From assembly GCA_002127295.1 (NCBI GenBank), contig NFUV01000002.1, positions 620,001 through 684,000 on the forward strand: a DNA stretch of 64,000 nucleotides, read 5' to 3'. The stretch comes from Chitinophagaceae bacterium IBVUCB2. Its GTDB lineage: Bacteria > Bacteroidota > Bacteroidia > Chitinophagales > Chitinophagaceae. How positions within the stretch are numbered: position 1 is the stretch's first letter; each line of letters starts with the position of its first letter. Below are positions 1 through 64,000 of the stretch, in pieces. The notes beneath the pieces are model-generated. The model had not been told where the DNA came from, did no database searches, and saw only the letters and a program-made list of their open reading frames with translations. The translations under genes were made by a program, and so were the position numbers.

Positions 1-1
1 A

Positions 2-3000
2 TACCGTAGTTATGGAAATGAATCCAGTGATTTTGAAGAGGACACCTACCTGGATATGTATATTTTTCAATGCGGAAAGAAGTGGGGGAAAAAAGTTGCA
101 GGAGTTGAAGACTACGGCGAAAGCATGCGGTTAATGGCAGAAGCATATAAGGATGCAGCAAAAGAAAAAAATAAAAAAGTAAGAAGTTATGGTGATAGGG
201 ATGAAGACTATTCAGCAGATAAACTACAGGAAGCTTATAGAACCGGTAATCTTGATTTACTGGACTCCATCAATAAATACAATAGCTTTTCGGAAGCCTT
301 CGATGAAAAATTTTTGTATAAAAGAAATGAAATACAGGCTAATTCAATTGACTCCATAATTAAATCCGGTACTATTTTATTTGTAGGAGTTGGAGCAGCA
401 CATTTGCCGGGTGACCGGGGTGTTATAGAAATGCTTAGAGATAAAGGCTTTAAACTGCGACCAGTAAAAATGGGAGAGAGATCCAGCAAGACAAAAGACC
501 TGGTTGATAAAATTAAAGTACCTGTTACTTTTAAGACAGAAACTGCAGGTGATGGAATGTTTAAAGTAGATATACCGGGAAAATTTTACAAGTTTGGTGA
601 AGATGCGGCACTTGACCAACAACAATATGCCGATATGGCCAACGGAAGTTATTATATGGTTACCCGTGTAATGACCAATGCGTGGATGTGGAACCACCAT
701 ACAGATGATGTGTACAGGAAGATAGACAGTTTGCTCTATGAAAATGTGCCGGGAAAAATTATTACAAAAACAGCTATTACTAAAAATGGCTACAAAGGAC
801 TTGATATAACTAACCGTACCCGCCGGGGGGATATACAACGGTATAATATTTTTATTACGCCTTTTGAAATTTTCTTCTTTAAAATGAGCGGTACGGGTGA
901 TTATGTGCAGACTGGCGATGAGGCAAAGCGATTTTTTGGCAGCATACAGTTAAAGGAATTTAAGAATGTTATAGAACCGACTGCCAGCGAATGGAAAAAG
1001 TTTTCACCAGCTCAGGGAGGCTTTGCAGTAAATATGCCGCATGTACCTTATGTTGGAAACGATGGAAGCTGGATATATGATGCAGAAGATAAGCAAGCAG
1101 GAACACATTACCGGGTTATAAGAACAGATATTCATAATTATAGTTTTGTTGAGGAGGATACTTTTGATCTCGGGTTACTGGAAGAGAGCTTTATGTCATC
1201 TGAATTTATTGATTCGCAGTTGAGCCGTAAGCAAATAACTGTTAAAGGTTACCCGGCGTTGGAGAGTAAATTCAAAGACAAGAATGGGGCAGTCTACATG
1301 GCGAGGTTCGTAATACAAGGACCACATTATTATACTTTGCTGGCTCATGGTAAGCAGGAAACATCAGCAATGAATGATTTCCTGAATTCGTTTGAAATTA
1401 AACCATTCCAATATGGTGAATCAAAATGGCAAAAAGACACTTCGCTATATTTTACTGTTAAAACACCTGTATTCCCGGAAGATAAAAAGATAAAATTAGA
1501 TATCCCCCGGTATAATTATTACGGCGGAGATGATGATGACACCGATGAAGCATCAGAAAATGACTTGCTGGAAGCAGGGGCTTTCAGAAATAAAATTATC
1601 AGTAACGATACTACGGGAGAAAAAATATACATCTCTTTTTATCGTTCACCCAGGTATAATTATACAAAAGATAGCAGTTCTTTAGATAAGGATAATGAAG
1701 GAGGTTTCTCACATGATAGCACCTGGATTATCAAAACGAGAAAAAAAATGGAACTGCCTAATAAAACAAAGGTTTGGGAATTGCTGCTTACGGATACAGG
1801 TAGCAGCAGGGCACTTTGGTATAAAACGTATTACAAGGATGGTATCGGCTTTTCCTTACTTACCCAATTAGACACACTAACCAGGCCCAGTTCATTTATT
1901 AATACGTTTTATGAAACATTTTCGCCGGTTGATACATTGAAAGGGGTTAATCCTTTCACCAAAAAATCCACTTTATTTTTTGAAGATTTCATGAGTACTG
2001 ATACTGCCTTGCACAAACTGGCTGTAAAAAATATTAGTACGATTGAGCTGGACTCTACCGATTTGCCACAATTGAAAAAAATTATCAACCAGCTTAGCTG
2101 GAGTGAAAAAAAATATCTCGACACCAAAAAGTCGTTGATCGGCAAATTGGGTGATATTAAAACAAACGCCTCTGCAGTTTATTTGAAAGATTTATACTAT
2201 GCTCTTGGTGACACCATACAATTGCAGTATGCTGTGCTGGAAAATTTGTTACAACAAAAAACAACCACAGCCTATCGAACTTTCCGGGATATAATTAATG
2301 CTGAACCGCCGGTACTGGATTTTGGAGTTGATAATTATTCAGATTATAGCTATGCTAACCGGGTCAACCCTTATTTGGCGGGGTATAGTTTTGATGATGG
2401 AAAATTTTTGGATGAGCTTTCAGATTCATTAAAACTCACTCGTACTATATTGCCTGATTTGTTACCGCTACTAAATCTCGAAGATTATAAAAGCAGTATC
2501 ATGAAACTGTTGGGAGAGATGGTAGACAGTAATCTCGTAACCTCCAAGGATTACGAAATTTACTACAGTAAATTTATGCTGGAAGCGAAGCATGAATTAA
2601 AAAAGCAAGCTATCGCAGAAAAGAAGTTAGCAATAGCCAAAGCGGAAGAAAGTAAAACGGAGAAGAAGCCAGCTTCTTATTATGATGAAGAAGATGATAA
2701 TGATTCTGGTAACGATGACCTCAGTTTATATGCTACCTTATTACTTCCTTACTGGGATGCAACTACAGCCGTTAAGCCATTGTTACAGCAAATGTTGTCT
2801 TCTAATGATAAAAGACTGAAGTATAAAAGCATGATGCTATTGATCGATAACAATAAGCCTTATCCAGATACATTACCCGGATATTTTGCAGGAATGGAGG
2901 ATTATCGATACGAATTGTATACCGATCTGAAGAAAAGAAAAAAGCAGGATAAATTTCCAGCTCTATACAACAATCATCTTGAAATTGGTAAAAGCGCCTT

Positions 3001-3397
3001 ACTGGATAAAAAATCATACGGCAAGCCAGATTCAATTGTTTACATCGATAGAATACTTACGGAATATAAAGACAAAAAAGGTTTTGTCTATTTCTTCAAA
3101 TACAAGAACAAAAAAGATGACTTGACCTGGAAGCTGGCAACAGTGGGGCTGACTCCTGAAGACCCAACTAAGTTTGAGTTTGCAGATTCATCCAAAAGAA
3201 ATAATTACCAGTTTGAATCCCGGTACAATCGTTATGATTTTACCGGCTTCACCAATACAAAAGTAAAAGATGAGGAGTTGATGAGCACTTTCCTGAAAAA
3301 GCAATTGAAAAAAATGCTCTATTCCAGAAGAAAAAGCGCAAAAGAATTTTACACGGATGAGGGTGAGGGAGGCAGTGAATCGGCTTATGTTGATTAA
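2..3397 (+). CDS. TraB/GumN-type large protein, 5' end outside window
   Basis: The reading frame is open from base 2, so the true start lies before the window; 1131 residues are visible. The first roughly 155 residues look like the end of a TraB/GumN domain: a GVED-type segment near base 100 and the family's closing motif GAAHLPG followed by a glycine-rich helix near bases 377-450. The remaining roughly 970 residues match nothing I recognise. They are hydrophilic, beta-rich in the first half and helical later, with a lysine/glutamate-rich stretch followed by an acidic DEEDDNDSGNDD segment around bases 2600-2720. TraB/GumN proteins are thought to be metal-dependent peptidase-like or heme/pheromone-related; the role here is unknown. 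The stop codon overlaps the stop of the convergent ABC gene by 4 bases. The gene call is solid, the function is not. Confidence 0.8.
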   Translation, partial: YRSYGNESSDFEEDTYLDMYIFQCGKKWGKKVAGVEDYGESMRLMAEAYKDAAKEKNKKVRSYGDRDEDYSADKLQEAYRTGNLDLLDSINKYNSFSEAFDEKFLYKRNEIQANSIDSIIKSGTILFVGVGAAHLPGDRGVIEMLRDKGFKLRPVKMGERSSKTKDLVDKIKVPVTFKTETAGDGMFKVDIPGKFYKFGEDAALDQQQYADMANGSYYMVTRVMTNAWMWNHHTDDVYRKIDSLLYENVPGKIITKTAITKNGYKGLDITNRTRRGDIQRYNIFITPFEIFFFKMSGTGDYVQTGDEAKRFFGSIQLKEFKNVIEPTASEWKKFSPAQGGFAVNMPHVPYVGNDGSWIYDAEDKQAGTHYRVIRTDIHNYSFVEEDTFDLGLLEESFMSSEFIDSQLSRKQITVKGYPALESKFKDKNGAVYMARFVIQGPHYYTLLAHGKQETSAMNDFLNSFEIKPFQYGESKWQKDTSLYFTVKTPVFPEDKKIKLDIPRYNYYGGDDDDTDEASENDLLEAGAFRNKIISNDTTGEKIYISFYRSPRYNYTKDSSSLDKDNEGGFSHDSTWIIKTRKKMELPNKTKVWELLLTDTGSSRALWYKTYYKDGIGFSLLTQLDTLTRPSSFINTFYETFSPVDTLKGVNPFTKKSTLFFEDFMSTDTALHKLAVKNISTIELDSTDLPQLKKIINQLSWSEKKYLDTKKSLIGKLGDIKTNASAVYLKDLYYALGDTIQLQYAVLENLLQQKTTTAYRTFRDIINAEPPVLDFGVDNYSDYSYANRVNPYLAGYSFDDGKFLDELSDSLKLTRTILPDLLPLLNLEDYKSSIMKLLGEMVDSNLVTSKDYEIYYSKFMLEAKHELKKQAIAEKKLAIAKAEESKTEKKPASYYDEEDDNDSGNDDLSLYATLLLPYWDATTAVKPLLQQMLSSNDKRLKYKSMMLLIDNNKPYPDTLPGYFAGMEDYRYELYTDLKKRKKQDKFPALYNNHLEIGKSALLDKKSYGKPDSIVYIDRILTEYKDKKGFVYFFKYKNKKDDLTWKLATVGLTPEDPTKFEFADSSKRNNYQFESRYNRYDFTGFTNTKVKDEELMSTFLKKQLKKMLYSRRKSAKEFYTDEGEGGSESAYVD

Positions 3398-5118
3398 CTC
3401 ACCATTCCTTTTGGTATTGAAGCAATCAATTTTTTGGTATACTCAGTTTTCGGGTTAAAATAAATATCATCCGCATTTCCGCTTTCTTCAATCTTGCCTT
3501 GGTTCATTACCATGATGCGGTCGCTGATGTAGCGAACAACTGAGAGGTCATGTGAGATGAATATAACCGTAAAGCCAAACTCTTTTTTCAAATCATTCAA
3601 CAGGTTTAATACTTGTGCCTGGACACTTACATCCAATGCGGAAACAGATTCATCACAAACAATAAAAGATGGATTTAATGCCAATGCTCTTGCAATTACT
3701 ATACGTTGGCGTTGCCCACCACTAAACTCATGGGGGTAGCGGTTAAAATGTTCTGCTTTCAGGTTGACTTTTTCCAATAGCTCAGTTACTTTATCTTTTC
3801 GTTCTTTATCAGTTGCAAGTATTTTATGCACTTTTATTGGTTCAGCAATAGCAGCTCCAATCGTCATTCTTGGATTGAGAGAAGAGTAAGGGTCCTGAAA
3901 TATTATCTGCACATCTTTTCTTAACGATCGTAACTCATCTTTTTTCTTTGCAGTAAGGTCCATACCGTTGTAAATAATTTTTCCGGCAGTAGGTTCCACC
4001 AGGCGAAGCAGTGTTCTTCCCAATGTTGTTTTGCCGCAACCACTTTCGCCAACAAGGCCGAGAGTTTCTCCTTTGTACACTTCAAAACTTACATCATCAA
4101 CTGCTTTGGTAAAGGAGGAGGGTTTACCAAACATTGTTCTTTTAGTCGGAAAATAGACGGAAAGATTTTTTACGGAAAGAAGTATTGGGTCGCCAGTCGT
4201 CACTTTACCTTCCACAGTACTGTTCCGTGGTTTTGCAGTTGTTGCTATCGTCTGCAGACTAAGTTTTGAAGGCTTCAAAAAATCGCTGACAACAGGTAGT
4301 CTCTTTCCTCTTTCATGATTTACCGGGCGGCAAGCCAGCAGGGCTTTCGTATATGGATGAACAGCATTAGTAAAAATTTCTTTTACGGTGTTCTGTTCTA
4401 CTATTTCTCCTTTGTACATCACTAATGCCCTGTCTGCTATTTCTGCTACAACGCCTAGATCATGCGTAATGAAAACAACACCCATGTTGGATTGTTGTTG
4501 TAGTTCTTTGATCAATCGCAGAATTGTTTTTTGTACAGTAACATCGAGAGCAGTGGTAGGCTCATCACAGATCAATAAAGAAGGTTCGCAGCACATAGCT
4601 ATGGCAATCATCACCCGTTGTTTTTGTCCTCCGCTTAGTTGATGCGGATAGCGGTTAAACATTACCTCAGGATTTGGCAGCTTAACTCTTTCAAACCATT
4701 CTATTGTTCGTTGTTTTGCTTCTGTTTTTGAAATTTTTTTATGCAGTAATAATGATTCCATTACCTGGTCGCCGCAAGTAAGTACCGGGTTTAATGATGT
4801 CATCGGCTCCTGGAAAATCATGGAAATTTTATTGCCACGAATATCTTGTAGTTGATAACGATCTCTTTTCAGCAAGTCAATATTTTCTTTACCATCTTCT
4901 GAAAAAAATATCTCTCCCGAAACATATTTTGCCGGAGGAGAAGGAAGTAATTGCAATATTGAAAGTGAAGTAACAGATTTACCCGAACCTGACTCGCCAA
5001 CCAGGGCCACTACTTCGCCACGATCAACACTAAAAGAAATATTTTTTAATGCAGTAACAGTTCCCGATTCGGCTTCAAAATCAAGCGAAAGGTTCTGTAT
5101 GCTTAAAAGTGGAGGCAT
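3394..5118 (-). CDS. Fused two-domain oligopeptide ABC transporter ATPase (DppD-DppF type)
   Basis: 574 residues forming two complete ABC ATPase domains, as in YejF/GsiA. Domain 1 has Walker A GESGSGKS at residues 41-48, signature LSGGQKQR at 161-168 and Walker B LLICDEP at 181-187. Domain 2 has Walker A GESGCGKT at 357-364, signature FSGGQRQR at 465-472 and IVCDE at 486-490. Each half carries the peptide/nickel-type C-terminal extension (HPYTKALL in the first half), so it should energise import of peptides or a similar solute through a cytoplasmic-membrane permease. No permease or binding protein gene is adjacent, so it is an orphan ATPase here. Its ATG overlaps the stop of the upstream small gene (TGATG), which implies translational coupling. 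Substrate is unknown. Confidence 0.93.
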
Positions 5119-5486
5119 CAGTTTTCTACTTTAATAGCAATTGCTTTTGCTGGTGTGGGATAATAAGCTTCGCAAACCATACAACTTTCTTGTTTTGTTG
5201 TATCAATTGTAAAATAAAATTCATCTCCTTGTTTGATATTGACAGGAAAGGTGCAAGGGCTGCCTAACCGGAAAACATTTTCATGTATTTTGCCCGTTGT
5301 TTCATCCGTCCATTTAGCAGCAACCAAAGAAGAATCAACCTTTCCTTCAATTAGTTTGATTGTATAATTCATACAAATACCAGCAATTTCAAGCTTGCCT
5401 TTTAAACGTTCGGTTTTCTTTGTACTGCATTCGCTGCTGGAAAGCAGGATAGTTGACAAAGCAACAAGTAGTATGTAATACTTCAT
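5118..5486 (-). CDS. Small exported protein of unknown function
   Basis: 122 residues with a hydrophobic N-terminal segment (about residues 3-17) that looks like a signal peptide. A cysteine follows at residue 20, but the residue before it is glutamate, so a lipobox is not convincing. The mature part has several cysteines, including a CMVC pair near residue 104, and no family I recognise. It ends in the start codon of the ABC ATPase and lies 10 bases downstream of the AMP nucleosidase stop, so the three genes are probably co-transcribed. It could be an envelope protein; no function is claimed. Confidence 0.7.
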   Translation of the reverse strand: MKYYILLVALSTILLSSSECSTKKTERLKGKLEIAGICMNYTIKLIEGKVDSSLVAAKWTDETTGKIHENVFRLGSPCTFPVNIKQGDEFYFTIDTTKQESCMVCEAYYPTPAKAIAIKVEN

Positions 5487-5496
5487 CCCGGTAAAT

Positions 5497-6267
5497 TTAA
5501 AATTTCAGATGTCTCACCGTCATTCCATCATTCATCAGCATTTTCAGTGAGTCAACGCCAATTTTTAAATGTGTTTCCACATATTGTGCTGTTACACTTT
5601 TATCACTCTCTTCAGTTTTTACTCCTTCGGGTGTCATTGGCTGGTCGCTTACCAATAGTAAAGCACCGGTTGGTATTTTGTTATAGAAACCAACAGTAAA
5701 TACAGTTGCCGTTTCCATATCAATAGCGTAAGCCCTTATCTTTTGCAGGTATTCTTTGAAAGGCTCATCATGTTCCCACACACGGCGGTTGGTAGTATAC
5801 ACGGTACCGGTCCAGTAATCAACACCATAATCTCTTATAGTAGTAGATACTGCTTTTTGTAAAGCAAAGGCTGGCAGTGCAGGTACTTCTGCAGGAAAAT
5901 AATCGTTGGAAGTTCCTTCGCCCCGTATAGCTGCAATTGGCAGAATCAGGTCGCCGAGTTTATTGCGTTTTTTTAACCCACCGCACTTGCCTAAAAACAA
6001 GGCTGCTTTTGGTTGAATGGCCGATAGTAAATCCATTACCGTGGCAGCAGTAGGGCTGCCCATACCAAAATTGATGATACTGATATTATCAGCTGTGGCG
6101 CATTGCATCGGTTTGCCAATGCCAATTACATCTACATTATTCCATTGGGCAAACATCGTTACGTAGTTGCTGAAGTTGGTCAGTAAAATGTATTCACCAA
6201 AATTTGCCAGTGCCTCCCCAGTGTAGCGGGGCAACCAGTTCTGTACTATTTCTTCTTTTGATTTCAT
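5497..6267 (-). CDS. amn: AMP nucleosidase
   Basis: 256 residues of the nucleoside phosphorylase-I superfamily, short form typical of Bacteroidota AMP nucleosidases. It hydrolyses AMP to adenine and ribose 5-phosphate in the cytoplasm. Visible motifs are GMGSPTAA near residue 68, GKCGG near 93, GEGTSNDY near 117, IDMETA at 182-187 (purine/ribose-binding Met-Glu) and VSDQP near 206 with the catalytic Asp. I placed the start at the ATG at 6267 (protein begins MKSKEEIV) rather than the in-frame ATG at 6384: the extra 39 residues have no family look and would run into the divergent gene at 6383. First gene of a probable minus-strand operon with the small exported protein and the ABC ATPase. Confidence 0.9.
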   Translation of the reverse strand: MKSKEEIVQNWLPRYTGEALANFGEYILLTNFSNYVTMFAQWNNVDVIGIGKPMQCATADNISIINFGMGSPTAATVMDLLSAIQPKAALFLGKCGGLKKRNKLGDLILPIAAIRGEGTSNDYFPAEVPALPAFALQKAVSTTIRDYGVDYWTGTVYTTNRRVWEHDEPFKEYLQKIRAYAIDMETATVFTVGFYNKIPTGALLLVSDQPMTPEGVKTEESDKSVTAQYVETHLKIGVDSLKMLMNDGMTVRHLKF

Positions 6268-6382
6268 ATATGCAAATTTAATCAATATTTTCTCGCACAG
6301 AGATAAAAGAGGAAAGGAGGATGCTTCGCATCTAACCTGATTTATATTAAGTTTAGTTGAAACCGAATAGTATTTTTGAAGC

Positions 6383-6817
6383 ATGATGAATATCCCTTAC
6401 CCCGAACCGGCATTTAGGATGCGACAGGAAGAGGGTAAAGATTTTATTTTCGATGCGCTGCGTAAAAAATGGTTGTTGCTTACACCTGAGGAATGGGTGC
6501 GACAAAACTTTGTGCAATATCTTTTGCAAGTGAAAAAGTATCCTTCTACATTGATTGCTCTTGAAAAGGAAATTAAGCTCGGCGAATTAAAAAAGCGGTT
6601 TGATGTGTTGGTGTATGATAACAATCACCAGCCGTGGATGATGGTGGAATGTAAAGCGACGACGATCAGGCTGGATGAAAATGTATTGGAGCAAGCTTTA
6701 CGATATAATATAAGTGTGCCGGTTGAGTATATTGTTATTACTAACGGCAATGCAACATATGGTTGGCGCAGGGCAGAAGGGAAGCTGGAGTTGCTGGAAG
6801 AATTGCCCTCCGTATAG
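6383..6817 (+). CDS. Stand-alone HsdR N-terminal-like (PD-(D/E)xK) protein
   Basis: 144 residues matching the N-terminal domain of type I restriction subunit R (HSDR_N_2 type). The nuclease-fold core is visible: Glu61, Asp74 in RFDVLV, and Glu89-x-Lys91 in MVECKA, followed by a glutamine (Gln104) in a helix. There is no helicase motor and no HsdM/HsdS nearby, so this is not a restriction system. Single-domain homologues are widespread in Bacteroidota with no settled function; DNA repair or nucleic-acid binding is inference. It is divergent from amn, and two consecutive ATGs (6383 and 6386) are possible starts. Confidence 0.8.
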   Translation: MMNIPYPEPAFRMRQEEGKDFIFDALRKKWLLLTPEEWVRQNFVQYLLQVKKYPSTLIALEKEIKLGELKKRFDVLVYDNNHQPWMMVECKATTIRLDENVLEQALRYNISVPVEYIVITNGNATYGWRRAEGKLELLEELPSV

Positions 6818-7193
6818 CTTCGCTTGAGCAAGTGCAGTTAGTTTTTTCCCTATAAAAGTTAGTGTTTGTTTGTTTTTCTCTTTTCATTGTTTGACCGGAG
6901 ATGTCGATTGTTTGACCGCCACGTGTCATTGCTTCAGCGTAAGATGACATTGTTTCACCGCCATTCATCATTGTTTGACTGACAGTATCGATTGTTTGAC
7001 AGACAGCATCGATTGTTTGACTGACAGAGGCTCTTGTTTGAGCTGATTATGCGTTAGTTAGAGGGAATTTGGTCGTTTTTTACTGGTTAATTTCTGTTGT
7101 TGGTGGGTGGGAGTTAAGGTAATATTAGCCTGATGGCTGAGCTGCGACAACGGCGTAAAATGTATACCTTACCTGAAGCTTAAAACCTCATCA
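6818..7193. other. 376-bp intergenic region holding a 21-bp minisatellite
   Basis: No convincing gene. The centre is the 21-bp tandem array described separately (6886-7053). The rest is the leader of the DUF4440 gene at 7194; no exact TAnnTTTG box was found in it. A short antisense frame with an ATG at 6971 runs through part of the array into the 3' end of the HsdR-N gene, but has no family features after the repeats. Confidence 0.6.
6886..7053. repeat. 21-bp tandem repeat, eight degenerate units
   Basis: Eight consecutive units in perfect 21-bp register start at 6886, 6907, 6928, 6949, 6970, 6991, 7012 and 7033. Each begins with ATTGTTTGAC or a close variant (the last begins CTTGTTTGAG), and the second half is more variable. 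Units 5-7 are the most alike. Because 21 is a multiple of three, one minus-strand frame reads as a seven-residue repeat of the form QT(I/M)xxxx, open from about 7050 to 6886 and beyond, but it has no start codon before 6971. There are no unique spacers, so it is not CRISPR. Confidence 0.92.
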
Positions 7194-7640
7194 ATGAAAA
7201 AACTATTAATCGCTTTTGCATTATTCTTTTCAGCCGCTTGTTTAAATGCCCAAAACAAGGAAACAGAAGCAACGATCAGGAGCCTGGAACAACTAGAAGT
7301 GCAGGCCATACTTAATAAGGACTCTGTTACTTTATTAAAACTTTGGGCGAAGGACTATACGGTAAACTCTCCGGACAATGTGGTGGTTATTCCGGGCCAA
7401 ACTACTCTGGACAGGCCTGTTTTAAAAAGAGCAAGAACATCTTTTGCCAGGGAGATAGAACATGTTATTATTAAAGAAGGTTTTGCTATTGTGATGGGTA
7501 ATGAAACAGTGGTGCCGGTGGATGATCCACTAAAAGAGGGGCAAGTTGTTAAAAGACGTTTTACTAATATTTGGCAGCAACAAGATGGTGTATGGAAATT
7601 AATTGCGAGGCATGCTAATATAATATGTAAAAAAGATTGA
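7194..7640 (+). CDS. Secreted DUF4440/NTF2-like protein
   Basis: 148 residues. The N-terminus MKKLLIAFALFFSAACLNAQ is a Sec signal peptide ending in an Ala-x-Ala-like site. The rest has the SnoaL/NTF2-like (DUF4440) pattern: an opening helix with I..LEQ.EV.A.L, a KLWA.DY strand-turn near residue 50, and a closing KRRFTNIW...GVWKLIARH strand pair. Members are small cone-shaped proteins that bind or turn over small ligands; the substrate is not readable from sequence. A paralogue lies tail to tail 18 bases away. Confidence 0.87.
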   Translation: MKKLLIAFALFFSAACLNAQNKETEATIRSLEQLEVQAILNKDSVTLLKLWAKDYTVNSPDNVVVIPGQTTLDRPVLKRARTSFAREIEHVIIKEGFAIVMGNETVVPVDDPLKEGQVVKRRFTNIWQQQDGVWKLIARHANIICKKD

Positions 7641-7658
7641 GGTTTGAGAAGTAATTAA

Positions 7659-8111
7659 TCATTGACAAATAATGGAAGCATGCCGGGCTATTTGCTGCCA
7701 TTGTCCATTTTTCTTCATCCAGATATTAGTGAAACGTCTTTTCATTATTTGTCCTGCTTTTACTGCTGGGGTATCTGTTTTGGATACAATGATCTCATGC
7801 CCCATTGTAATTACAAGGTTTTCCTGGACCTGTATTCTTTCAATGATCTTGTCGAACCTGGTATAGTCGAGCAGACCTCTTTTTTGTAACGTCAGAATAG
7901 AGTCACGGGTTGCTGTTACTTCATTTCTTGGTGTGTTCACCATGAATTCCGTTGCCCATAGTTGTTTGAGTGTGTTGGTGTCTCCTTTTAAAACAGCCTC
8001 TGCACCTCTTTGCTCTAAGTTTCTTATCTCAGTTTCTGTTTTGGAATTGTCTTGTGCATTTGTTGCAAATGTTGAGACAGTGAATGCTGCTAATAAAATG
8101 AATTTCGTCAT
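7659..8111 (-). CDS. Secreted DUF4440/NTF2-like protein, paralogue of the gene at 7194
   Basis: 150 residues with signal peptide MTKFILLAAFTVSTFATNAQ and the same fold as its neighbour. The two share TE.EIR.LEQ, LK.LWA..., G.(V/I).KRRFTNIW and IARHA.IIC, so they are clearly duplicated genes. They are convergent, with 18 bases between the stop codons, which suggests an inverted local duplication. Function unknown beyond the NTF2-like fold. Confidence 0.87.
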   Translation of the reverse strand: MTKFILLAAFTVSTFATNAQDNSKTETEIRNLEQRGAEAVLKGDTNTLKQLWATEFMVNTPRNEVTATRDSILTLQKRGLLDYTRFDKIIERIQVQENLVITMGHEIIVSKTDTPAVKAGQIMKRRFTNIWMKKNGQWQQIARHASIICQ

Positions 8112-8380
8112 GATGGATAGGTTTTAATTTTTGAATGGAATGACGTTCGTTCTGTTTGTCGATTATTTAGTGCTGGAGGGAATTACCAACACTTAGGTAG
8201 GACTAGTTCTTTGAAGGTATGAGCTTTTTTTGAAATAGCTACTAGGGTTTGAAAGACAGATGAGTAGCAATAATCAAGTTAGAATGGATGGATTTTGAAG
8301 GTGTTAGTTCGAATGGTTGCTGTGATAGAATAAATGAGAAAGAGTTTGATGCTGAAAACCAACAACGAGGTAATTAAATA

Positions 8381-8797
8381 TCAGCTATCTATTTTTTTTG
8401 TTACAAGTGATCTTCTTATTACTTGATTTCCTTCAAGGAAGGCTAGTAGACCAACTACAGGTATCTGTAAAACCAAAAAAATCCGTCCCAAGTTTGTGGC
8501 ATTTTCAAAATGCAAAAATAGCAGTAATACGCTGATAGCCGTCCAAACCCAATTGGCATAAATAAGTATTCTGAGTAAGGATATTGATACATTTTTTTGT
8601 GTGGCCAACGAAAATGCAAAAATGGAATATAACAAGTTAACGATAGCTAGAGTAAAAACCAGGTTGCCGGTTAAGCCAAACATTTTCGCCAGCGAACTAT
8701 AAAATAAAAGTCCAATGATTGCAGTGATGAAGCCCAGTGCAAAATCTAACCATAGTAGTTTTTTTAACGCTGACAGGTTTTTTATCTGGTATTTCAT
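8381..8797 (-). CDS. Small four-helix membrane protein
   Basis: 138 residues from the ATG at 8797 (a TTG three codons upstream is less likely). Four hydrophobic segments lie at about residues 15-38, 42-64, 71-94 and 100-120, with a basic C-terminus (RRSLVTKK). No family is recognised. It is flanked by about 270 bases without a gene on the 3' side and by the gdh terminator on the 5' side, so it is probably transcribed alone. It is a real-looking integral membrane protein of unknown function. Confidence 0.7.
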   Translation of the reverse strand: MKYQIKNLSALKKLLWLDFALGFITAIIGLLFYSSLAKMFGLTGNLVFTLAIVNLLYSIFAFSLATQKNVSISLLRILIYANWVWTAISVLLLFLHFENATNLGRIFLVLQIPVVGLLAFLEGNQVIRRSLVTKKIDS

Positions 8798-8933
8798 TCT
8801 AGACAATTCGTTTGAGGTAGCAGCATTTGAGTCTCCTGAAATTTAATGATAAAAAAGAAATTCAAAACTGTTTTTGCATTTTAAAAATACTGAATAGCGA
8901 ACTGAATGCCTACACGAAGGCGTCGATGAGTAA

Positions 8934-8966
8934 GAAAAATCCCATTCCAAGATTTCGGAATGGGAT
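8934..8966 (-). terminator. Rho-independent terminator of glutamate dehydrogenase
   Basis: Perfect 10-bp inverted repeat (ATCCCATTCC at 8939-8948 with GGAATGGGAT at 8957-8966) and an 8-base loop. On the minus strand it is followed by a run of five T. It lies about 45 bases after the gdh stop. Confidence 0.85.
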
Positions 8967-9010
8967 CGTAAAAAATAAGCAATTGGTATATGGCTGTTAA
9001 TCGTTGACGA

Positions 9011-10429
9011 TTATGGGAAGATACCGAGTTCTGCATAGCTGGTTCCAACTTTGTTGATAGCAACAACATAAGCCGCTGTACGCATGTCTGGTATTTCAGG
9101 ATTTGCTTTCCAGGCATTCATAATTTCATGTGTAGCGGTGATCATCGTTTCTTCCAGACCACTATACACTAAATCCACTTCATCTGGTCCGTGTACAATA
9201 AACTCTCTTGAAGAGTCTTTTACTTTCTTTCCACTCAATTCTTCTATTTGCCCGAGTATATGCGAGTTCAGGTTTTCTGTAAAACGTTTTTCCAGTCGGC
9301 CATACCGTACATGGCTCAGGTTTTTTAACCACTCAAAATATGAAACGGTTACACCACCGGCATTCAGGTACATATCCGGAACAACCAGTACACCTTTTTT
9401 ACCGAGTATATCATCTGCTTCAGGTGTTAATGGTCCATTAGCAGCTTCTCCTATAATTTTCGCCTTAATATTCGGTGCATTATCGCCATCAATCACATTT
9501 TCTAATGCAGCAGGTATTAAAATATCACATTCCATTACCAATGCATCGGCATTTTTTTCAAAATTCGTAGCACCCGGGAAATTTAATATTGAACCGGTTG
9601 TTTTTCTATGGTTAAATACAGCATCAATATCCAATCCTTTATCGCTGTAAATAGCACCTTCGTATTCTGCAAGGCCAATTACTTTAGCTCCTGCATCCTG
9701 GAAGAATTTAGCACTATGGTACCCCACATTGCCTAATCCTTGTACTACTATACGCTTACCTTCTACACCAACAGTTAAGCCAAGCTTTTTCATTACATCT
9801 GGCATGTTACATACTTCCCGCAGACCAAAGAAAACACCAAGACCTGTTGCTTCTCTGCGTCCACGAACACCACCTTGTGTTACCGGCTTACCCGTTACAC
9901 AACCAGCAGCATCGATTTCTCCCGGATGCATGGCAGTGTAAGTGTCAAGTATCCATGCCATTTCTCTTTCACCTGTTCCGTAATCTGGCGCAGGAACATC
10001 AGTACCCGGACCGATAAAATTTTTCTTAATCAGCTCTGCTGTATAACGACGGGTAATTTTTTCTAATTCCCAGGTAGAATATTTTTTAGGGTTGATCTTG
10101 ATACCACCTTTTCCACCACCAAAAGGAACGTTTACAATAGCACATTTATAGGTCATTAATGCGGCAAGTGCCATTACTTCATCCTGGTTTACTTCCGCAG
10201 CAAAACGAATACCTCCTTTACAAGGTGTTTTGTGATGCGAATGCTGTACTCGGTACGCTTCAATTACTTCAATACTTCCATCATCTCTTTTTAGAGGGAA
10301 ACGCATTTGATATACGGCGTTACATTCCCTGATTTGTCCAAGAATACCAATATCCCATTTGGTGAATTTGGCCGCCTTATCGAAACTCTTTTCAACGGCG
10401 CCGAAGAAACTGTAATGTGGGTCTGACAT
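9011..10429 (-). CDS. gdh: Glu/Leu/Phe/Val family glutamate dehydrogenase
   Basis: 472 residues. It catalyses reversible oxidative deamination of glutamate to 2-oxoglutarate and ammonia. The substrate lysines are visible in MTYK (95) and in the family signature PFGGGKGG (catalytic Lys107). [12 protein letters not shown] around residues 146-157 supplies the catalytic aspartate. The nucleotide-binding Rossmann motif GLGNVG is near residue 230. The length is longer than the E. coli enzyme and fits the type common in Bacteroidota. Cofactor choice cannot be decided reliably. Preceded by the ccm genes on the same strand with an 80-base gap and followed by a strong terminator. Confidence 0.95.
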
Positions 10430-10509
10430 GAGTTCTGTTTTTAATTATGCAATCGTTAATATAAGTAAGAAGTAAAATGATTAACAGGCATCCTACTTCA
10501 TCAAGCCAA

Positions 10510-10725
10510 TTATTTATCTTTTTCTAATCTTGTAATTTTCTTATCTAATCGTATTACATACAGTATTAAACCGATAAGAATAGTAAGTAAGACGGCAACT
10601 ACAACGTAAATTCTTCCATTATCCCGCATCACATCGCCCATTTGCACTTCTTTTTCCTGTGCATTACCGGCAACGGAAAGCATTACTAAAAGTAAAGAGC
10701 CAATTATTTTTTTTAATTGCATCAT
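10510..10725 (-). CDS. ccmD: CcmD-like small membrane protein
   Basis: 71 residues from the ATG at 10725; a longer in-frame start at 10800 lies inside ccmC and is rejected. It has a signal-like hydrophobic N-terminus ending near NAQ at residue 22, then a second membrane segment (YVVVAVLLTILIGLILYVI) and a charged tail. This is the size and layout of Bacteroidota CcmD-family proteins, which help heme release from the CcmABCD complex. The start ATGA overlaps the ccmC stop, so translation is coupled. The assignment rests on size, topology and context. Confidence 0.7.
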   Translation of the reverse strand: MMQLKKIIGSLLLVMLSVAGNAQEKEVQMGDVMRDNGRIYVVVAVLLTILIGLILYVIRLDKKITRLEKDK

Positions 10726-11435
10726 GATAGTAGCTGTTTTTCTTTTAGTAAATGCAGCCTGATTTTTAAGGTGGTTATCCAAACACCTAGTAAAGTCCAC
10801 CCAATTACTGCCGGATAAAACACAATCCGCATGCTGCTGTCAATATCGCTGGTGTTTAATGCAGGGTTGCCCTCTCTGCCTGGGTGTAAACTGTCCATTA
10901 CTCTTGGTAAAATCCAGATGGAAGGAAATAGCATGGCATACGCAAAGATGTTATATACCGAACTTATTCTTGCTCTTTTATCCATATCGCTGATCGAATC
11001 TCTCAATACCATATAAGCAAAATAAATAAGCAGCGCAATGGCAGCACCGATCAGTTTTGGTTCTCTTGCCAATGCACTGAATGATTGGAAAGCCGGATTG
11101 TTGGGGTCGGCCCAGGTGTAGGTCATCCAGATAGCACCGGTAGCATATCCTAATGCCCCCATTACAATACCAACTGCGGCATAGTGACGGGCATATATAT
11201 CATACTTAAGATTAAATGTGCGGAGGTATTTAATAGAATTTACTACAGAAACTGTGAAAAGGATCATCATTGCAAACCACATGCATACATGGAAATATAA
11301 GTTCCTGATTGTTTCTTGTAGTGCTGGAAGTGCAGGCACTTTCATTAAGAACCCGCCAACAACTGTGTAGATAAGCAAGAGAATACTTGCAATTTTCCAC
11401 CAGGATTTGTACATATAGTTTTTTGTGTTCGTCAT
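10722..11435 (-). CDS. ccmC: Heme exporter/cytochrome c biogenesis protein CcmC
   Basis: 237 residues with six membrane segments. The tryptophan-rich heme-handling motif is present as GAIWMTYTWADPN (about residues 100-112), with histidines in LYFHVCMW (residue 49) and MDSLHPG flanking it, as expected for CcmC/CcsA-type proteins. CcmC passes heme to CcmE in the periplasm for cytochrome c maturation. A TAATTTTG box lies 38 bases upstream. It sits in a ccmB-ccmC-ccmD string; ccmA and ccmE are not in the window. Confidence 0.9.
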   Translation of the reverse strand: MTNTKNYMYKSWWKIASILLLIYTVVGGFLMKVPALPALQETIRNLYFHVCMWFAMMILFTVSVVNSIKYLRTFNLKYDIYARHYAAVGIVMGALGYATGAIWMTYTWADPNNPAFQSFSALAREPKLIGAAIALLIYFAYMVLRDSISDMDKRARISSVYNIFAYAMLFPSIWILPRVMDSLHPGREGNPALNTSDIDSSMRIVFYPAVIGWTLLGVWITTLKIRLHLLKEKQLLS

Positions 11436-11473
11436 GGGTGGCCAATGAAGCTATCGGCCTGCTAAATGTGGGG

Positions 11474-11481
11474 CAAAATTA
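11474..11481 (-). promoter_or_regulatory. TAnnTTTG -7 box upstream of ccmC
   Basis: Minus-strand TAATTTTG matches the Bacteroidota -7 consensus TAnnTTTG exactly and lies 38 bases before the ccmC ATG. No clear TTTG at -33. This suggests that ccmCD is transcribed separately from ccmB. Confidence 0.5.
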
Positions 11482-11614
11482 AGGGTAAAAGGCAATATGG
11501 AACAGAAGAATGTTAAACAAGAAATTAGTCTTATCACTGTATTTAAAGATGTTATAGTTTAATTAATTAAACTTGGAATGAATTCAATATTCAAGGCAGA
11601 ATGTTCAAACTTCT

Positions 11615-12316
11615 CTAATCTTTCCAGAGATAAGGGAATAATATAACGGCCAGTAATATTACCATTGCATCTAAAGCAACAAGTAAAAGAACCGTTGAGA
11701 CAGGAATGGTGAGTAATGGCGCAAAAGCTGCATTCGATAATCGCATTAATAATAACAGTTGCGGAATTATTATCGGGAAGCCCAAAACGGCCATAATTGC
11801 TGCATTTTGCTGGGCTTTGGCAGCTATTGCCGCTAAAAAAGTAAATACAAGACTTAAACTCCAGCCACCTAACAAAACAAGACCAGTAAATTGCCAGATT
11901 TTTTGCATAGGATTACCCAGAAAAAGACTGAATAAAAACAAACTCAATAAACTCATGGCCAGCATCAGCACTGTATTGAATAATAGCTTGGCCAGCACAA
12001 AATCACCCGGACTGGCAATGGAATAGAAATAAAGCATCCGGCCTTTACTTTCCTGTAAAAAACTTTTAGCCACCGCATTGATACAAATGAATAATTGAAT
12101 GACCCAGAATAACCCATTCCAAACTTTGGCTTCAGGCTCATCAATGGCCATGTACAACACAAAAATGGTGGCACCTATATATAATAAGATACCGTAGAAG
12201 CTATACTGCTGCCGAACTTCCAATAGCAGGTCTTTCTTGAAAAGCGTAAATATGTGGCTGGCTGAACTGATAAATATTTGTTTAACTGCGAAAATACAGA
12301 TTCTGCTTCTTTGCAT
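11615..12316 (-). CDS. ccmB: Heme exporter protein CcmB
   Basis: 233 residues with six hydrophobic segments. The N-terminal FKKDLLLEVRQQY and the SKGRMLYFYSIASPGDFVLAK-like region are typical of CcmB, the permease half of the CcmAB ABC transporter required for cytochrome c maturation. It lies 179 bases upstream of ccmC on the same strand. The ATPase partner ccmA is not in the window. The ATG at 12316 sits 39 bases from the divergent lipoprotein gene, so the two probably share a promoter region. Confidence 0.88.
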   Translation of the reverse strand: MQRSRICIFAVKQIFISSASHIFTLFKKDLLLEVRQQYSFYGILLYIGATIFVLYMAIDEPEAKVWNGLFWVIQLFICINAVAKSFLQESKGRMLYFYSIASPGDFVLAKLLFNTVLMLAMSLLSLFLFSLFLGNPMQKIWQFTGLVLLGGWSLSLVFTFLAAIAAKAQQNAAIMAVLGFPIIIPQLLLLMRLSNAAFAPLLTIPVSTVLLLVALDAMVILLAVILFPYLWKD

Positions 12317-12355
12317 CTCCTCTTTATGTTCTAATTTGCATGCAAATAAATTTTA

Positions 12356-13267
12356 ATGAAAAAAATACTTGTCATTGCTACAGTCATCATCAGTCTTGCT
12401 GCTGTGGTGGGCATTCAATCATGCCAGTCAACTAAATCTGCAACTGGTTCAAAAATGATGAAGTTCAATTTTGAAAAAGGCAGAGGGTATGATTATGAAA
12501 TGATAATGAACCTGGATCAGGAAGTGATGGGAGCGAAGCAGCAAATTGATATGTCAACTTATTATTCCATGCTGGTAACAGAAGATGATGGGGCTTTGAA
12601 AACCATTAAGACCACTTTCGACAGATTTAAAATGAATATGGGTGTAATGGGTATGCAAATTGAAGTGGATACTGAAAAGCCGTTTACTAGCGGTCTCGAC
12701 ACCTCCGCAACAGATAATCCATTGGCAATGGTCAACCGTTTATTAGGAGCGATAAAAGGACAACAGTTTGTGATGAAAGTTGATGCAGAAGGGAAAGTGC
12801 AGGATGTACAAGGTTTCCAGGAAATGGGAATGAAGATAGCTGACTCTTTGGGCCTTGATGAAGCCAAAAAGAAAGAAATGTTGCAATCGTTTAGCCAACA
12901 GTTTAATGAAAGAAATATAAAAGAACAGTTTGAAAGGGTGCTTTATATTTTCCCAAATAAAGAAGTAAAAGTGGGTGATAGCTGGCAGAAAAAAACTACT
13001 ACCACTGGTCCAATGGGAGGCACTTATAACTCCACATATACTGTAAAAGAAATTGAAGGTGATATGGTGACCCTGGAAGAAAAAACTAAGATCGAATCTG
13101 ATAACGAGCAGATGAAATTGTCAGGTGAGCAAACAGGCGAGTTGGTTGTAGATAGCAGAACTGGCCTGGTAGTATCTGCAGATATGGACCTGAATATGGA
13201 AACAACCAATAGCGGTACAAAAGTGAATATGAGAGGGAAAACAAAAATTAAAGGACAGGCGAGATAA
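12356..13267 (+). CDS. DUF6263-like lipoprotein
   Basis: 303 residues. An N-terminal lipoprotein signal (hydrophobic stretch then IQSC, Cys23) is followed by a beta-rich domain with repeated patterns such as a methionine-rich MNMGVMGMQIEVD and a closing TGLVVSADMDLNMET strand. I read it as a DUF6263-type protein, a family of Bacteroidota envelope lipoproteins with no known biochemical role. It should be anchored in a membrane facing the periplasm or surface. Followed by a hairpin without T-tract at 13282-13301. Confidence 0.75.
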   Translation: MKKILVIATVIISLAAVVGIQSCQSTKSATGSKMMKFNFEKGRGYDYEMIMNLDQEVMGAKQQIDMSTYYSMLVTEDDGALKTIKTTFDRFKMNMGVMGMQIEVDTEKPFTSGLDTSATDNPLAMVNRLLGAIKGQQFVMKVDAEGKVQDVQGFQEMGMKIADSLGLDEAKKKEMLQSFSQQFNERNIKEQFERVLYIFPNKEVKVGDSWQKKTTTTGPMGGTYNSTYTVKEIEGDMVTLEEKTKIESDNEQMKLSGEQTGELVVDSRTGLVVSADMDLNMETTNSGTKVNMRGKTKIKGQAR

Positions 13268-13281
13268 TCTTATATACTAAC

Positions 13282-13301
13282 CTCCTTGTGTAGGCAAGGA
13301 G
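13282..13301. other. Hairpin between convergent lipoprotein and tdk genes
   Basis: Perfect 7-bp inverted repeat CTCCTTG/CAAGGAG with a 6-base loop. No T-run follows on either strand, so it is not a canonical terminator, although its place between convergent genes suggests a role in 3' end formation. Confidence 0.45.
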
Positions 13302-13343
13302 ATATAGCAAAGAATATAGTACTTAACTTGGTTCTAGGGTGTT

Positions 13344-13907
13344 TTATTTATTATAGCAGTTCCGGCATCTTGGTTCGTATGCGTCCATCGCACCTAGCAT
13401 TACCTGGTCTTCATTTGGTATTTTCCGGTAAGAGTAATTAGCAATATTGCCGCATTGCATACAAATAGCATGGAGTTTGGTAACATAATCAGCCTTAGCC
13501 ATTATAAAAGGCATTTGGCCAAACGGCTTGCCAAGGTAATCCATGTCTAATCCTGCCACTATTACCCGGATGCCACGAAAAGCCAGTTCATCACACACAT
13601 TGGCAATTTCTTCATCAAAGAACTGGGCTTCATCAATGCCGATCACATCAGCCTCACCTGCATACAGTAATATTTTCTGCGAATTATCAATGGGAGTAGA
13701 TTGAATAGCTGTTGAATCATGCGAAACGATTTTCACTTCATCATATCGTACATCCACCGCCGGTTTGAATATCTCCACTTTTTGATTAGCAATCTTTACT
13801 CTTTTCAGGCGGCGAATCAATTCTTCTGTTTTTCCACTAAACATGGAGCCGCAAATTACTTCTATACTTCCCCGGCGCTGTCCGCTGGTATTTGGTTCAA
13901 TAAACAT
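13344..13907 (-). CDS. tdk: Thymidine kinase
   Basis: 187 residues, the usual length for type II (TK1-like) thymidine kinase, which phosphorylates thymidine to dTMP in the salvage pathway. Walker A GSMFSGKT is at residues 20-27, the DEAQFF motif at 92-97, and the zinc-binding lasso cysteines at 149, 152, 181 and 184. All key residues are present. It is divergent from the unknown gene at 14050 and convergent with the lipoprotein gene. Confidence 0.96.
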
Positions 13908-14049
13908 TGTTAAGATTTAATTATCCGGTAATGGTACTGGCTTTATTGGCAAACTGTTTGTAATTTTAGAACACTTGTTGCGTTAGCTGGCTATTACCAG
14001 ATTTACCCATACGTAAGCATTCATTTTTTCAGCGGTCAAAAATACCATA

Positions 14050-14742
14050 ATGGAGCGAATAGAAGTTCTCATCAGCAAATTAAAAGAACAGTTTCAGCAA
14101 AATGCTGACCCCGCCTTACTGCTCGGCACTGTTCAGTTGTTACAGTTCGAATTAACGAAGCTGCAGCAAAACCAGTCGCAAAGCCTTGGTACAGCAAAAG
14201 TGGCTGTTATGCTTCCTCATTCCAATGTGGTAGGCGCCGTGGCCGCTCAGTATGAAAAGTATGCGCCAAGGCCGGTTGAAAAAGTAATCACACAGGAAGT
14301 AAAGGAAACTGTGTTGGTGGATGAAGGGACATTGTCTGTAGTGCAGAAAAACGGGCAGCTAGACATGATGTTTGACCCAATGAAAGAAATACCAACTCTT
14401 TCTCATCAGTCAAAAGATTTCAATACTTCAACAGAACAAGGGGAATCGTTAAACGATAAATTGAAGCAGGGAAAAACTGAGTTAATAGAAATGCTGAAAG
14501 AAACTCCTGTTAAAGATTTGCGTAAAGCCGTAGGTATTAATGACCGATTTCTTTTTATTAATGAGCTTTTTCGAGGCGATGAATCAATGTATGAAAGAAG
14601 TATTAAGACCATTAATAGTTTTAATATATATGCCGAAGCGGAATATTGGATTAGCCGGGAGCTAAAATTAAAATTGGGATGGAATAACGAACATGCTTCC
14701 GTTCAGCAATTTGATCAGTTGGTTAAAAGACGATTTTCCTGA
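14050..14742 (+). CDS. Conserved Bacteroidota protein of unknown function
   Basis: 230 residues, soluble. An N-terminal glutamine-rich helical region (residues 1-45) is followed by a low-conservation linker. The C-terminal 80 residues look strongly constrained: DLRKAVGINDRFLFINELF, then RSIKTINSF and AEAEYWISRELK. I recall such a C-terminus from conserved Bacteroidota proteins next to tdk or waaA, but know of no function. The last 28 bases overlap the 3' end of waaA on the other strand. Confidence 0.75.
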   Translation: MERIEVLISKLKEQFQQNADPALLLGTVQLLQFELTKLQQNQSQSLGTAKVAVMLPHSNVVGAVAAQYEKYAPRPVEKVITQEVKETVLVDEGTLSVVQKNGQLDMMFDPMKEIPTLSHQSKDFNTSTEQGESLNDKLKQGKTELIEMLKETPVKDLRKAVGINDRFLFINELFRGDESMYERSIKTINSFNIYAEAEYWISRELKLKLGWNNEHASVQQFDQLVKRRFS

Positions 14743-15974
14743 ATATAATTAAGAATAATTTCTACTGCACCTCCATTATTGGTTACATAAGTTCCGGCCT
14801 TTTCTCCAGATTCGTTGTAGTAAGAAGTGTTTAGTATGAATTGGTTGAGTTGCGCAATGAGTTCGTCCTTATCATTTATGGCAAAAGCACCTTTTATGGC
14901 AACAAGCTCTGCTGCCTCTCTGTATTTTTCATAATTGGGTCCAAAGAAAACCGGTTTGTGATAAACCGCTGCTTCCACCACATTGTGAACGCCGGTGCGG
15001 TTCAATCCCCCCCCAATATAACTGCACCATGCGTATTTATATAAGGTAGATAGCATACCGATATTGTCAATAATTAATACATCGGCATTTATTTCTTGCG
15101 GGGAAGATGATAGAGACGAATAAAGCAAGCTTCCAGGAAACAGTTTTTGTATTTCCTCAATGTGATCCTTATTTATTTCATGTGGAGCAATAATCAGTTG
15201 TATGTTGTTGAATGATAGAAAGTCACTGATTTGTTGAAGCAGCTCTTCATCATTTTTCCAGGTGCTGCCTGCTATTAATACTTTTTTTCCAGCTATGAAC
15301 TTTTCAATAAGAGGAAGTGATTTCGATGAAGCCGCTATTTCGATTACCCGGTCAAATCTTGTATCCCCGGCAATAGTGCAAATTGTACTTAAGCCAATAT
15401 TATCAATTAATTTTTTTGATTCCGCATTTTGCACAAACAGGTAATTGAATCGGGATAGTATTTTTCGTTGCATCGCTCCATACCATTTAAAGAACGACAT
15501 GTCTTGCCTGAATAAAGCAGAGATCAATATCAATGGAATTTCCCTGTACTTAATTTTTTTGAGATAATAATACCAGAATTCATACTTCACAAAAATTACC
15601 AGCGACGGTTGTACTATTTCAAGAAATCGTTTTGCATTTGATGCACCATCAATTGGGAGGTAAAAAACCCAATCAGCATTTTTATAATTCTTTTGTACTT
15701 CGTAGCCGGAAGGGGAGAAGAACGTCAGCAGAATCTTATAATCTGGATAGTTTATTTTTAATCGTTCAATAACAGGGCGGCCCTGTTCAAACTCACCCAA
15801 AGAGGCGCAATGCATCCAGATTATTTTCTCTCCCGAAGGGATAGTTGCTTTGAGATTTTTGAAAATATTTTTTCGGCCATTCACCCATTTTTTTGCCTTC
15901 TCATTGAATAAAGAAGCCACATGGGTTCCGGCCCTGAAAAGCCACAGAAAAATATTGTAGAGAAATATGCCCAA
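14715..15974 (-). CDS. waaA: 3-deoxy-D-manno-octulosonic acid (Kdo) transferase
   Basis: 419 residues, GT30 family. It transfers Kdo from CMP-Kdo to lipid A precursor at the inner face of the cytoplasmic membrane. The N-terminus is a membrane anchor (IFLYNIFLWLF). HCASLGEFEQGRP at residues 55-67 carries the catalytic glutamate, and the C-terminal nucleotide-binding half has GGGLNRTGVHNVVEAA and PVFFGPNYEKY. The start is TTG at 15974: no in-frame ATG exists upstream before a stop, the first internal Met is at residue 54, and a TACATTTG promoter box lies 22 bases upstream. Convergent, with a 28-base overlap, with the gene at 14050. Confidence 0.93.
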   Translation of the reverse strand: MGIFLYNIFLWLFRAGTHVASLFNEKAKKWVNGRKNIFKNLKATIPSGEKIIWMHCASLGEFEQGRPVIERLKINYPDYKILLTFFSPSGYEVQKNYKNADWVFYLPIDGASNAKRFLEIVQPSLVIFVKYEFWYYYLKKIKYREIPLILISALFRQDMSFFKWYGAMQRKILSRFNYLFVQNAESKKLIDNIGLSTICTIAGDTRFDRVIEIAASSKSLPLIEKFIAGKKVLIAGSTWKNDEELLQQISDFLSFNNIQLIIAPHEINKDHIEEIQKLFPGSLLYSSLSSSPQEINADVLIIDNIGMLSTLYKYAWCSYIGGGLNRTGVHNVVEAAVYHKPVFFGPNYEKYREAAELVAIKGAFAINDKDELIAQLNQFILNTSYYNESGEKAGTYVTNNGGAVEIILNYIQENRLLTN

Positions 15975-15996
15975 ATGGTTGGTTATAAATAAGGAG

Positions 15997-16004
15997 CAAA
16001 TGTA
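15997..16004 (-). promoter_or_regulatory. TAnnTTTG -7 box of waaA
   Basis: Minus-strand TACATTTG, an exact consensus match, 22 bases before the TTG start of waaA. It implies a very short leader and supports the TTG start. Confidence 0.6.
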
Positions 16005-16035
16005 AAAGCAATCGGGTAAACTACCTGTATTTTAC

Positions 16036-16043
16036 TATTTTTG
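16036..16043 (+). promoter_or_regulatory. TAnnTTTG -7 box of the nucleotide-sugar operon
   Basis: TATTTTTG, an exact match to TAnnTTTG, 27 bases before the ATG at 16071. It probably drives the six-gene run to 22270, as no other exact box was found between these genes. Confidence 0.55.
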
Positions 16044-16070
16044 CCGCACTTTAAATGTAAATAAATCCGA

Positions 16071-17216
16071 ATGCGTCCCATACAGATGGTAGATACGAAA
16101 ACCCAGTACCAAAAAATCAAAGCAGAAGTTGATAAAGCTGTTATTGATGTTATGGAAAGCTCTGCCTTCATTAATGGAAAGGCGGTTCAGGATTTTGCTG
16201 CTGGGTTATCCCATTATTTAGGTGCAAAACATACCATTCCCTGTGCTAATGGAACCGACGCTTTGCAAATTGCAATGATGGCTTTAGGTCTGCAGCCAGG
16301 CGATGAAGTGATTACACCATCTTTTACCTACGTTGCTACAACAGAAGTAATTGCATTATTACAACTCACACCCGTCTTTGTAGAAGTAGATGCAAAAACA
16401 TTTTGCATAGACCCGGTTTCGTTAGAAAAAGCGATCACACCAAAGACAAAAGCCATTGTGCCGGTCCATTTATATGGACATGCAGCACCCATGGAAGAAA
16501 TAATGGCGATTGCTAAAAGGCATAATCTTTTTGTAATCGAAGACAATGCCCAGGCTATTGGTTGTGAATACAATTTTTCGGATGGAGCAAAAAAGAAAAC
16601 AGGAGTTATCGGCGACATAGGAACTACTTCTTTTTATCCGTCTAAAAATTTAGGTGCATTTGGAGATGGTGGTGCAATTTTTGCCAACGATGATGAGTTG
16701 GCAGCAAAAATGAAAATGATTGCCAATCATGGGCAGAGTAAACAGTATTACCATGATGTGGTGGGTTGTAATAGCCGACTTGATTCTATACAAGCTGCAA
16801 TTCTGAATATCAAGCTAAAACATTTAGATGAATACATTGTAGCAAGAAGAGCTGCTGCTGATTATTATGATAAAGCTTTTGCCAATCACCCGAAAATAAG
16901 AACACCTTTCAGGGCTGCTTATTCACAGCATGTTTTTCATCAATACACTTTGATATTAGATGGAGTTGATAATCCTGCAGAATATCGGAATGGTTTAAAG
17001 CAGTTTTTGGCAGATCATTCAATACCAGCGATGATATATTATCCTGTACCAGGGCATAAGCAAAAAATGTTTGAACAGTTTAATGTGGCTTCACAAGTAA
17101 TGCCGGTAACGGACTGGCTGACGGAGAGAGTTATTTCTTTGCCAATACATACTGAGCTGGATGAAGAGCAACTGAGTTTTATATCAACCAAAGTATTGGA
17201 GTATATTAAAAAATAA
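16071..17216 (+). CDS. DegT/DnrJ/EryC1/StrS sugar aminotransferase
   Basis: 381 residues. PLP-dependent aminotransferase acting on a keto-sugar nucleotide. It shows NGTDALQIA (PLP phosphate region), FVIEDNAQAIG (the aspartate that contacts the pyridine nitrogen) and TTSFYPSKNLGAFGDGG with the Schiff-base lysine. The sequence resembles WbpE/WlbC-type enzymes that make 3-amino-uronates, which would fit with the two UDP-sugar dehydrogenases downstream, but the exact substrate is inference. First gene of a tight operon (13 bases to ugd). Confidence 0.9.
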   Translation: MRPIQMVDTKTQYQKIKAEVDKAVIDVMESSAFINGKAVQDFAAGLSHYLGAKHTIPCANGTDALQIAMMALGLQPGDEVITPSFTYVATTEVIALLQLTPVFVEVDAKTFCIDPVSLEKAITPKTKAIVPVHLYGHAAPMEEIMAIAKRHNLFVIEDNAQAIGCEYNFSDGAKKKTGVIGDIGTTSFYPSKNLGAFGDGGAIFANDDELAAKMKMIANHGQSKQYYHDVVGCNSRLDSIQAAILNIKLKHLDEYIVARRAAADYYDKAFANHPKIRTPFRAAYSQHVFHQYTLILDGVDNPAEYRNGLKQFLADHSIPAMIYYPVPGHKQKMFEQFNVASQVMPVTDWLTERVISLPIHTELDEEQLSFISTKVLEYIKK

Positions 17217-17229
17217 AAATAAAGCGTAC

Positions 17230-18540
17230 ATGAAAATTACAGTAGTAGGAACAGGTTATGTAGGATTAGTAACAGGCACCTGTTTTGCAGAAACAGGAAA
17301 TGATGTAACCTGCGTTGATATTGATGCAGATAAAATCAATAAACTGAGTAAAGGTGAAATAACAATCTATGAACCAGGGTTGGAAAAAATTTTCCTACGT
17401 AACCTAAAAGAAAATAGACTTCGTTTTACTACTAGTCTTTCAGATGGGATAAAAGATGCAGCAATAATTTTTTTGGCGCTGCCAACACCTCCGGGTGAGG
17501 ATGGCTCTGCTGATTTAAAATACATATTAGGTGTAGCAGATGATTTAGGAAAAATGCTCACAGATTACAAAGTAATCATTGATAAAAGCACTGTACCAGT
17601 TGGAACAGCTGAAAAAGTACAGGCAGCTATTGCAAAAAATTATAAAGGAGAATTTGATGTCGTATCAAACCCTGAATTTCTTAGAGAAGGGGTAGCCGTA
17701 GATGATTTTATGAAGCCAGACCGTGTAGTCATTGGTACCAATTCAGAAAGAGCAAGAAAAGTAATGGGTGATTTGTATGCGCCATTTGTGCGGCAGGGAA
17801 ATCCAGTGATATTCATGGACGAACGTTCTGCTGAATTAACGAAGTATGCAGCTAACTCATTTCTTGCTACTAAAATTTCTTTTATGAATGAGGTAGCCCG
17901 TCTTTGCGAAAAGTTAGGTGCTGATGTAGATATGGTTCGCCGTGGTATTGGCAGTGATGATAGAATTGGTAGACGATTTTTATTTCCTGGTATTGGATAT
18001 GGCGGAAGTTGCTTTCCTAAAGATGTACAGGCTTTGGTAAAATCGTCTTCAGAAGTAAATTATGATTTTGAAATACTGAATGCGGTAATGAAAGTAAATG
18101 AAGATCAGAAACTGCATCTTATTCCCGGAATAAAAAAGTATTTCAATAATAATCTTAAGGGGAAAAAATTTGCAATATGGGGGTTAGCATTCAAGCCCAA
18201 TACAGATGATATTCGTGAAGCACCGGCTTTATATATGATCGATGAATTAACTAAAGAAGGTGCCGCTGTAAGTGCATTTGACCCTGAGGCGATGAAGAAT
18301 GTAAGAAATCTGATGGGAGATAAAATTGAGTTCGCCGAAAATCAATATGATGCATTGAAAGATGCAGATGCGCTAATTATAGCCACAGAGTGGAACGAAT
18401 TCCGGACACCCGATTTTTCAAAGATTACCAACAGCCTTAAAAACAAAATTATTTTCGACGGACGTAATTTATTTGACCTTGCCGCTATGAAGGAGCTGGG
18501 TTTTCATTATGAAAGTGTAGGAAGGGCCACCGTAAATTAA
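17230..18540 (+). CDS. ugd: UDP-glucose 6-dehydrogenase
   Basis: 436 residues. Oxidises UDP-glucose to UDP-glucuronate with NAD. It has Rossmann GTGYVG at residues 7-12, DKSTVPVGT at 118-126, NPEFLREG at 147-154, and [10 protein letters not shown] with the catalytic Cys261. The C-terminal UDP-binding domain has [16 protein letters not shown]. Next to the UDP-xylose synthase-like gene (8 bases), which would use its product. Confidence 0.95.
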
Positions 18541-18548
18541 AACTATAT

Positions 18549-19532
18549 ATGCAACGAAAAAAGGTATTAATAACCGGAGCGGCTGGTTTTTTGGGTTCTC
18601 ACCTTTGTGATCGCTTTATTAAAGAAGGATACCAGGTAATTGGAATGGATAACCTGATAACGGGAGATCTGAAAAATATTGAGCATCTTTTCAAATTGGA
18701 ACAATTTGAATTTTATCATCACGATGTAACCAAGTTCATTAATATTCCTGGTCATCTTGACTATATCATGCACTTTGCATCTCCTGCCAGTCCAATTGAT
18801 TATTTGAAAATTCCTATACAAACATTGAAAGTGGGTGCGATGGGCACACATAATTGTTTGGGATTGGCAAAGGCAAAGGGTGCAAGAATGTTGGTAGCGT
18901 CTACCAGCGAAGTGTATGGCGACCCATTGGTACATCCGCAAACAGAAGAATATTGGGGCAATGTAAATCCTGTTGGTCCAAGAGGGGTGTATGATGAAGC
19001 GAAGCGTTACATGGAATCAATAACAAGAGCCTATTATACTTTCCATGGTGTGGAAACAAGAATCGTAAGAATATTTAATACTTACGGCCCAAGAATGAGA
19101 TTGAATGATGGAAGAGCATTGCCGGCTTTTATCGGCCAGGCTTTGCGGGGTGAAGATCTTACAGTATTTGGAGACGGTTCACAAACAAGGAGCTTCTGTT
19201 ATGTGGATGATTTAGTGGATGGAATCTACCGCTTGTTGTTAAGCGACTATTCCATGCCCGTTAATGTTGGCAATCCCAATGAAATATCTTTGAAAGATTT
19301 TGCTGAAGAAATTTTAGCATTAACAGGTAATAAGGTGAAAATAATTTACAAACCATTACCTGTAGATGACCCTAAGCAACGGCAGCCTGATATAACAAAG
19401 GCAAAAACCCTATTGGGGTGGGAGCCAAAAGTGAACCGTAAAGATGGATTAAAAATAACGTACGAGTATTTTAAATCATTACCTGCAGAAGAATTGAACA
19501 AGCAACCAAAAGAATTTATTAGTCACAAATAA
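18549..19532 (+). CDS. UDP-glucuronate decarboxylase (UDP-xylose synthase-like SDR)
   Basis: 327 residues, extended SDR. Motifs are GAAGFLG at 10-16, HFASPASP near 75-82, STSEVYGDP near 118-126, and the catalytic pair Tyr148/Lys152. HFASPASP, the TSEVYGDP form and [10 protein letters not shown] are characteristic of the UXS subgroup, which converts UDP-glucuronate to UDP-xylose. Directly follows ugd, so the two steps are encoded together. Confidence 0.9.
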
Positions 19533-19549
19533 TTATCAATATAAAAATA

Positions 19550-20839
19550 ATGTACAACGAATTAGTAAGTAAAAAAGAGAAATTGGCGGTAATTGGATTA
19601 GGCTATGTCGGGTTACCAATTGCATTGGAATTTGCACGCAAAATATCTGTAATTGGTTTTGATATAAATCCAAAGCGGGTAGAAATGATGAAACAAGGAA
19701 TCGATCCCAGTAATGAATTGGAAAAAGAAGCATTTGAAGGATGTGATATTACTTTCACTGATTCATTAGAAGTATTACGGGAAGCTAAGTTTTTTATAGT
19801 AGCAGTTCCAACACCTGTTGATGAGCATAATGTACCTGATCTTACTCCTGTTAAAAAAGCATCCGAAACTATTGGCAAGGTTATTAAGAAAGGCGATTAT
19901 GTGGTATTTGAGTCAACTGTTTATCCAGGCTGTACTGAAGAGGATTGTTTGCCGGTGATTGAAAAATTATCAGGGTTAAAAGATATTACGGATTTTAAAT
20001 CAGGTTATTCTCCAGAAAGAATTAATCCGGGAGATAAAACACATACACTGGCAAAAATTATAAAAGTTGTTTCGGGCTGTGATGCAGAATCGCTGGAGGA
20101 AATAGCTAAGGTTTATGAACTGGTTGTGGAAGCTGGAGTACATAAAGCTTCCTCGATAAAAGTGGCAGAAGCTGCAAAAATCATTGAGAATACGCAAAGG
20201 GATTTAAACATTGCTTTAATGAACGAACTATCCATCATCTTCGGAATGATGAATATTAATACATACGAAGTATTGGAAGCAGCAGGTACAAAATGGAATT
20301 TTTTAAAATTTCAACCGGGTCTTGTGGGTGGACATTGTATTGGAGTTGATCCTTACTATCTTACTTATAAAGCCAGTGAATTGGGTTATGATGCAGAAGT
20401 AATTTTAGCAGGAAGGAATATCAATGATAATATGGCTAAATATGTGGCCAAATCAGTAGTACAGCATATCATTAAAAATTCCGGAGATGTAAAATTGTCG
20501 AAAGTGCTGGTAATGGGAGCTACGTTCAAAGAGAATGTGAGTGATATTCGCAACTCAAAAGTGGCCGATGTAGTGAAGGCATTAAAATCGTATTATGTAA
20601 ATGTTGATGTGCAAGATCCTTATGCAGATTCTGAAGAATTGCAACATGAGTATGGTTTTGGACTGGTTGAAAAAGTGGCAAATGATTATGACGCAGTGAT
20701 TGTAACCGTACCTCATAATGAATATAAAGAATTAGATGATAAATATTTTTCAAGCATCACCAAATCACATGGACTGGTGGCCGATTTAAAAGGTATTTAT
20801 CGTAATTCTATTACTAACAGATCTTATTGGAGTTTATAA
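19550..20839 (+). CDS. UDP-N-acetylhexosamine-type dehydrogenase (TviB/WbpO-like)
   Basis: 429 residues of the UDP-glucose/GDP-mannose dehydrogenase superfamily but a different branch from ugd. It has GLGYVGLP at 17-24, VPTPVDEHNVPDL near 86-98 and the catalytic cysteine in GGHCIGVDPYYL (Cys263). The GGHCIGVDPYYL form is usual in enzymes oxidising UDP-GlcNAc, UDP-GalNAc or UDP-ManNAc to uronates. With the aminotransferase at 16071 it would supply amino-uronate precursors for a surface glycan. Exact substrate not determined. Confidence 0.9.
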   Translation: MYNELVSKKEKLAVIGLGYVGLPIALEFARKISVIGFDINPKRVEMMKQGIDPSNELEKEAFEGCDITFTDSLEVLREAKFFIVAVPTPVDEHNVPDLTPVKKASETIGKVIKKGDYVVFESTVYPGCTEEDCLPVIEKLSGLKDITDFKSGYSPERINPGDKTHTLAKIIKVVSGCDAESLEEIAKVYELVVEAGVHKASSIKVAEAAKIIENTQRDLNIALMNELSIIFGMMNINTYEVLEAAGTKWNFLKFQPGLVGGHCIGVDPYYLTYKASELGYDAEVILAGRNINDNMAKYVAKSVVQHIIKNSGDVKLSKVLVMGATFKENVSDIRNSKVADVVKALKSYYVNVDVQDPYADSEELQHEYGFGLVEKVANDYDAVIVTVPHNEYKELDDKYFSSITKSHGLVADLKGIYRNSITNRSYWSL

Positions 20840-20840
20840 T

Positions 20841-21401
20841 ATGCCGTTTCATAAAACCAATTTTCCGGGACTGCTTGTTTTTGAACCAAAAGTTTTTGAG
20901 GATAGTCGTGGCTATTTCTTTGAGTCGTACAACGAAAATACTTTTAAACAGGAAGGTGTCGATATACGCTGGGTGCAGGACAACCAGTCTTCTTCGGCTT
21001 ATGGTGTGATACGTGGATTACATTACCAATTACCGCCTTTTGCGCAAACCAAATTAGTTAGAGTGTTGCGGGGCGAAATATTAGATGTAGTAGTAGATAT
21101 AAGAAAAGGATCACCCACTTACGGCAAGAGTTTTAGTGAAGTATTATCGGCAAAAAATAAAAAACAATTGCTGGTGCCTAAAGGATTTGCCCATGGCTTT
21201 TCAGTATTGAGTGAAAAAACGGAAGTATTATATAAATGTGATGGTTTCTATAATAAGGAAAGTGAAGGCGGGATTTTATATAACGATCCGGCTTTAAATA
21301 TTGACTGGCAGGTACCCGCTGATAAAGCAATGGTTTCAGAGAAAGATCTTTTATTGCCCACTTTTACGAATTGTAATAATAGCTTTGTATTTGAAGTATA
21401 G
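20841..21401 (+). CDS. rfbC: dTDP-4-dehydrorhamnose 3,5-epimerase
   Basis: 186 residues, the standard RmlC length. The active-site histidine is His61 in GLHYQ, with Lys71 and Tyr131 as partners. GVIRGLHYQ and GFAHGF are family signatures. Starts one base after the preceding stop. rfbA and rfbB are not in the window. Confidence 0.95.
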   Translation: MPFHKTNFPGLLVFEPKVFEDSRGYFFESYNENTFKQEGVDIRWVQDNQSSSAYGVIRGLHYQLPPFAQTKLVRVLRGEILDVVVDIRKGSPTYGKSFSEVLSAKNKKQLLVPKGFAHGFSVLSEKTEVLYKCDGFYNKESEGGILYNDPALNIDWQVPADKAMVSEKDLLLPTFTNCNNSFVFEV

Positions 21402-21406
21402 ATGCA

Positions 21407-22270
21407 ATGACAGCAAGACCAAAAATACTGGTAACGGGTTCAAACGGGCAGGTAGGAAAAGAGATAAAACAATTGGAATCCTCATTTCCTCGGTTTGAAT
21501 TTATTTTTTTATCAAGAGAAGATCTGCCTATTCATCATTTTGAACTGCTTCGCAATTTTTTCAAAGGATTTCATCCACAATATTTAATTAACTGTGCAGG
21601 TTACACAGCAGTTGACAGGGCAGAAACAGAAAAGGAGCTAGCCTTCCAGGTGAATGCAGAAGCAGTAGGAGTGATGGCCGCTGTTTGTAAGGAATACAGT
21701 ACCAGGTTTATTCATATTTCTACTGATTATGTCTTTGATGGTACTGCTACTTCTCCATATAAAGAAGATGCACTTACCAATCCGCAAAGTGTATATGGCG
21801 CTTCAAAATTACAAGGAGAGCAAGAGGCTTTAAAGTACAATCCAGATACGATCATTATTAGAACAGCATGGGTATATTCCGAGTTTGGAAAAAACTTTGT
21901 GAAAACGATGCTGAAGTTAATGAGTGAAAGAGAAGAGATAAGCGTAGTAAGTGACCAGATTGGATCACCCACCTATGCGGCTAATTTAGCAGAGGTAATA
22001 TTGAGAATAATTTCCTCCTCAAGATGGAAACCAGGAATCTATAACTATAGTGATGAGGGGATAATTAGTTGGTACGAATTTGCGTTGGCCATTAAAGAGA
22101 TCACCCGAAGTTCTTGTCGTGTAAACCCCATTCCTTCAACAGCGTATCCTACGCCAGCTAAAAGGCCTTCCTATTCAGTGCTGGATAAGACAAAAATTCA
22201 GGAGGCATTTGAAGTAAGTGCAAAGGACTGGAGAAGTAGCCTAGCTTTATGTATTTCCAGGCTCCAATAA
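21407..22270 (+). CDS. rfbD: dTDP-4-dehydrorhamnose reductase
   Basis: 287 residues, SDR. It reduces dTDP-4-keto-L-rhamnose to dTDP-L-rhamnose. GSNGQVG is at 11-17, STDYVFDG at 105-112 and Tyr130/Lys134 in VYGASK form the catalytic pair. Last gene of the operon, 5 bases after rfbC. The tRNA-Gln terminator lies immediately downstream and could also stop plus-strand transcription. Confidence 0.95.
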   Translation: MTARPKILVTGSNGQVGKEIKQLESSFPRFEFIFLSREDLPIHHFELLRNFFKGFHPQYLINCAGYTAVDRAETEKELAFQVNAEAVGVMAAVCKEYSTRFIHISTDYVFDGTATSPYKEDALTNPQSVYGASKLQGEQEALKYNPDTIIIRTAWVYSEFGKNFVKTMLKLMSEREEISVVSDQIGSPTYAANLAEVILRIISSSRWKPGIYNYSDEGIISWYEFALAIKEITRSSCRVNPIPSTAYPTPAKRPSYSVLDKTKIQEAFEVSAKDWRSSLALCISRLQ

Positions 22271-22293
22271 AAAACCCCGCTATTTAACGGGGC
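22268..22293 (-). terminator. Terminator of tRNA-Gln
   Basis: CCCCG/CGGGG stem at 22275-22279 and 22288-22292. On the minus strand it is followed by six T and more A/T. It lies right after the tRNA 3' end and abuts the rfbD stop codon. Confidence 0.75.
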
Positions 22294-22296
22294 TTG

Positions 22297-22367
22297 TTGG
22301 CCTATAAGGATTCGAACCTTAAACGACTGAACCAAAATCAGTTGTGTTACCATTACACCATAGGCCA
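22297..22367 (-). tRNA. tRNA-Gln (UUG)
   Basis: Cloverleaf on the minus strand: acceptor stem TGGCCTA/TAGGCCA, T-arm loop TTCGAAT, anticodon stem ACTGA/TCAGT with loop TTTTGGT giving anticodon TTG. No encoded CCA. Reads against the sugar operon. Confidence 0.95.
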
Positions 22368-22458
22368 ATCACACTTAATTTTTGAAGTGCCAATTTTTCA
22401 ATTGGGAGTGCAAAAATAGGGTTTGAGAATCTTTCTCCCAAATGCTTTTTAAAGGAAT

Positions 22459-25107
22459 TTATACAGGATTAGTAGATTTTATGCCCTCATTTTCTTCCTT
22501 TTGTTTCAACTCTTTAATTTTATCTAAAGCCCTGGCCACTACATCGCACATAATTGTATAGAGTGCCCCTTGTTTAGGATTATCATATATATAATCCAGG
22601 GCCTGGTCTTCGTTTGGAATTATTACGGTCGGAAGGTCTGGATTAACTTTCCGGATGCCCTGCTGTAATAAATCAATTATATCTTCCGCAGTTCTGCCTC
22701 GTAAATTCTTATCACACCGTATTATAATTTCATCAAAAAATTGAGCTGAAATTTCTCCTAATTCCCGGATATCATCATCTCGTCTGTCACCAGTGCCGGA
22801 GATAACTCCAATTTTTGTTGGGTAATCTAATTTACTTACAAAATCACAAAGCAACTTTAGTCCATGCGGATTGTGAGCAAAGTCCGCCAGCATAGTAAAG
22901 TTTTTGAATTGGAAAAAATTCAATCTGCCCGGTGTCAGACTTTCACTGGGAATAAAAGTTTGTAATCCTGTTCGTATATCATCAATCGTAATATCACGGA
23001 AGAGATAAGTTGCCAGCACCGCAGGTAAACAATTATTAATGTTATGAATAGCTTTTCCTTCGTACGTCAATGGAATATCTCTTGCCTGCAATACCCTTAT
23101 TTTCCAACTGCCTTTCATTATGGTAACATATCCATTTTCATACACACAGGCAAGACCATTACTTGCAGCATGTTTTTTTATGCGGGGATTGTTTTCATCC
23201 ATACTAAATAAAGCAATATTACATCTCAAATCATCCTTCATCTTATACACTAAATCATCATCAGCATTTAATACTGAATAACCGTGTTGAAAAACAGTTT
23301 CGGGTACCACTTGTTTTACTTTGGCCATCGCATTAATATTATTAATACCGCCAAGTCCAATATGGTCTTCGGCCACATTGGTAACAATAGCCACTTCACA
23401 ATTTTGAAAAGCTAACCCTGATTTTAAAATACCGCCTCTTGCACATTCAAGAACGGCAAAGTCAACAGTCGGATCTTTTAATACAAAGGTTGATGATACA
23501 GGCCCGGTGCAATCGCCTTTCATCATCAGTTGGTTTTGTATATACACTCCATCCGAGGTTGTGTAACCAACTTTTTTACCTGCACTTTTTGCAATATGTG
23601 CAGTCAATCTCGTTGTTGTTGTTTTCCCATTTGTGCCTGTAATAGCAATAATCGGAATACGACCTGCACTCCCTTTAGGAAATAACATATCAACTACTGG
23701 TTCAGCAACATTTCGGGGTAAACCTTCAGAAGGATCAATATGCATCCGGAAACCAGGCGCAGCATTTACTTCCAGAATAGCGCCACCGTTTTCTGCAACA
23801 GGAGTTTTTAGATCAACAGCCATTACATCTACACCACAAATGTCTAAGCCGATGATTTTTGCAATCCGTTCAAACATAAAAATATTTGCGGGGTGCACTT
23901 CATCTGTAACATCTGTGCTGGTTCCCCCGGTTGAAAGGTTAGCAGTGGGTTTTACTAAAACTCTTTCGCCTTTCTTGGGAACTGTTTCTAATGTTATCCC
24001 AGCATCGTCAAGCATTTTTTGAGTAAATTGGTCAATGGTAATTTGTGTCAGTACCTTTTCATGCCCAAAACCACGGCGGGGGTCTTTGTTTGTTTCATCG
24101 ATCAGCCATTGTATATTATGTATGCCATCTCCCACTACAGAAGCAGGTGTACGTAATGCAGCACAAATAAATTTATTATTGATAACAAGACAACGAAAAT
24201 CATAGCCTGTTATATATCGCTCTATAATTACGTTTCGGCCATAAAGCTTTGCTGCTTCGAAAGCTTTTAATGCCTGCTCCCTGTTGGTTATATTGGTGGT
24301 ATTTCCTTTACCATGATTACCGTCAATTGGTTTTATAACAAGTGGATAACCGAACTTAGCGATCGCATCATCCAAATTTTCTTCTGTTCTTATCACTGTT
24401 CCTTTTGGTACAGGAATTTCGGCTGCTTCTAATAACAGTTTAGTTTCTTCTTTATTGCAGGCAATATCCACAGCAATGTTAGATGTGGTAGATGCAATTG
24501 TTGCCCGAATCCTTTTTTGGTTCACCCCATATCCTAATTGTACCAAACTTTGTTTATTCAATCGTATATAAGGTATTCCTCTTTTTGCTGCTTCTTCCAC
24601 AATGCATCCCGTAGAAGGACCGAGTCTTGTATCTTCTCTTATCTCCCGCATTTCCTGGATGTCTTGTGCCAGGTCATAATCTGTTCCATCAATCATTGCC
24701 TGTGCAATTCTTACACATGCTTTAGCAGCATATACACCAGCATCTTCTTCCATATAACTAAACACTACATAATACACACCCTCTTTTTCTCCTTCTGCTG
24801 TCCGGGTTCTTCCAAATCCTGTATCCATTCCGGCCAGTGTTTGTAGTTCCAGTGCCAGGTGTTCAATAACATGCCCCATCCATGTTCCTTCCTCTACCCG
24901 TTCAAAAAAGCCGCCGGGCTTATTTTCACTGCAGCGATGTTCATATAGGCTGGGCATCATTTTTTCTAAGCGTTCCCGAAAACCCGGAATTGTATTGGTT
25001 GGTCGTTGCTCCAGTTCTTCCAGATCAAGTTTCATTTGGATCAATTTATTCCGGCGAACACTCCAGTAATTCGGTCCCTTTAGCACTTTTATTTCAAGTA
25101 TCTGCAT
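22459..25107 (-). CDS. cphA: Cyanophycin synthetase
   Basis: 882 residues in the standard three-part layout. The N-terminal domain (1-160) is followed by an ATP-grasp domain (about 215-475) with KPIDGNHGKG near 259-268 and EVNAAPGFRMH near 446-456. The Mur-ligase-like domain starts with the P-loop GTNGKTT at 491-497. The enzyme polymerises Asp and Arg (or relatives) into multi-L-arginyl-poly-L-aspartate in the cytoplasm using ATP. All nucleotide motifs look intact. The 5' leader contains a small GC hairpin (25126-25142). A matching cyanophycinase lies 3 kb away on the other strand. Confidence 0.95.
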   Translation of the reverse strand: MQILEIKVLKGPNYWSVRRNKLIQMKLDLEELEQRPTNTIPGFRERLEKMMPSLYEHRCSENKPGGFFERVEEGTWMGHVIEHLALELQTLAGMDTGFGRTRTAEGEKEGVYYVVFSYMEEDAGVYAAKACVRIAQAMIDGTDYDLAQDIQEMREIREDTRLGPSTGCIVEEAAKRGIPYIRLNKQSLVQLGYGVNQKRIRATIASTTSNIAVDIACNKEETKLLLEAAEIPVPKGTVIRTEENLDDAIAKFGYPLVIKPIDGNHGKGNTTNITNREQALKAFEAAKLYGRNVIIERYITGYDFRCLVINNKFICAALRTPASVVGDGIHNIQWLIDETNKDPRRGFGHEKVLTQITIDQFTQKMLDDAGITLETVPKKGERVLVKPTANLSTGGTSTDVTDEVHPANIFMFERIAKIIGLDICGVDVMAVDLKTPVAENGGAILEVNAAPGFRMHIDPSEGLPRNVAEPVVDMLFPKGSAGRIPIIAITGTNGKTTTTRLTAHIAKSAGKKVGYTTSDGVYIQNQLMMKGDCTGPVSSTFVLKDPTVDFAVLECARGGILKSGLAFQNCEVAIVTNVAEDHIGLGGINNINAMAKVKQVVPETVFQHGYSVLNADDDLVYKMKDDLRCNIALFSMDENNPRIKKHAASNGLACVYENGYVTIMKGSWKIRVLQARDIPLTYEGKAIHNINNCLPAVLATYLFRDITIDDIRTGLQTFIPSESLTPGRLNFFQFKNFTMLADFAHNPHGLKLLCDFVSKLDYPTKIGVISGTGDRRDDDIRELGEISAQFFDEIIIRCDKNLRGRTAEDIIDLLQQGIRKVNPDLPTVIIPNEDQALDYIYDNPKQGALYTIMCDVVARALDKIKELKQKEENEGIKSTNPV

Positions 25108-25529
25108 TTGTTATTAGTTTAAAGATCCCGCCATCAGCGGGACAGGTTGGAAGTTAGTTTTTTTTAATTATGTGGCCAACTAAGTGCTGCTATCATCGTC
25201 CCTTGCAATCGAAGATTTGTTAGCAATCTTTCTTCCAGTGGAATAAAAGATGAGAACAATACTTTTACTGCATGTCGCTATTCAGAATTTTGCAATTCGC
25301 TGAGCATTATTGGAATGTCATTTAAGGCAAAACTTATTCCAACTATTATTCTAATTCCTATCACATGCCATTACCCCTTTTAAACAACTCTTTTCTGATT
25401 TTTCGAAAAGGGAATGGGAATTTTTACTTTGTAGTGTAGCAATTTGGGGAAAGTCTTATACGCCTCAATCCTGAAACTCGCAGCTAATAGCCCGAAGCTT
25501 TTTCACTACATTTATCAAAACGAACTATC
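25108..25529. other. 422-bp divergent intergenic region between cphA and the PLP enzyme
   Basis: No gene of convincing coding character. It holds a 6-bp stem hairpin TCCCGC/GCGGGA (25126-25131, 25137-25142) in the cphA leader and a 20-bp element at 25482-25501 that resembles one downstream of tuf. No exact TAnnTTTG box was found for either gene. Confidence 0.5.
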
Positions 25530-26828
25530 ATGTCCGAGTCTAACCGCCGCAAGTTTTTGCAACGAGCTGGTATTTTTTCTGCCACTACTTTTCTTGCATC
25601 ACTTACCCAGCCAGCCTGGAGCAGAAATTTAGATAGCGCAATAAAAAATGCAGAAAGTATTTCACCAGATGAGTTGGCCAGTGAAGAAGACTTCTGGTAT
25701 TATATCCAACAATCATTTACCGTATCTCCATCCCTTATCAATCTAAACAATGGAGGTGTTTCTCCGGCGCCAAAAACGGTTCAGGACGCAATGAAAAGGT
25801 ATTACGATTATTGCAACGAAGCTCCCAGCTATTACATGTGGCGAATATTAGACCAGGGAAGAGAGCCATTAAGAAAGAACCTCGCAAAATTAGCCGGATG
25901 CAGTCCCGAAGAAATTGCTATTAACAGAAATTCATCTGAAGGATTAGAAACCATCATTTTTGGACTACAATTAAAAGCCGGGGATGAGGTGGTGGCTACT
26001 TTACAGGATTACCCGAATATGATAAATGCCTATAAACAGCGGGAAATGCGGGATGGAATTAAAATGAAATGGATAAGTCTTGAACTGCCTAGTGAAGACG
26101 AAGAATATATGGTGCGTCAATTTGTAAACGCTTTCACATCAAAAACTAAAGTAGTACATATTACTCATGTTATTAACTGGAACGGGCAGATATTACCGGT
26201 AAAGAAAATTGCACAGGAAGCACATAAAAGAGGGATAGAGGTAGTGGTGGATGGAGCACACAGTTTTGCGCATTTCGATTTTAAAATTCCAGAACTGGAT
26301 GCAGACTACTTCGCAGCGAGTTTACACAAGTGGCTTTATGCTCCAATTGGCAGCGGATTGTTATACGTCAGAAAAGAAAAGATAAAAAATATCTATCCAT
26401 TATTTGCTACCAGTGAAAATCCGTTAAAAGATGATATAAGAAAGTTTGAAAATCTTGGTACAAGGCCTATGTTTATTGAACAAGCTATAGGAAAAGCCAT
26501 CGAGTTTCACGAAATGATTGGTAGTGAACGAAAAGAAAAGCGACTACATTATCTTAAAAATTACTGGATGGAGAAAGTAAAAGATATTCCGAAAGTAAAG
26601 TTGAATACTTCCATGAATCCAAAATATGGTTGTGCCATTGGTAATGTATTAGTAGAAGGCAGAAAGCCCGGAGAATTGGATTCTTTTTTATTGGATAAAT
26701 ATAAAGTGCATACAGTTGGTATTGTTTGGGAAAATATTAATGGGGTACGGGTAACACCGAATGTGTACACTACAACGAAAAATTTGGATGTTCTGGTAGA
26801 AGGGATAACTGCTTTTGTAAAAAGCTGA
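25530..26828 (+). CDS. Tat-exported class V PLP-dependent aminotransferase-fold protein
   Basis: 432 residues. The N-terminus has a twin-arginine signal (NRRKFLQRAG, then a hydrophobic stretch to about residue 30), so the enzyme should fold in the cytoplasm and be exported. The catalytic domain resembles isopenicillin N epimerase/cysteine desulfurase-like proteins: VVDGAHSFAH with the PLP aspartate and SLHKWLYAP with the Schiff-base lysine Lys267. Homologues are usually annotated only as aminotransferase class V-fold. It lies upstream of the permease and cyanophycinase genes; a periplasmic amino-acid role is inference. Confidence 0.87.
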   Translation: MSESNRRKFLQRAGIFSATTFLASLTQPAWSRNLDSAIKNAESISPDELASEEDFWYYIQQSFTVSPSLINLNNGGVSPAPKTVQDAMKRYYDYCNEAPSYYMWRILDQGREPLRKNLAKLAGCSPEEIAINRNSSEGLETIIFGLQLKAGDEVVATLQDYPNMINAYKQREMRDGIKMKWISLELPSEDEEYMVRQFVNAFTSKTKVVHITHVINWNGQILPVKKIAQEAHKRGIEVVVDGAHSFAHFDFKIPELDADYFAASLHKWLYAPIGSGLLYVRKEKIKNIYPLFATSENPLKDDIRKFENLGTRPMFIEQAIGKAIEFHEMIGSERKEKRLHYLKNYWMEKVKDIPKVKLNTSMNPKYGCAIGNVLVEGRKPGELDSFLLDKYKVHTVGIVWENINGVRVTPNVYTTTKNLDVLVEGITAFVKS

Positions 26829-26921
26829 TTTTGTATTTTCCGAATTCGAAAGTCATTTATGCATTGTGCTTTACGATTGTGATGAAAGCAGGTTAAATTA
26901 CAATCTTAATACAAGGGCTTA

Positions 26922-28232
26922 ATGTCCACACCTCTTACTAACCGAAAAATAAATCTTCTGCAGGCCACCTCTATCAACATGATAGATATGGTAGGTATTG
27001 GACCATTCGTGGTAATGCCTTTTGTTGTCAGCCAATTTGATAATGGATTATTTATCTGGGCATGGATATTCGGTGCTGTTACTGCTTTTATGGATGGTAT
27101 GATCTGGAGTGAGCTGGGCGCCAAATATCCTTTGGCCGGGGGTACTTATAATTTTCACCGCATCGCTTTTGGAGAAAAAGGTGGAAGGCTGATGAGCTTT
27201 TTATTCGTTTGGCAAACTTCTATACAAGCTCCGTTGGTAGTAGCATCTGCATCCATTGGGTTTGCACAATACCTTTCTTACTTCGGGGACCTGAGTTTTA
27301 TACAGGAGAAGATGGTCTCCGGAGGTTTGGTCATTCTTGTTTTCTTTTTGTTGTATCGAAAAATTGAAACCATTGGAAAAATATCGGTAGTGATGGGTAC
27401 AATTGTTATCCTCACTATTATCTGGATCATAGTAAGCGGAATGATGAACCAGCAGCAGCCAATTAGGTTTCTTCCTTCAGGCAGCGATTCCTTTTTTACG
27501 TTCGCTTTTTGGGCAATAGTAGGGCAAGCATCCGGTAAAACAGTTTATGCATATCTGGGTTATTATAATGTTTGTCATTTAGGAGGGGAGATTATGAAAC
27601 CTGAAAAAAATATTCCCCGTAGTATTTTTATTTCAATTATGGGCATCGCAATATTGTATTTGCTGATGAATATAAGTGTAATGGGAGTGATACCCTGGCA
27701 ATCAGTAAATGCAAATGATAAATACCTTGTGAGTTCTTTTATGGAGCAATTGTATGGACATAATGCAGCAGCACTTGTAACAGTTCTTATTCTGTGTATT
27801 GCATTTTCTTCCTTGTTTGCGGTTGTACTCGGTTATTCAAGAATACCATATGCTGCAGCCATCGATGGTAATTTTTTTAAACCATTTGCAAAACTGCATC
27901 CTACAAAAAAATTCCCTTATGTCTCATTAATCGTTTTATGTTCATTAGGGTTTGTGTTTAGTTTATTGTTCAGGCTCTCTGAAGTAATAAGTGCTATACT
28001 TGCAATGCGTATTGTAGTGCAGTTTATGGCACAAGGTGTAGGTGTGGTGTTATTAAGAAAAAAATTCGGTAGCACAGGTCTTCCTTATAAAATGTGGCTG
28101 TATCCCATACCGGTAATTTTATCATTGCTTATATGGGCCTTTTTGCTTTATCAAAATGAGTTTGCCTTTTATGGTGCTGCTATAGCTTTGATAGGCGCAG
28201 GCGTATTTTTCTTCACTAAAATGTTGAAATAA
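26922..28232 (+). CDS. APC-family amino acid permease
   Basis: 436 residues with about 12 hydrophobic segments. The first helix has the APC substrate-binding signature (MIDMVGIGPF), and helix 6-type residues follow near WAIVGQASGKTVYAYLG. It should move an amino acid across the cytoplasmic membrane. It lies 93 bases after the PLP enzyme and 136 bases before cyanophycinase, on the same strand, so a link to cyanophycin amino acids is possible. Substrate unknown. Confidence 0.88.
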   Translation: MSTPLTNRKINLLQATSINMIDMVGIGPFVVMPFVVSQFDNGLFIWAWIFGAVTAFMDGMIWSELGAKYPLAGGTYNFHRIAFGEKGGRLMSFLFVWQTSIQAPLVVASASIGFAQYLSYFGDLSFIQEKMVSGGLVILVFFLLYRKIETIGKISVVMGTIVILTIIWIIVSGMMNQQQPIRFLPSGSDSFFTFAFWAIVGQASGKTVYAYLGYYNVCHLGGEIMKPEKNIPRSIFISIMGIAILYLLMNISVMGVIPWQSVNANDKYLVSSFMEQLYGHNAAALVTVLILCIAFSSLFAVVLGYSRIPYAAAIDGNFFKPFAKLHPTKKFPYVSLIVLCSLGFVFSLLFRLSEVISAILAMRIVVQFMAQGVGVVLLRKKFGSTGLPYKMWLYPIPVILSLLIWAFLLYQNEFAFYGAAIALIGAGVFFFTKMLK

Positions 28233-28339
28233 CGGTTGTAATTGTACCTGTGAGCTGTTTTATTTCCACATTTCCACAACTTGTACCTTTTTTACAAAAT
28301 ACTAAGACTATCAATGTTATCGTTAAATCATTTTTCTGT

Positions 28340-28347
28340 TACATTTG
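28340..28347 (+). promoter_or_regulatory. TAnnTTTG -7 box of cyanophycinase
   Basis: TACATTTG, exact match, 21 bases before the cphB ATG. It means that cphB can be transcribed apart from the permease gene. Confidence 0.6.
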
Positions 28348-28368
28348 TCTATAATCAAACCCCATTGA

Positions 28369-29265
28369 ATGAGCCATCCTAAGGGAAAGCTAATAGCCAT
28401 CGGAGGAGCAGAGGACAAAGGGACCAATTTAGAGACCGGACAAGTTTACCGTAATAACCTTAATTTTTTTGAGCTTGGCATTCTACGCCGGGTTGTTGAA
28501 GAAGCAGGGGGCGCCGCTGCCCGAATAGAAGTTATCACTACTGCTTCCATGATTCCGTATGAAGTAGGAGAAAATTATCTCAATGCATTTGGTAAAATTG
28601 GGTGCACCAATATCGGGGTTATGCATATTCGGACAAGACAAGATGCAATGAATAATGAATTCATTGAACGTATCCGTCAATGCGATGGAGTTATGTTCAG
28701 TGGCGGTAACCAGTTGCGGTTGAGTGCTACTGATGGAGGAACAGAATTTTTATCCCTTTTGAAAAAAAGGTATAGAGACGAGGAAGGTTTTGTAGTTGCC
28801 GGCACTAGTGCGGGTGCAATGGCGATGAGCAATACTATGATTTATGAGGGTAACGCTGCAAGGGCACACCTGAAAGGTGAAGTAAAAATTACAACTGGTC
28901 TTGGTTTTTTGGACAATGTAATCGTTGATTCGCATTTTGAAAAAAGAGGCCGGTTTGGCAGATTGTCACAGGCAGTGGCTGCTAATCCCGGCTGTATTGG
29001 TATAGGGCTGGGAGAAGATACTGGTATGTTGATTACAGAAGGAAATAAGATGGAAGCAATAGGTAGTGGGTTAGTAATAATTATTGACGGGCATGATATT
29101 CTGCACTCCAATATTGCTGATATACCGGATGGTAATCCCATCAGCCTGGAAAATCTGAAAGTGCATTTTTGTGAGAAGGGTAATGGTTACCTGATAAATG
29201 AAAGAAAGTTTTTGCCGGAGGCTTCGGAAGGTGCTGTTATAAGAAAGCAGGTAAATATTGAATGA
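28369..29265 (+). CDS. cphB: Cyanophycinase
   Basis: 298 residues, serine peptidase family S51. It hydrolyses cyanophycin to beta-Asp-Arg dipeptides. The nucleophile is Ser147 in GTSAGA (145-150). SGGNQLRL near 111-118 and VDSHFEKRGRFGRL near 185-198 are typical of cyanophycinases as opposed to peptidase E. It has no signal peptide, so it acts in the cytoplasm on the cphA product. Followed by a strong terminator. Confidence 0.93.
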   Translation: MSHPKGKLIAIGGAEDKGTNLETGQVYRNNLNFFELGILRRVVEEAGGAAARIEVITTASMIPYEVGENYLNAFGKIGCTNIGVMHIRTRQDAMNNEFIERIRQCDGVMFSGGNQLRLSATDGGTEFLSLLKKRYRDEEGFVVAGTSAGAMAMSNTMIYEGNAARAHLKGEVKITTGLGFLDNVIVDSHFEKRGRFGRLSQAVAANPGCIGIGLGEDTGMLITEGNKMEAIGSGLVIIIDGHDILHSNIADIPDGNPISLENLKVHFCEKGNGYLINERKFLPEASEGAVIRKQVNIE

Positions 29266-29294
29266 GCTCCTTCAAGCAACTATAATAAATAGTT

Positions 29295-29327
29295 AAGCAT
29301 CTGGTTATCCGGATGCTTTGTTTTTTT
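29295..29327 (+). terminator. Rho-independent terminator of cphB
   Basis: 10-bp stem with one T-G wobble (29295-29304 with 29309-29318), TTAT loop, then TG and seven T. About 30 bases after the cphB stop. Confidence 0.85.
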
Positions 29328-29350
29328 ACATTTAGGTAATAATCATAATT

Positions 29351-30025
29351 ATGAAGCAAATTCTCTTCTTCTCCTTGGTTATAATAGCCTTTTCTTTTGC
29401 TCCGCAAAAAAAAAGTAAAATTATTTTTTTTGGTGACTCTATTACGGAGCTTGGCGTAAAAGACAAACCCTACAAAGGTTATATTCTCCAATTGGATAGT
29501 ATATCTAAAGCAGAAAAAAAAGGGGAGGAGTATGATTTTATAGGCTCCGGAATAAGTGCAAATAAAGTATATGATTTGTATTTACGATTAGAGGAAGATG
29601 TATTGAGCAAAAACCCTGATGTAGTAGTAATTTATGTAGGTGTAAATGATGTGTGGCATAAAACATTGTTAGGTACTGGCACAGATGCTGATAAGTTTGA
29701 GAAATTTTATCTCGCTATATTGAAAAAATTGAAAGATAAAAATATCAAAGCAATTCTTTGCACACCGGCAGTAGTGGGAGAGAAGACAGATATGAGCAAC
29801 TCATTAGATGGCGACCTGAACCGTTATAGCAATATTATCAGGGACATAGCGAAAAAAAATAATTTACCGTTAATAGACCTTCGCCAAAATTTTTTAGAAT
29901 ACATAAAAGATAATAATCCTAACAACCAGGAAAAAAATATTTTAACGTACGACAAAGTACATTTGAATACTAAAGGCAACCAATTTGTGGCCGAGTTAAT
30001 GTGGAAGGCTATAAAAAAAATGTGA
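29351..30025 (+). CDS. Secreted SGNH/GDSL hydrolase
   Basis: 224 residues with an N-terminal signal-like segment (residues 1-17). Block I GDSIT has Ser30, block III GVND has Asn99, and block V has Asp201 and His204 in DKVH, so the full SGNH catalytic set is present. Such enzymes are esterases or acyl-hydrolases, often on glycans or lipids; the substrate cannot be told. A near-consensus TACATTTA lies 17 bases upstream. Convergent with tyrS. Confidence 0.9.
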   Translation: MKQILFFSLVIIAFSFAPQKKSKIIFFGDSITELGVKDKPYKGYILQLDSISKAEKKGEEYDFIGSGISANKVYDLYLRLEEDVLSKNPDVVVIYVGVNDVWHKTLLGTGTDADKFEKFYLAILKKLKDKNIKAILCTPAVVGEKTDMSNSLDGDLNRYSNIIRDIAKKNNLPLIDLRQNFLEYIKDNNPNNQEKNILTYDKVHLNTKGNQFVAELMWKAIKKM

Positions 30026-30051
30026 TTGTTAATCAGTAAAAAGAAACTTTA

Positions 30052-31329
30052 TTATATCGCTTTTATCAGGTAGTAATTCTTTTTTCCTTTTTGTACAAGT
30101 AAATAGGTATTGTGTAATAGTAAAGAACTGTCAACTTTAAAATTAATTTCCTCCACTTTATTCCTATTAATACTTATACCTCCGCCCTGTACTGTTTTTC
30201 TTGCTTCCCCTTTGCTTGGAAAAATGGAAGTGTCGGCAAGAAAAGAAACTATATCAATACCGGCGGCAATTTTTTCTTTTGATAGATCAGATTTTATTAC
30301 ACCGGCCATTCCTTCAAGGTCTTCAATACTCAGGCTTTCTGCAGGAGCATTTTGATTGGCAAAAAGTTTTTGTGTTGTTTCAATAGCGTTTTTCAATTCT
30401 TCTTTACCATGTACAAGGCTGGTAATTTCTTCGGCCAGCTTTTTTTGTATCAATCTTTGCCCCGGATCATTTCGGTGTGCAGTTAATATATTCTCTGTTT
30501 CTTCTTTTGTAAGAAAGGTGAAAATTTTAATCCATTTTTCTGCATCTGCATCGCTTGCATTGAGCCAAAACTGGTAGAATTGATAAGGGCTTGTGCGGTT
30601 TGGATCAAGCCAAACATTTCCAGATTCTGTTTTACCAAATTTTCCACCATCTGCTTTTGTAACAAGTGGGTTTGTAAAAACAAATGCTTCCCCCCCGCAT
30701 TTTCTGCGAATTAATTCTGTACCCGTTGTCATATTTCCCCACTGATCGCTTCCTCCCATTTGCAGTTTGCAATTTTTATGCTGATACAACCAATAAAAAT
30801 CATAACCCTGCATCATCTGGTATGCAAATTCTGTATAACTAATTCCAGTTTCTCCTTCAATCCTTTTTTTTACACTGTCTTTGGCCATCATGTAATTAAC
30901 AGTAATATGTTTGCCGGCATCTCTCAAAAAATCAATAAATGAAATGGTTTTGAACCAATCGTAATTGTTAGCCAGCTCAGCGGAATTGGGCAGTGATGGG
31001 TTGAAATCAAGAAATTTTTCTAGCTGAGCTTTAATACCCGCAACATTTTTTTGAAGGGTCTCTTCACTCAGAAGATTTCTTTCTTCACTTTTTCCACTGG
31101 GGTCGCCAACCATTCCTGTTGCACCGCCAATTAAGGCTATGGGTTTATGTCCAGCTTTTTGAAAATGAATTAAGAGAATAATGGGTACGAGGCTACCAAT
31201 ATGCAGACTGTCTGCGGTAGGGTCAAATCCAATATAACCCGTTGTAACTTCTTTTTTAAGTTGTTCCTCTGTTCCGGGCATAATGTCCGAAATCATTCCC
31301 CTCCATCGTAATTCTTCTATCAAATTCAT
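30052..31329 (-). CDS. tyrS: Tyrosyl-tRNA synthetase
   Basis: 425 residues, class I synthetase of the bacterial TyrRS type. HIGH motif appears as HIGS at 43-46, KMSKS as KFGKT at 230-234 and QMGGSDQWGN at 190-199. The C-terminal S4-like domain (about 355-420) binds tRNA. It charges tRNA-Tyr, one copy of which (GUA) is in the tuf cluster of this window. A TACTTTTG box lies 20 bases upstream. Confidence 0.97.
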   Translation of the reverse strand: MNLIEELRWRGMISDIMPGTEEQLKKEVTTGYIGFDPTADSLHIGSLVPIILLIHFQKAGHKPIALIGGATGMVGDPSGKSEERNLLSEETLQKNVAGIKAQLEKFLDFNPSLPNSAELANNYDWFKTISFIDFLRDAGKHITVNYMMAKDSVKKRIEGETGISYTEFAYQMMQGYDFYWLYQHKNCKLQMGGSDQWGNMTTGTELIRRKCGGEAFVFTNPLVTKADGGKFGKTESGNVWLDPNRTSPYQFYQFWLNASDADAEKWIKIFTFLTKEETENILTAHRNDPGQRLIQKKLAEEITSLVHGKEELKNAIETTQKLFANQNAPAESLSIEDLEGMAGVIKSDLSKEKIAAGIDIVSFLADTSIFPSKGEARKTVQGGGISINRNKVEEINFKVDSSLLLHNTYLLVQKGKKNYYLIKAI

Positions 31330-31349
31330 ATCTAAAGCAGTGATTTACA

Positions 31350-31357
31350 CAAAAGTA
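31350..31357 (-). promoter_or_regulatory. TAnnTTTG -7 box of tyrS
   Basis: Minus-strand TACTTTTG, exact match, 20 bases before the tyrS ATG. Confidence 0.55.
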
Positions 31358-31533
31358 AGGCAGAATAATATAGCCTGTTATTAAAGGCAATAATTTTCTA
31401 AGTAATTCGTTTTCAATATCTGCTCTTTTTGCCACCAAACCTATGATTTTACAGGCTTTAAGACTAATTTTACAGCAATCCCGTACTTAATGAAAGCATA
31501 CCTCAGCCATTTGCTTATTAGAAAATTCTATGA

Positions 31534-32646
31534 ATGAAAACGAACCGTTTATACCTATCAATTCTTACTTTTTTATTTTTCTCTTCTGCCAACGCACAAT
31601 TCAGAAAATATTCCAATGAGTTTTTGAATATTGGAGCTGGAGCCCGGGGTTTAGCCATGGGTAGTGCACAGGTAGCCTCTGTAAATGATGGCACTGCAGG
31701 TTATTGGAATCCCGCTGGCCTTGTTGGTGTAAAAGACCAGCCGCAAATTAACCTGATGCATGCCGAATATTTTGCTGGTATTGGCAAATATGATTACGCA
31801 AGCATTGCTTTTCCTACCTCCAATAACAAACGTACTATTGGTATTACTGGTTTACGCTTTGCTGTTGATGATATAATGAACACATTATTCCTGGTAGAAC
31901 CAGACGGTTCTATTAATTATAATAATATTCAGGCTTTTTCTTCAGCAGATTATGCATTTATTTTTTCATTTGCACAGAAGATAAAAGAGAAGGCCAATAA
32001 GAATGTAAACTTTGGTTTGAATGCAAAAGTAATTCATCGCAGTGTAGGCAAATTTGCAAAAGCCTGGGGTTTTGGTTTAGATGCCGGCTTGCAAATTCGT
32101 AGTAATAAATGGCGTTTTGGAATTGCTGGCCGTGATATAACCAGCACATTCAATGCCTGGTCTTTTACTTTCACTGAAAGAGAGAAAGAAGTTTTATACC
32201 TCACAAATAACGAAATACCGGTTAAATCGACTGAGTTAACTGCCCCCAGGGTTGTGCTTGGTATAGCCAGAGAGTTTCTTTTGGGAAAAAAATCAAGCTT
32301 ATTAGCTGAAGCAAATATTGACATTACGTTTGATGGGCAAAGAAACACATTGATAAGCTCTAACCCCGTAAGTGCCGATCCCAAATTGGGATTGGAATTG
32401 AATGTAAATAATGTTTTTTTTCTGCGTGGCGGGATAAATAATTTTCAAAAGGCATTAGCTGATGGTGATACAGTAAACCAACGAAAAGTATGGATATATC
32501 AGCCGAGTGCAGGGGCAGGTTTCCGTATTCAGAATGTAACAATTGATTATTCTTTTACTAACCTGGCCAACCAGTCAAATCCTTTATTTACCCATGTATT
32601 TTCTTTACAACTAAACCTGGTGGGTAAAAAAGAGAAAACTAACTAA
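31534..32646 (+). CDS. porV2: PorV/PorQ-family outer membrane protein, PorV2-like
   Basis: 370 residues. Signal peptide (residues 1-22, ending NAQ), then a beta-barrel of the PorV/PorQ type that opens with GAGARGLAMGSAQVA and YWNPAGL. PorV carries T9SS cargo from the translocon to the PorU sortase at the cell surface. The neighbour 29 bases downstream is a C25 peptidase-like protein, so the pair fits the PorV2-PorU2 variant rather than the canonical porU-porV pair; that naming is recall of annotation practice, not proof. Confidence 0.8.
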   Translation: MKTNRLYLSILTFLFFSSANAQFRKYSNEFLNIGAGARGLAMGSAQVASVNDGTAGYWNPAGLVGVKDQPQINLMHAEYFAGIGKYDYASIAFPTSNNKRTIGITGLRFAVDDIMNTLFLVEPDGSINYNNIQAFSSADYAFIFSFAQKIKEKANKNVNFGLNAKVIHRSVGKFAKAWGFGLDAGLQIRSNKWRFGIAGRDITSTFNAWSFTFTEREKEVLYLTNNEIPVKSTELTAPRVVLGIAREFLLGKKSSLLAEANIDITFDGQRNTLISSNPVSADPKLGLELNVNNVFFLRGGINNFQKALADGDTVNQRKVWIYQPSAGAGFRIQNVTIDYSFTNLANQSNPLFTHVFSLQLNLVGKKEKTN

Positions 32647-32675
32647 ACTAATTGTACCCGATAAAATTTGCGTTC

Positions 32676-35600
32676 ATGAAAAAATTTTTACTTACGTTAT
32701 CGATTTTTGTGAGTGTCATTGCACAAGCACAGACGTATAATAACGAGTGGATTGATTATAACAAAACGTATTATAAATTTAAAGTTTGGGTTACGGGTTT
32801 GTATCGTATTAATCAACCCGCCCTTTCTGCTATGGGGTTAGGTGCCATCCCTGCTGAGCAATTTCAGCTATGGCGTAATGGGCAGGAAATTCCGCTGTAT
32901 ACATCCGTTCAAACAGGGACAATGTCTGGCAGCGATTATATTGAGTTTTGGGGAGAAATGGCTGATGGCAAACCCGATAAAAGTTTATACCGAAATCCTG
33001 ATTACCAATTAAATGACAAATGGAGTGGGCAAACAGATACGGCTGCATTTTTCCTTACGGTAAATACATCAGGCAATAATTTAAGATTTTCTCCTACAGC
33101 GAACAATTTGGGTGGACCGCTGCCGACTGTCGAACCCTTTTTTTTACATAACGAAGAGACTTATTATAATGAAATTTTTAACCAGGGCTTTGGAGCTGTA
33201 GTGGGGTCTACTATTTATTCCTCTGCGTATGATATTGGAGAGGGCTTAACTTCTGCAAATCTTGGTACCGGTGGTATACGTACTGTTACACTTTCCAATC
33301 TCCATATATATACTGGTCCTGGTGCGCCGGACGCTACTTTTAAACTCAATGCAGCAGGTAATTCGTTAACACCACGCCAGGTTGAGGTCAGCATCAATAG
33401 TAATCCTATCCTTAACCAAACAATGGATTTTTACGATTACATTAAAGCTACCACAACAGTTCCGTTAGCTAATATTAGTTCGGGAACAGCGGCCATTCAG
33501 ATAAAAAATGCTTCAACTACGGCGAATGACAGAATGGTAATAGCTAAACATCAATTGATTTATCCCCGCATTTTTGATTTTGGAGGGAACAAAAATTTCT
33601 ATTTCGAATTATCAGCAAATCCCGCAGGAAATTATTTAGAGATTACAAACTTTAATCACAATGGAACAGCACCCATATTGTATGATATTACAAATGGAAA
33701 AAGATATGTTGTTAATATCGATAATCCCTTAATATTAAAAGTTCTCTTACTTCCTTCCGCAAGTGCCAGAAAACTTATACTTGTAAGCCATGATGCTTCA
33801 AATATTGCGCAAATTACAACTGCACAACAACGAAATTTTGTTAACCTTACTCTTGCTGCAAACCAGGGAAATTATTTAATTATCAGCCATCCTGTTTTAA
33901 CAAATGGAACAGGAGGAGCAAACCCGGTTAATGATTACAGAGCATATAGAAGCTCGGCCGTGGGAGGTGGGTTTAATGCAAAAGTGTATATGATTGATGA
34001 ATTAATTGATCAGTTTGGCTTTGGTATAACTAAGACACCACTGAGTATTAGAAATTTTTTAATGTGGGCCAGAAGAAATTTTACTACTGGTGAGATCAAG
34101 AATGTATTTCTAATTGGGAAATCTGTATTGTATTATCAATATCGTAGTAACAGGGCTCATGCTGACATTGAGAAATTGGCATTAATACCATCTTTTGGTT
34201 CTCCGGGTTCTGATATATTATTAAGCTGCGAGCCGGGTAGTGAAATACCGGTTACCCCTATTGGCCGTCTTTCAGTTATAAAAGCCGATGAGATAACTGT
34301 TTATTTAAATAAAGTAAAACAGTATGAGCAGGCCCAAAAAGTTTCATCACCTTCAATAAATGACCAGCAGTGGAAGAAAAATATAGTACATATAGTTGGC
34401 GCCAGCGATCAGAATTTACAAAGAATCCTGGATATTAATATGACTAACTATAAAGCCATAGCGCAGGATACACTGTATGGTGCTAACGTCCATACATTCA
34501 GTAAAACATCTACAGACCCTGTTGAGCAATCAAACAGTGTAAGATTGAAAAGTCTCTTTACTGAAGGTATCGGAGTGCTTACCTATTTCGGTCACTCTTC
34601 TGCTACTACATTAGAATATAATCTTGATGACCCGCAGAACTATAACAACACAGGGAAATATCCGTTGTTTATTTTTCTTGGTTGTAACGCAGGTAATTTT
34701 TTCAACTTTAATTTGGCCAGGTTACAAACCAATGAAACAATATCTGAAAAATATGTATTGGCAAATGAACGGGGGGGTATAGCATCATTGGCAAGTAGTT
34801 CATTGGGAATCGTTCACTACCTGGATATTTATAATACCAGGACATATGATGCTTTCTCAAAAACGAAGTATGGTAAATCTATAGGCGAGATAATGAAAGA
34901 AACGATTACCCAGGTATTTAATCTCACCACACAAAATGATCTATATGCAAGAATGCAATGTGAGCAGACAACTTTGCATGGTGATCCAGCGTTGAAATTA
35001 AATGGATTTGATAAGCCAGATTATGCTATTGAAGACCCTTTGGTTAAAGTTACGCCGTCATTTATATCAGTAGCGGAGTCATTTTTTAAACTTGACGCTA
35101 AGTTTTTAAACTTAGGAAGAGCTACTAATAAGGAAATAGTAATAGAAATAAAAAGAACTTATCCTGACCTTACAACCGAAGTAATTCATCGTGAAACTAT
35201 TCCGGGCATCCGGTTTGCTGACTCTCTTACTTATAATATTCCAATTGTAGCTACAAGGGATAAAGGACTCAATAAGATTACAGTAACAGTTGATGCAGAT
35301 AATTCTGTGGATGAGTTATATGAAACAAATAATACGATTACAAAAGATGTATTCATTTTCGAAGATGAGGCCCGCCCTATCTATCCATATGCTTATTCAA
35401 TTGTTAACAGGCAGGATATTAAATTAATAGCATCTACTGCCAATCCATTTGTTTCTCTTCGCCAGTATAATATGGAGATCGATACCACTGAGTTATTTAA
35501 TTCCGCATTAAAAGTTACAAAGTCTATAAATTCAACCGGTGGTGTGTTGGAGTTTATTCCAGGTTTTACTTTCCGGGATAGTACCGTTTATTATTGGAGA

Positions 35601-37730
35601 GTGGCGGCTGTTCCAACATCTGGTTCTCCACTTTGGAATACATCTTCATTTATTTATTTGCCGAATAGCGATTTAGGTTTTACACAGTCACATTATTACC
35701 AACACGTTAAATCAGATAAAAATAATATTTCCTTAGATGCCCAATCAAGAAACTGGAAATTCGATTCAAGCGGACATTTCATTTTTGCTAAGAATGGTGT
35801 GTTTTTAACTGCAACTAACCAGGAGGGTGATTTGATCGTATCTCCTGATGGTATTCCATTTATTAGAAGTGCCTGTATTGGATACTCTCTTATATTTAAC
35901 ATTTTTAACCCACTGACTTTTCAGCCTAATCTTAATGAAACAGGACGGTATGGAACGCCTCTGCCTTGTACTCCAACCAGGAGATGGAATTATGAGTTTA
36001 GTTATTTAACAACGGCAACAAGAAAACTAGCCCGAGACTTTATGGACTCCATTCCTGAAGGGTATATTGTTGTTGTAAGAAATATTATGAATGCAGGGCA
36101 GGTAGGCGGATATATTAATGATTGGATAGCAGATGAACCAACTCTTGGAGCAGGAAATACGCTATATCATAAATTAAAGAATGTTGGCTTTAACATGCTC
36201 GACTCTTTTACTCAATCCCGTGCTTTTATACACATGTATGTAAAAGGGAATAATGGCTTTACACCTATCTCAGCAGTAAGCCATGGTGCATACGATGTTA
36301 TTTCATTGACTGGAGATTTTATGACTCCGGATACGGTGGGTTATATTACCTCGCCTGCTTTTGGAAGAGCCAAAGCATGGAAGGATGTACAATGGCGTGG
36401 TACAGTAGCTCCGGATGTAACGCCAGGTGACACACCCAAGCTTGATATCATTGGTGTCGCAAGCTCCGGCCAGGAAGATGTTTTGTTCTCTGGGCTGGAT
36501 GTTAACCAGCAAGATTTTAATATAAGCAGCATTAATGCTGAATTATATCCTTATTTAAAACTGAGAATGAGAAATGCCGACTCAATTCATTATACCGCAT
36601 ACCAACTAAAATTCTGGAAAGTTTCTTATGATCCTGTTCCAGAGGGTGTAATTGCTCCCAATATATATTTAAAAGTCAAAGACACTGTTGATGTAGGGGA
36701 GCCTGTGGACTTTAAAATTGCTTTTAAAAATGTAACCAATGTAGATTTTGATAGCGTAAAAGTTAAGATGGTAATTACAGATAAGAATAATGTACCACAT
36801 ATAATACCCATACCAAGAAAGAGAAAACTACCGGGAAATGATCCGGTGAATGACACTCTGCATGTAGGCACCTTAATCAATACACAGAATTTCTCTGGTT
36901 TGAATACCGTGTATCTCGAAGCAAACCCTGATGATGATCAGCCAGAGCAGTACCATTTCAATAATTTTGCCTTCCGTAATTTGTATGTAAAAGCTGATAG
37001 TCTGAGTCCGCTATTAGATGTAACATTTGATGGAGTACATATTTTGAACAGGGATATCGTTTCTTCAAAACCAGATATTGTTATAAAACTGAAGGATGAA
37101 TCAAAATGGATGATATTAAACGATACTTCCCTTCTTACATTAAATGTTCGCTATCCAAATGGAGTTATAAGGCGATTTTATTTTAATAATGATACGTTGC
37201 AATTTACACCAGCCGGTCAGGCACCAAGCGTTGATAATACGGCAATGATTAATTTTAAACCCTACTTTACCGAAGATGGGGAGTATGAATTAATTGTAAC
37301 TGGAAAAGATAGAAGCGAAAATTCTGCAGGCGCAATAGAGTACAGAATAATATTTGAAGTGATAAATAAGCCAATGATTTCAAATATGCTTAATTATCCT
37401 AATCCATTTACTACATCAACAGCCTTTGTCTTCACAATAACAGGTAGCGAAGTTCCTCAGAACATAAAGATTGAGATAATGACCATTACGGGAAAAATTG
37501 TTCGGGAAATTACTAAAGATGAATTAGGTCCACTCCAAATCGGACGAAATATAACCGAATTTAAATGGGATGGTACCGACCAGTACGGACAAAAACTGGC
37601 AAATGGCATTTATCTATACAGGGTGGTTACAAATCTGAATGGTAAATCATTAGATAAGTATAAATCACAGAATGACAAGACTGATAAATATTTTAATAAA
37701 GGTTACGGTAAAATGTACCTGATGCGATAA
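32676..37730 (+). CDS. porU2: Gingipain-like C25 peptidase, PorU2-like T9SS sortase
   Basis: 1684 residues from the ATG at 32676, which gives signal peptide MKKFLLTLSIFVSVIAQAQ; an upstream in-frame TTG at 32652 is less likely. The catalytic dyad of the C25 family is visible: His640 in YFGHSS and Cys670 in FLGCNAG, 30 residues apart. C-terminal to it are a CARDB-like segment (VDELYETNN) and a final FlgD-like Ig domain (PNPF ... NGIYLYRV). PorU cleaves T9SS C-terminal signals and links cargo to A-LPS. Its neighbour is the PorV-like protein. Followed by a strong terminator. Confidence 0.8.
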   Translation: MKKFLLTLSIFVSVIAQAQTYNNEWIDYNKTYYKFKVWVTGLYRINQPALSAMGLGAIPAEQFQLWRNGQEIPLYTSVQTGTMSGSDYIEFWGEMADGKPDKSLYRNPDYQLNDKWSGQTDTAAFFLTVNTSGNNLRFSPTANNLGGPLPTVEPFFLHNEETYYNEIFNQGFGAVVGSTIYSSAYDIGEGLTSANLGTGGIRTVTLSNLHIYTGPGAPDATFKLNAAGNSLTPRQVEVSINSNPILNQTMDFYDYIKATTTVPLANISSGTAAIQIKNASTTANDRMVIAKHQLIYPRIFDFGGNKNFYFELSANPAGNYLEITNFNHNGTAPILYDITNGKRYVVNIDNPLILKVLLLPSASARKLILVSHDASNIAQITTAQQRNFVNLTLAANQGNYLIISHPVLTNGTGGANPVNDYRAYRSSAVGGGFNAKVYMIDELIDQFGFGITKTPLSIRNFLMWARRNFTTGEIKNVFLIGKSVLYYQYRSNRAHADIEKLALIPSFGSPGSDILLSCEPGSEIPVTPIGRLSVIKADEITVYLNKVKQYEQAQKVSSPSINDQQWKKNIVHIVGASDQNLQRILDINMTNYKAIAQDTLYGANVHTFSKTSTDPVEQSNSVRLKSLFTEGIGVLTYFGHSSATTLEYNLDDPQNYNNTGKYPLFIFLGCNAGNFFNFNLARLQTNETISEKYVLANERGGIASLASSSLGIVHYLDIYNTRTYDAFSKTKYGKSIGEIMKETITQVFNLTTQNDLYARMQCEQTTLHGDPALKLNGFDKPDYAIEDPLVKVTPSFISVAESFFKLDAKFLNLGRATNKEIVIEIKRTYPDLTTEVIHRETIPGIRFADSLTYNIPIVATRDKGLNKITVTVDADNSVDELYETNNTITKDVFIFEDEARPIYPYAYSIVNRQDIKLIASTANPFVSLRQYNMEIDTTELFNSALKVTKSINSTGGVLEFIPGFTFRDSTVYYWRVAAVPTSGSPLWNTSSFIYLPNSDLGFTQSHYYQHVKSDKNNISLDAQSRNWKFDSSGHFIFAKNGVFLTATNQEGDLIVSPDGIPFIRSACIGYSLIFNIFNPLTFQPNLNETGRYGTPLPCTPTRRWNYEFSYLTTATRKLARDFMDSIPEGYIVVVRNIMNAGQVGGYINDWIADEPTLGAGNTLYHKLKNVGFNMLDSFTQSRAFIHMYVKGNNGFTPISAVSHGAYDVISLTGDFMTPDTVGYITSPAFGRAKAWKDVQWRGTVAPDVTPGDTPKLDIIGVASSGQEDVLFSGLDVNQQDFNISSINAELYPYLKLRMRNADSIHYTAYQLKFWKVSYDPVPEGVIAPNIYLKVKDTVDVGEPVDFKIAFKNVTNVDFDSVKVKMVITDKNNVPHIIPIPRKRKLPGNDPVNDTLHVGTLINTQNFSGLNTVYLEANPDDDQPEQYHFNNFAFRNLYVKADSLSPLLDVTFDGVHILNRDIVSSKPDIVIKLKDESKWMILNDTSLLTLNVRYPNGVIRRFYFNNDTLQFTPAGQAPSVDNTAMINFKPYFTEDGEYELIVTGKDRSENSAGAIEYRIIFEVINKPMISNMLNYPNPFTTSTAFVFTITGSEVPQNIKIEIMTITGKIVREITKDELGPLQIGRNITEFKWDGTDQYGQKLANGIYLYRVVTNLNGKSLDKYKSQNDKTDKYFNKGYGKMYLMR

Positions 37731-37750
37731 TCAGCAATTTGTAAAAGTTT

Positions 37751-37781
37751 AAAGGAGAGTGTATATCACTCTCCTTTTTTT
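37751..37781 (+). terminator. Rho-independent terminator of porV2-porU2
   Basis: GGAGAGTG/CACTCTCC 8-bp stem extended by three A-T pairs, TATAT loop, run of seven T. 20 bases after the stop. Confidence 0.93.
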
Positions 37782-37843
37782 ATGACATATATATTGATTT
37801 ACAAAAGTTCCCCTTTTCAAAACAACCTCTACCTGACTTGTTA

Positions 37844-37851
37844 TACATTTG
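37844..37851 (+). promoter_or_regulatory. TAnnTTTG -7 box of hscA
   Basis: TACATTTG, exact match, 19 bases before the ATG. Confidence 0.6.
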
Positions 37852-37870
37852 CAGACATTGAATTTAGAAA

Positions 37871-39727
37871 ATGGCAAAAATTGGTATCAATATAGCAACC
37901 GGAAGTATTCAGCAACAAGAAATGATTGTTGGTATTGACTTAGGGACTACCAATAGTTTGGTGGCCGTAATTCACCCGGATACTAAAAAACCCGTTGTGT
38001 TAAAAGAGTTTGATGGAAATTCATTAGTGCCTTCTGTCATTCACTTTGGAGAAGCCGGCACTGTATCAGTAGGAGAGGAGGCAAAAAAATATTTAATTAT
38101 CGAGCCACAGAATACAATTTTTTCCGTTAAACGGTTGATGGGGAAATCCTACAATGATGTTCGTAACACTTCTTCCTTTTTTACTTACAAAGTGATAGAT
38201 GACAATACAGAGAGTCTTGTAAAGGTTCAGGCTGGGGAAAAATTCTACTCGCCAGTGGAATTGTCATCACTGATACTGAAGGAGCTTAAAACAAGAGCGG
38301 AACATATTTTGAAAACTCCTGTACACAAAGCGGTAATAACTGTTCCTGCCTACTTTAATGATTCACAAAGACAGGCGACAAGAGATGCAGGAAAATTGGC
38401 AGGACTGGATGTTTTACGCATTGTGAATGAACCAACAGCTGCAAGCCTTGCTTATGGATTTGGTTTAAATAAAGATGAAATCAAAACTATTGCTGTTTAT
38501 GATTTAGGGGGAGGAACTTTTGATATATCAGTACTAAGAATTGCAGGCGGCATATTTGAAGTGCTTTCTACAAATGGCGACACTTACCTTGGAGGAGATG
38601 ACTTTGATAGTGCAATTGTAAAAAATTGGATTTCTCAGATTGGAGTATCAGAAAAAGAATTGTCCGAGAATAAAAACCTTTCACAGGAGCTCCGGCTTCT
38701 TGCAGAGGAAGCTAAAATTTACCTGAGCTCAAATGACTTATTCACTGCGAATGTTACTGATAAACAAGTACAGTTGTCAATAACCCAATTTGAAAATTTG
38801 ATAAAACCTTTTGTAGACAAAACGATTAACTGTTGCAAAAATGCTCTAAGCGATGCAAACCTTACAGTTGATAATATTGACGAAATAGTGATGGTTGGAG
38901 GCTCAACAAGGGTTCCATTGGTAAAAAAAATGGTCAGTGAGGTTTTTCAAAAGAAGGTTAATGATTTTTTAAATCCTGATGAAATAGTAGCTCTTGGAGC
39001 TGCTATACAAGCCGATATTCTTGCAGGAAACAATAAAGATCTTTTATTACTTGATATTACACCATTGTCGCTGGGTATAGAGACAATGGGTGGGCTAATG
39101 GATGTGTTAATGGCTCGTAATTCCAAAATACCATCTAAGGCTTCAAGGCAATACACAACACAAAAAGATGGACAAGGTAGTATGCGGATTGCTGTTTACC
39201 AGGGGGAAAGAGATTTGGTAAAGGACAATAGAAAATTAGCCGAGTTCAATCTCACGGGAATTCCGGGTATGCCTGCAGGATTGCCTAAAGTAGAAATAAC
39301 TTTTTTAATTAATGCAGATGGTATTCTTCAGGTAAAAGCAAAAGAATTAAGAAGCGGTGTAGAGCAAACAATCGAAGTAAAACCTCAATATGGGTTAACA
39401 GATGAAGAAGTGGAGCAAATGCTATTGGCGTCTATTACTCATGCAAAAGAGGATATAAAAATAAGAGCATTGGTAGAGGCACAAACAGAAGCGAAGATAT
39501 TGTTGGATACAACCGCACAGTTTCTTCAAAAAAACCGTTCCTTTCTTACATCAACTGAATTGGCAGAAACGGAAATGGCTATGGAGGAGTTGAACAGTCT
39601 ATTACCTGCCGGAACGAAGGATTCAATTCATGCCGGCATTGAAAAATTAAACGAGATTTCAAGACCTTATGCAGAAAGATTAATGGATGAGGCAGTGAAT
39701 AAAGCTATGAAGGGGAAGGTGATTTAG
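37871..39727 (+). CDS. hscA: Hsp70-type chaperone HscA
   Basis: 618 residues, shorter than DnaK and lacking its long disordered C-terminal tail. ATPase motifs are GIDLGTTNS at 21-29, [16 protein letters not shown] and [10 protein letters not shown]. The 20-residue N-terminal extension before the ATPase and the overall length fit the HscA branch, which with HscB hands Fe-S clusters from IscU. No hscB or isc gene is in the window, so a second DnaK paralogue remains possible. The last 23 bases overlap the convergent YfhO-like gene. Confidence 0.82.
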
Positions 39728-41777
39728 TAACAAACTTTCTAATCCAATTAACCGCTTTCCAAACAAGAAATATTACTACGATAAGATGTAATGCAAAAGC
39801 GGCAAGCCATACTGACTTTCTTTCATATTTGAACTCCACCACACCTTCACCTTTGGGAATTATAATACTCATTCCTGGTCGGTTGTCCGCAATTATTTCA
39901 ACTTCTTTTTTGTTATAAAATGATCTCCATCCTTTATAATAATTTTGCTGTACTGTTAGAACAGAAGAGTCTTGGCTATATACTAATGCCTTGATGAATG
40001 TTGGACGCTGAACCAATAGATTAATAGTATTCTTCGTTGAATCGCTTTCAATTAATAATATGGAATTTTCAGTTTTTACCTCTTTGGCAATTGCTGCTGA
40101 AGAATCAGAATAAAAATTATTTAATGTTAACGGCCCTCTATATGAATCCCGTGTGGAAATTTCTTTTCTAAATATATTTACGTTGTTCCAGGTATTGCCT
40201 TTGTTATCAATATAGGAGACGGCAACATCAGCAGGCTTTATTGATTGTACGGGAAATCCGTTTGTAGGATGTAGGATAGCACTGACCTCCGCAATTGAAG
40301 AACTACTAACTGAGAAAAAAGGTGTGCATATAAGTGTATTAATTATAAGATCAAATATAAGTACCAAATTTAACAGAGCTGTCCGTTTTATTTTTAATAG
40401 TACTAGAATTGCTATGAGAAAAAAGATTTGAATAATTGCACTTATGAATAATGAATTATGGTAAGTAATGTTTTTTATAAATATTGTGAGGTTGCTAAAA
40501 GAAATATTTTGTAAGGCGTTTATATGTAAGGCCCCTACAAATAAGCTAACAGCCAGTAATAAATATGCAGTGCGATATATGGCTTTTGATTCAGGGGCTT
40601 TAATGAATAATTCAGTAAAATTTTTATATCGAAATGTATTGGCTGTAAAAATGATAATTGCTATTATAAAGTATAGTCTGAAAATTGCAGGATTTCGGAA
40701 ATAAGCGAAACCCGGAAATATATTCAGCAAATTTCTTATTGGAGTCATTTCCCCAAATGAAATCAGCAAAAACAACACGGCAGTAAAAAGAATAAAAATT
40801 GATGATTTATTTTTTTCTTTAATCACTCGCCATATTGACAACGGTAAAAGCAATATTATTAATAAACCCATGTAACTATCCAACATAGTTCCTTCTGTAT
40901 TTAGGAAACCCATTTTTACTGAAGAAAAGGGAAGCAGTAAGTTGCTGAGAGATGCAGGGTGAAGGTAGTTAGAGTTAAAGAAACCTGTATCAGATGCAAT
41001 AGAACTCCCTCTGCCAATATGTTGCAATACCTCAGTGGTAAAATAAACACAAGGTAAACAAAACAGCAAAGTAAAAAAGGCGGCAACTCCCAAATATTTG
41101 ATCCGGGAGGGCCTTTTATTTTTTTCTTTTTCAAAAAATAAAAACCAGATTAAAACAAAAACTATAAGACTATACGAAGTGATAATATTAAAAGCTGCAT
41201 ATACACTTGTAAACATTAGCGTATATACTATTGCAAATTGAATTGAATTTCTTAACGAGGGTGTGTGAAGTAAGCTTAGCAAGCATGAAATAACAAGTGG
41301 AATAAACGCAGCGGCAGTAATATATAAAAGCCATTGTGTAGATCCGACCACAAACCCGGAAAGCATATAGCATATAGCAAATAACTGGGAGAGCTTTTGA
41401 TCTTTAAGAATGTGTTTTTGCAGCAAGTAAAACATTCCCCATCCGGCAAGCAACACAAAAAACATAAATTCAATGTGCAGTGTATAGATGTTGTAGTTAA
41501 ATAGAGAGCTAAAAAGTATTTGTGGAGTGCTGAATATTCCCCATGTCAAATTACTTTGGAGCGGAAACCCCATTCCCCATGTATTGAACCAATAGGGAAT
41601 TTCACCGTTATGTATAGATTGGCTGATAAAATGATTGATGGGATACTCAAGTGCAATGATATCATTTTTAAGAGCCTTTAGCATAAAGCTAACGGGTGCA
41701 AAAGCAAGCAAGCCGGCAACGGATATAATTAGGTAAGGCTGCAGTATTTTTTTTAAAGAAGGTTGTTCCTCTTTCAA
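39705..41777 (-). CDS. YfhO-like multi-spanning membrane protein
   Basis: 690 residues with about 12-13 membrane segments, an extracytoplasmic domain near residues 500-640 and a last C-terminal helix ([19 protein letters not shown]). This resembles YfhO, a GT-C-like membrane family linked to glycosylation of cell-wall polymers in Bacillus. The start is TTG at 41777, 10 bases after the SDR stop; no in-frame ATG exists upstream, and the first internal Met (residue 32) would cut into the first membrane helix. Last gene of the run that begins at ribE. Confidence 0.8.
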
Positions 41778-41787
41778 ATTACGGGGT

Positions 41788-42537
41788 TTAATTTTTACTT
41801 TTCAGCTTCCACGAGCCATTCACCACCGAATCATAAATAAAAATCGGTAAAAGTCGTTGGAGATGGTACACCAACCACCATCTTTTTGTAATAAAAGCTC
41901 TTGCCTTTTTTTTATCGATGGCTTTTTTAGATTCACGGGCAGCTTTATCAGGAGAAGCAACCCAAAATAGGCGGTCTCCTTTTCCCATTGCTGTATCAAT
42001 ATATCCGGGAATCAACTCTGTTATACTAATATTGTTTCTCTCGTACTTTGATTTTACCCGCAAACTTTCAAGATATATAGATTGAAATGCTTTACTGGCA
42101 TGATAAGCCGGAGCCGCTTTATTGCCACGGGCGGCAGCTATTGATGTTATGCCAACAATATGACCATGACCGGTTTCAAGAAAATGTTCCCAGGCGGCAC
42201 TGATGATTTTGGTGAATCCCCTTACATTTATATCTGTTGTTTCTGTTTCGGGCTTCTCTGCAAGTATATTATTAAATTTAATTACTGAAGCAGCAATGAT
42301 AATAATATCTACTCCATTGAGTGATTTAATTAGCTGCTTTATTTGCAAGCCAATGTTCTCATTAGCAATATCAGCTTGTTGAATGAATATTTTTCCGGGG
42401 TATTGAAGTTCCAGTTCTTTTAATAAATTCCCTCTTCGGGACATAACGCCTATCATACAATCTTCTTCAGCATACAATTCTGCAAGCCGTCTTCCCAGCC
42501 CTGAGCTTGCACCAATGATGATGACTTTCTTACTCAT
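41788..42537 (-). CDS. Short-chain dehydrogenase/reductase
   Basis: 249 residues, classical SDR. GASSGLG at residues 8-14 binds NAD(P). The active-site serine is in GITSIAA near 132 and YHASK near residue 145 supplies Tyr and Lys. The C-terminus has a hydrophobic helix (LLPIFIYDSVV) that may bind the membrane, as in retinol/sterol-type SDRs. It overlaps the radical SAM gene upstream by 4 bases (ATGA), so the two are translated together. Substrate unknown. Confidence 0.88.
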   Translation of the reverse strand: MSKKVIIIGASSGLGRRLAELYAEEDCMIGVMSRRGNLLKELELQYPGKIFIQQADIANENIGLQIKQLIKSLNGVDIIIIAASVIKFNNILAEKPETETTDINVRGFTKIISAAWEHFLETGHGHIVGITSIAAARGNKAAPAYHASKAFQSIYLESLRVKSKYERNNISITELIPGYIDTAMGKGDRLFWVASPDKAARESKKAIDKKKARAFITKRWWLVYHLQRLLPIFIYDSVVNGSWKLKSKN

Positions 42538-43709
42538 GAACGAACTATTTGCTTATAGCTTTTTTTCTTTTCCTTTTCCCACCAATATTGACCTAACATT
42601 TTTCTTGTAGCAAATTGGCCAAAATATTTTTCAAAACTTCGGTATAATATTACGTCATACTTGCGGTGAAAATTAATCCAGCAGGCGTTACAATTCTTAC
42701 TATAATGTTTTTGTTTTTTTTGCGCTTCAGCTCCGTTGAAAACTTCATCCAATGTATTGGTAAAAACATTGCCAATCATAACGTTCAGGTTCTGGCAAAT
42801 AGGGACATCCCCATTAGGTAATATAACAAGGCTATCAAGAATGCTATAGCAATTCAATTTTAAGCCACCTCTTCTCCATTCATCATACAAAACAAGAAAG
42901 TCAAAATTTTCTGGAAACTCTTTTATTATTTCTGGAATATTATCTCTGATATTAATTAATTGTTCCTTGGTAACGGGCGGGGGCATCATACCCGTTGAAT
43001 GCTCTGGCCTCGAACCAATCAATTGTTTTGCCTCTTTAAAAGAACGTATCTCATCAGATTTAAGTGAACCAATATCGTTAAAGTGGGCTGTTTCTATTGT
43101 GTCAAAAAATGAGATGTCATTATAAACGCCAACCCGCATGTCAATACCATATTTTTTTGCTACTCCAGCTACATGTTTCATATCATTGAAATCATTGTAA
43201 GGAGATAAAGTAAACATTAAACTGATCGGCACTTTTTTATGAGTCTTCTCTAAAACATTAATGATGCCTTCATACCCATCTTTTCCCCTCATATGCAGGT
43301 ATGAATCTTTGTCGCCGTCAACAGAAATGAATAAGCGTTGAGGCGGACACTTGTCAACAGCTTCAATAACACTTTCAGGTTTTAGGGCATTGGTCAGTAA
43401 ATCAAAATTTGGATGATGTTTATTAAACCAGGTCATTATATCCATTGCATCCGGGTGTAAGAGAAACTCACCTCCTTCCAAACCCACCGTTGTTTTTTTT
43501 GTAACACAACGGCTGTTCATTATTTCCTTTATTTTTTCAAAAGGCAAATAATTTACTGGCCTTTTGGTCCATATAAGACAATGTTTACAGGCCGAGTCAC
43601 AAAGATCAGTTCCATAAATCATCAAAGTAGACAATTTCTTATGTCCTGGTCTCCATTGGTTGTTAAGAAAAGTCAGGCCCCGGTTTATATAGTTTTTGGC
43701 AGAGTACAT
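42534..43709 (-). CDS. Radical SAM/SPASM domain protein
   Basis: 391 residues. The 4Fe-4S radical SAM motif CxxxCxxC is Cys37, Cys41 and Cys44, and a GGEF-type SAM-binding motif follows (GLEGGEFLLHP). The C-terminal SPASM-like cysteines are in LNCYSILDS, VPICQNLN and NCNACW, indicating extra Fe-S clusters. SPASM enzymes often modify peptides or small molecules, but no precursor peptide gene is visible between 43709 and 43803. Its coupling to the SDR argues for a common pathway. Confidence 0.88.
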   Translation of the reverse strand: MYSAKNYINRGLTFLNNQWRPGHKKLSTLMIYGTDLCDSACKHCLIWTKRPVNYLPFEKIKEIMNSRCVTKKTTVGLEGGEFLLHPDAMDIMTWFNKHHPNFDLLTNALKPESVIEAVDKCPPQRLFISVDGDKDSYLHMRGKDGYEGIINVLEKTHKKVPISLMFTLSPYNDFNDMKHVAGVAKKYGIDMRVGVYNDISFFDTIETAHFNDIGSLKSDEIRSFKEAKQLIGSRPEHSTGMMPPPVTKEQLINIRDNIPEIIKEFPENFDFLVLYDEWRRGGLKLNCYSILDSLVILPNGDVPICQNLNVMIGNVFTNTLDEVFNGAEAQKKQKHYSKNCNACWINFHRKYDVILYRSFEKYFGQFATRKMLGQYWWEKEKKKSYKQIVRS

Positions 43710-43802
43710 AGTTTAGTAAAAAAAGTAAGCAGTCTTTTATTGAGTGCTTTCTTGTTGCCGAAGATTATTAAAAGTAGTAAGAATTAAGCATTGCATAGGT
43801 TT

Positions 43803-44897
43803 TTATGCATACTTGTTTTTCAATCGTAAAAATGGTTTTTCGAAATAATGGTAACTAAAGAGACTTAATAACACTGCAGCAGTTGTTACGATAATACCAC
43901 CACTTATTTCAGCAATGCGGTAGCTGAGATTTATATTATTGAAAATTATGTCACGGAAATAGGGAAATAATAAAATATATACCGGCCAATGATATACATA
44001 AAGACCGTACGATATTTTACCAAAAAATTTTAAGATTGCATTATTAAAAAGAACTTGAATCATTCTAGACTCTCCGGTCACTGCTTCATAAACAAGGATT
44101 CCAAACAGAACAGCAAAAGTAGTATAACCTACAAAAGCAAGATAGGGGAGAGTAACTGATTGTTGATTATTAATAAAATAAAAACCAAAATTTATTGCAG
44201 CCATCAACAAAACAATAAGGGTTGTATATTTTTTCAGAAAGTTGGGATAAGTACGCATTAATAACGCCAGCATGCTACCTATACAAAGCCCATCAATACG
44301 GGTAAAAGTATAAAGGCTGCTATAGGCCAAGTCTTCAACTTTATACATCCATATTGCATACCGGGCAATTATTACTGCTACCAGTATAAATGATGCTACA
44401 ACAAGAAGTTTTTTTGGGCTGCGAATCAGTAGTATTATAAAGGGCCACACAAGATAAAACTGCTCTTCAACTGCCAAAGACCAGGTGTGCAGCAGTATTT
44501 TATCGCCATAAGGCTCTTTAAATATATAGAGCCAATTTTGCAAATAGGTCCAGAGCCAAAATTGATTATTGGTATAATAACTACTGTTGATATTAATGCT
44601 TTTGATATTTGGTAATATTAAAAGGCAAATAATCAATGTTAGGTAGAAGAGAGGAAAGATGCGTAACACCCTGCGCATATAAAAATTTCTAAGAAAATTT
44701 GGCTTGTCAAGGGTTTTTAAAAGGATATCAGTGATAAGAAATCCGGAAAGAACAAAGAATAAATCCACTCCTAGCCAGCCAAAAAAGAAATAATTCATGA
44801 ACCCAAAATTGTGTAAGAATACAACGAGTAAAATGGCAACTCCCCGCAAACCATCAAGGGCAGGATAATAAGACCTGGCGGTGTTATCGGCAGTCAT
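43803..44897 (-). CDS. Membrane acyltransferase (acyltransferase-3, OafA/YrhL type)
   Basis: 364 residues with about 10 membrane helices. The family opening YPALDGLRGVAILLVVFLHN contains the catalytic-type histidine, and RRVLRIFPLFY follows. There is no SGNH domain at the C-terminus. Such enzymes O-acylate surface glycans or lipids. It lies 24 bases after ribE and 93 bases before the radical SAM gene on the same strand. Confidence 0.9.
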   Translation of the reverse strand: MTADNTARSYYPALDGLRGVAILLVVFLHNFGFMNYFFFGWLGVDLFFVLSGFLITDILLKTLDKPNFLRNFYMRRVLRIFPLFYLTLIICLLILPNIKSININSSYYTNNQFWLWTYLQNWLYIFKEPYGDKILLHTWSLAVEEQFYLVWPFIILLIRSPKKLLVVASFILVAVIIARYAIWMYKVEDLAYSSLYTFTRIDGLCIGSMLALLMRTYPNFLKKYTTLIVLLMAAINFGFYFINNQQSVTLPYLAFVGYTTFAVLFGILVYEAVTGESRMIQVLFNNAILKFFGKISYGLYVYHWPVYILLFPYFRDIIFNNINLSYRIAEISGGIIVTTAAVLLSLFSYHYFEKPFLRLKNKYA

Positions 44898-44921
44898 GTA
44901 GTTGCGGTAGAAATGGGTTAG

Positions 44922-45515
44922 TTATTTCGCTTTCAAAGATAATCTTCTAAGCAGATACTTGCCAACTAAGTCAAATTCAAAGTTTACAATATCATCTGCC
45001 TCCACATGCTTGATATTAGTATGTTCAAAAGTGTAAGGGATTACTGCAACTTTCAGGCTCTTCTTTTTCACATTAAACACCGTCAGACTAATGCCGTTGA
45101 TACATATAGACCCCTTCTCAATTATCAAGTCGGCGAATTTTTTAGGAAACTCAAATTCAAATTCCCAACTGCCTCCTTTATCTTTTTTGTTAATGCATAT
45201 GCCAGTGGTATCAACATGGCCTTGGACCAAATGACCGTCAATTCTGTCATTTAATCTGAGACATCGTTCAAGATTAACAAGATGTCCCGTTTTCCAACTA
45301 TCAGCATTTGTTTTTTGCAAAGTTTCTTCTATTGCCGTTACCCGGTGTGTGCTGCCGATAACTTCTTCCACTGTAAGGCAAATGCCGTTATGGCTTACAC
45401 TTTGGTCTACCTTAAGCTCAGAAGAAATAGGTGAATGAAGCCAAAAAGTTCTATTTGATCCATTGAGAATGAGTTCTTTAACGACGGCGGTGGACTCTAT
45501 TATACCTGTAAACAT
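44922..45515 (-). CDS. ribE: Riboflavin synthase alpha subunit
   Basis: 197 residues made of two lumazine-binding domains in tandem. The MFTGIIE start, the GICLTV motif and its second copy GISLTV, and GHLVQGHVDTTG are all present. It forms riboflavin from two molecules of 6,7-dimethyl-8-ribityllumazine. First gene of the minus-strand run toward 39705. Divergent from rpsU with 98 bases between. Confidence 0.95.
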   Translation of the reverse strand: MFTGIIESTAVVKELILNGSNRTFWLHSPISSELKVDQSVSHNGICLTVEEVIGSTHRVTAIEETLQKTNADSWKTGHLVNLERCLRLNDRIDGHLVQGHVDTTGICINKKDKGGSWEFEFEFPKKFADLIIEKGSICINGISLTVFNVKKKSLKVAVIPYTFEHTNIKHVEADDIVNFEFDLVGKYLLRRLSLKAK

Positions 45516-45567
45516 AAGGCAAGATAAATCTTTTCTTTACTCATTTCAGAGTTTCACTTTTCCCCCT

Positions 45568-45575
45568 TATCTTTG
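45568..45575 (+). promoter_or_regulatory. TAnnTTTG -7 box of rpsU
   Basis: TATCTTTG, exact match, 38 bases before the rpsU ATG, leaving room for the Shine-Dalgarno in the leader. Confidence 0.65.
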
Positions 45576-45595
45576 CAATCCTAAAAAAAATACCG

Positions 45596-45603
45596 AAGGA
45601 GGT
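45596..45603 (+). promoter_or_regulatory. Strong Shine-Dalgarno of rpsU
   Basis: AAGGAGGT, an eight-base complement of the 16S anti-SD, with 10 bases to the ATG. None of the other ribosomal, tuf or RNA polymerase genes here has such a site, so it stands out as regulatory. Confidence 0.88.
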
Positions 45604-45613
45604 ATAAAATTTT

Positions 45614-45811
45614 ATGCTGATTATTGATTCTAAAGACTGCGAAAACATAGACAAAGCTTTAAAGAAGTACAAGAAGAAATTCGAAAAATCTAAAGTGCTA
45701 CTTCAATTGCGTGAACGTCAGGCTTTCATCAAACCTTCTGTAAGACGCAGGGGCGAAGTGCTTAAAGCTGTTTACAAGCAGAACTTAGCCAGCGGCAAAA
45801 TCGAAAAATAA
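45614..45811 (+). CDS. rpsU: 30S ribosomal protein bS21
   Basis: 65 residues, basic, with the bS21 pattern of an N-terminal strand (LIIDSKDCENIDKALKKYKKKFEKS) and a long arginine/lysine helix (RERQAFIKPSVRRR). bS21 sits on the 30S platform near the 3' end of 16S rRNA. In Flavobacterium johnsoniae, published work shows that bS21 helps hide the anti-SD and that rpsU itself has a strong SD. The same arrangement is seen here. Followed by a strong terminator, so it is monocistronic. Confidence 0.97.
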   Translation: MLIIDSKDCENIDKALKKYKKKFEKSKVLLQLRERQAFIKPSVRRRGEVLKAVYKQNLASGKIEK

Positions 45812-45832
45812 CTTATTCGGTTAATCATATTT

Positions 45833-45880
45833 AAGGATAGCAGCAAGTTGTATAACTTTGCTGCTATCCTTCTTTTATTT
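45833..45880 (+). terminator. Rho-independent terminator of rpsU
   Basis: Perfect 14-bp stem (45833-45846 with 45858-45871), 11-base loop that can pair further, then TCTTTTATTT. Confidence 0.9.
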
Positions 45881-45906
45881 ATAAGGTAAAGTCTCTTCAA
45901 TATCTT

Positions 45907-46809
45907 ATGCCGTCAAATTCCAAACAGATTATTCAACCTTTCATTAGTTACCTGCAGTACGAAAAAAGGTATTCTGCAAATACTATTACCTCATATTCTG
46001 CAGACCTGAGCGAATTTTTTGCCTATTTGAACTTGCAATTTGGCAACACTTTACTAAAGGACATAAATCACATACAAATTCGCAGTTGGTTGGCTGGCCT
46101 TAAGGATAAAGGACTCACATCAAAATCCATTAATAGAAAAATATCAAGTCTAAAATCTTTTTTTAAATACTGTGTTAGAACAGAGATGCTGAAAAATAGT
46201 CCAATGACTAAAATTATCAGCCCGAAAATTGGGAAGCGGCTTCCTGTATTTGTAAACGAAGAAGAAACAAAAAAACTGGTTGATACCCTTAATAATTCTG
46301 CTGAAACCTGGAAGAGCTTGAATGCAAAAATGCTGATAACTATATTTTATAATACAGGTATGCGTTTGAGCGAATTAATTTCACTGAAAGAAAAGCAAAT
46401 TGATTTTAGCCGGTCTTCTATTAAAGTATTAGGAAAGGGTAATAAGGAAAGAGTTATTCCAGTAAATAAAGAAACAATTGAAAATATCAGGCACTATCAA
46501 GAACTAAAAAATAAAGAACTCGAAACCTCAGAAGATTTTTTGCTTGTAACAGAAAAGGGGAAAAAGCTCTATCCAAAATATGCTTATCTGCTGGTAAATC
46601 AATATCTCGGAACTGTCGGTACACTCGATAAAAAAAGTCCGCATGTGCTTCGTCACACCTTTGCTACACATCTAATGAATAATGGAGCCGACCTAAACGC
46701 TGTAAAAGAGTTGCTTGGCCATAACAGTCTAGCTTCCACACAGGTTTATACACACAATAGCATAGAGAAATTAAAAGATATACATAAAAAAGCTCATCCG
46801 AAAGCCTGA
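45907..46809 (+). CDS. xerC: Tyrosine recombinase of the XerC/XerD type
   Basis: 300 residues, the usual Xer length. An N-terminal SAM-like DNA-binding domain (residues 8-95) precedes the catalytic domain with Arg153, Lys177, His246, Arg249, His272 and nucleophile Tyr281, all present. Xer proteins resolve chromosome dimers at dif. The setting between rpsU and hpf is a core locus and shows no mobile-element hallmarks, so it is a housekeeping recombinase. XerC versus XerD cannot be decided from the sequence alone. Confidence 0.88.
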   Translation: MPSNSKQIIQPFISYLQYEKRYSANTITSYSADLSEFFAYLNLQFGNTLLKDINHIQIRSWLAGLKDKGLTSKSINRKISSLKSFFKYCVRTEMLKNSPMTKIISPKIGKRLPVFVNEEETKKLVDTLNNSAETWKSLNAKMLITIFYNTGMRLSELISLKEKQIDFSRSSIKVLGKGNKERVIPVNKETIENIRHYQELKNKELETSEDFLLVTEKGKKLYPKYAYLLVNQYLGTVGTLDKKSPHVLRHTFATHLMNNGADLNAVKELLGHNSLASTQVYTHNSIEKLKDIHKKAHPKA

Positions 46810-46961
46810 TCATTTACGGCGTCACAATAAAAAAATTAAGGAAATTTTGTTTGGGGGAAACCCTCATTTGAACTAACTTGAAGTCAGACAGAAGAACTCC
46901 AAATCCCTAAAAGAAGGCCAAGTAAAAGTTCTTTATTTATTATTTCATTGTTTTAAAAAAG

Positions 46962-47267
46962 ATGACTATGAACGTAAAAATTCAATCTGTTCATTTTGAT
47001 GCAGACAGTAAGTTAATTGAGTATGTTAACCGCAAACTGGAGAAGCTGAAAAATTTCAGTGATCGCATCATTCAGGTAAATGTGTTTTTAAAACTAGACA
47101 ATGTTGTCCACAATATTAAGGACAAGATTGCAGAGATCAGGGTGCATGTTCCCAGACACAATTTTTTTGTAAAATCAACTAGTAAATCATTTGAAGAGTC
47201 GTTCGATAATGCTTTCGACTCTATGGTAACTCAAATCAAAAGAAATAAAGAAAAACAAGCAGCTTAA
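46962..47267 (+). CDS. hpf: Ribosome hibernation promoting factor (HPF/RaiA family)
   Basis: 101 residues, the short form without the C-terminal dimerisation domain. VKIQSVHFDADSKL opens the family fold, and NVVHNIKDKIAEIRVHVP and SFEESFDNAFD are typical. Binds the 30S subunit in stationary phase and favours inactive ribosomes. ATG at 46962 or 46968 possible. Followed by a strong terminator. Confidence 0.93.
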   Translation: MTMNVKIQSVHFDADSKLIEYVNRKLEKLKNFSDRIIQVNVFLKLDNVVHNIKDKIAEIRVHVPRHNFFVKSTSKSFEESFDNAFDSMVTQIKRNKEKQAA

Positions 47268-47276
47268 AAAATCAAG

Positions 47277-47300
47277 ACCTCACTTCGGTGGGGTTTTTTT
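47277..47300 (+). terminator. Rho-independent terminator of hpf
   Basis: ACCTCAC/GTGGGGT stem with one T-G pair, stable TTCG tetraloop, seven T. Ten bases after the stop. Confidence 0.93.
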
Positions 47301-47519
47301 ATGAGTAATAGCGCAGAAACGATTAGCACTTTTTTCTTTCAATACTAAGAGGGATATGGATAATTTCTCTGGGTATAGTGTTCAAACTTCAGCCATAAAT
47401 TGTTCAATCACTAACAGCTTTTTTAATTGTCTTCAATTGGTTTCTATTAATTATTCACAAGTAGTTGAAAACAAACAAAAAAATCCTTCTCCAAAATTTT
47501 TCCAATTATTAAATTCCCT
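47301..47519. other. Intergenic region before the tRNA-tuf operon
   Basis: Holds no gene I can support. A 69-codon plus-strand frame (47356-47565) has no family features and would contain the tRNA promoter box, so it is not called. Confidence 0.5.
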
Positions 47520-47527
47520 TACCTTTG
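47520..47527 (+). promoter_or_regulatory. TAnnTTTG -7 box of the tRNA-tuf operon
   Basis: TACCTTTG, exact match, 42 bases before tRNA-Thr. The same octamer is used for rplK and rpoB. Confidence 0.65.
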
Positions 47528-47569
47528 CCTTCCCAAAAATGGGGGTAGTTCTTTATTGCAATTAAACAA

Positions 47570-47642
47570 GCCGAAATAGCTCAGTTGGTAGAGCAACTGA
47601 TTTGTAATCAGTAGGTCGCTGGTTCGACTCCAGTTTTCGGCT
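47570..47642 (+). tRNA. tRNA-Thr (UGU)
   Basis: Acceptor stem GCCGAAA/TTTCGGC, D-arm GCTC/GAGC, anticodon stem ACTGA/TCAGT with loop TTTGTAA giving TGT, T-loop TTCGACT. No encoded CCA. Confidence 0.96.
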
Positions 47643-47673
47643 CAGTAATCAGGTGGAAACATCGGATAATTGG

Positions 47674-47756
47674 GGGCAGATGGCCGAGTGGCTAAAGGCG
47701 ACAGACTGTAAATCTGTTCTCTCACGAGTACGTTGGTTCGAATCCAGCTCTGCCCA
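47674..47756 (+). tRNA. tRNA-Tyr (GUA)
   Basis: 83 bases with the long variable arm of class II tRNAs. Acceptor GGGCAGA/TCTGCCC, anticodon stem ACAGA/TCTGT with loop CTGTAAA giving GTA. No encoded CCA. Confidence 0.96.
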
Positions 47757-47782
47757 CATAGTTCTTTTAAAATAGATTACCA

Positions 47783-47855
47783 GCGGAAGTAGCTCATTTG
47801 GTAGAGCGGTAGCCTTCCAAGCTTCAGGTGGCCGGTTCGAGCCCGGTCTTCCGCT
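47783..47855 (+). tRNA. tRNA-Gly (UCC)
   Basis: Acceptor GCGGAAG/CTTCCGC, D-arm GCTC/GAGC, anticodon loop CTTCCAA giving TCC, T-loop TTCGAGC. One T-T mismatch in the anticodon stem. Confidence 0.95.
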
Positions 47856-47890
47856 CCAGTTTCTAATACTGCCTGCGACGGCAGTGAAAA

Positions 47891-47962
<72 letters not shown>

Positions 47963-48118
47963 CTAAGCTGGCAGGCAGCGATAGAAGTTTTCGACATATT
48001 GCTGAGTAGAGAACAGGAAGATGAAGAGTGCGACGCAACAAAAGCTGATAGTAGTAATGCTGCTGGCTTCATAGAATAAAAACAACAATTAGTAAAACAC
48101 AATTAAAAACCGATAACA

Positions 48119-49306
48119 ATGTCAAAAGAGACCTTTAAGAGGGACAAACCCCACGTAAACATTGGTACGATTGGTCACGTTGACCATGGTAAGACCACAT
48201 TGACTGCCGCAATTACAGAAGTTCTTTCTAAGAGAGGCCTGGCGACAGCTAAAAAATATGATGATATTGATGGAGCTCCTGAAGAAAAAGAAAGGGGTAT
48301 TACTATCAATACAGCTCACGTTGAGTACCAAACTGATACTCGTCACTATGCACACGTTGACTGTCCTGGTCACGCTGACTATGTGAAGAACATGATTACT
48401 GGTGCTGCTCAGATGGACGGTGCTATCCTTGTAGTTGCCGCTACTGACGGACCTATGCCTCAAACTAAAGAACACATCCTTTTGGCTCGCCAGGTAGGTG
48501 TACCAACAATGGTTGTGTTTATGAATAAAGTTGACTTGGTAGAAGATCCTGAATTATTGGAATTGGTTGAAATGGAAATCCGTGAAGAGCTTACTAAGCG
48601 TGGCTTTGACGGTGACAACACTCCAATCATCAAAGGTTCTGCAACTGGCGCATTAGCTGGTGAAGAAAAATGGATCGGTGCTATCACTGAGTTGATGGAT
48701 GCTGTGGATTCTTATATCCCATTGCCTCCTCGCCCGGTTGATCTTCCGTTCTTGATGTCTGTGGAAGATGTATTCTCTATCACTGGTCGTGGTACTGTTG
48801 CTACTGGCCGTATCGAAAGAGGTCGTATCAAAGTTGGTGAAGCAGTTGAGATCGTTGGTTTGCAGGAAACTCCACTTAACTCAGTATGTACTGGTGTTGA
48901 GATGTTCCGCAAATTGTTGGATGAAGGAGAAGCTGGAGATAATGCAGGTCTGTTATTACGTGGTATTGAGAAAACTCAAATCCGTCGTGGTATGGTTATC
49001 TGTAAACCAGGTTCTATCACTCCACACACTGATTTCAAAGGAGAAGTTTACGTATTGAGCAAAGATGAGGGTGGACGTCACACTCCATTCTTCCAGAAAT
49101 ACCGTCCTCAGTTCTACTTCCGTACTACGGACGTAACTGGAGAGGTTGAGTTAGCTCCGGGTACTGAAATGGTTATGCCTGGTGATAATACCTCAATCAC
49201 TGTTAAATTGATCCAGCCGATCGCAATGGAAAAAGGTTTGAAATTTGCGATTCGTGAAGGTGGCCGTACCGTAGGTGCAGGTCAGGTTACTGAGATCATT
49301 AAGTAA
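48119..49306 (+). CDS. tuf: Elongation factor Tu
   Basis: 395 residues, GTPase that brings aminoacyl-tRNA to the ribosome. GHVDHGKT at 19-26, [12 protein letters not shown] and NKVDLVED are the G motifs, followed by the two beta-barrel domains. Codon use is noticeably cleaner than in neighbouring accessory genes, as expected for a highly expressed gene. No SD before the ATG. It follows the four tRNAs and precedes tRNA-Trp, a very conserved order. Confidence 0.99.
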
Positions 49307-49331
49307 TAAAAGTAGATAGCTCGAAGTTTTT

Positions 49332-49416
49332 AGCTGATAGCCTGAAAATTTCACAGTAAAAAGTTATCTTTGAAAAATAATGCTAGAAGCTATTGGCCTA
49401 ACCGCTAATAGCTTTT
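49332..49416. repeat. AGCT-rich quasi-repeat downstream of tuf
   Basis: A 20-base element at 49332-49351 resembles one at 25482-25501 (about 16 of 20 bases). A hairpin AAGCTATT/AATAGCTT (49387-49394, 49407-49414) follows, with only a weak T-tract. It may attenuate tuf transcription before tRNA-Trp, but this is uncertain. Confidence 0.45.
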
Positions 49417-49425
49417 AGCTTTCAT

Positions 49426-49496
49426 ACGGGCATGGTGCAACGGTAGCATACGGGTCTCCAAAACCTTTGATCTGGGTTCGAATCCTAGTGCCCGTG
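49426..49496 (+). tRNA. tRNA-Trp (CCA)
   Basis: Acceptor ACGGGCA/TGCCCGT, D-arm GTGC/GCAT, anticodon loop CTCCAAA giving CCA, T-loop TTCGAAT. Discriminator G, as usual for tRNA-Trp. No encoded 3' CCA. Confidence 0.95.
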
Positions 49497-49560
49497 CTGA
49501 TTAAGTTTGAAGTTTTATAAACAACAAACTGTAATGGCTGAACAATAAACATTGAATTTT

Positions 49561-49755
49561 ATGATCAAGATTGCTAATTATTTTAAGGAGTCTTATAAAG
49601 AGCTGACAGAGAAAGTAACCTGGCCTACCTGGCCTCAGTTACAGCAATCAACTATGATTGTGCTGGCTGCTACCATTGTAATCACTTTCGTAGTGCTTGG
49701 AATGGATACCGCAATCGGTAATGCCTTGAAGCTTTTTTATAATCAACTTTACTAA
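49561..49755 (+). CDS. secE: Preprotein translocase subunit SecE
   Basis: 64 residues from the ATG at 49561; an in-frame TTG at 49552 is less likely. The single-helix short SecE form: amphipathic KESYKELTEKVTWPTW then membrane helix (IVLAATIVITFVVLGMD). SecE clamps SecY in the Sec translocon. Located between tRNA-Trp and nusG with 6 bases to the latter. Confidence 0.95.
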   Translation: MIKIANYFKESYKELTEKVTWPTWPQLQQSTMIVLAATIVITFVVLGMDTAIGNALKLFYNQLY

Positions 49756-49761
49756 GAGGTC

Positions 49762-50349
49762 ATGGAAGCAACAACGAATAATACAACTACTGAAAACACT
49801 CAGCAGCAGGATACCAAATGGTTTGTGCTGCGGGTAGTGAGCGGTAAAGAAAAAAAAGTAAAAGAGTATCTCGATAAAGAGGTGTCTCGTGGCGGTTGGA
49901 CGCAGGTTAAACAAGTTTTTTTACCTGTTGAAAAGGTGTATAAAGTTGCGAATGGCAAAAAAGTAATGCGGGAAAGAAACTACTATCCTGGTTATGTAAT
50001 GATTGAAATTGCTGATGGCAAATTAAATGATGATTTAAGAGACATTATCAAGAATACAACTAACGTAATTCATTTCTTAGGAAAGGAAAACCCAATTGCA
50101 CTTCGCAAAGCTGAAGTAAATAAAATGTTGGGTAAAATGGATGAAATGGCTGAGGCTGGTGGATTGAGCATGAGTGAGCCTTTCATAGTTGGAGAAACTA
50201 TCAAGATCATTGAAGGTGCATTCAACGACTTCAACGGAATTATTGAAGAAGTGAATGACGAAAAGAAAAAACTGAAAGTGTCGGTGAAAATATTTGGTCG
50301 TTCTCAACCTGTGGAATTGACTTATATGCAAGTAGAGAAAGTGAGCTAA
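49762..50349 (+). CDS. nusG: Transcription termination/antitermination protein NusG
   Basis: 195 residues. NGN domain (about 20-125; KWFVLRVVSGKEKKVKEYL, PGYVMIE) and C-terminal KOW domain (about 140-195; GETIKIIEGAFNDFNGIIEEV). Binds RNA polymerase and couples it to Rho or ribosomes. Followed by a strong terminator that separates secE-nusG from rplK. Confidence 0.97.
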   Translation: MEATTNNTTTENTQQQDTKWFVLRVVSGKEKKVKEYLDKEVSRGGWTQVKQVFLPVEKVYKVANGKKVMRERNYYPGYVMIEIADGKLNDDLRDIIKNTTNVIHFLGKENPIALRKAEVNKMLGKMDEMAEAGGLSMSEPFIVGETIKIIEGAFNDFNGIIEEVNDEKKKLKVSVKIFGRSQPVELTYMQVEKVS

Positions 50350-50369
50350 TAAATACTTTAAAATATTGT

Positions 50370-50399
50370 AAGCCAGCACTGTAGAGTGCTGGCTTTTTT
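50370..50399 (+). terminator. Rho-independent terminator of nusG
   Basis: AAGCCAGCACT/AGTGCTGGCTT 11-bp perfect stem, GTAG loop, T-run. 20 bases after the nusG stop. Confidence 0.93.
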
Positions 50400-50457
50400 C
50401 TTGCTGATTAACAAGGATATTTTTTAGTATTCAGTACAAATTCTTGATAATTACCCT

Positions 50458-50465
50458 TACCTTTG
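50458..50465 (+). promoter_or_regulatory. TAnnTTTG -7 box of the rplK operon
   Basis: TACCTTTG, exact match, between the nusG terminator and rplK. It leaves a leader of roughly 145 bases, long enough for an L1-binding site. Confidence 0.6.
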
Positions 50466-50617
50466 CCGCCCCAATTAGTTCTTTTTATCCGTTCTAGTTT
50501 TACATAAAGCAAAACAAACACGGGGCTGTTTAGCTGAAAGCTTTGACAGTCAATTGAATTTGGGAGACCAAGTAGTCCTGGAGACGAAAAGTCGTTAACA
50601 CCAAAAAAGATAAAAAA

Positions 50618-51061
50618 ATGGCAAAAGAAATCGGCGGCTATGTAAAGCTGCAGTGTAAAGGTGGCCAGGCTAATCCCGCACCTCCAATCGGTCCTGCTCT
50701 GGGTTCCAAGGGTATCAACATCATGGAATTCTGCAAACAGTTCAATGCTAGAACGCAGGACAAACAAGGGAAAGTAATCCCTGTATTAATCACAGTTTAT
50801 ACGGACAAGAGTTTTGACTTCGTTTTAAAAACTCCACCTGCAGCTATTCAGCTGATGGAAGCCGCTAAAATTCAAAAGGGTTCCAAAGAAAGTAACCGTG
50901 CAAAAGTTGGTAAAGTAAATTGGGATCAGGTAAAGGCTATTGCTGAAGATAAAATGCCTGACCTGAACTGCTTTACTATTGAAAGTGCCATGAAAATGGT
51001 AGCAGGTACTGCACGCAGCATGGGACTTAACGTAGAAGGAAAAGCCCCTTGGGAAAACTAA
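50618..51061 (+). CDS. rplK: 50S ribosomal protein uL11
   Basis: 147 residues. N-terminal [20 protein letters not shown] with the flexible proline-rich hinge and C-terminal rRNA-binding domain ending in [10 protein letters not shown]. Part of the GTPase centre of the ribosome. Starts 25 bases before rplA; no SD. Confidence 0.98.
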
Positions 51062-51086
51062 TTAAAGAACCCTTAAACGAATTAAA

Positions 51087-51782
51087 ATGGCATTCATTAG
51101 TAAAAAAAGAAAAGTTGTAAATCCAAAAGTGGATGGCAATAAAGCATATACTTTAAAAGAAGCATCTGCATTGGTAAAAAGTATTACCACTTGCAAATTC
51201 GATGCATCTGTGGACTTACACATCCGTTTGGGTGTTGATCCTAAAAAAGCAGACCAGGCAATCCGTGGTACTGTATCTCTTCCTCACGGAACTGGTAAAA
51301 CAAAAACTGTATTGGTTCTTTGTCCTCCTGATAAAGAAGCTGAAGCAAAAGCAGCAGGTGCTGACTATGTTGGCCTTGATGAGTATGTAACAAAGATCGA
51401 AGGCGGTTGGGTAGATGTTGATGTTATCATCGCTACTCCATCTGTAATGCCTAAGATCGGTAAATTAGGTAAAGTGTTAGGTCCTCGTAACTTGATGCCG
51501 AATCCTAAAACTGGTACTGTTACAAACGATGTAGCAAATGCTATCAACGATGTAAAAGGTGGTAAGATCGCTTTCAAAGTTGATAAAGTAGGTATCATCC
51601 ATGCTTCTATTGGTCGTGTAAGCTTTACACCGGAAAAAATTGCAGAGAACAGCCTTGAGTTGATCAACGCAATTTTGAAAGCAAAGCCATCTTCTTCTAA
51701 AGGAACTTATGTAAGAGGAGTTAGTATGGCCAGCTCAATGAGCCCTGGTATTACTATTGACGCAAAAGCATTTGTTCACTAA
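51087..51782 (+). CDS. rplA: 50S ribosomal protein uL1
   Basis: 231 residues, standard L1 length with [16 protein letters not shown] and [13 protein letters not shown]. Forms the L1 stalk and in many bacteria represses the rplK-rplA mRNA by binding its leader. Confidence 0.98.
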
Positions 51783-51831
51783 GCTGAACTTTAGAAGAAA
51801 CAATTAAAACGAACAGTCAAAACTTTATAAA

Positions 51832-52365
51832 ATGACTAAAGATCAAAAAAACGAAGTGATTGAATTGCTGAAAGGCAAATTCTCTCAATACAATAACTTC
51901 TACGTTGCAGATACAGAATCTCTGACGGTAGCTCAAGTTGGCAAATTACGCCGTGCTTGTTTTAGCAAAGACGTAGAAATGAAAGTGGCCAAGAACACTC
52001 TCATTAAAAAAGCACTGGAATCATTAGACAGCGAAAAATATGCAGGTGTTTACGACTCATTGCATAAAGTAACGGCATTGATGTTTTCTGAAAACCCTAA
52101 AGATCCTGCGTTGATCATAAGTTCTTTCCGTAAAGAAAGCAACGGTGAAAAACCAGTATTGAAAGCTGCATTTATTAATGGTGATATTTACACTGGTGAT
52201 AACCAATTGAAAGCTCTTACTCAGATCAAAACTAAGAATGAGCTTATCGGTGAAGTTATCGGCTTGTTACAATCTCCTGCGAAGAGAGTATTGGCAGCTT
52301 TATTACATCATCATGAGCAGAAAGCTGGTGGTGCTGAAGTAGCGGCTGAAGCGGCAGCAGAATAA
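51832..52365 (+). CDS. rplJ: 50S ribosomal protein uL10
   Basis: 177 residues. The RNA-binding domain ([20 protein letters not shown]) is followed by the helix that carries L7/L12 dimers. An alanine- and glutamate-rich C-terminus ([11 protein letters not shown]). 49 bases after rplA. Confidence 0.97.
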
Positions 52366-52484
52366 TTTTATTTCATTGCGCAAGCAATTTAAATAACAAC
52401 CCAGGCCTGAGGGTAAACAAAGGCAATTTTTTTAATAACTCCGCCGGAGTCAAAAACAATGAAGGCGGAAAAAATTTAAATCAA

Positions 52485-52859
52485 ATGGCAGACGTAAAAG
52501 CATTAGCAGAAGGCCTAGTAGCCTTAACAGTTAAAGAAGTTCAGGAATTAGCTGACTTCTTAAAATCAGAATACGGCATCGAACCAGCAGCAGCTGCAGT
52601 TGTAATGGCAGCAGGTGGTGGCGAAGGCGCAGCAGCAGTAGAAGAGAAGACTTCATTTAACGTAGTATTGAAGAGCGGTGGTGCTTCTAAATTAGGCGTA
52701 GTTAAAATCGTAAAAGATTTAACTGGCTTAGGATTGAAAGAAGCTAAAGATCTGGTTGACGGCGCACCTAAGAACATCAAAGAAGGTGTATCTAAAGCAG
52801 AAGCTGAAGATATCGCAGCTAAATTGAAAGAAGCTGGTGCAGATGTTGAGATCGCTTAA
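52485..52859 (+). CDS. rplL: 50S ribosomal protein bL12 (L7/L12)
   Basis: 124 residues. N-terminal dimerisation helices, alanine-rich hinge, and C-terminal domain with [20 protein letters not shown], which contacts translation GTPases. 119 bases after rplJ. The spacer has a palindromic ACTCCG/CGGAGT element near 52440. Followed by a strong terminator. Confidence 0.98.
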
Positions 52860-52880
52860 TTCTGTAACTGAATAAATTTT

Positions 52881-52911
52881 AAAACCCTTTGCTTTTGCAG
52901 AGGGTTTTTTA
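52881..52911 (+). terminator. Rho-independent terminator of rplL
   Basis: Stem AAACCCTTTGC/GCAGAGGGTTT with one T-G pair, TTTT loop and six T. The T-run reaches the stop codon of the convergent ComEA-like gene. Confidence 0.9.
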
Positions 52912-53877
52912 TTGCACTATTAGGTAAGGGGCAATTTTATTATAAACCTCATCGGTTACCGCCATTACTTTCTTTACATCTTCCACTTTTGTAAAAGAAC
53001 CATGTTGATTACGATAAGCAATAATAGGATTAGCTAAACTGTATTTGATGTAAGGATGTGTTTTCATCTCATCCACCGTTGAAGTATTAATATTGATTTT
53101 CCTGACAGAGCCATTTTCCAACTTCAGATATTGCTTAATTTTTTGAAAAGTAGAATCGGGTAAACCGAAAGTTTCCCCTACCTGGTTGATTGAATAAAAG
53201 CCACCAAGCTTATCTCTGAAATTAATTATCCGTGCTGCCAGTTTACTACCAATGCCCGGTAATGCAATGAATGCAGTAGTGTCAGCAATATTAACATCAA
53301 CAATTGCATAGCGGGGCGTATAGGTTTTGGGAGAAGTATTTGTCGGTGTATTATTCTCAGCATAATTCTTATTGTCGCCTGTAGATTCGATTTTGATGTA
53401 AGGTGCTATTCGTTCATATTCATTGGGAAACAAACCATAAATTCTTTGTACATCTTCAGGCTTTCTAAATTTGCCACCTTTATTCAAATAGTTCAAAATA
53501 GTACCTATTGTTTTTTCCCGAAGCCCTAACTTCTTCCAGCCTTCAGCAGAAATAGTATTGGGATCGAAATAGAATAACTCTCCTTGCGGTTCTCCGTAAT
53601 ACTTGTTTTTGGTTCTATCGTATTGGTAGTAGTTGCTATTATTATCATCGAGGTGCTGGCCAGTTTGCTGATAATTATTGATGGTATCAGTAGTTTCTAG
53701 CTTCTTCATGGCGACTATCCAACTGGTATCAGCTGCCGAAGCCTTTGCTGGAGTATTCCTGATAAATGCTTTTGGTAAAAAGAAGATGCTTACAATGAAG
53801 AGAACAATCCCAACGACACCTATCCTTTCCTTTCTTGTAAAGGTGAAATAATCGCTAAGTAATTCCTTCCAGGCCAT
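52909..53877 (-). CDS. ComEA-like helix-hairpin-helix protein
   Basis: 322 residues. An N-terminal cytoplasmic segment and one membrane helix (about residues 18-36) lead to a soluble part with three HhH-like units: FDPNTISAEGWKKLG near 103, VDVNIADTTAFIALPGIG near 195 and ININTSTVDEMKTHPYI near 265. ComEA-type HhH domains bind DNA without sequence preference during uptake or repair. It lies on the minus strand between rplL and rpoB and so splits the classical rplL-rpoBC unit. Confidence 0.87.
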   Translation of the reverse strand: MAWKELLSDYFTFTRKERIGVVGIVLFIVSIFFLPKAFIRNTPAKASAADTSWIVAMKKLETTDTINNYQQTGQHLDDNNSNYYQYDRTKNKYYGEPQGELFYFDPNTISAEGWKKLGLREKTIGTILNYLNKGGKFRKPEDVQRIYGLFPNEYERIAPYIKIESTGDNKNYAENNTPTNTSPKTYTPRYAIVDVNIADTTAFIALPGIGSKLAARIINFRDKLGGFYSINQVGETFGLPDSTFQKIKQYLKLENGSVRKININTSTVDEMKTHPYIKYSLANPIIAYRNQHGSFTKVEDVKKVMAVTDEVYNKIAPYLIVQ

Positions 53878-53968
53878 GAAGAATTTTGCTTCAAAATACA
53901 GTATTCAAGGGGTCTCAAAAATGCCCCATTAGTGGTATTTTGGCCGGGTTATTGTTGGCAAATTTTTC

Positions 53969-53998
53969 TTGTTTAAGAAGTATAAATCCCTACCTTTG
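53969..53998 (+). promoter_or_regulatory. Promoter of rpoBC (TTG-19-TACCTTTG)
   Basis: TTG at 53969-53971, 19 bases, then TACCTTTG at 53991-53998: both halves of the Bacteroidota sigma-A promoter. It is the best promoter match in the window and leaves a leader of roughly 135 bases before the rpoB ATG. Confidence 0.75.
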
Positions 53999-54140
53999 CC
54001 ATCCTTTATTTTGGCCAAATATATTTTGACATCCCAAATCATGTGTAAGTAGTTGACTTTCATTGGTTTTCATTTTTAATAAATGATGACCTGTGAGTGA
54101 TTTGTTATGTCTTGAACGTTGTAAAACCGGTATTACGCAT

Positions 54141-57100
54141 ATGTCTTCAACTAAAGTGAACTCAAGAGTGGATTTCGGTAAGATTAAGCACCTGGCTGAA
54201 GCCCCAGATCTACTCGAAGTGCAAATTCAGTCTTTTAAAGAGTTTTTCCAGTTAGAAACCACACCCGACAAACGCAACATTGAAGGTTTGTTCCGTGTGT
54301 TTAAAGAAAATTTTCCGATCACTGATACCCGGAACATTTTCGTATTGGAATTCTTAGACTATTTTATTGATCCGCCCCGCTACACTATTGAAGAGTGTAT
54401 GGAACGTGGATTGACTTACGCTGTTCCTCTTAAAGCCAAACTTCGTTTGAGCTGTAACGATGAGGAGCATGTGGACTTTCAAACAATTGTTCAGGACGTA
54501 TTCTTGGGTAACATCCCTTACATGACTCCCCGTGGTACTTTCGTTATCAACGGAGCTGAAAGGGTAGTAGTATCACAGTTACACCGTTCACCTGGTGTAT
54601 TCTTTGGTCAGTCTGTTCACCCGAATGGTACAAAAATTTACTCTGCAAGGGTTATTCCTTTTAAAGGAGCCTGGATGGAGTTTGCTACAGACATCAATAA
54701 TGTGATGTACGCATACATTGACCGTAAGAAAAAATTCCCGGTTACAACTTTACTTCGTTCTATCGGTTACGAAACAGACAAGGATATCCTTGAATTGTTT
54801 GGTATGGCTGATGAAGTAAAAACAGATAAAAAATCATTACAAAAATATATCGGCAAAAGATTAGCTGCCCGTGTACTTCGTACCTGGGTAGAAGATTTTG
54901 TGGACGAAGATACCGGCGAGGTAGTTTCTATCGAAAGAAACGAAATCGTAATGGAAAGAGATACTGTGTTAGACGAAGAAGGTATCGATACTATTTCTGA
55001 GATGGATGTGAAGAGCATCTTTATTCAGAGAGAAGATGTGGGTGGTGATTATGCAATCATCTACAATACATTGAATAAGGATACTTCTAACAGTGAGCTG
55101 GAAGCGGTTCAGTTCATCTATCGCCAGCTTCGTGGAGCTGATGCGCCGGATAATGAAACTGCCCGTGGTATCATTGATAAATTATTCTTCAGCGATAAAC
55201 GTTATGACCTCGGCGAAGTTGGTCGTTACAAAATCAACCGTAAGCTAAATGTTGATTTGCCATTGCAGAAGAAGACGTTGACGAAAGAAGATATTATTTT
55301 AATCATCAAGTATCTTGTTCGCTTAACCAATGGTAAAGCAGAGATTGATGATATCGATCACTTGAGCAATCGTCGTGTACGTACTGTGGGTGAACAATTA
55401 TATGCTCAATTCGGTGTGGGTCTTGCCCGTATGGCAAGAACAATCCGTGAGAGAATGAACGTTAGAGATAACGAGGTATTTACTCCGGTTGACTTGATTA
55501 ACGCAAGAACACTTTCTTCAGTTATCAATTCATTCTTTGGAACATCTCAGTTATCCCAGTTCCTGGATCAAACGAATCCATTATCAGAGATTACTCACAA
55601 ACGTCGTATCTCAGCACTCGGGCCAGGTGGTTTGAGTCGTGAAAGAGCAGGTTTCGAGGTTCGTGACGTACACTATTCTCACTATGGTCGTTTGTGTACA
55701 ATTGAAACACCGGAAGGTCCAAACATTGGTTTGATATCTACACTTTGTGTACATGCGAAGATCAATGACATGGGCTTTATCGAAACTCCATATCGTAAAG
55801 TGCATGATGCAAAAGTAAGCAAGGAGTTAACCTACTTGAGTGCTGAAGAAGAAGATTTAGCAAAAATTGCACAGGCAAATACACCGCTGGATGAAAAAGG
55901 CAACTTTACAGAAGAGAAAATTGTAAGTCGTGAGACTGGCGATTTCCCAATTCTTGATAAAGGCGATGTTGAATTTATGGACGTTGCTCCCAACCAGATT
56001 GTTGGTTTGAGTGCTTCATTAATTCCCTTCCTTGAGCATGATGATGCTAACCGTGCATTGATGGGATCAAACATGCAACGTCAGGCTGTTCCATTGTTAC
56101 GTCCTGATGTACCTATCGTAGGTACAGGGTTGGAAGCAAAAGCAGCAAGAGATGCAAGAATTCAAATTCACGCAGATGGTAATGGTGTGGTTGAATTTGT
56201 TGATGCAAACGAAATCCATGTTCGTTACGATCGTGAAGCAGAAGAAAAATTAGTAAGCTTTGAAGACGACTTAGTTGTTTACAGACTTACCAAATTCATA
56301 AAAACAAACCAGGAAACTTGTATTAACCTGAATCCAGCTGTTAAGAAGGGTCAGAAAGTTAAGAAAGGTGATTTCTTAACTGAAGGTTATGCAACACAGA
56401 ATGGTGAGATAGCGCTGGGTAAAAACCTGAAAGTGGCATTCATGCCTTGGAAAGGTTACAACTTTGAGGATGCTATCGTTATCAGCGAAAGAGTAGTTAA
56501 AGAAGATATGTTTACTTCTGTTCACATTTCAGAATATGAATTGGAAGTAAGAGATACTAAACTGGGCGAAGAGGAATTGACTCCAGATATTCCAAACGTA
56601 TCGGAAGAAGCTACTAAAGATTTGGATGAGAATGGTATTATCAGAATTGGCGCACAAGTAAAAGAAGGTGATATATTAATTGGTAAGATCACACCGAAAG
56701 GAGAATCTGACCCAACACCGGAAGAAAAATTACTTCGTGCAATCTTTGGTGATAAAGCTGGTGATGCAAAAGATGCTTCATTGAAAGCTCCAAACGGAGT
56801 TGAAGGTGTGGTAATCGGCAAGAAACTTTTCCAGAGAGCCAAGAAAGATAAGAATGGCAAAGTGAGAGAGAAGGCAATGATCGAGAAGTTGGAGAAGATG
56901 CATGAGAAGAATGAAAATGATTTAATGGAAGTGTTGCTGGAAAAACTTTCTACGCTTCTTGCTAATCATACTTCTGCTGGTGTAGGAAACAACTTTGGTG
57001 AAATACAAATTGGCAAAGGTGCTAAGTTCACTGAGAAAAATCTCCGTGGCCTTGATTATGCTAACATCAATCCATTAGGTTGGACAGGCGACAAAAAAGT

Positions 57101-57941
57101 TGATGACCAGGTTAATATTTTATTGCACAACTACAATATCAAGTTCAACGAAGAATTAGGGCGTTATAAGAGAGAGAAATTCAACATCAGCATTGGTGAT
57201 GAATTACCTGCAGGTGTGTTGAAACTGGCTAAAGTTTATCTCGCTGTAAAACGTAAGTTGAAAGTAGGTGATAAAATGGCTGGACGTCACGGTAATAAAG
57301 GTATTGTTGCTAAGATCGTTCGTGCAGAAGATATGCCGTTCCTGGAAGACGGAACACCTGTTGATGTTGTCTTGAATCCATTGGGTGTACCTAGTCGTAT
57401 GAACCTCGGACAGATTTATGAAACAATCCTTGGATGGACTGGTGAAAAATTGGGATTGAAATTCTCTACTCCAATTTTCGATGGTGCTTCTGTGGATGAA
57501 ATAGCCGGATATTGTAAAGATGCCAACATACCAATGTATGGTCACACATACTTGTATGATGGTGAAACAGGAGAAAAATTCCACCAGAAAGCAACCGTGG
57601 GTATCATATATGTAATTAAACTTCACCACATGGTCGATGATAAGATGCATGCCCGTTCAATCGGACCATACAGTTTGATCACACAACAACCGTTGGGTGG
57701 TAAGGCTCAGTTCGGAGGTCAGCGTTTTGGTGAGATGGAGGTTTGGGCACTCGAGGCTTATGGTGCATCAAACATTCTTCAGGAATTATTGACACTGAAA
57801 TCGGATGATATTATTGGCCGTGCAAAAACCTACGAGGCAATTGTAAAAGGCGAAAATATTCCAAGACCAGGTGTACCTGAATCATTCAATGTATTGGTGC
57901 ATGAGCTGAGAGGCTTGGGTCTTGATCTGAAGTTCGAATAG
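54141..57941 (+). CDS. rpoB: DNA-directed RNA polymerase subunit beta
   Basis: 1266 residues from the ATG at 54141; the frame is open to an earlier GTG at 54093, but the extra 16 residues have no family look. It carries RIF-region residues around [12 protein letters not shown] and [14 protein letters not shown], plus the [12 protein letters not shown] motif, near residues 450-1060. Length and motifs match bacterial RpoB. Preceded by its own promoter; followed 106 bases later by rpoC. Confidence 0.99.
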
Positions 57942-58015
57942 TGAATAATGAATAGTGTGTGTTGAGTATGTTTCCGAAAGCTCAGAGCTCACTACCTAAT
58001 TAATCACTACTCACT
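57940..58015. repeat. Imperfect inverted repeat in the rpoB-rpoC spacer
   Basis: Left arm 57940-57954 and right arm 58001-58015 are complementary at 12 of 15 positions, with an AGCTCAGAGCTC element between. It could fold in the rpoBC transcript, but no T-run follows and it cannot be a full terminator. Confidence 0.4.
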
Positions 58016-58047
58016 TAAACAATTTTAAAAGAAACTAGAAACAATAA

Positions 58048-61000
58048 ATGGCTATGAAAAAAGAGAATCGTCCTAAAGCGGCTTTTTCAAAAATTACCAT
58101 CGGTCTTGCTTCTCCGGATACCATTCTGGAAAGAAGCTATGGTGAAATATTAAAGCCCGAAACGATCAACTATCGTACGTACAAACCTGAAAGAGATGGT
58201 TTGTTCTGCGAAAGAATTTTTGGCCCGGTAAAAGATTATGAGTGTGCTTGCGGTAAATACAAACGTATCCGTTACAAAGGAATCGTTTGCGACCGTTGCG
58301 GTGTGGAAGTAACGGAGAAAAAAGTTCGTCGTGAAAGAATGGGTCACATCAAATTGGTGGTGCCTGTAGTTCATATCTGGTACTTCAAATCTTTACCAAA
58401 CAAAATCGGTTACCTGTTAGGCGTTAGTTCTAAGAAATTAGAAACGATCGTTTACTATGAACGTTTTGTAGTGATTCAATCAGGTATCCGTGCAGATAAA
58501 GGACAAAATCCTGGGGATCTGTTGACAGAAGAAGAGTATTTGGATATCCTTGATACACTTCCAAAAGATAACCAGTATTTACCTGATGATGATCCAAACA
58601 AATTCATCGCTAAGATGGGTGCAGAAGCTGTGCATGATATGTTACAGCGCATCGATCTCGATCAGTTGTCTTTTGATTTAAGAAATGCTGCGGCTACTGA
58701 AACTTCACAACAACGTAAAGCGGATGCTTTAAAGCGTTTGAGTGTGGTGGAAGCTTTCCGTGATGCTAACACAAGAATCACTAACCGTCCTGAATGGATG
58801 GTAATGCAATACATTCCGGTTATTCCACCAGAGCTTCGTCCGTTAGTGCCGTTGGATGGTGGTCGTTTTGCATCATCTGATCTGAATGATCTTTATCGTC
58901 GTGTTATTATTCGTAATAACCGTTTGAAAAGATTGTTAGAAATCAAAGCTCCTGAAGTAATCCTTCGTAATGAAAAAAGGATGTTGCAGGAAGCCGTTGA
59001 CTCCTTGTTTGATAACAGCCGTAAATCAAATGCTGTAAAAGCAGAAGGTGGCCGTGCACTAAAATCATTGAGTGATGTATTGAAAGGTAAACAAGGTCGT
59101 TTCCGTCAGAACTTGCTTGGTAAAAGGGTTGACTATTCTGGTCGTTCTGTTATCGTGGTAGGTCCTGAATTGAAATTGCATGAGTGTGGTTTACCAAAAG
59201 ATATGGGTGCGGAATTATTCAAACCTTTTATCATTCGTAAATTAATAGAAAGAGGTATCGTAAAAACAGTGAAGTCTGCAAGGAAACTGGTGGATAAGAA
59301 GGAAGCTGTGGTTTGGGATATCTTAGAAAATATTTTGAAAGGGCATCCGATCATGTTGAACCGTGCCCCAACACTTCACCGTTTATCAATCCAGGCTTTC
59401 CAGCCTAAGTTGATTGAAGGTAAAGCGATCCAACTTCACCCATTAGTATGTTCTGCGTTCAACGCCGACTTTGATGGTGACCAAATGGCGGTGCATGTAC
59501 CATTGAGCCATGCTGCTATATTAGAAGCACAGTTGTTGATGCTTGCATCTCATAACATTTTGAACCCACAGAATGGTACACCAATCACCCTTCCTTCACA
59601 GGACATGGTACTCGGTCTGTATTATATCACAAAGGGTAAAAGAACAAATGCTACAGAAACTGTAAGAGGTGAAGGCAAAGCTTTTTATTCAGCAGAAGAA
59701 GTTTTGATTGCTTATAACGAAGGTGTGATTGATATGCATGCCTGGATTAAAGTAAAAACAAACATCCGCAATGCTGATGGCTTGTTGGAACATAAATTAA
59801 TTGAAACAACTGTTGGTCGTGTAATATTTAATCAACACGTACCAGCTGAAGTTGGTTTTGTAAATACATTGTTGACCAAAAAGAATCTTCGTGAGATCAT
59901 TGGTGATATTATTAAAATTACCAACGTTCCAAAAACAGCGAAGTTCCTGGACGATATTAAAACCTTAGGATTCCGTACGGCGTTCCAGGGTGGTTTGTCA
60001 TTCAGTATTAATGACCTTATTATCCCTGATGTTAAAGAAGAATTACTTGACAATGCTAAGGTTGAAGTAGATGAGGTATGGGATAGCTATAACATGGGTC
60101 TTATTACTAACAATGAACGTTATAACCAGATCGTTGACATCTGGAGCCGTGTGGATACAAGAATCACTGAAACATTGATCCGTGAATTAGCTGCAGATAA
60201 ACAAGGTTTCAACTCTGTTTATATGATGCTTGATTCCGGAGCAAGAGGTTCTAAGCAGCAGATCAAACAGCTGGCAGGTATCAGAGGATTGATGGCGAAG
60301 CCTAGAAAATCTGGTTCTACTGGGTCTGAGATCATTGAGAATCCAATTCTTTCCAACTTTAAAGGCGGATTGAACGTATTGGATTACTTTATATCTACCC
60401 ACGGTGCCCGTAAAGGTTTGGCCGATACGGCTCTTAAAACAGCGGATGCAGGTTACCTGACCCGTCGTTTGGTTGACGTATCACAGGATATGGTTATTAC
60501 AGAAGAAGATTGTGGTACACTACGTGGTATTGCAACATCAGCATTAAAAGATAACGAAGATGTAATTGAGCCATTGAGTGATAGAATAGCTGGTCGTACT
60601 TCGTTACACGACGTATTTGAGCCGGTTAGTGAGCAATTGCTTGTTTCTGGTGGTGATGAAATTACTGTAGACATATCAAGGAAGATTGAGGATGCTGGAA
60701 TTGAAACAGTAGAAATTCGTTCTGTATTGACTTGTGAAAGCAAACGTGGCGTTTGTGTGAAATGTTATGGTAAGAATCTTGCATCAGGTAATATTGCACA
60801 AAGAGGTGATGCTGTTGGTATCATCGCTGCGCAGTCAATTGGTGAACCAGGTACACAGCTTACACTTCGTACATTCCACGTAGGTGGTGTGGCAGGTTCT
60901 GCTTCGGTTGAATCTACATTAGCTGCTAAGTTTGATGGTACAATACAGTTTGATGGATTACGTACCGTTATTATTGAAAATAAAGATGGCGCTAAAGCAC

Positions 61001-62340
61001 AAATCGTAATCGGACGTACTGGTGAGGTTCGTATCATTGACACCAAGAATGATCGTTTATTGATCACCAATAATATTCCTTATGGTGCTACCTTAAATGT
61101 AAAGGATGGCCAGAAAATAAATAAGGGTGATGTTCTTTGCACATGGGATCCGTTCAACAACGTAATCATGGCGGAGATAAATGGTACAGTGAAATTTGAT
61201 AACGTTATTGAAGGCGTTACTTACCGTGAAGAGGCGGATGAGCAAACTGGTCACCGTGAAAAAGTGGTTATCGAAACAAGAGATAAAACTAAGATACCTT
61301 CCATCTTAGTTGAAGGAAAGGATAAAAAATCTTACAACTTACCTACCGGAAGCCATATCATTATGGAAGAAGGCGAAGAGGTGAAAGCGGGTCAGGTAAT
61401 TGTGAAGATTCCTCGTGTACTTGGTAAATTGAGAGATATTACCGGTGGTCTTCCTCGTGTAACTGAATTGTTCGAAGCAAGAAACCCTAGCAATCCTGCT
61501 GTGGTTTCTGAAATCGACGGTGTAGTTATGATGGGTGCTATTAAGAGAGGTAACCGTGAAATTATCATTGAAGCTAAAGATGGTGTACAGAAAAAATACC
61601 TTGTTCCGTTAACAAGACAGATCCTTGCACAAGATGGTGACTTTGTAAAAGCAGGTGTGCCGTTAAGTGACGGACAGATCGCACCATTCGATATTCTTTC
61701 TATCAAAGGGCCATTCGCAGTACAAGAGTATGTGGTGAATGAGATCCAGGAAGTATATCGTTTACAGGGTGTGAAGATCAATGATAAACACATTGAGTGT
61801 ATCGTTCGCCAGATGATGCGTAAAGTAAATATTGTTGATCCGGGAGATACAAGATTCCTGGAAGATGATTTAACTGATAAGTTTGAGTTTGTAGAAGAGA
61901 ACGATTTCATCTATGACAAGAAGGTAGTAACAGAGATTGGTGATAGTACGAAACTTCGTGCAGGTCAAATTGTAACACTGCGTGAAGTGAGAGAAGAGAA
62001 TTCAATCCTTCGTCGTAACGATAAGAAGCTGGTTGAATTCCGTGATGCAAAACCTGCAACTTCTTCTCCAACGTTGTTGGGTATCACTAAAGCTTCATTG
62101 GGTGTGCCGAGCTGGATTTCAGCTGCATCATTCCAGGAAACTACTAAAGTGTTGTCTTCAGCTGCAATCAACGGTAAAACCGATGATATGCTTGGATTGA
62201 AAGAGAATGTTATCACCGGTCATCCGATACCTGCTGGTACTGGTTTGAGAGAGTTTGAGAACATGATCGTAGGAAGCAAGGAAGAATACGAGTTGCTGCA
62301 AAGCACCCGTGAGGCAATGGCTTTTGATGAGGAAGAATAA
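58048..62340 (+). CDS. rpoC: DNA-directed RNA polymerase subunit beta'
   Basis: 1430 residues. Zinc site 1 is Cys66, Cys68, Cys81 and Cys84; the Mg-binding NADFDGDQ is at 472-479 with Asp474, Asp476 and Asp478. A second zinc site [11 protein letters not shown] and the trigger-loop region near [10 protein letters not shown] are present. Length is typical for the phylum. No SD. Followed by a strong terminator. Confidence 0.99.
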
Positions 62341-62380
62341 TCATTGATTTTCGCTTGAAAAAGTGATTAAAACGAATACC

Positions 62381-62410
62381 AGGAGCAAGGATTTTTCTTG
62401 CTCCTTTTTT
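62381..62410 (+). terminator. Rho-independent terminator of rpoBC
   Basis: GGAGCAAG/CTTGCTCC 8-bp stem, 7-base loop, six T. About 40 bases after the rpoC stop. Confidence 0.92.
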
Positions 62411-62456
62411 ATTATAACATTGGCTGTTAAGTCTTTCCTAAAGTGGCCTGAATGCT

Positions 62457-62464
62457 TATATTTG
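62457..62464 (+). promoter_or_regulatory. TAnnTTTG -7 box of the OmpH-like gene
   Basis: TATATTTG, exact match, 38 bases before the ATG at 62503, with a TTTC near -33. Confidence 0.6.
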
Positions 62465-62502
62465 CCACCCTATTCATACTTAATTTGCAAAAAAAGAACT
62501 GA

Positions 62503-63108
62503 ATGAAAAACGGTCTATTAATTTGGAATGTGCTATTGAGCCTTGTGGCAGGTTATCTTCTTATCATGCATTTCAGTTCCGGCAAAGGGAAAAAAGCAGG
62601 TGTTAAGAATTCAGGGTCTGATACCTCTATATCAAATGGACAGTTTAAGATCGCTTATTTTGAAATGGACTCAGTGGCTGCGAATTTTGATATGGTTAAA
62701 GAAGTAAAAGATGAGTTAAGTAAAAAGGAACAAGCAATAAACCAGGAGGTTGATAGACTTACCAAGAATCTGCAGCAAAAATTTAATTATTATCAAAACC
62801 AGGCTCAGTCAGGAAGTCTTACTGAAGCACAGTCGCAAGTAGCTAGTGAGGAAATGAAAAAACTGGATGAGCAGCTAAAATTAAGAAAACAACAACTTGA
62901 CCAGGAGTACAGCGATTTTATGGTAAGAAGACAGAATGATATTAAAACAAAGATCGAAGGCTTTTTAAAAGAGTATAATCAAACAAAAGATTACTCTTAT
63001 ATAGTTTCTTATGAGCAGGGCCTTTTTTATTACAGGGACACTGCTTATAATATTACGGCAGATGTGGTGAAAGGGCTGAACGAATTGCACAAACCCAAGA
63101 AAAACTAA
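62503..63108 (+). CDS. OmpH/Skp-like periplasmic chaperone-type protein
   Basis: 201 residues. One N-terminal membrane helix (about residues 6-22) may be an uncleaved anchor or signal. The rest is the Skp layout: a short strand (FKIAYFEMDSVAANF) then a long coiled-coil, residues 65-155, rich in K, E and Q. Skp carries outer-membrane proteins across the periplasm. Followed by a perfect 10-bp terminator. Confidence 0.83.
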   Translation: MKNGLLIWNVLLSLVAGYLLIMHFSSGKGKKAGVKNSGSDTSISNGQFKIAYFEMDSVAANFDMVKEVKDELSKKEQAINQEVDRLTKNLQQKFNYYQNQAQSGSLTEAQSQVASEEMKKLDEQLKLRKQQLDQEYSDFMVRRQNDIKTKIEGFLKEYNQTKDYSYIVSYEQGLFYYRDTAYNITADVVKGLNELHKPKKN

Positions 63109-63123
63109 GTTGTAAAATCGTCG

Positions 63124-63157
63124 AAACGTCCTGTCACAAGCAGGACGTTTTCTTTTG
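63124..63157 (+). terminator. Rho-independent terminator of the OmpH-like gene
   Basis: AAACGTCCTG/CAGGACGTTT perfect 10-bp stem, 7-base loop, then TCTTTTG. Confidence 0.85.
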
Positions 63158-63185
63158 TTCAAAAAATAATCGTTTATTTTGAGGT

Positions 63186-64000
63186 ATGGAAGATTTCAAA
63201 AAACTGTTTGATTCTTTTTCAAAACTAAAGATCGGTGTGATAGGCGATGTAATGCTCGACACTTATATGTGGGGCAAAGTGGATAGAATTTCACCGGAAG
63301 CTCCTGTGCCTGTTGTTTCGCTGAATAACAAAGAGTATAGAATAGGTGGTGCAGGTAATGTGGCATTAAATTGCAAATCACTCGGAGCCGACGTTTTTGT
63401 TTTATCTGTTGCCGGTAATGATGCTGAAGCAGAGTTACTGGATGAGTTGTTTTCGAGTAATGGTATCAATACTGATTATTTAATAAAAAGTGCAGAACGA
63501 ATTACAACGAGTAAGACCCGTATTATTAGCCGTAATCAACAAATGATGCGGTTGGATGCAGAAGTTACAAATGATCTCACTGGTAAGGATGAAAAGATAT
63601 TGCTGGATGTTGTAAAAGATTTTATTGCTTCCCAACAACCAGATATTATCATTTTCGAGGATTATAATAAAGGAGTGCTGACAGAAAAAATTATCGAGGA
63701 AGTAATTGCTTTATGTAAAAAATCAAATGTAATTACAGCAGTAGACCCGAAGCGAAAAAATTTCTTCTCCTATCAGCATACTGATATTTTTAAACCCAAT
63801 CTCAAAGAAGTTAAAGAAGGGTTGAATCTTCTTTTCGACAAAGTAAATCTGCCATTGCTCCAGGATATTCATGTGGAGCTGGAAAAGTTATTGCAGCATA
63901 AAATATCTTTTATTACTCTTTCAGAAAAAGGAGTTTTTTATCAGCAGGACAATAAGTCCAGTATAATTCCTTCTCATTTCAGAAATATTGCAGATGTGTC
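63186..64000 (+). CDS. rfaE1: D-glycero-beta-D-manno-heptose-7-phosphate kinase, 3' end outside window
   Basis: 271 codons visible from the ATG at 63186 and still open at the window edge. PfkB/ribokinase family: GDVMLDTYMWGKVDRISPEAP near residues 20-40 and GGAGNVALN at 54-62 are the HldE kinase-domain motifs. FEDYNKGVL and VDPKRKNF follow. It phosphorylates heptose-7-phosphate in ADP-heptose synthesis for inner-core LPS. Whether it is fused to a nucleotidyltransferase domain cannot be seen. Confidence 0.92.
   Translation, partial: MEDFKKLFDSFSKLKIGVIGDVMLDTYMWGKVDRISPEAPVPVVSLNNKEYRIGGAGNVALNCKSLGADVFVLSVAGNDAEAELLDELFSSNGINTDYLIKSAERITTSKTRIISRNQQMMRLDAEVTNDLTGKDEKILLDVVKDFIASQQPDIIIFEDYNKGVLTEKIIEEVIALCKKSNVITAVDPKRKNFFSYQHTDIFKPNLKEVKEGLNLLFDKVNLPLLQDIHVELEKLLQHKISFITLSEKGVFYQQDNKSSIIPSHFRNIADV

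Follow-up and report, generated by a model that had tools for sequence, protein, structure and literature searches.

A Shine-Dalgarno element before rpsU that matches a lineage-specific 16S tail in a Chitinophagaceae bacterium, and other transcripts predicted to pair strongly with this tail

Introduction

Why does rpsU, the gene for ribosomal protein bS21, carry a near-perfect Shine-Dalgarno (SD) sequence in a stretch of Bacteroidota DNA whose other genes seem to do without one? The window, by which we mean the whole stretch of 64,000 nucleotides that was analysed, is G000:C2:620001-684000 of its assembly, and a sequence-only reading had proposed that the rpsU site fits a feedback loop known from Flavobacterium johnsoniae. 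McNutt et al. (2023; PMC9976891) demonstrated the feedback experimentally in F. johnsoniae, described extended rpsU SDs across the Bacteroidota and predicted the loop for about half of the Chitinophagales. In the proposed mechanism, the 3′ tail of 16S rRNA in a complete Bacteroidota 30S subunit would be hidden in a pocket of bS21, bS18 and bS6, so that SD sequences are ignored. A 30S subunit without bS21 would expose the tail, which could then pair strongly with the rpsU leader, and the output of bS21 would rise on such subunits until the tail is hidden again.

The site in the window is, in our view, probably the extended SD element of this published loop. This reading draws on direct observations. 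The site itself is seen, it matches the 16S tail of its own genome, it is conserved, a 16S core covaries with it in one genus (g80), and such sites are scarce. The loop acting through the rpsU SD is already known, and what we describe is a real, conserved and already explained feature in a further lineage. What is new here is that rpsU is not the sole strong-SD transcript, as some hsp20 genes and a stand-alone element also belong to this class.

The rpsU Locus

The features of the locus are as follows.

45568..45575, + strand: Bacteroidota-type −7 promoter-like box TATCTTTG, seen by eye in the sequence
45580..45613, + strand: putative short rpsU leader of ∼30 nt, its start placed from the promoter-like box only
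45590..45594, + strand: ATACC, complementary to GGTAT of the SD, a possible weak SD hairpin
45596..45605, + strand: extended Shine-Dalgarno AAGGAGGTAT, with 10 Watson-Crick pairs to the 16S tail AUACCUCCUU
45614..45811, + strand: rpsU, ribosomal protein bS21, 65 aa (PF01165, 3.2e-14)
45773..45775, + strand: Tyr54 codon TAC of rpsU, from the window sequence and the alignment to 7jil_z
45835..45879, + strand: long hairpin and T-rich tail 3′ of rpsU, a probable terminator, seen by eye

The strong SD had been placed 10 bases before the rpsU start, and this position is correct, with AAGGAGGT at 45596-45603 and the ATG at 45614 leaving a 10-nt spacer. The complementarity is longer than AAGGAGGT, reaching 45605. 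The rpsU ORF was also recovered by an S21 search, and its best solved relative by sequence is 7jil_z, from the F. johnsoniae ribosome (PMC9976891). The two proteins align without gaps over 59 residues, including Tyr54, which in F. johnsoniae stacks on A1534 (PMC9976891).

A lumazine-binding (riboflavin synthase) gene neighbors rpsU on the opposite strand, while a phage-integrase-family recombinase gene and an S30AE (hpf) gene lie downstream. The promoter-like box was judged against the Bacteroidota −7 promoter consensus, and a similar box, at similar spacing, is seen by eye ahead of many relatives' rpsU ORFs. The hairpin at 45835-45879 is absent from the output of a consensus terminator scan. 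With a promoter-like box before the gene and a hairpin with a T-tail after it, rpsU is probably transcribed as a short, monocistronic mRNA.

Pairing of the rpsU Leader With the 16S Tail

The 4.0-Mb, 3-contig assembly holds one 16S match, which ends in GGCTGGAATACCTCCTTTTTAGAG and has the tail GGCTGGAATACCTCCTTTTTA. The anti-SD core CCUCC is intact in this sole match. In the usual 16S tail, the bases directly before ACCUCC are UC; here these two positions, which lie outside the core, are AU. The altered bases are matched by the rpsU leader, whose SD ends in GGUAU, and pairing of the leader with the tail of its own genome (GGAAUACCUCCUUUUUA) reaches AAGGAGGUAU, comprising 10 Watson-Crick pairs and one G-U. 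The duplex has a predicted energy of −16.5 kcal/mol (ViennaRNA duplexfold) with its own tail and −13.9 kcal/mol with the canonical 16S tail. The rpsU element therefore appears, in comparison with this canonical tail, to be tuned through its GGUAU ending to the lineage-specific tail AUACCUCC. Autoregulation by bS21 requires a pairing energy below −13 kcal/mol, and the rpsU duplex lies below this value, bearing in mind that our −16.5 is from duplexfold and the values in PMC9976891 are from free_scan, so that the two are not identical in kind. With rpsU of this family, the known cases gain a lineage in which the site tracks the genome's own form of the 16S tail, which strengthens the published model.

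Scarcity of Strong SDs in the Genome

No comparable site had been seen at other window genes whose leaders were read, and scoring bears this out. Against the genome's own 16S tail, all 14 genes scored are at −6.3 kcal/mol or weaker: ribE (−4.0), xer (−4.2), hpf (0.7), tuf (−0.7), tyrS (−1.8), secE (−1.5 from a TTG start or 0.4 from an inner ATG), nusG (−1.7), rplK (−3.6), rplA (0.0), rplJ (0.1), rplL (−5.3), rpoC (−2.2), the hscA/dnaK-like gene (0.4), and rpoB (−6.3, scored 3 nt off its ATG). Compared with rplK, rplA, rplJ and rplL, the window's ribosomal protein genes scored, rpsU is the strongest.

These scores also bear on a simpler explanation. A strong SD can boost initiation on any ribosome whose tail is accessible, and the rpsU site might therefore do no more than keep translation of a short, abundant ribosomal protein mRNA constitutively high, outside any feedback. 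Against this, rplK, rplA, rplJ, rplL and tuf of the same window do without such a site, and F. johnsoniae ribosomes that lack bS21 translate rpsU better (PMC9976891). We regard constitutive translation as improbable and retain the reading of the site as the bS21 feedback element.

To extend the comparison across the genome, a sample of 244 kb was used, consisting of the window and nine 20-kb stretches, with 178 genes of at least 100 aa (rpsU, at 65 aa, is excluded by this length). Two of the 178 genes score −10 kcal/mol or below and one scores −13 or below, while a mock region further upstream of the same genes also gives 2 of 178 at −10. Five sampled genes are at −9 or below, none of them inside the window. 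The pattern AAGGAGG-N3-12-ATG occurs genome-wide at 65 places, compared with 97 for the reversed pattern, so AAGGAGG sites are not enriched before ATG. We read 63 of the 65 places as loci, the remaining two being rpsU and a site within the 16S gene, and at most of the places a longer ORF runs across the site in one frame or another. Gene starts that look plausible behind AAGGAGG are those of two Hsp20 proteins and one GreA (Pfam), and by eye at least five further starts are plausible (L015, L043, L045, L046, L050), with energies of −11.2 to −14.9. Both the 178-gene sample and the pattern count indicate that SDs are rare elsewhere in the genome, as bS21 autoregulation requires.

The sequence-only reading had staked itself on two points, that equally strong SDs are not found at many other genes and that the 16S anti-SD is not mutated. 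Each holds with a qualification. Comparable SDs do exist, yet they are few (two hsp20 genes, greA, a mini-ORF RNA and the roughly five starts above). In the 16S tail the core is untouched; the bases that differ lie beyond it and have their match in the rpsU leader.

Overall, the locus resembles the F. johnsoniae loop in its CCUCC core, its rpsU SD pairing below −13 kcal/mol, Tyr54 and the scarcity of SDs, all of which are present here, as well as in its probable short leader and single-gene transcript. The proposal of the sequence-only reading thus has support from the sequence. The locus differs in having AU beside the core (UC being usual) with an SD end, GGUAU, to match, in having a few other strong-SD transcripts in the genome, and in being known from sequence alone. 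Genes for bS18 and bS6 were located in the genome. In this organism the pocket would form, and the loop would run, as in F. johnsoniae.

Some further sites deserve mention. The greA gene (L059:2-430, − strand; G000:C3:229260-229275) is preceded by AAAGGAGGTGATT, at −13.9 kcal/mol. The strongest of the 178 sampled genes (L066:17275-17785, − strand) has AGAGGAGGTTTATAAATA before its ATG, at −13.3, and its product resembles Metal_resist/LTXXQ only weakly, with scores under the Pfam cut-offs. In rpsR of this genome (L231:1416-1456), a GGAGG lies inside the last rpsF codons, 9 nt before the ATG, and rpsF has no SD by eye. Strong rpsR SDs have been reported in other orders of the Bacteroidia (PMC9976891).

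Conservation of the rpsU Site

Here family f1 is taken as Chitinophagaceae and the order as Chitinophagales. S21 is present in 53 of 58 relatives searched, and leaders were read from 50 loci (48 leaders, two loci being unparsed) and from titled records (80 leaders). Within the genus of the window, where one locus (L258) was left unread, all 30 leaders have the SD, 27 as GG[AG]GG and 3 as AGAGG. The 16S tail was seen in 56 of 298 genomes of the order, and matched rpsU pairs were scored for 54 of these, two not being parsed. Against its own tail, rpsU reaches −13 kcal/mol or below in 30 of 32 genomes of f1 and in both genomes of f4, compared with none in f18 (0/11, g80 included), f8 (0/5), f3 (0/2) and f16 (0/2). 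With no scored site at −13 outside f1 and f4, the loop does not hold for the order as a whole. The two exceptions within f1 are G321 (−6.9), where the site is lost, and G285 (−10.7), and some named Chitinophaga and Ginsengibacter leaders also do without the rpsU site.

The ending of the SD is conserved as well. Of 168 unique leaders, 111 have the GG[AG]GG core, which is followed by TAT in 109, by TTT in one and by TAA in one. None of these 111 has TGA after the core, as would complement the canonical tail.

A purine-rich leader could match the anti-SD by accident or drift, and the mock regions, 2 of 178 of which reach −10, show that such matches arise. A site that is present in 30 of 30 genus leaders, that falls to at least −13 in 30 of the 32 genomes scored in the family and whose core covaries with the 16S core in g80 leaves this origin almost no probability, and we rejected it on the grounds of conservation.

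We also considered whether the ATACC-GGTAT hairpin is a conserved feature of the rpsU leader. Of 118 unique leaders, 62 have an ACC within the 13 nt that precede the SD, an enrichment over the 23.7 found on average, and 36 at most, in 1000 shuffles. Among leaders that lack an SD, ACC is found in 11 of 50, the shuffle average being 14.2. Folding z averages just −0.83, and the minimum free energy fold of the window's leader uses other pairs, so the hairpin is not adopted as a conserved feature. CCTCC, found in small-genome relatives, also stands behind the promoter box of L089, whose leader has no SD, and may therefore be part of the promoter region. Neither "hairpin" nor "stem-loop" appears in the main text of PMC9976891.

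Covariation of the 16S Core and the rpsU Site

In genus g80, the 16S end is ACCUCUUU, with a CCUCU core, in 3 of 3 genomes (G088, G219, G177), and the rpsU site is AAAGAGGU, with AGAGG, likewise in 3 of 3 (L204, L205, L206). The g80 rpsU duplex has an energy of −11.4 to −11.5 kcal/mol with its own tail compared to −8.5 with a CCUCC tail, though it falls short of −13. Changed anti-SD cores, UCUCC or UCUCU, are also found in G049, G073, G084 and G324, and rpsU in these genomes (L117, L221, L223, L209) has no SD. The rpsU site is missing (weaker than −10) from 17 genomes, four with a changed core and 13 with an intact one. In the sampled order, the compensated core of g80 is the only changed core found alongside an rpsU site. 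Changed cores thus occur mostly where the rpsU site is absent, as if rpsU helped to keep the anti-SD under selection, but because the genomes are related, both the covariation and the changed cores represent few independent events.

A similar case is known from Chryseobacterium and relatives, where the core UCUCA is accompanied by a matching rpsU SD (PMC9976891; PMC8710568, citing Jha et al., 2021). In both lineages an altered 16S core is mirrored by an altered rpsU SD, whereas the pair in g80 is CCUCU with AGAGG, of which we found no mention in the parts of PMC9976891 and PMC8710568 drawn on here. The g80 pair is a second natural core covariation and strengthens the published bS21 model. Three small-genome members of the window's genus (G002, G016, G030; L101, L104, L107) have the rpsU site AAGAGGT. 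From this site, a CCUCU core is predicted for their 16S rRNA; the 16S pattern has no match in these assemblies.

Strong SDs Before Some hsp20 Genes

Transcripts other than rpsU are predicted to pair with the 16S tail as strongly or more strongly, and exposed-tail ribosomes of f1 may read or bind further RNAs besides rpsU. The genome has four hsp20 genes; two have AAGGAGG before the ATG, and the pattern search lists none at the other two. PF00011 gave 101 matches in 58 relatives, of which 70 were fetched (30 loci, 40 regions) and 67 had a testable ATG. Starts at −10 kcal/mol or below number 8 of 30 loci and 2 of 37 regions, in total 10 of 67, from five families of the order. The strongest in-frame ATG was taken for hsp20 and background alike, and the 30 loci belong to the top-scoring PF00011 matches. 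The 10 of 67 compare with 2 of 178 sampled genes (Fisher p about 6e-5), a test in which the hsp20 rows are related to each other and the background is a single genome. The strong-SD hsp20 genes are L013:1498-1959 and L265:1350-1806 in the window's own genome and L259, L263, L269, L272, L275, L276, L277 and L423 in others; in L423, another ATG lies upstream of the one that carries the site.

A wider search with AAAGGAGGT-N3-11-ATG in nine family genomes found 86 places compared with 65 for the reversed pattern, which indicates that most AAAGGAGGT sites before ATG are chance. Among the 70 loci read, the products that recur across genera, judged by eye, are rpsU (3), Hsp20 (3) and a mini-ORF element (3).

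It is possible that rpsU, certain hsp20 genes, perhaps greA, and the mini-ORF RNA form a small set read by ribosomes with a free tail, switched on jointly by loss of bS21 or by heat. In its favor are the excess of strong hsp20 starts over the sampled genes, the AAGGAGG at two of this genome's four hsp20 genes, and the recurrence of rpsU, Hsp20 and the mini-ORF element among the 70 loci. In F. johnsoniae, the activation energy of wild-type initiation on rpsU is also high, at 42.9 kcal/mol (PMC9976891). Heat might thus free the tail and favor such mRNAs. Set against it, 57 of 67 hsp20 starts have no such site, hsp20 genes may move horizontally, a whole-genome scan of Flavobacteriales typically yields one strong-SD gene (PMC9976891), and the AAAGGAGGT sites are mostly chance. 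On this evidence we hold the set to be possible but less likely than not. Within the titles and abstract openings of open-access literature, we found nothing on hsp20 SDs in Bacteroidota or on an RNA of this kind.

A Stand-Alone Element With a Mini-ORF

The mini-ORF element was first seen, as a short element with AAAGGAGGTATTCATG, among the AAAGGAGGT-N3-11-ATG loci. We propose tentatively, and with somewhat less than even confidence, that it is a stand-alone RNA of ∼140 nt, found in many Chitinophagaceae, in which a 5′ complement of 14 nt to the 16S tail is followed by AUG and an ORF of 14-15 codons, and whose predicted folds either hide (in a hairpin with CAUGGANNCCUUC) or expose the SD and AUG. 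Its role would be to sense or trap 30S subunits left with a free tail by the lack of bS21, in one control network with rpsU and some hsp20 genes.

The copy in the window's genome lies outside the window.

L302:1388-1533 (core C2:289408-289505), − strand: stand-alone element

The exact 15-mer AAGGAGGTATTCATG occurs in 61 of 244 family genomes and 32 of 98 genera, compared with 4 of 244 genomes for a reversed control. It has 63 places, of which 51 were read; 47 are one homologous element and four are unrelated (L362, L363, L372, L431). With L342, from outside the sample, this gives 48 copies (L302; L359-L388 except L362, L363 and L372; L342; L432-L450). Flanking genes differ among most of 28 copies examined; related pairs with a flanking gene in common are few (L359/L360, L387/L388, L376/L378). 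By eye, the element is flanked by a promoter-like box and a terminator-like hairpin with a T-run, and so looks like its own gene.

Like Rfam families, the element is structured, with hairpins and a terminator-like end. Rfam release 15 gave no matches in L302, L309 or L342 at the gathering threshold, and among eight loci at E up to 5 there was none at the element and one chance-level match away from it. A class-wide search with a covariance model of the element found it in 2 of 396 genomes (G000 and G079), with 374 rows outside the listing and 13 of f1 within it; stricter filters applied and 10 candidates were scored for each genome listed, so that failure to find the element in other genomes counts for little. 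One 26-nt pattern had no matches in viral contigs.

The segment AAAAGGAGGTATTCATG is invariant in 48 of 48 copies, although the search fixed only its last 15 letters. Within it, AAAAGGAGGUAUUC complements the 16S 3′ tail (GAAUACCUCCUUUU) perfectly over 14 nt, as judged from the f1 genomes whose tails were read, and the predicted element-tail duplex averages −21.4 kcal/mol compared to −13.7 for the local fold. The complement abuts the AUG, and a full helix would leave no space before the start codon, which favors binding or trapping over ordinary initiation, or else partial pairing during initiation. The element may sense or trap free-tail ribosomes. If its RNA does bind free 16S tails, then bS21-deficient ribosomes would have a dedicated small RNA partner, and what such ribosomes read besides rpsU becomes directly testable.

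After the AUG, the mini-ORF has 15 codons in 40 copies and 14 in 8, ending in TAA (37), TAG (8) or TGA (3). A codon table of the 40 copies shows that the frame is kept and that changes are not mainly synonymous, so the peptide is not clearly under selection.

Two competing folds are predicted. In fold A, GGAGGUAUUCAUG pairs with CAUGGANNCCUUC inside the ORF, with 96.8% of cells paired; the 5′ side of this helix was fixed by the search, so it can display no covariation and a shuffle control is uninformative. Fold B consists of three helices, ACAGAU/AUCUG, UGGA/UCCA and CGGUUAG/CUAACCG, with 92.5% of cells paired. Two-sided changes occur in 26 cells of fold B compared to 8.4 in shuffles, and 0 of 500 shuffles are as high. 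All 26 are in the third helix, 19 of them at one pair. Five pairs of fold B have two-sided changes, a number reached by 9 of 500 shuffles, and the copies compared are related. Folding z-scores of five copies range from −3.65 to −5.42.
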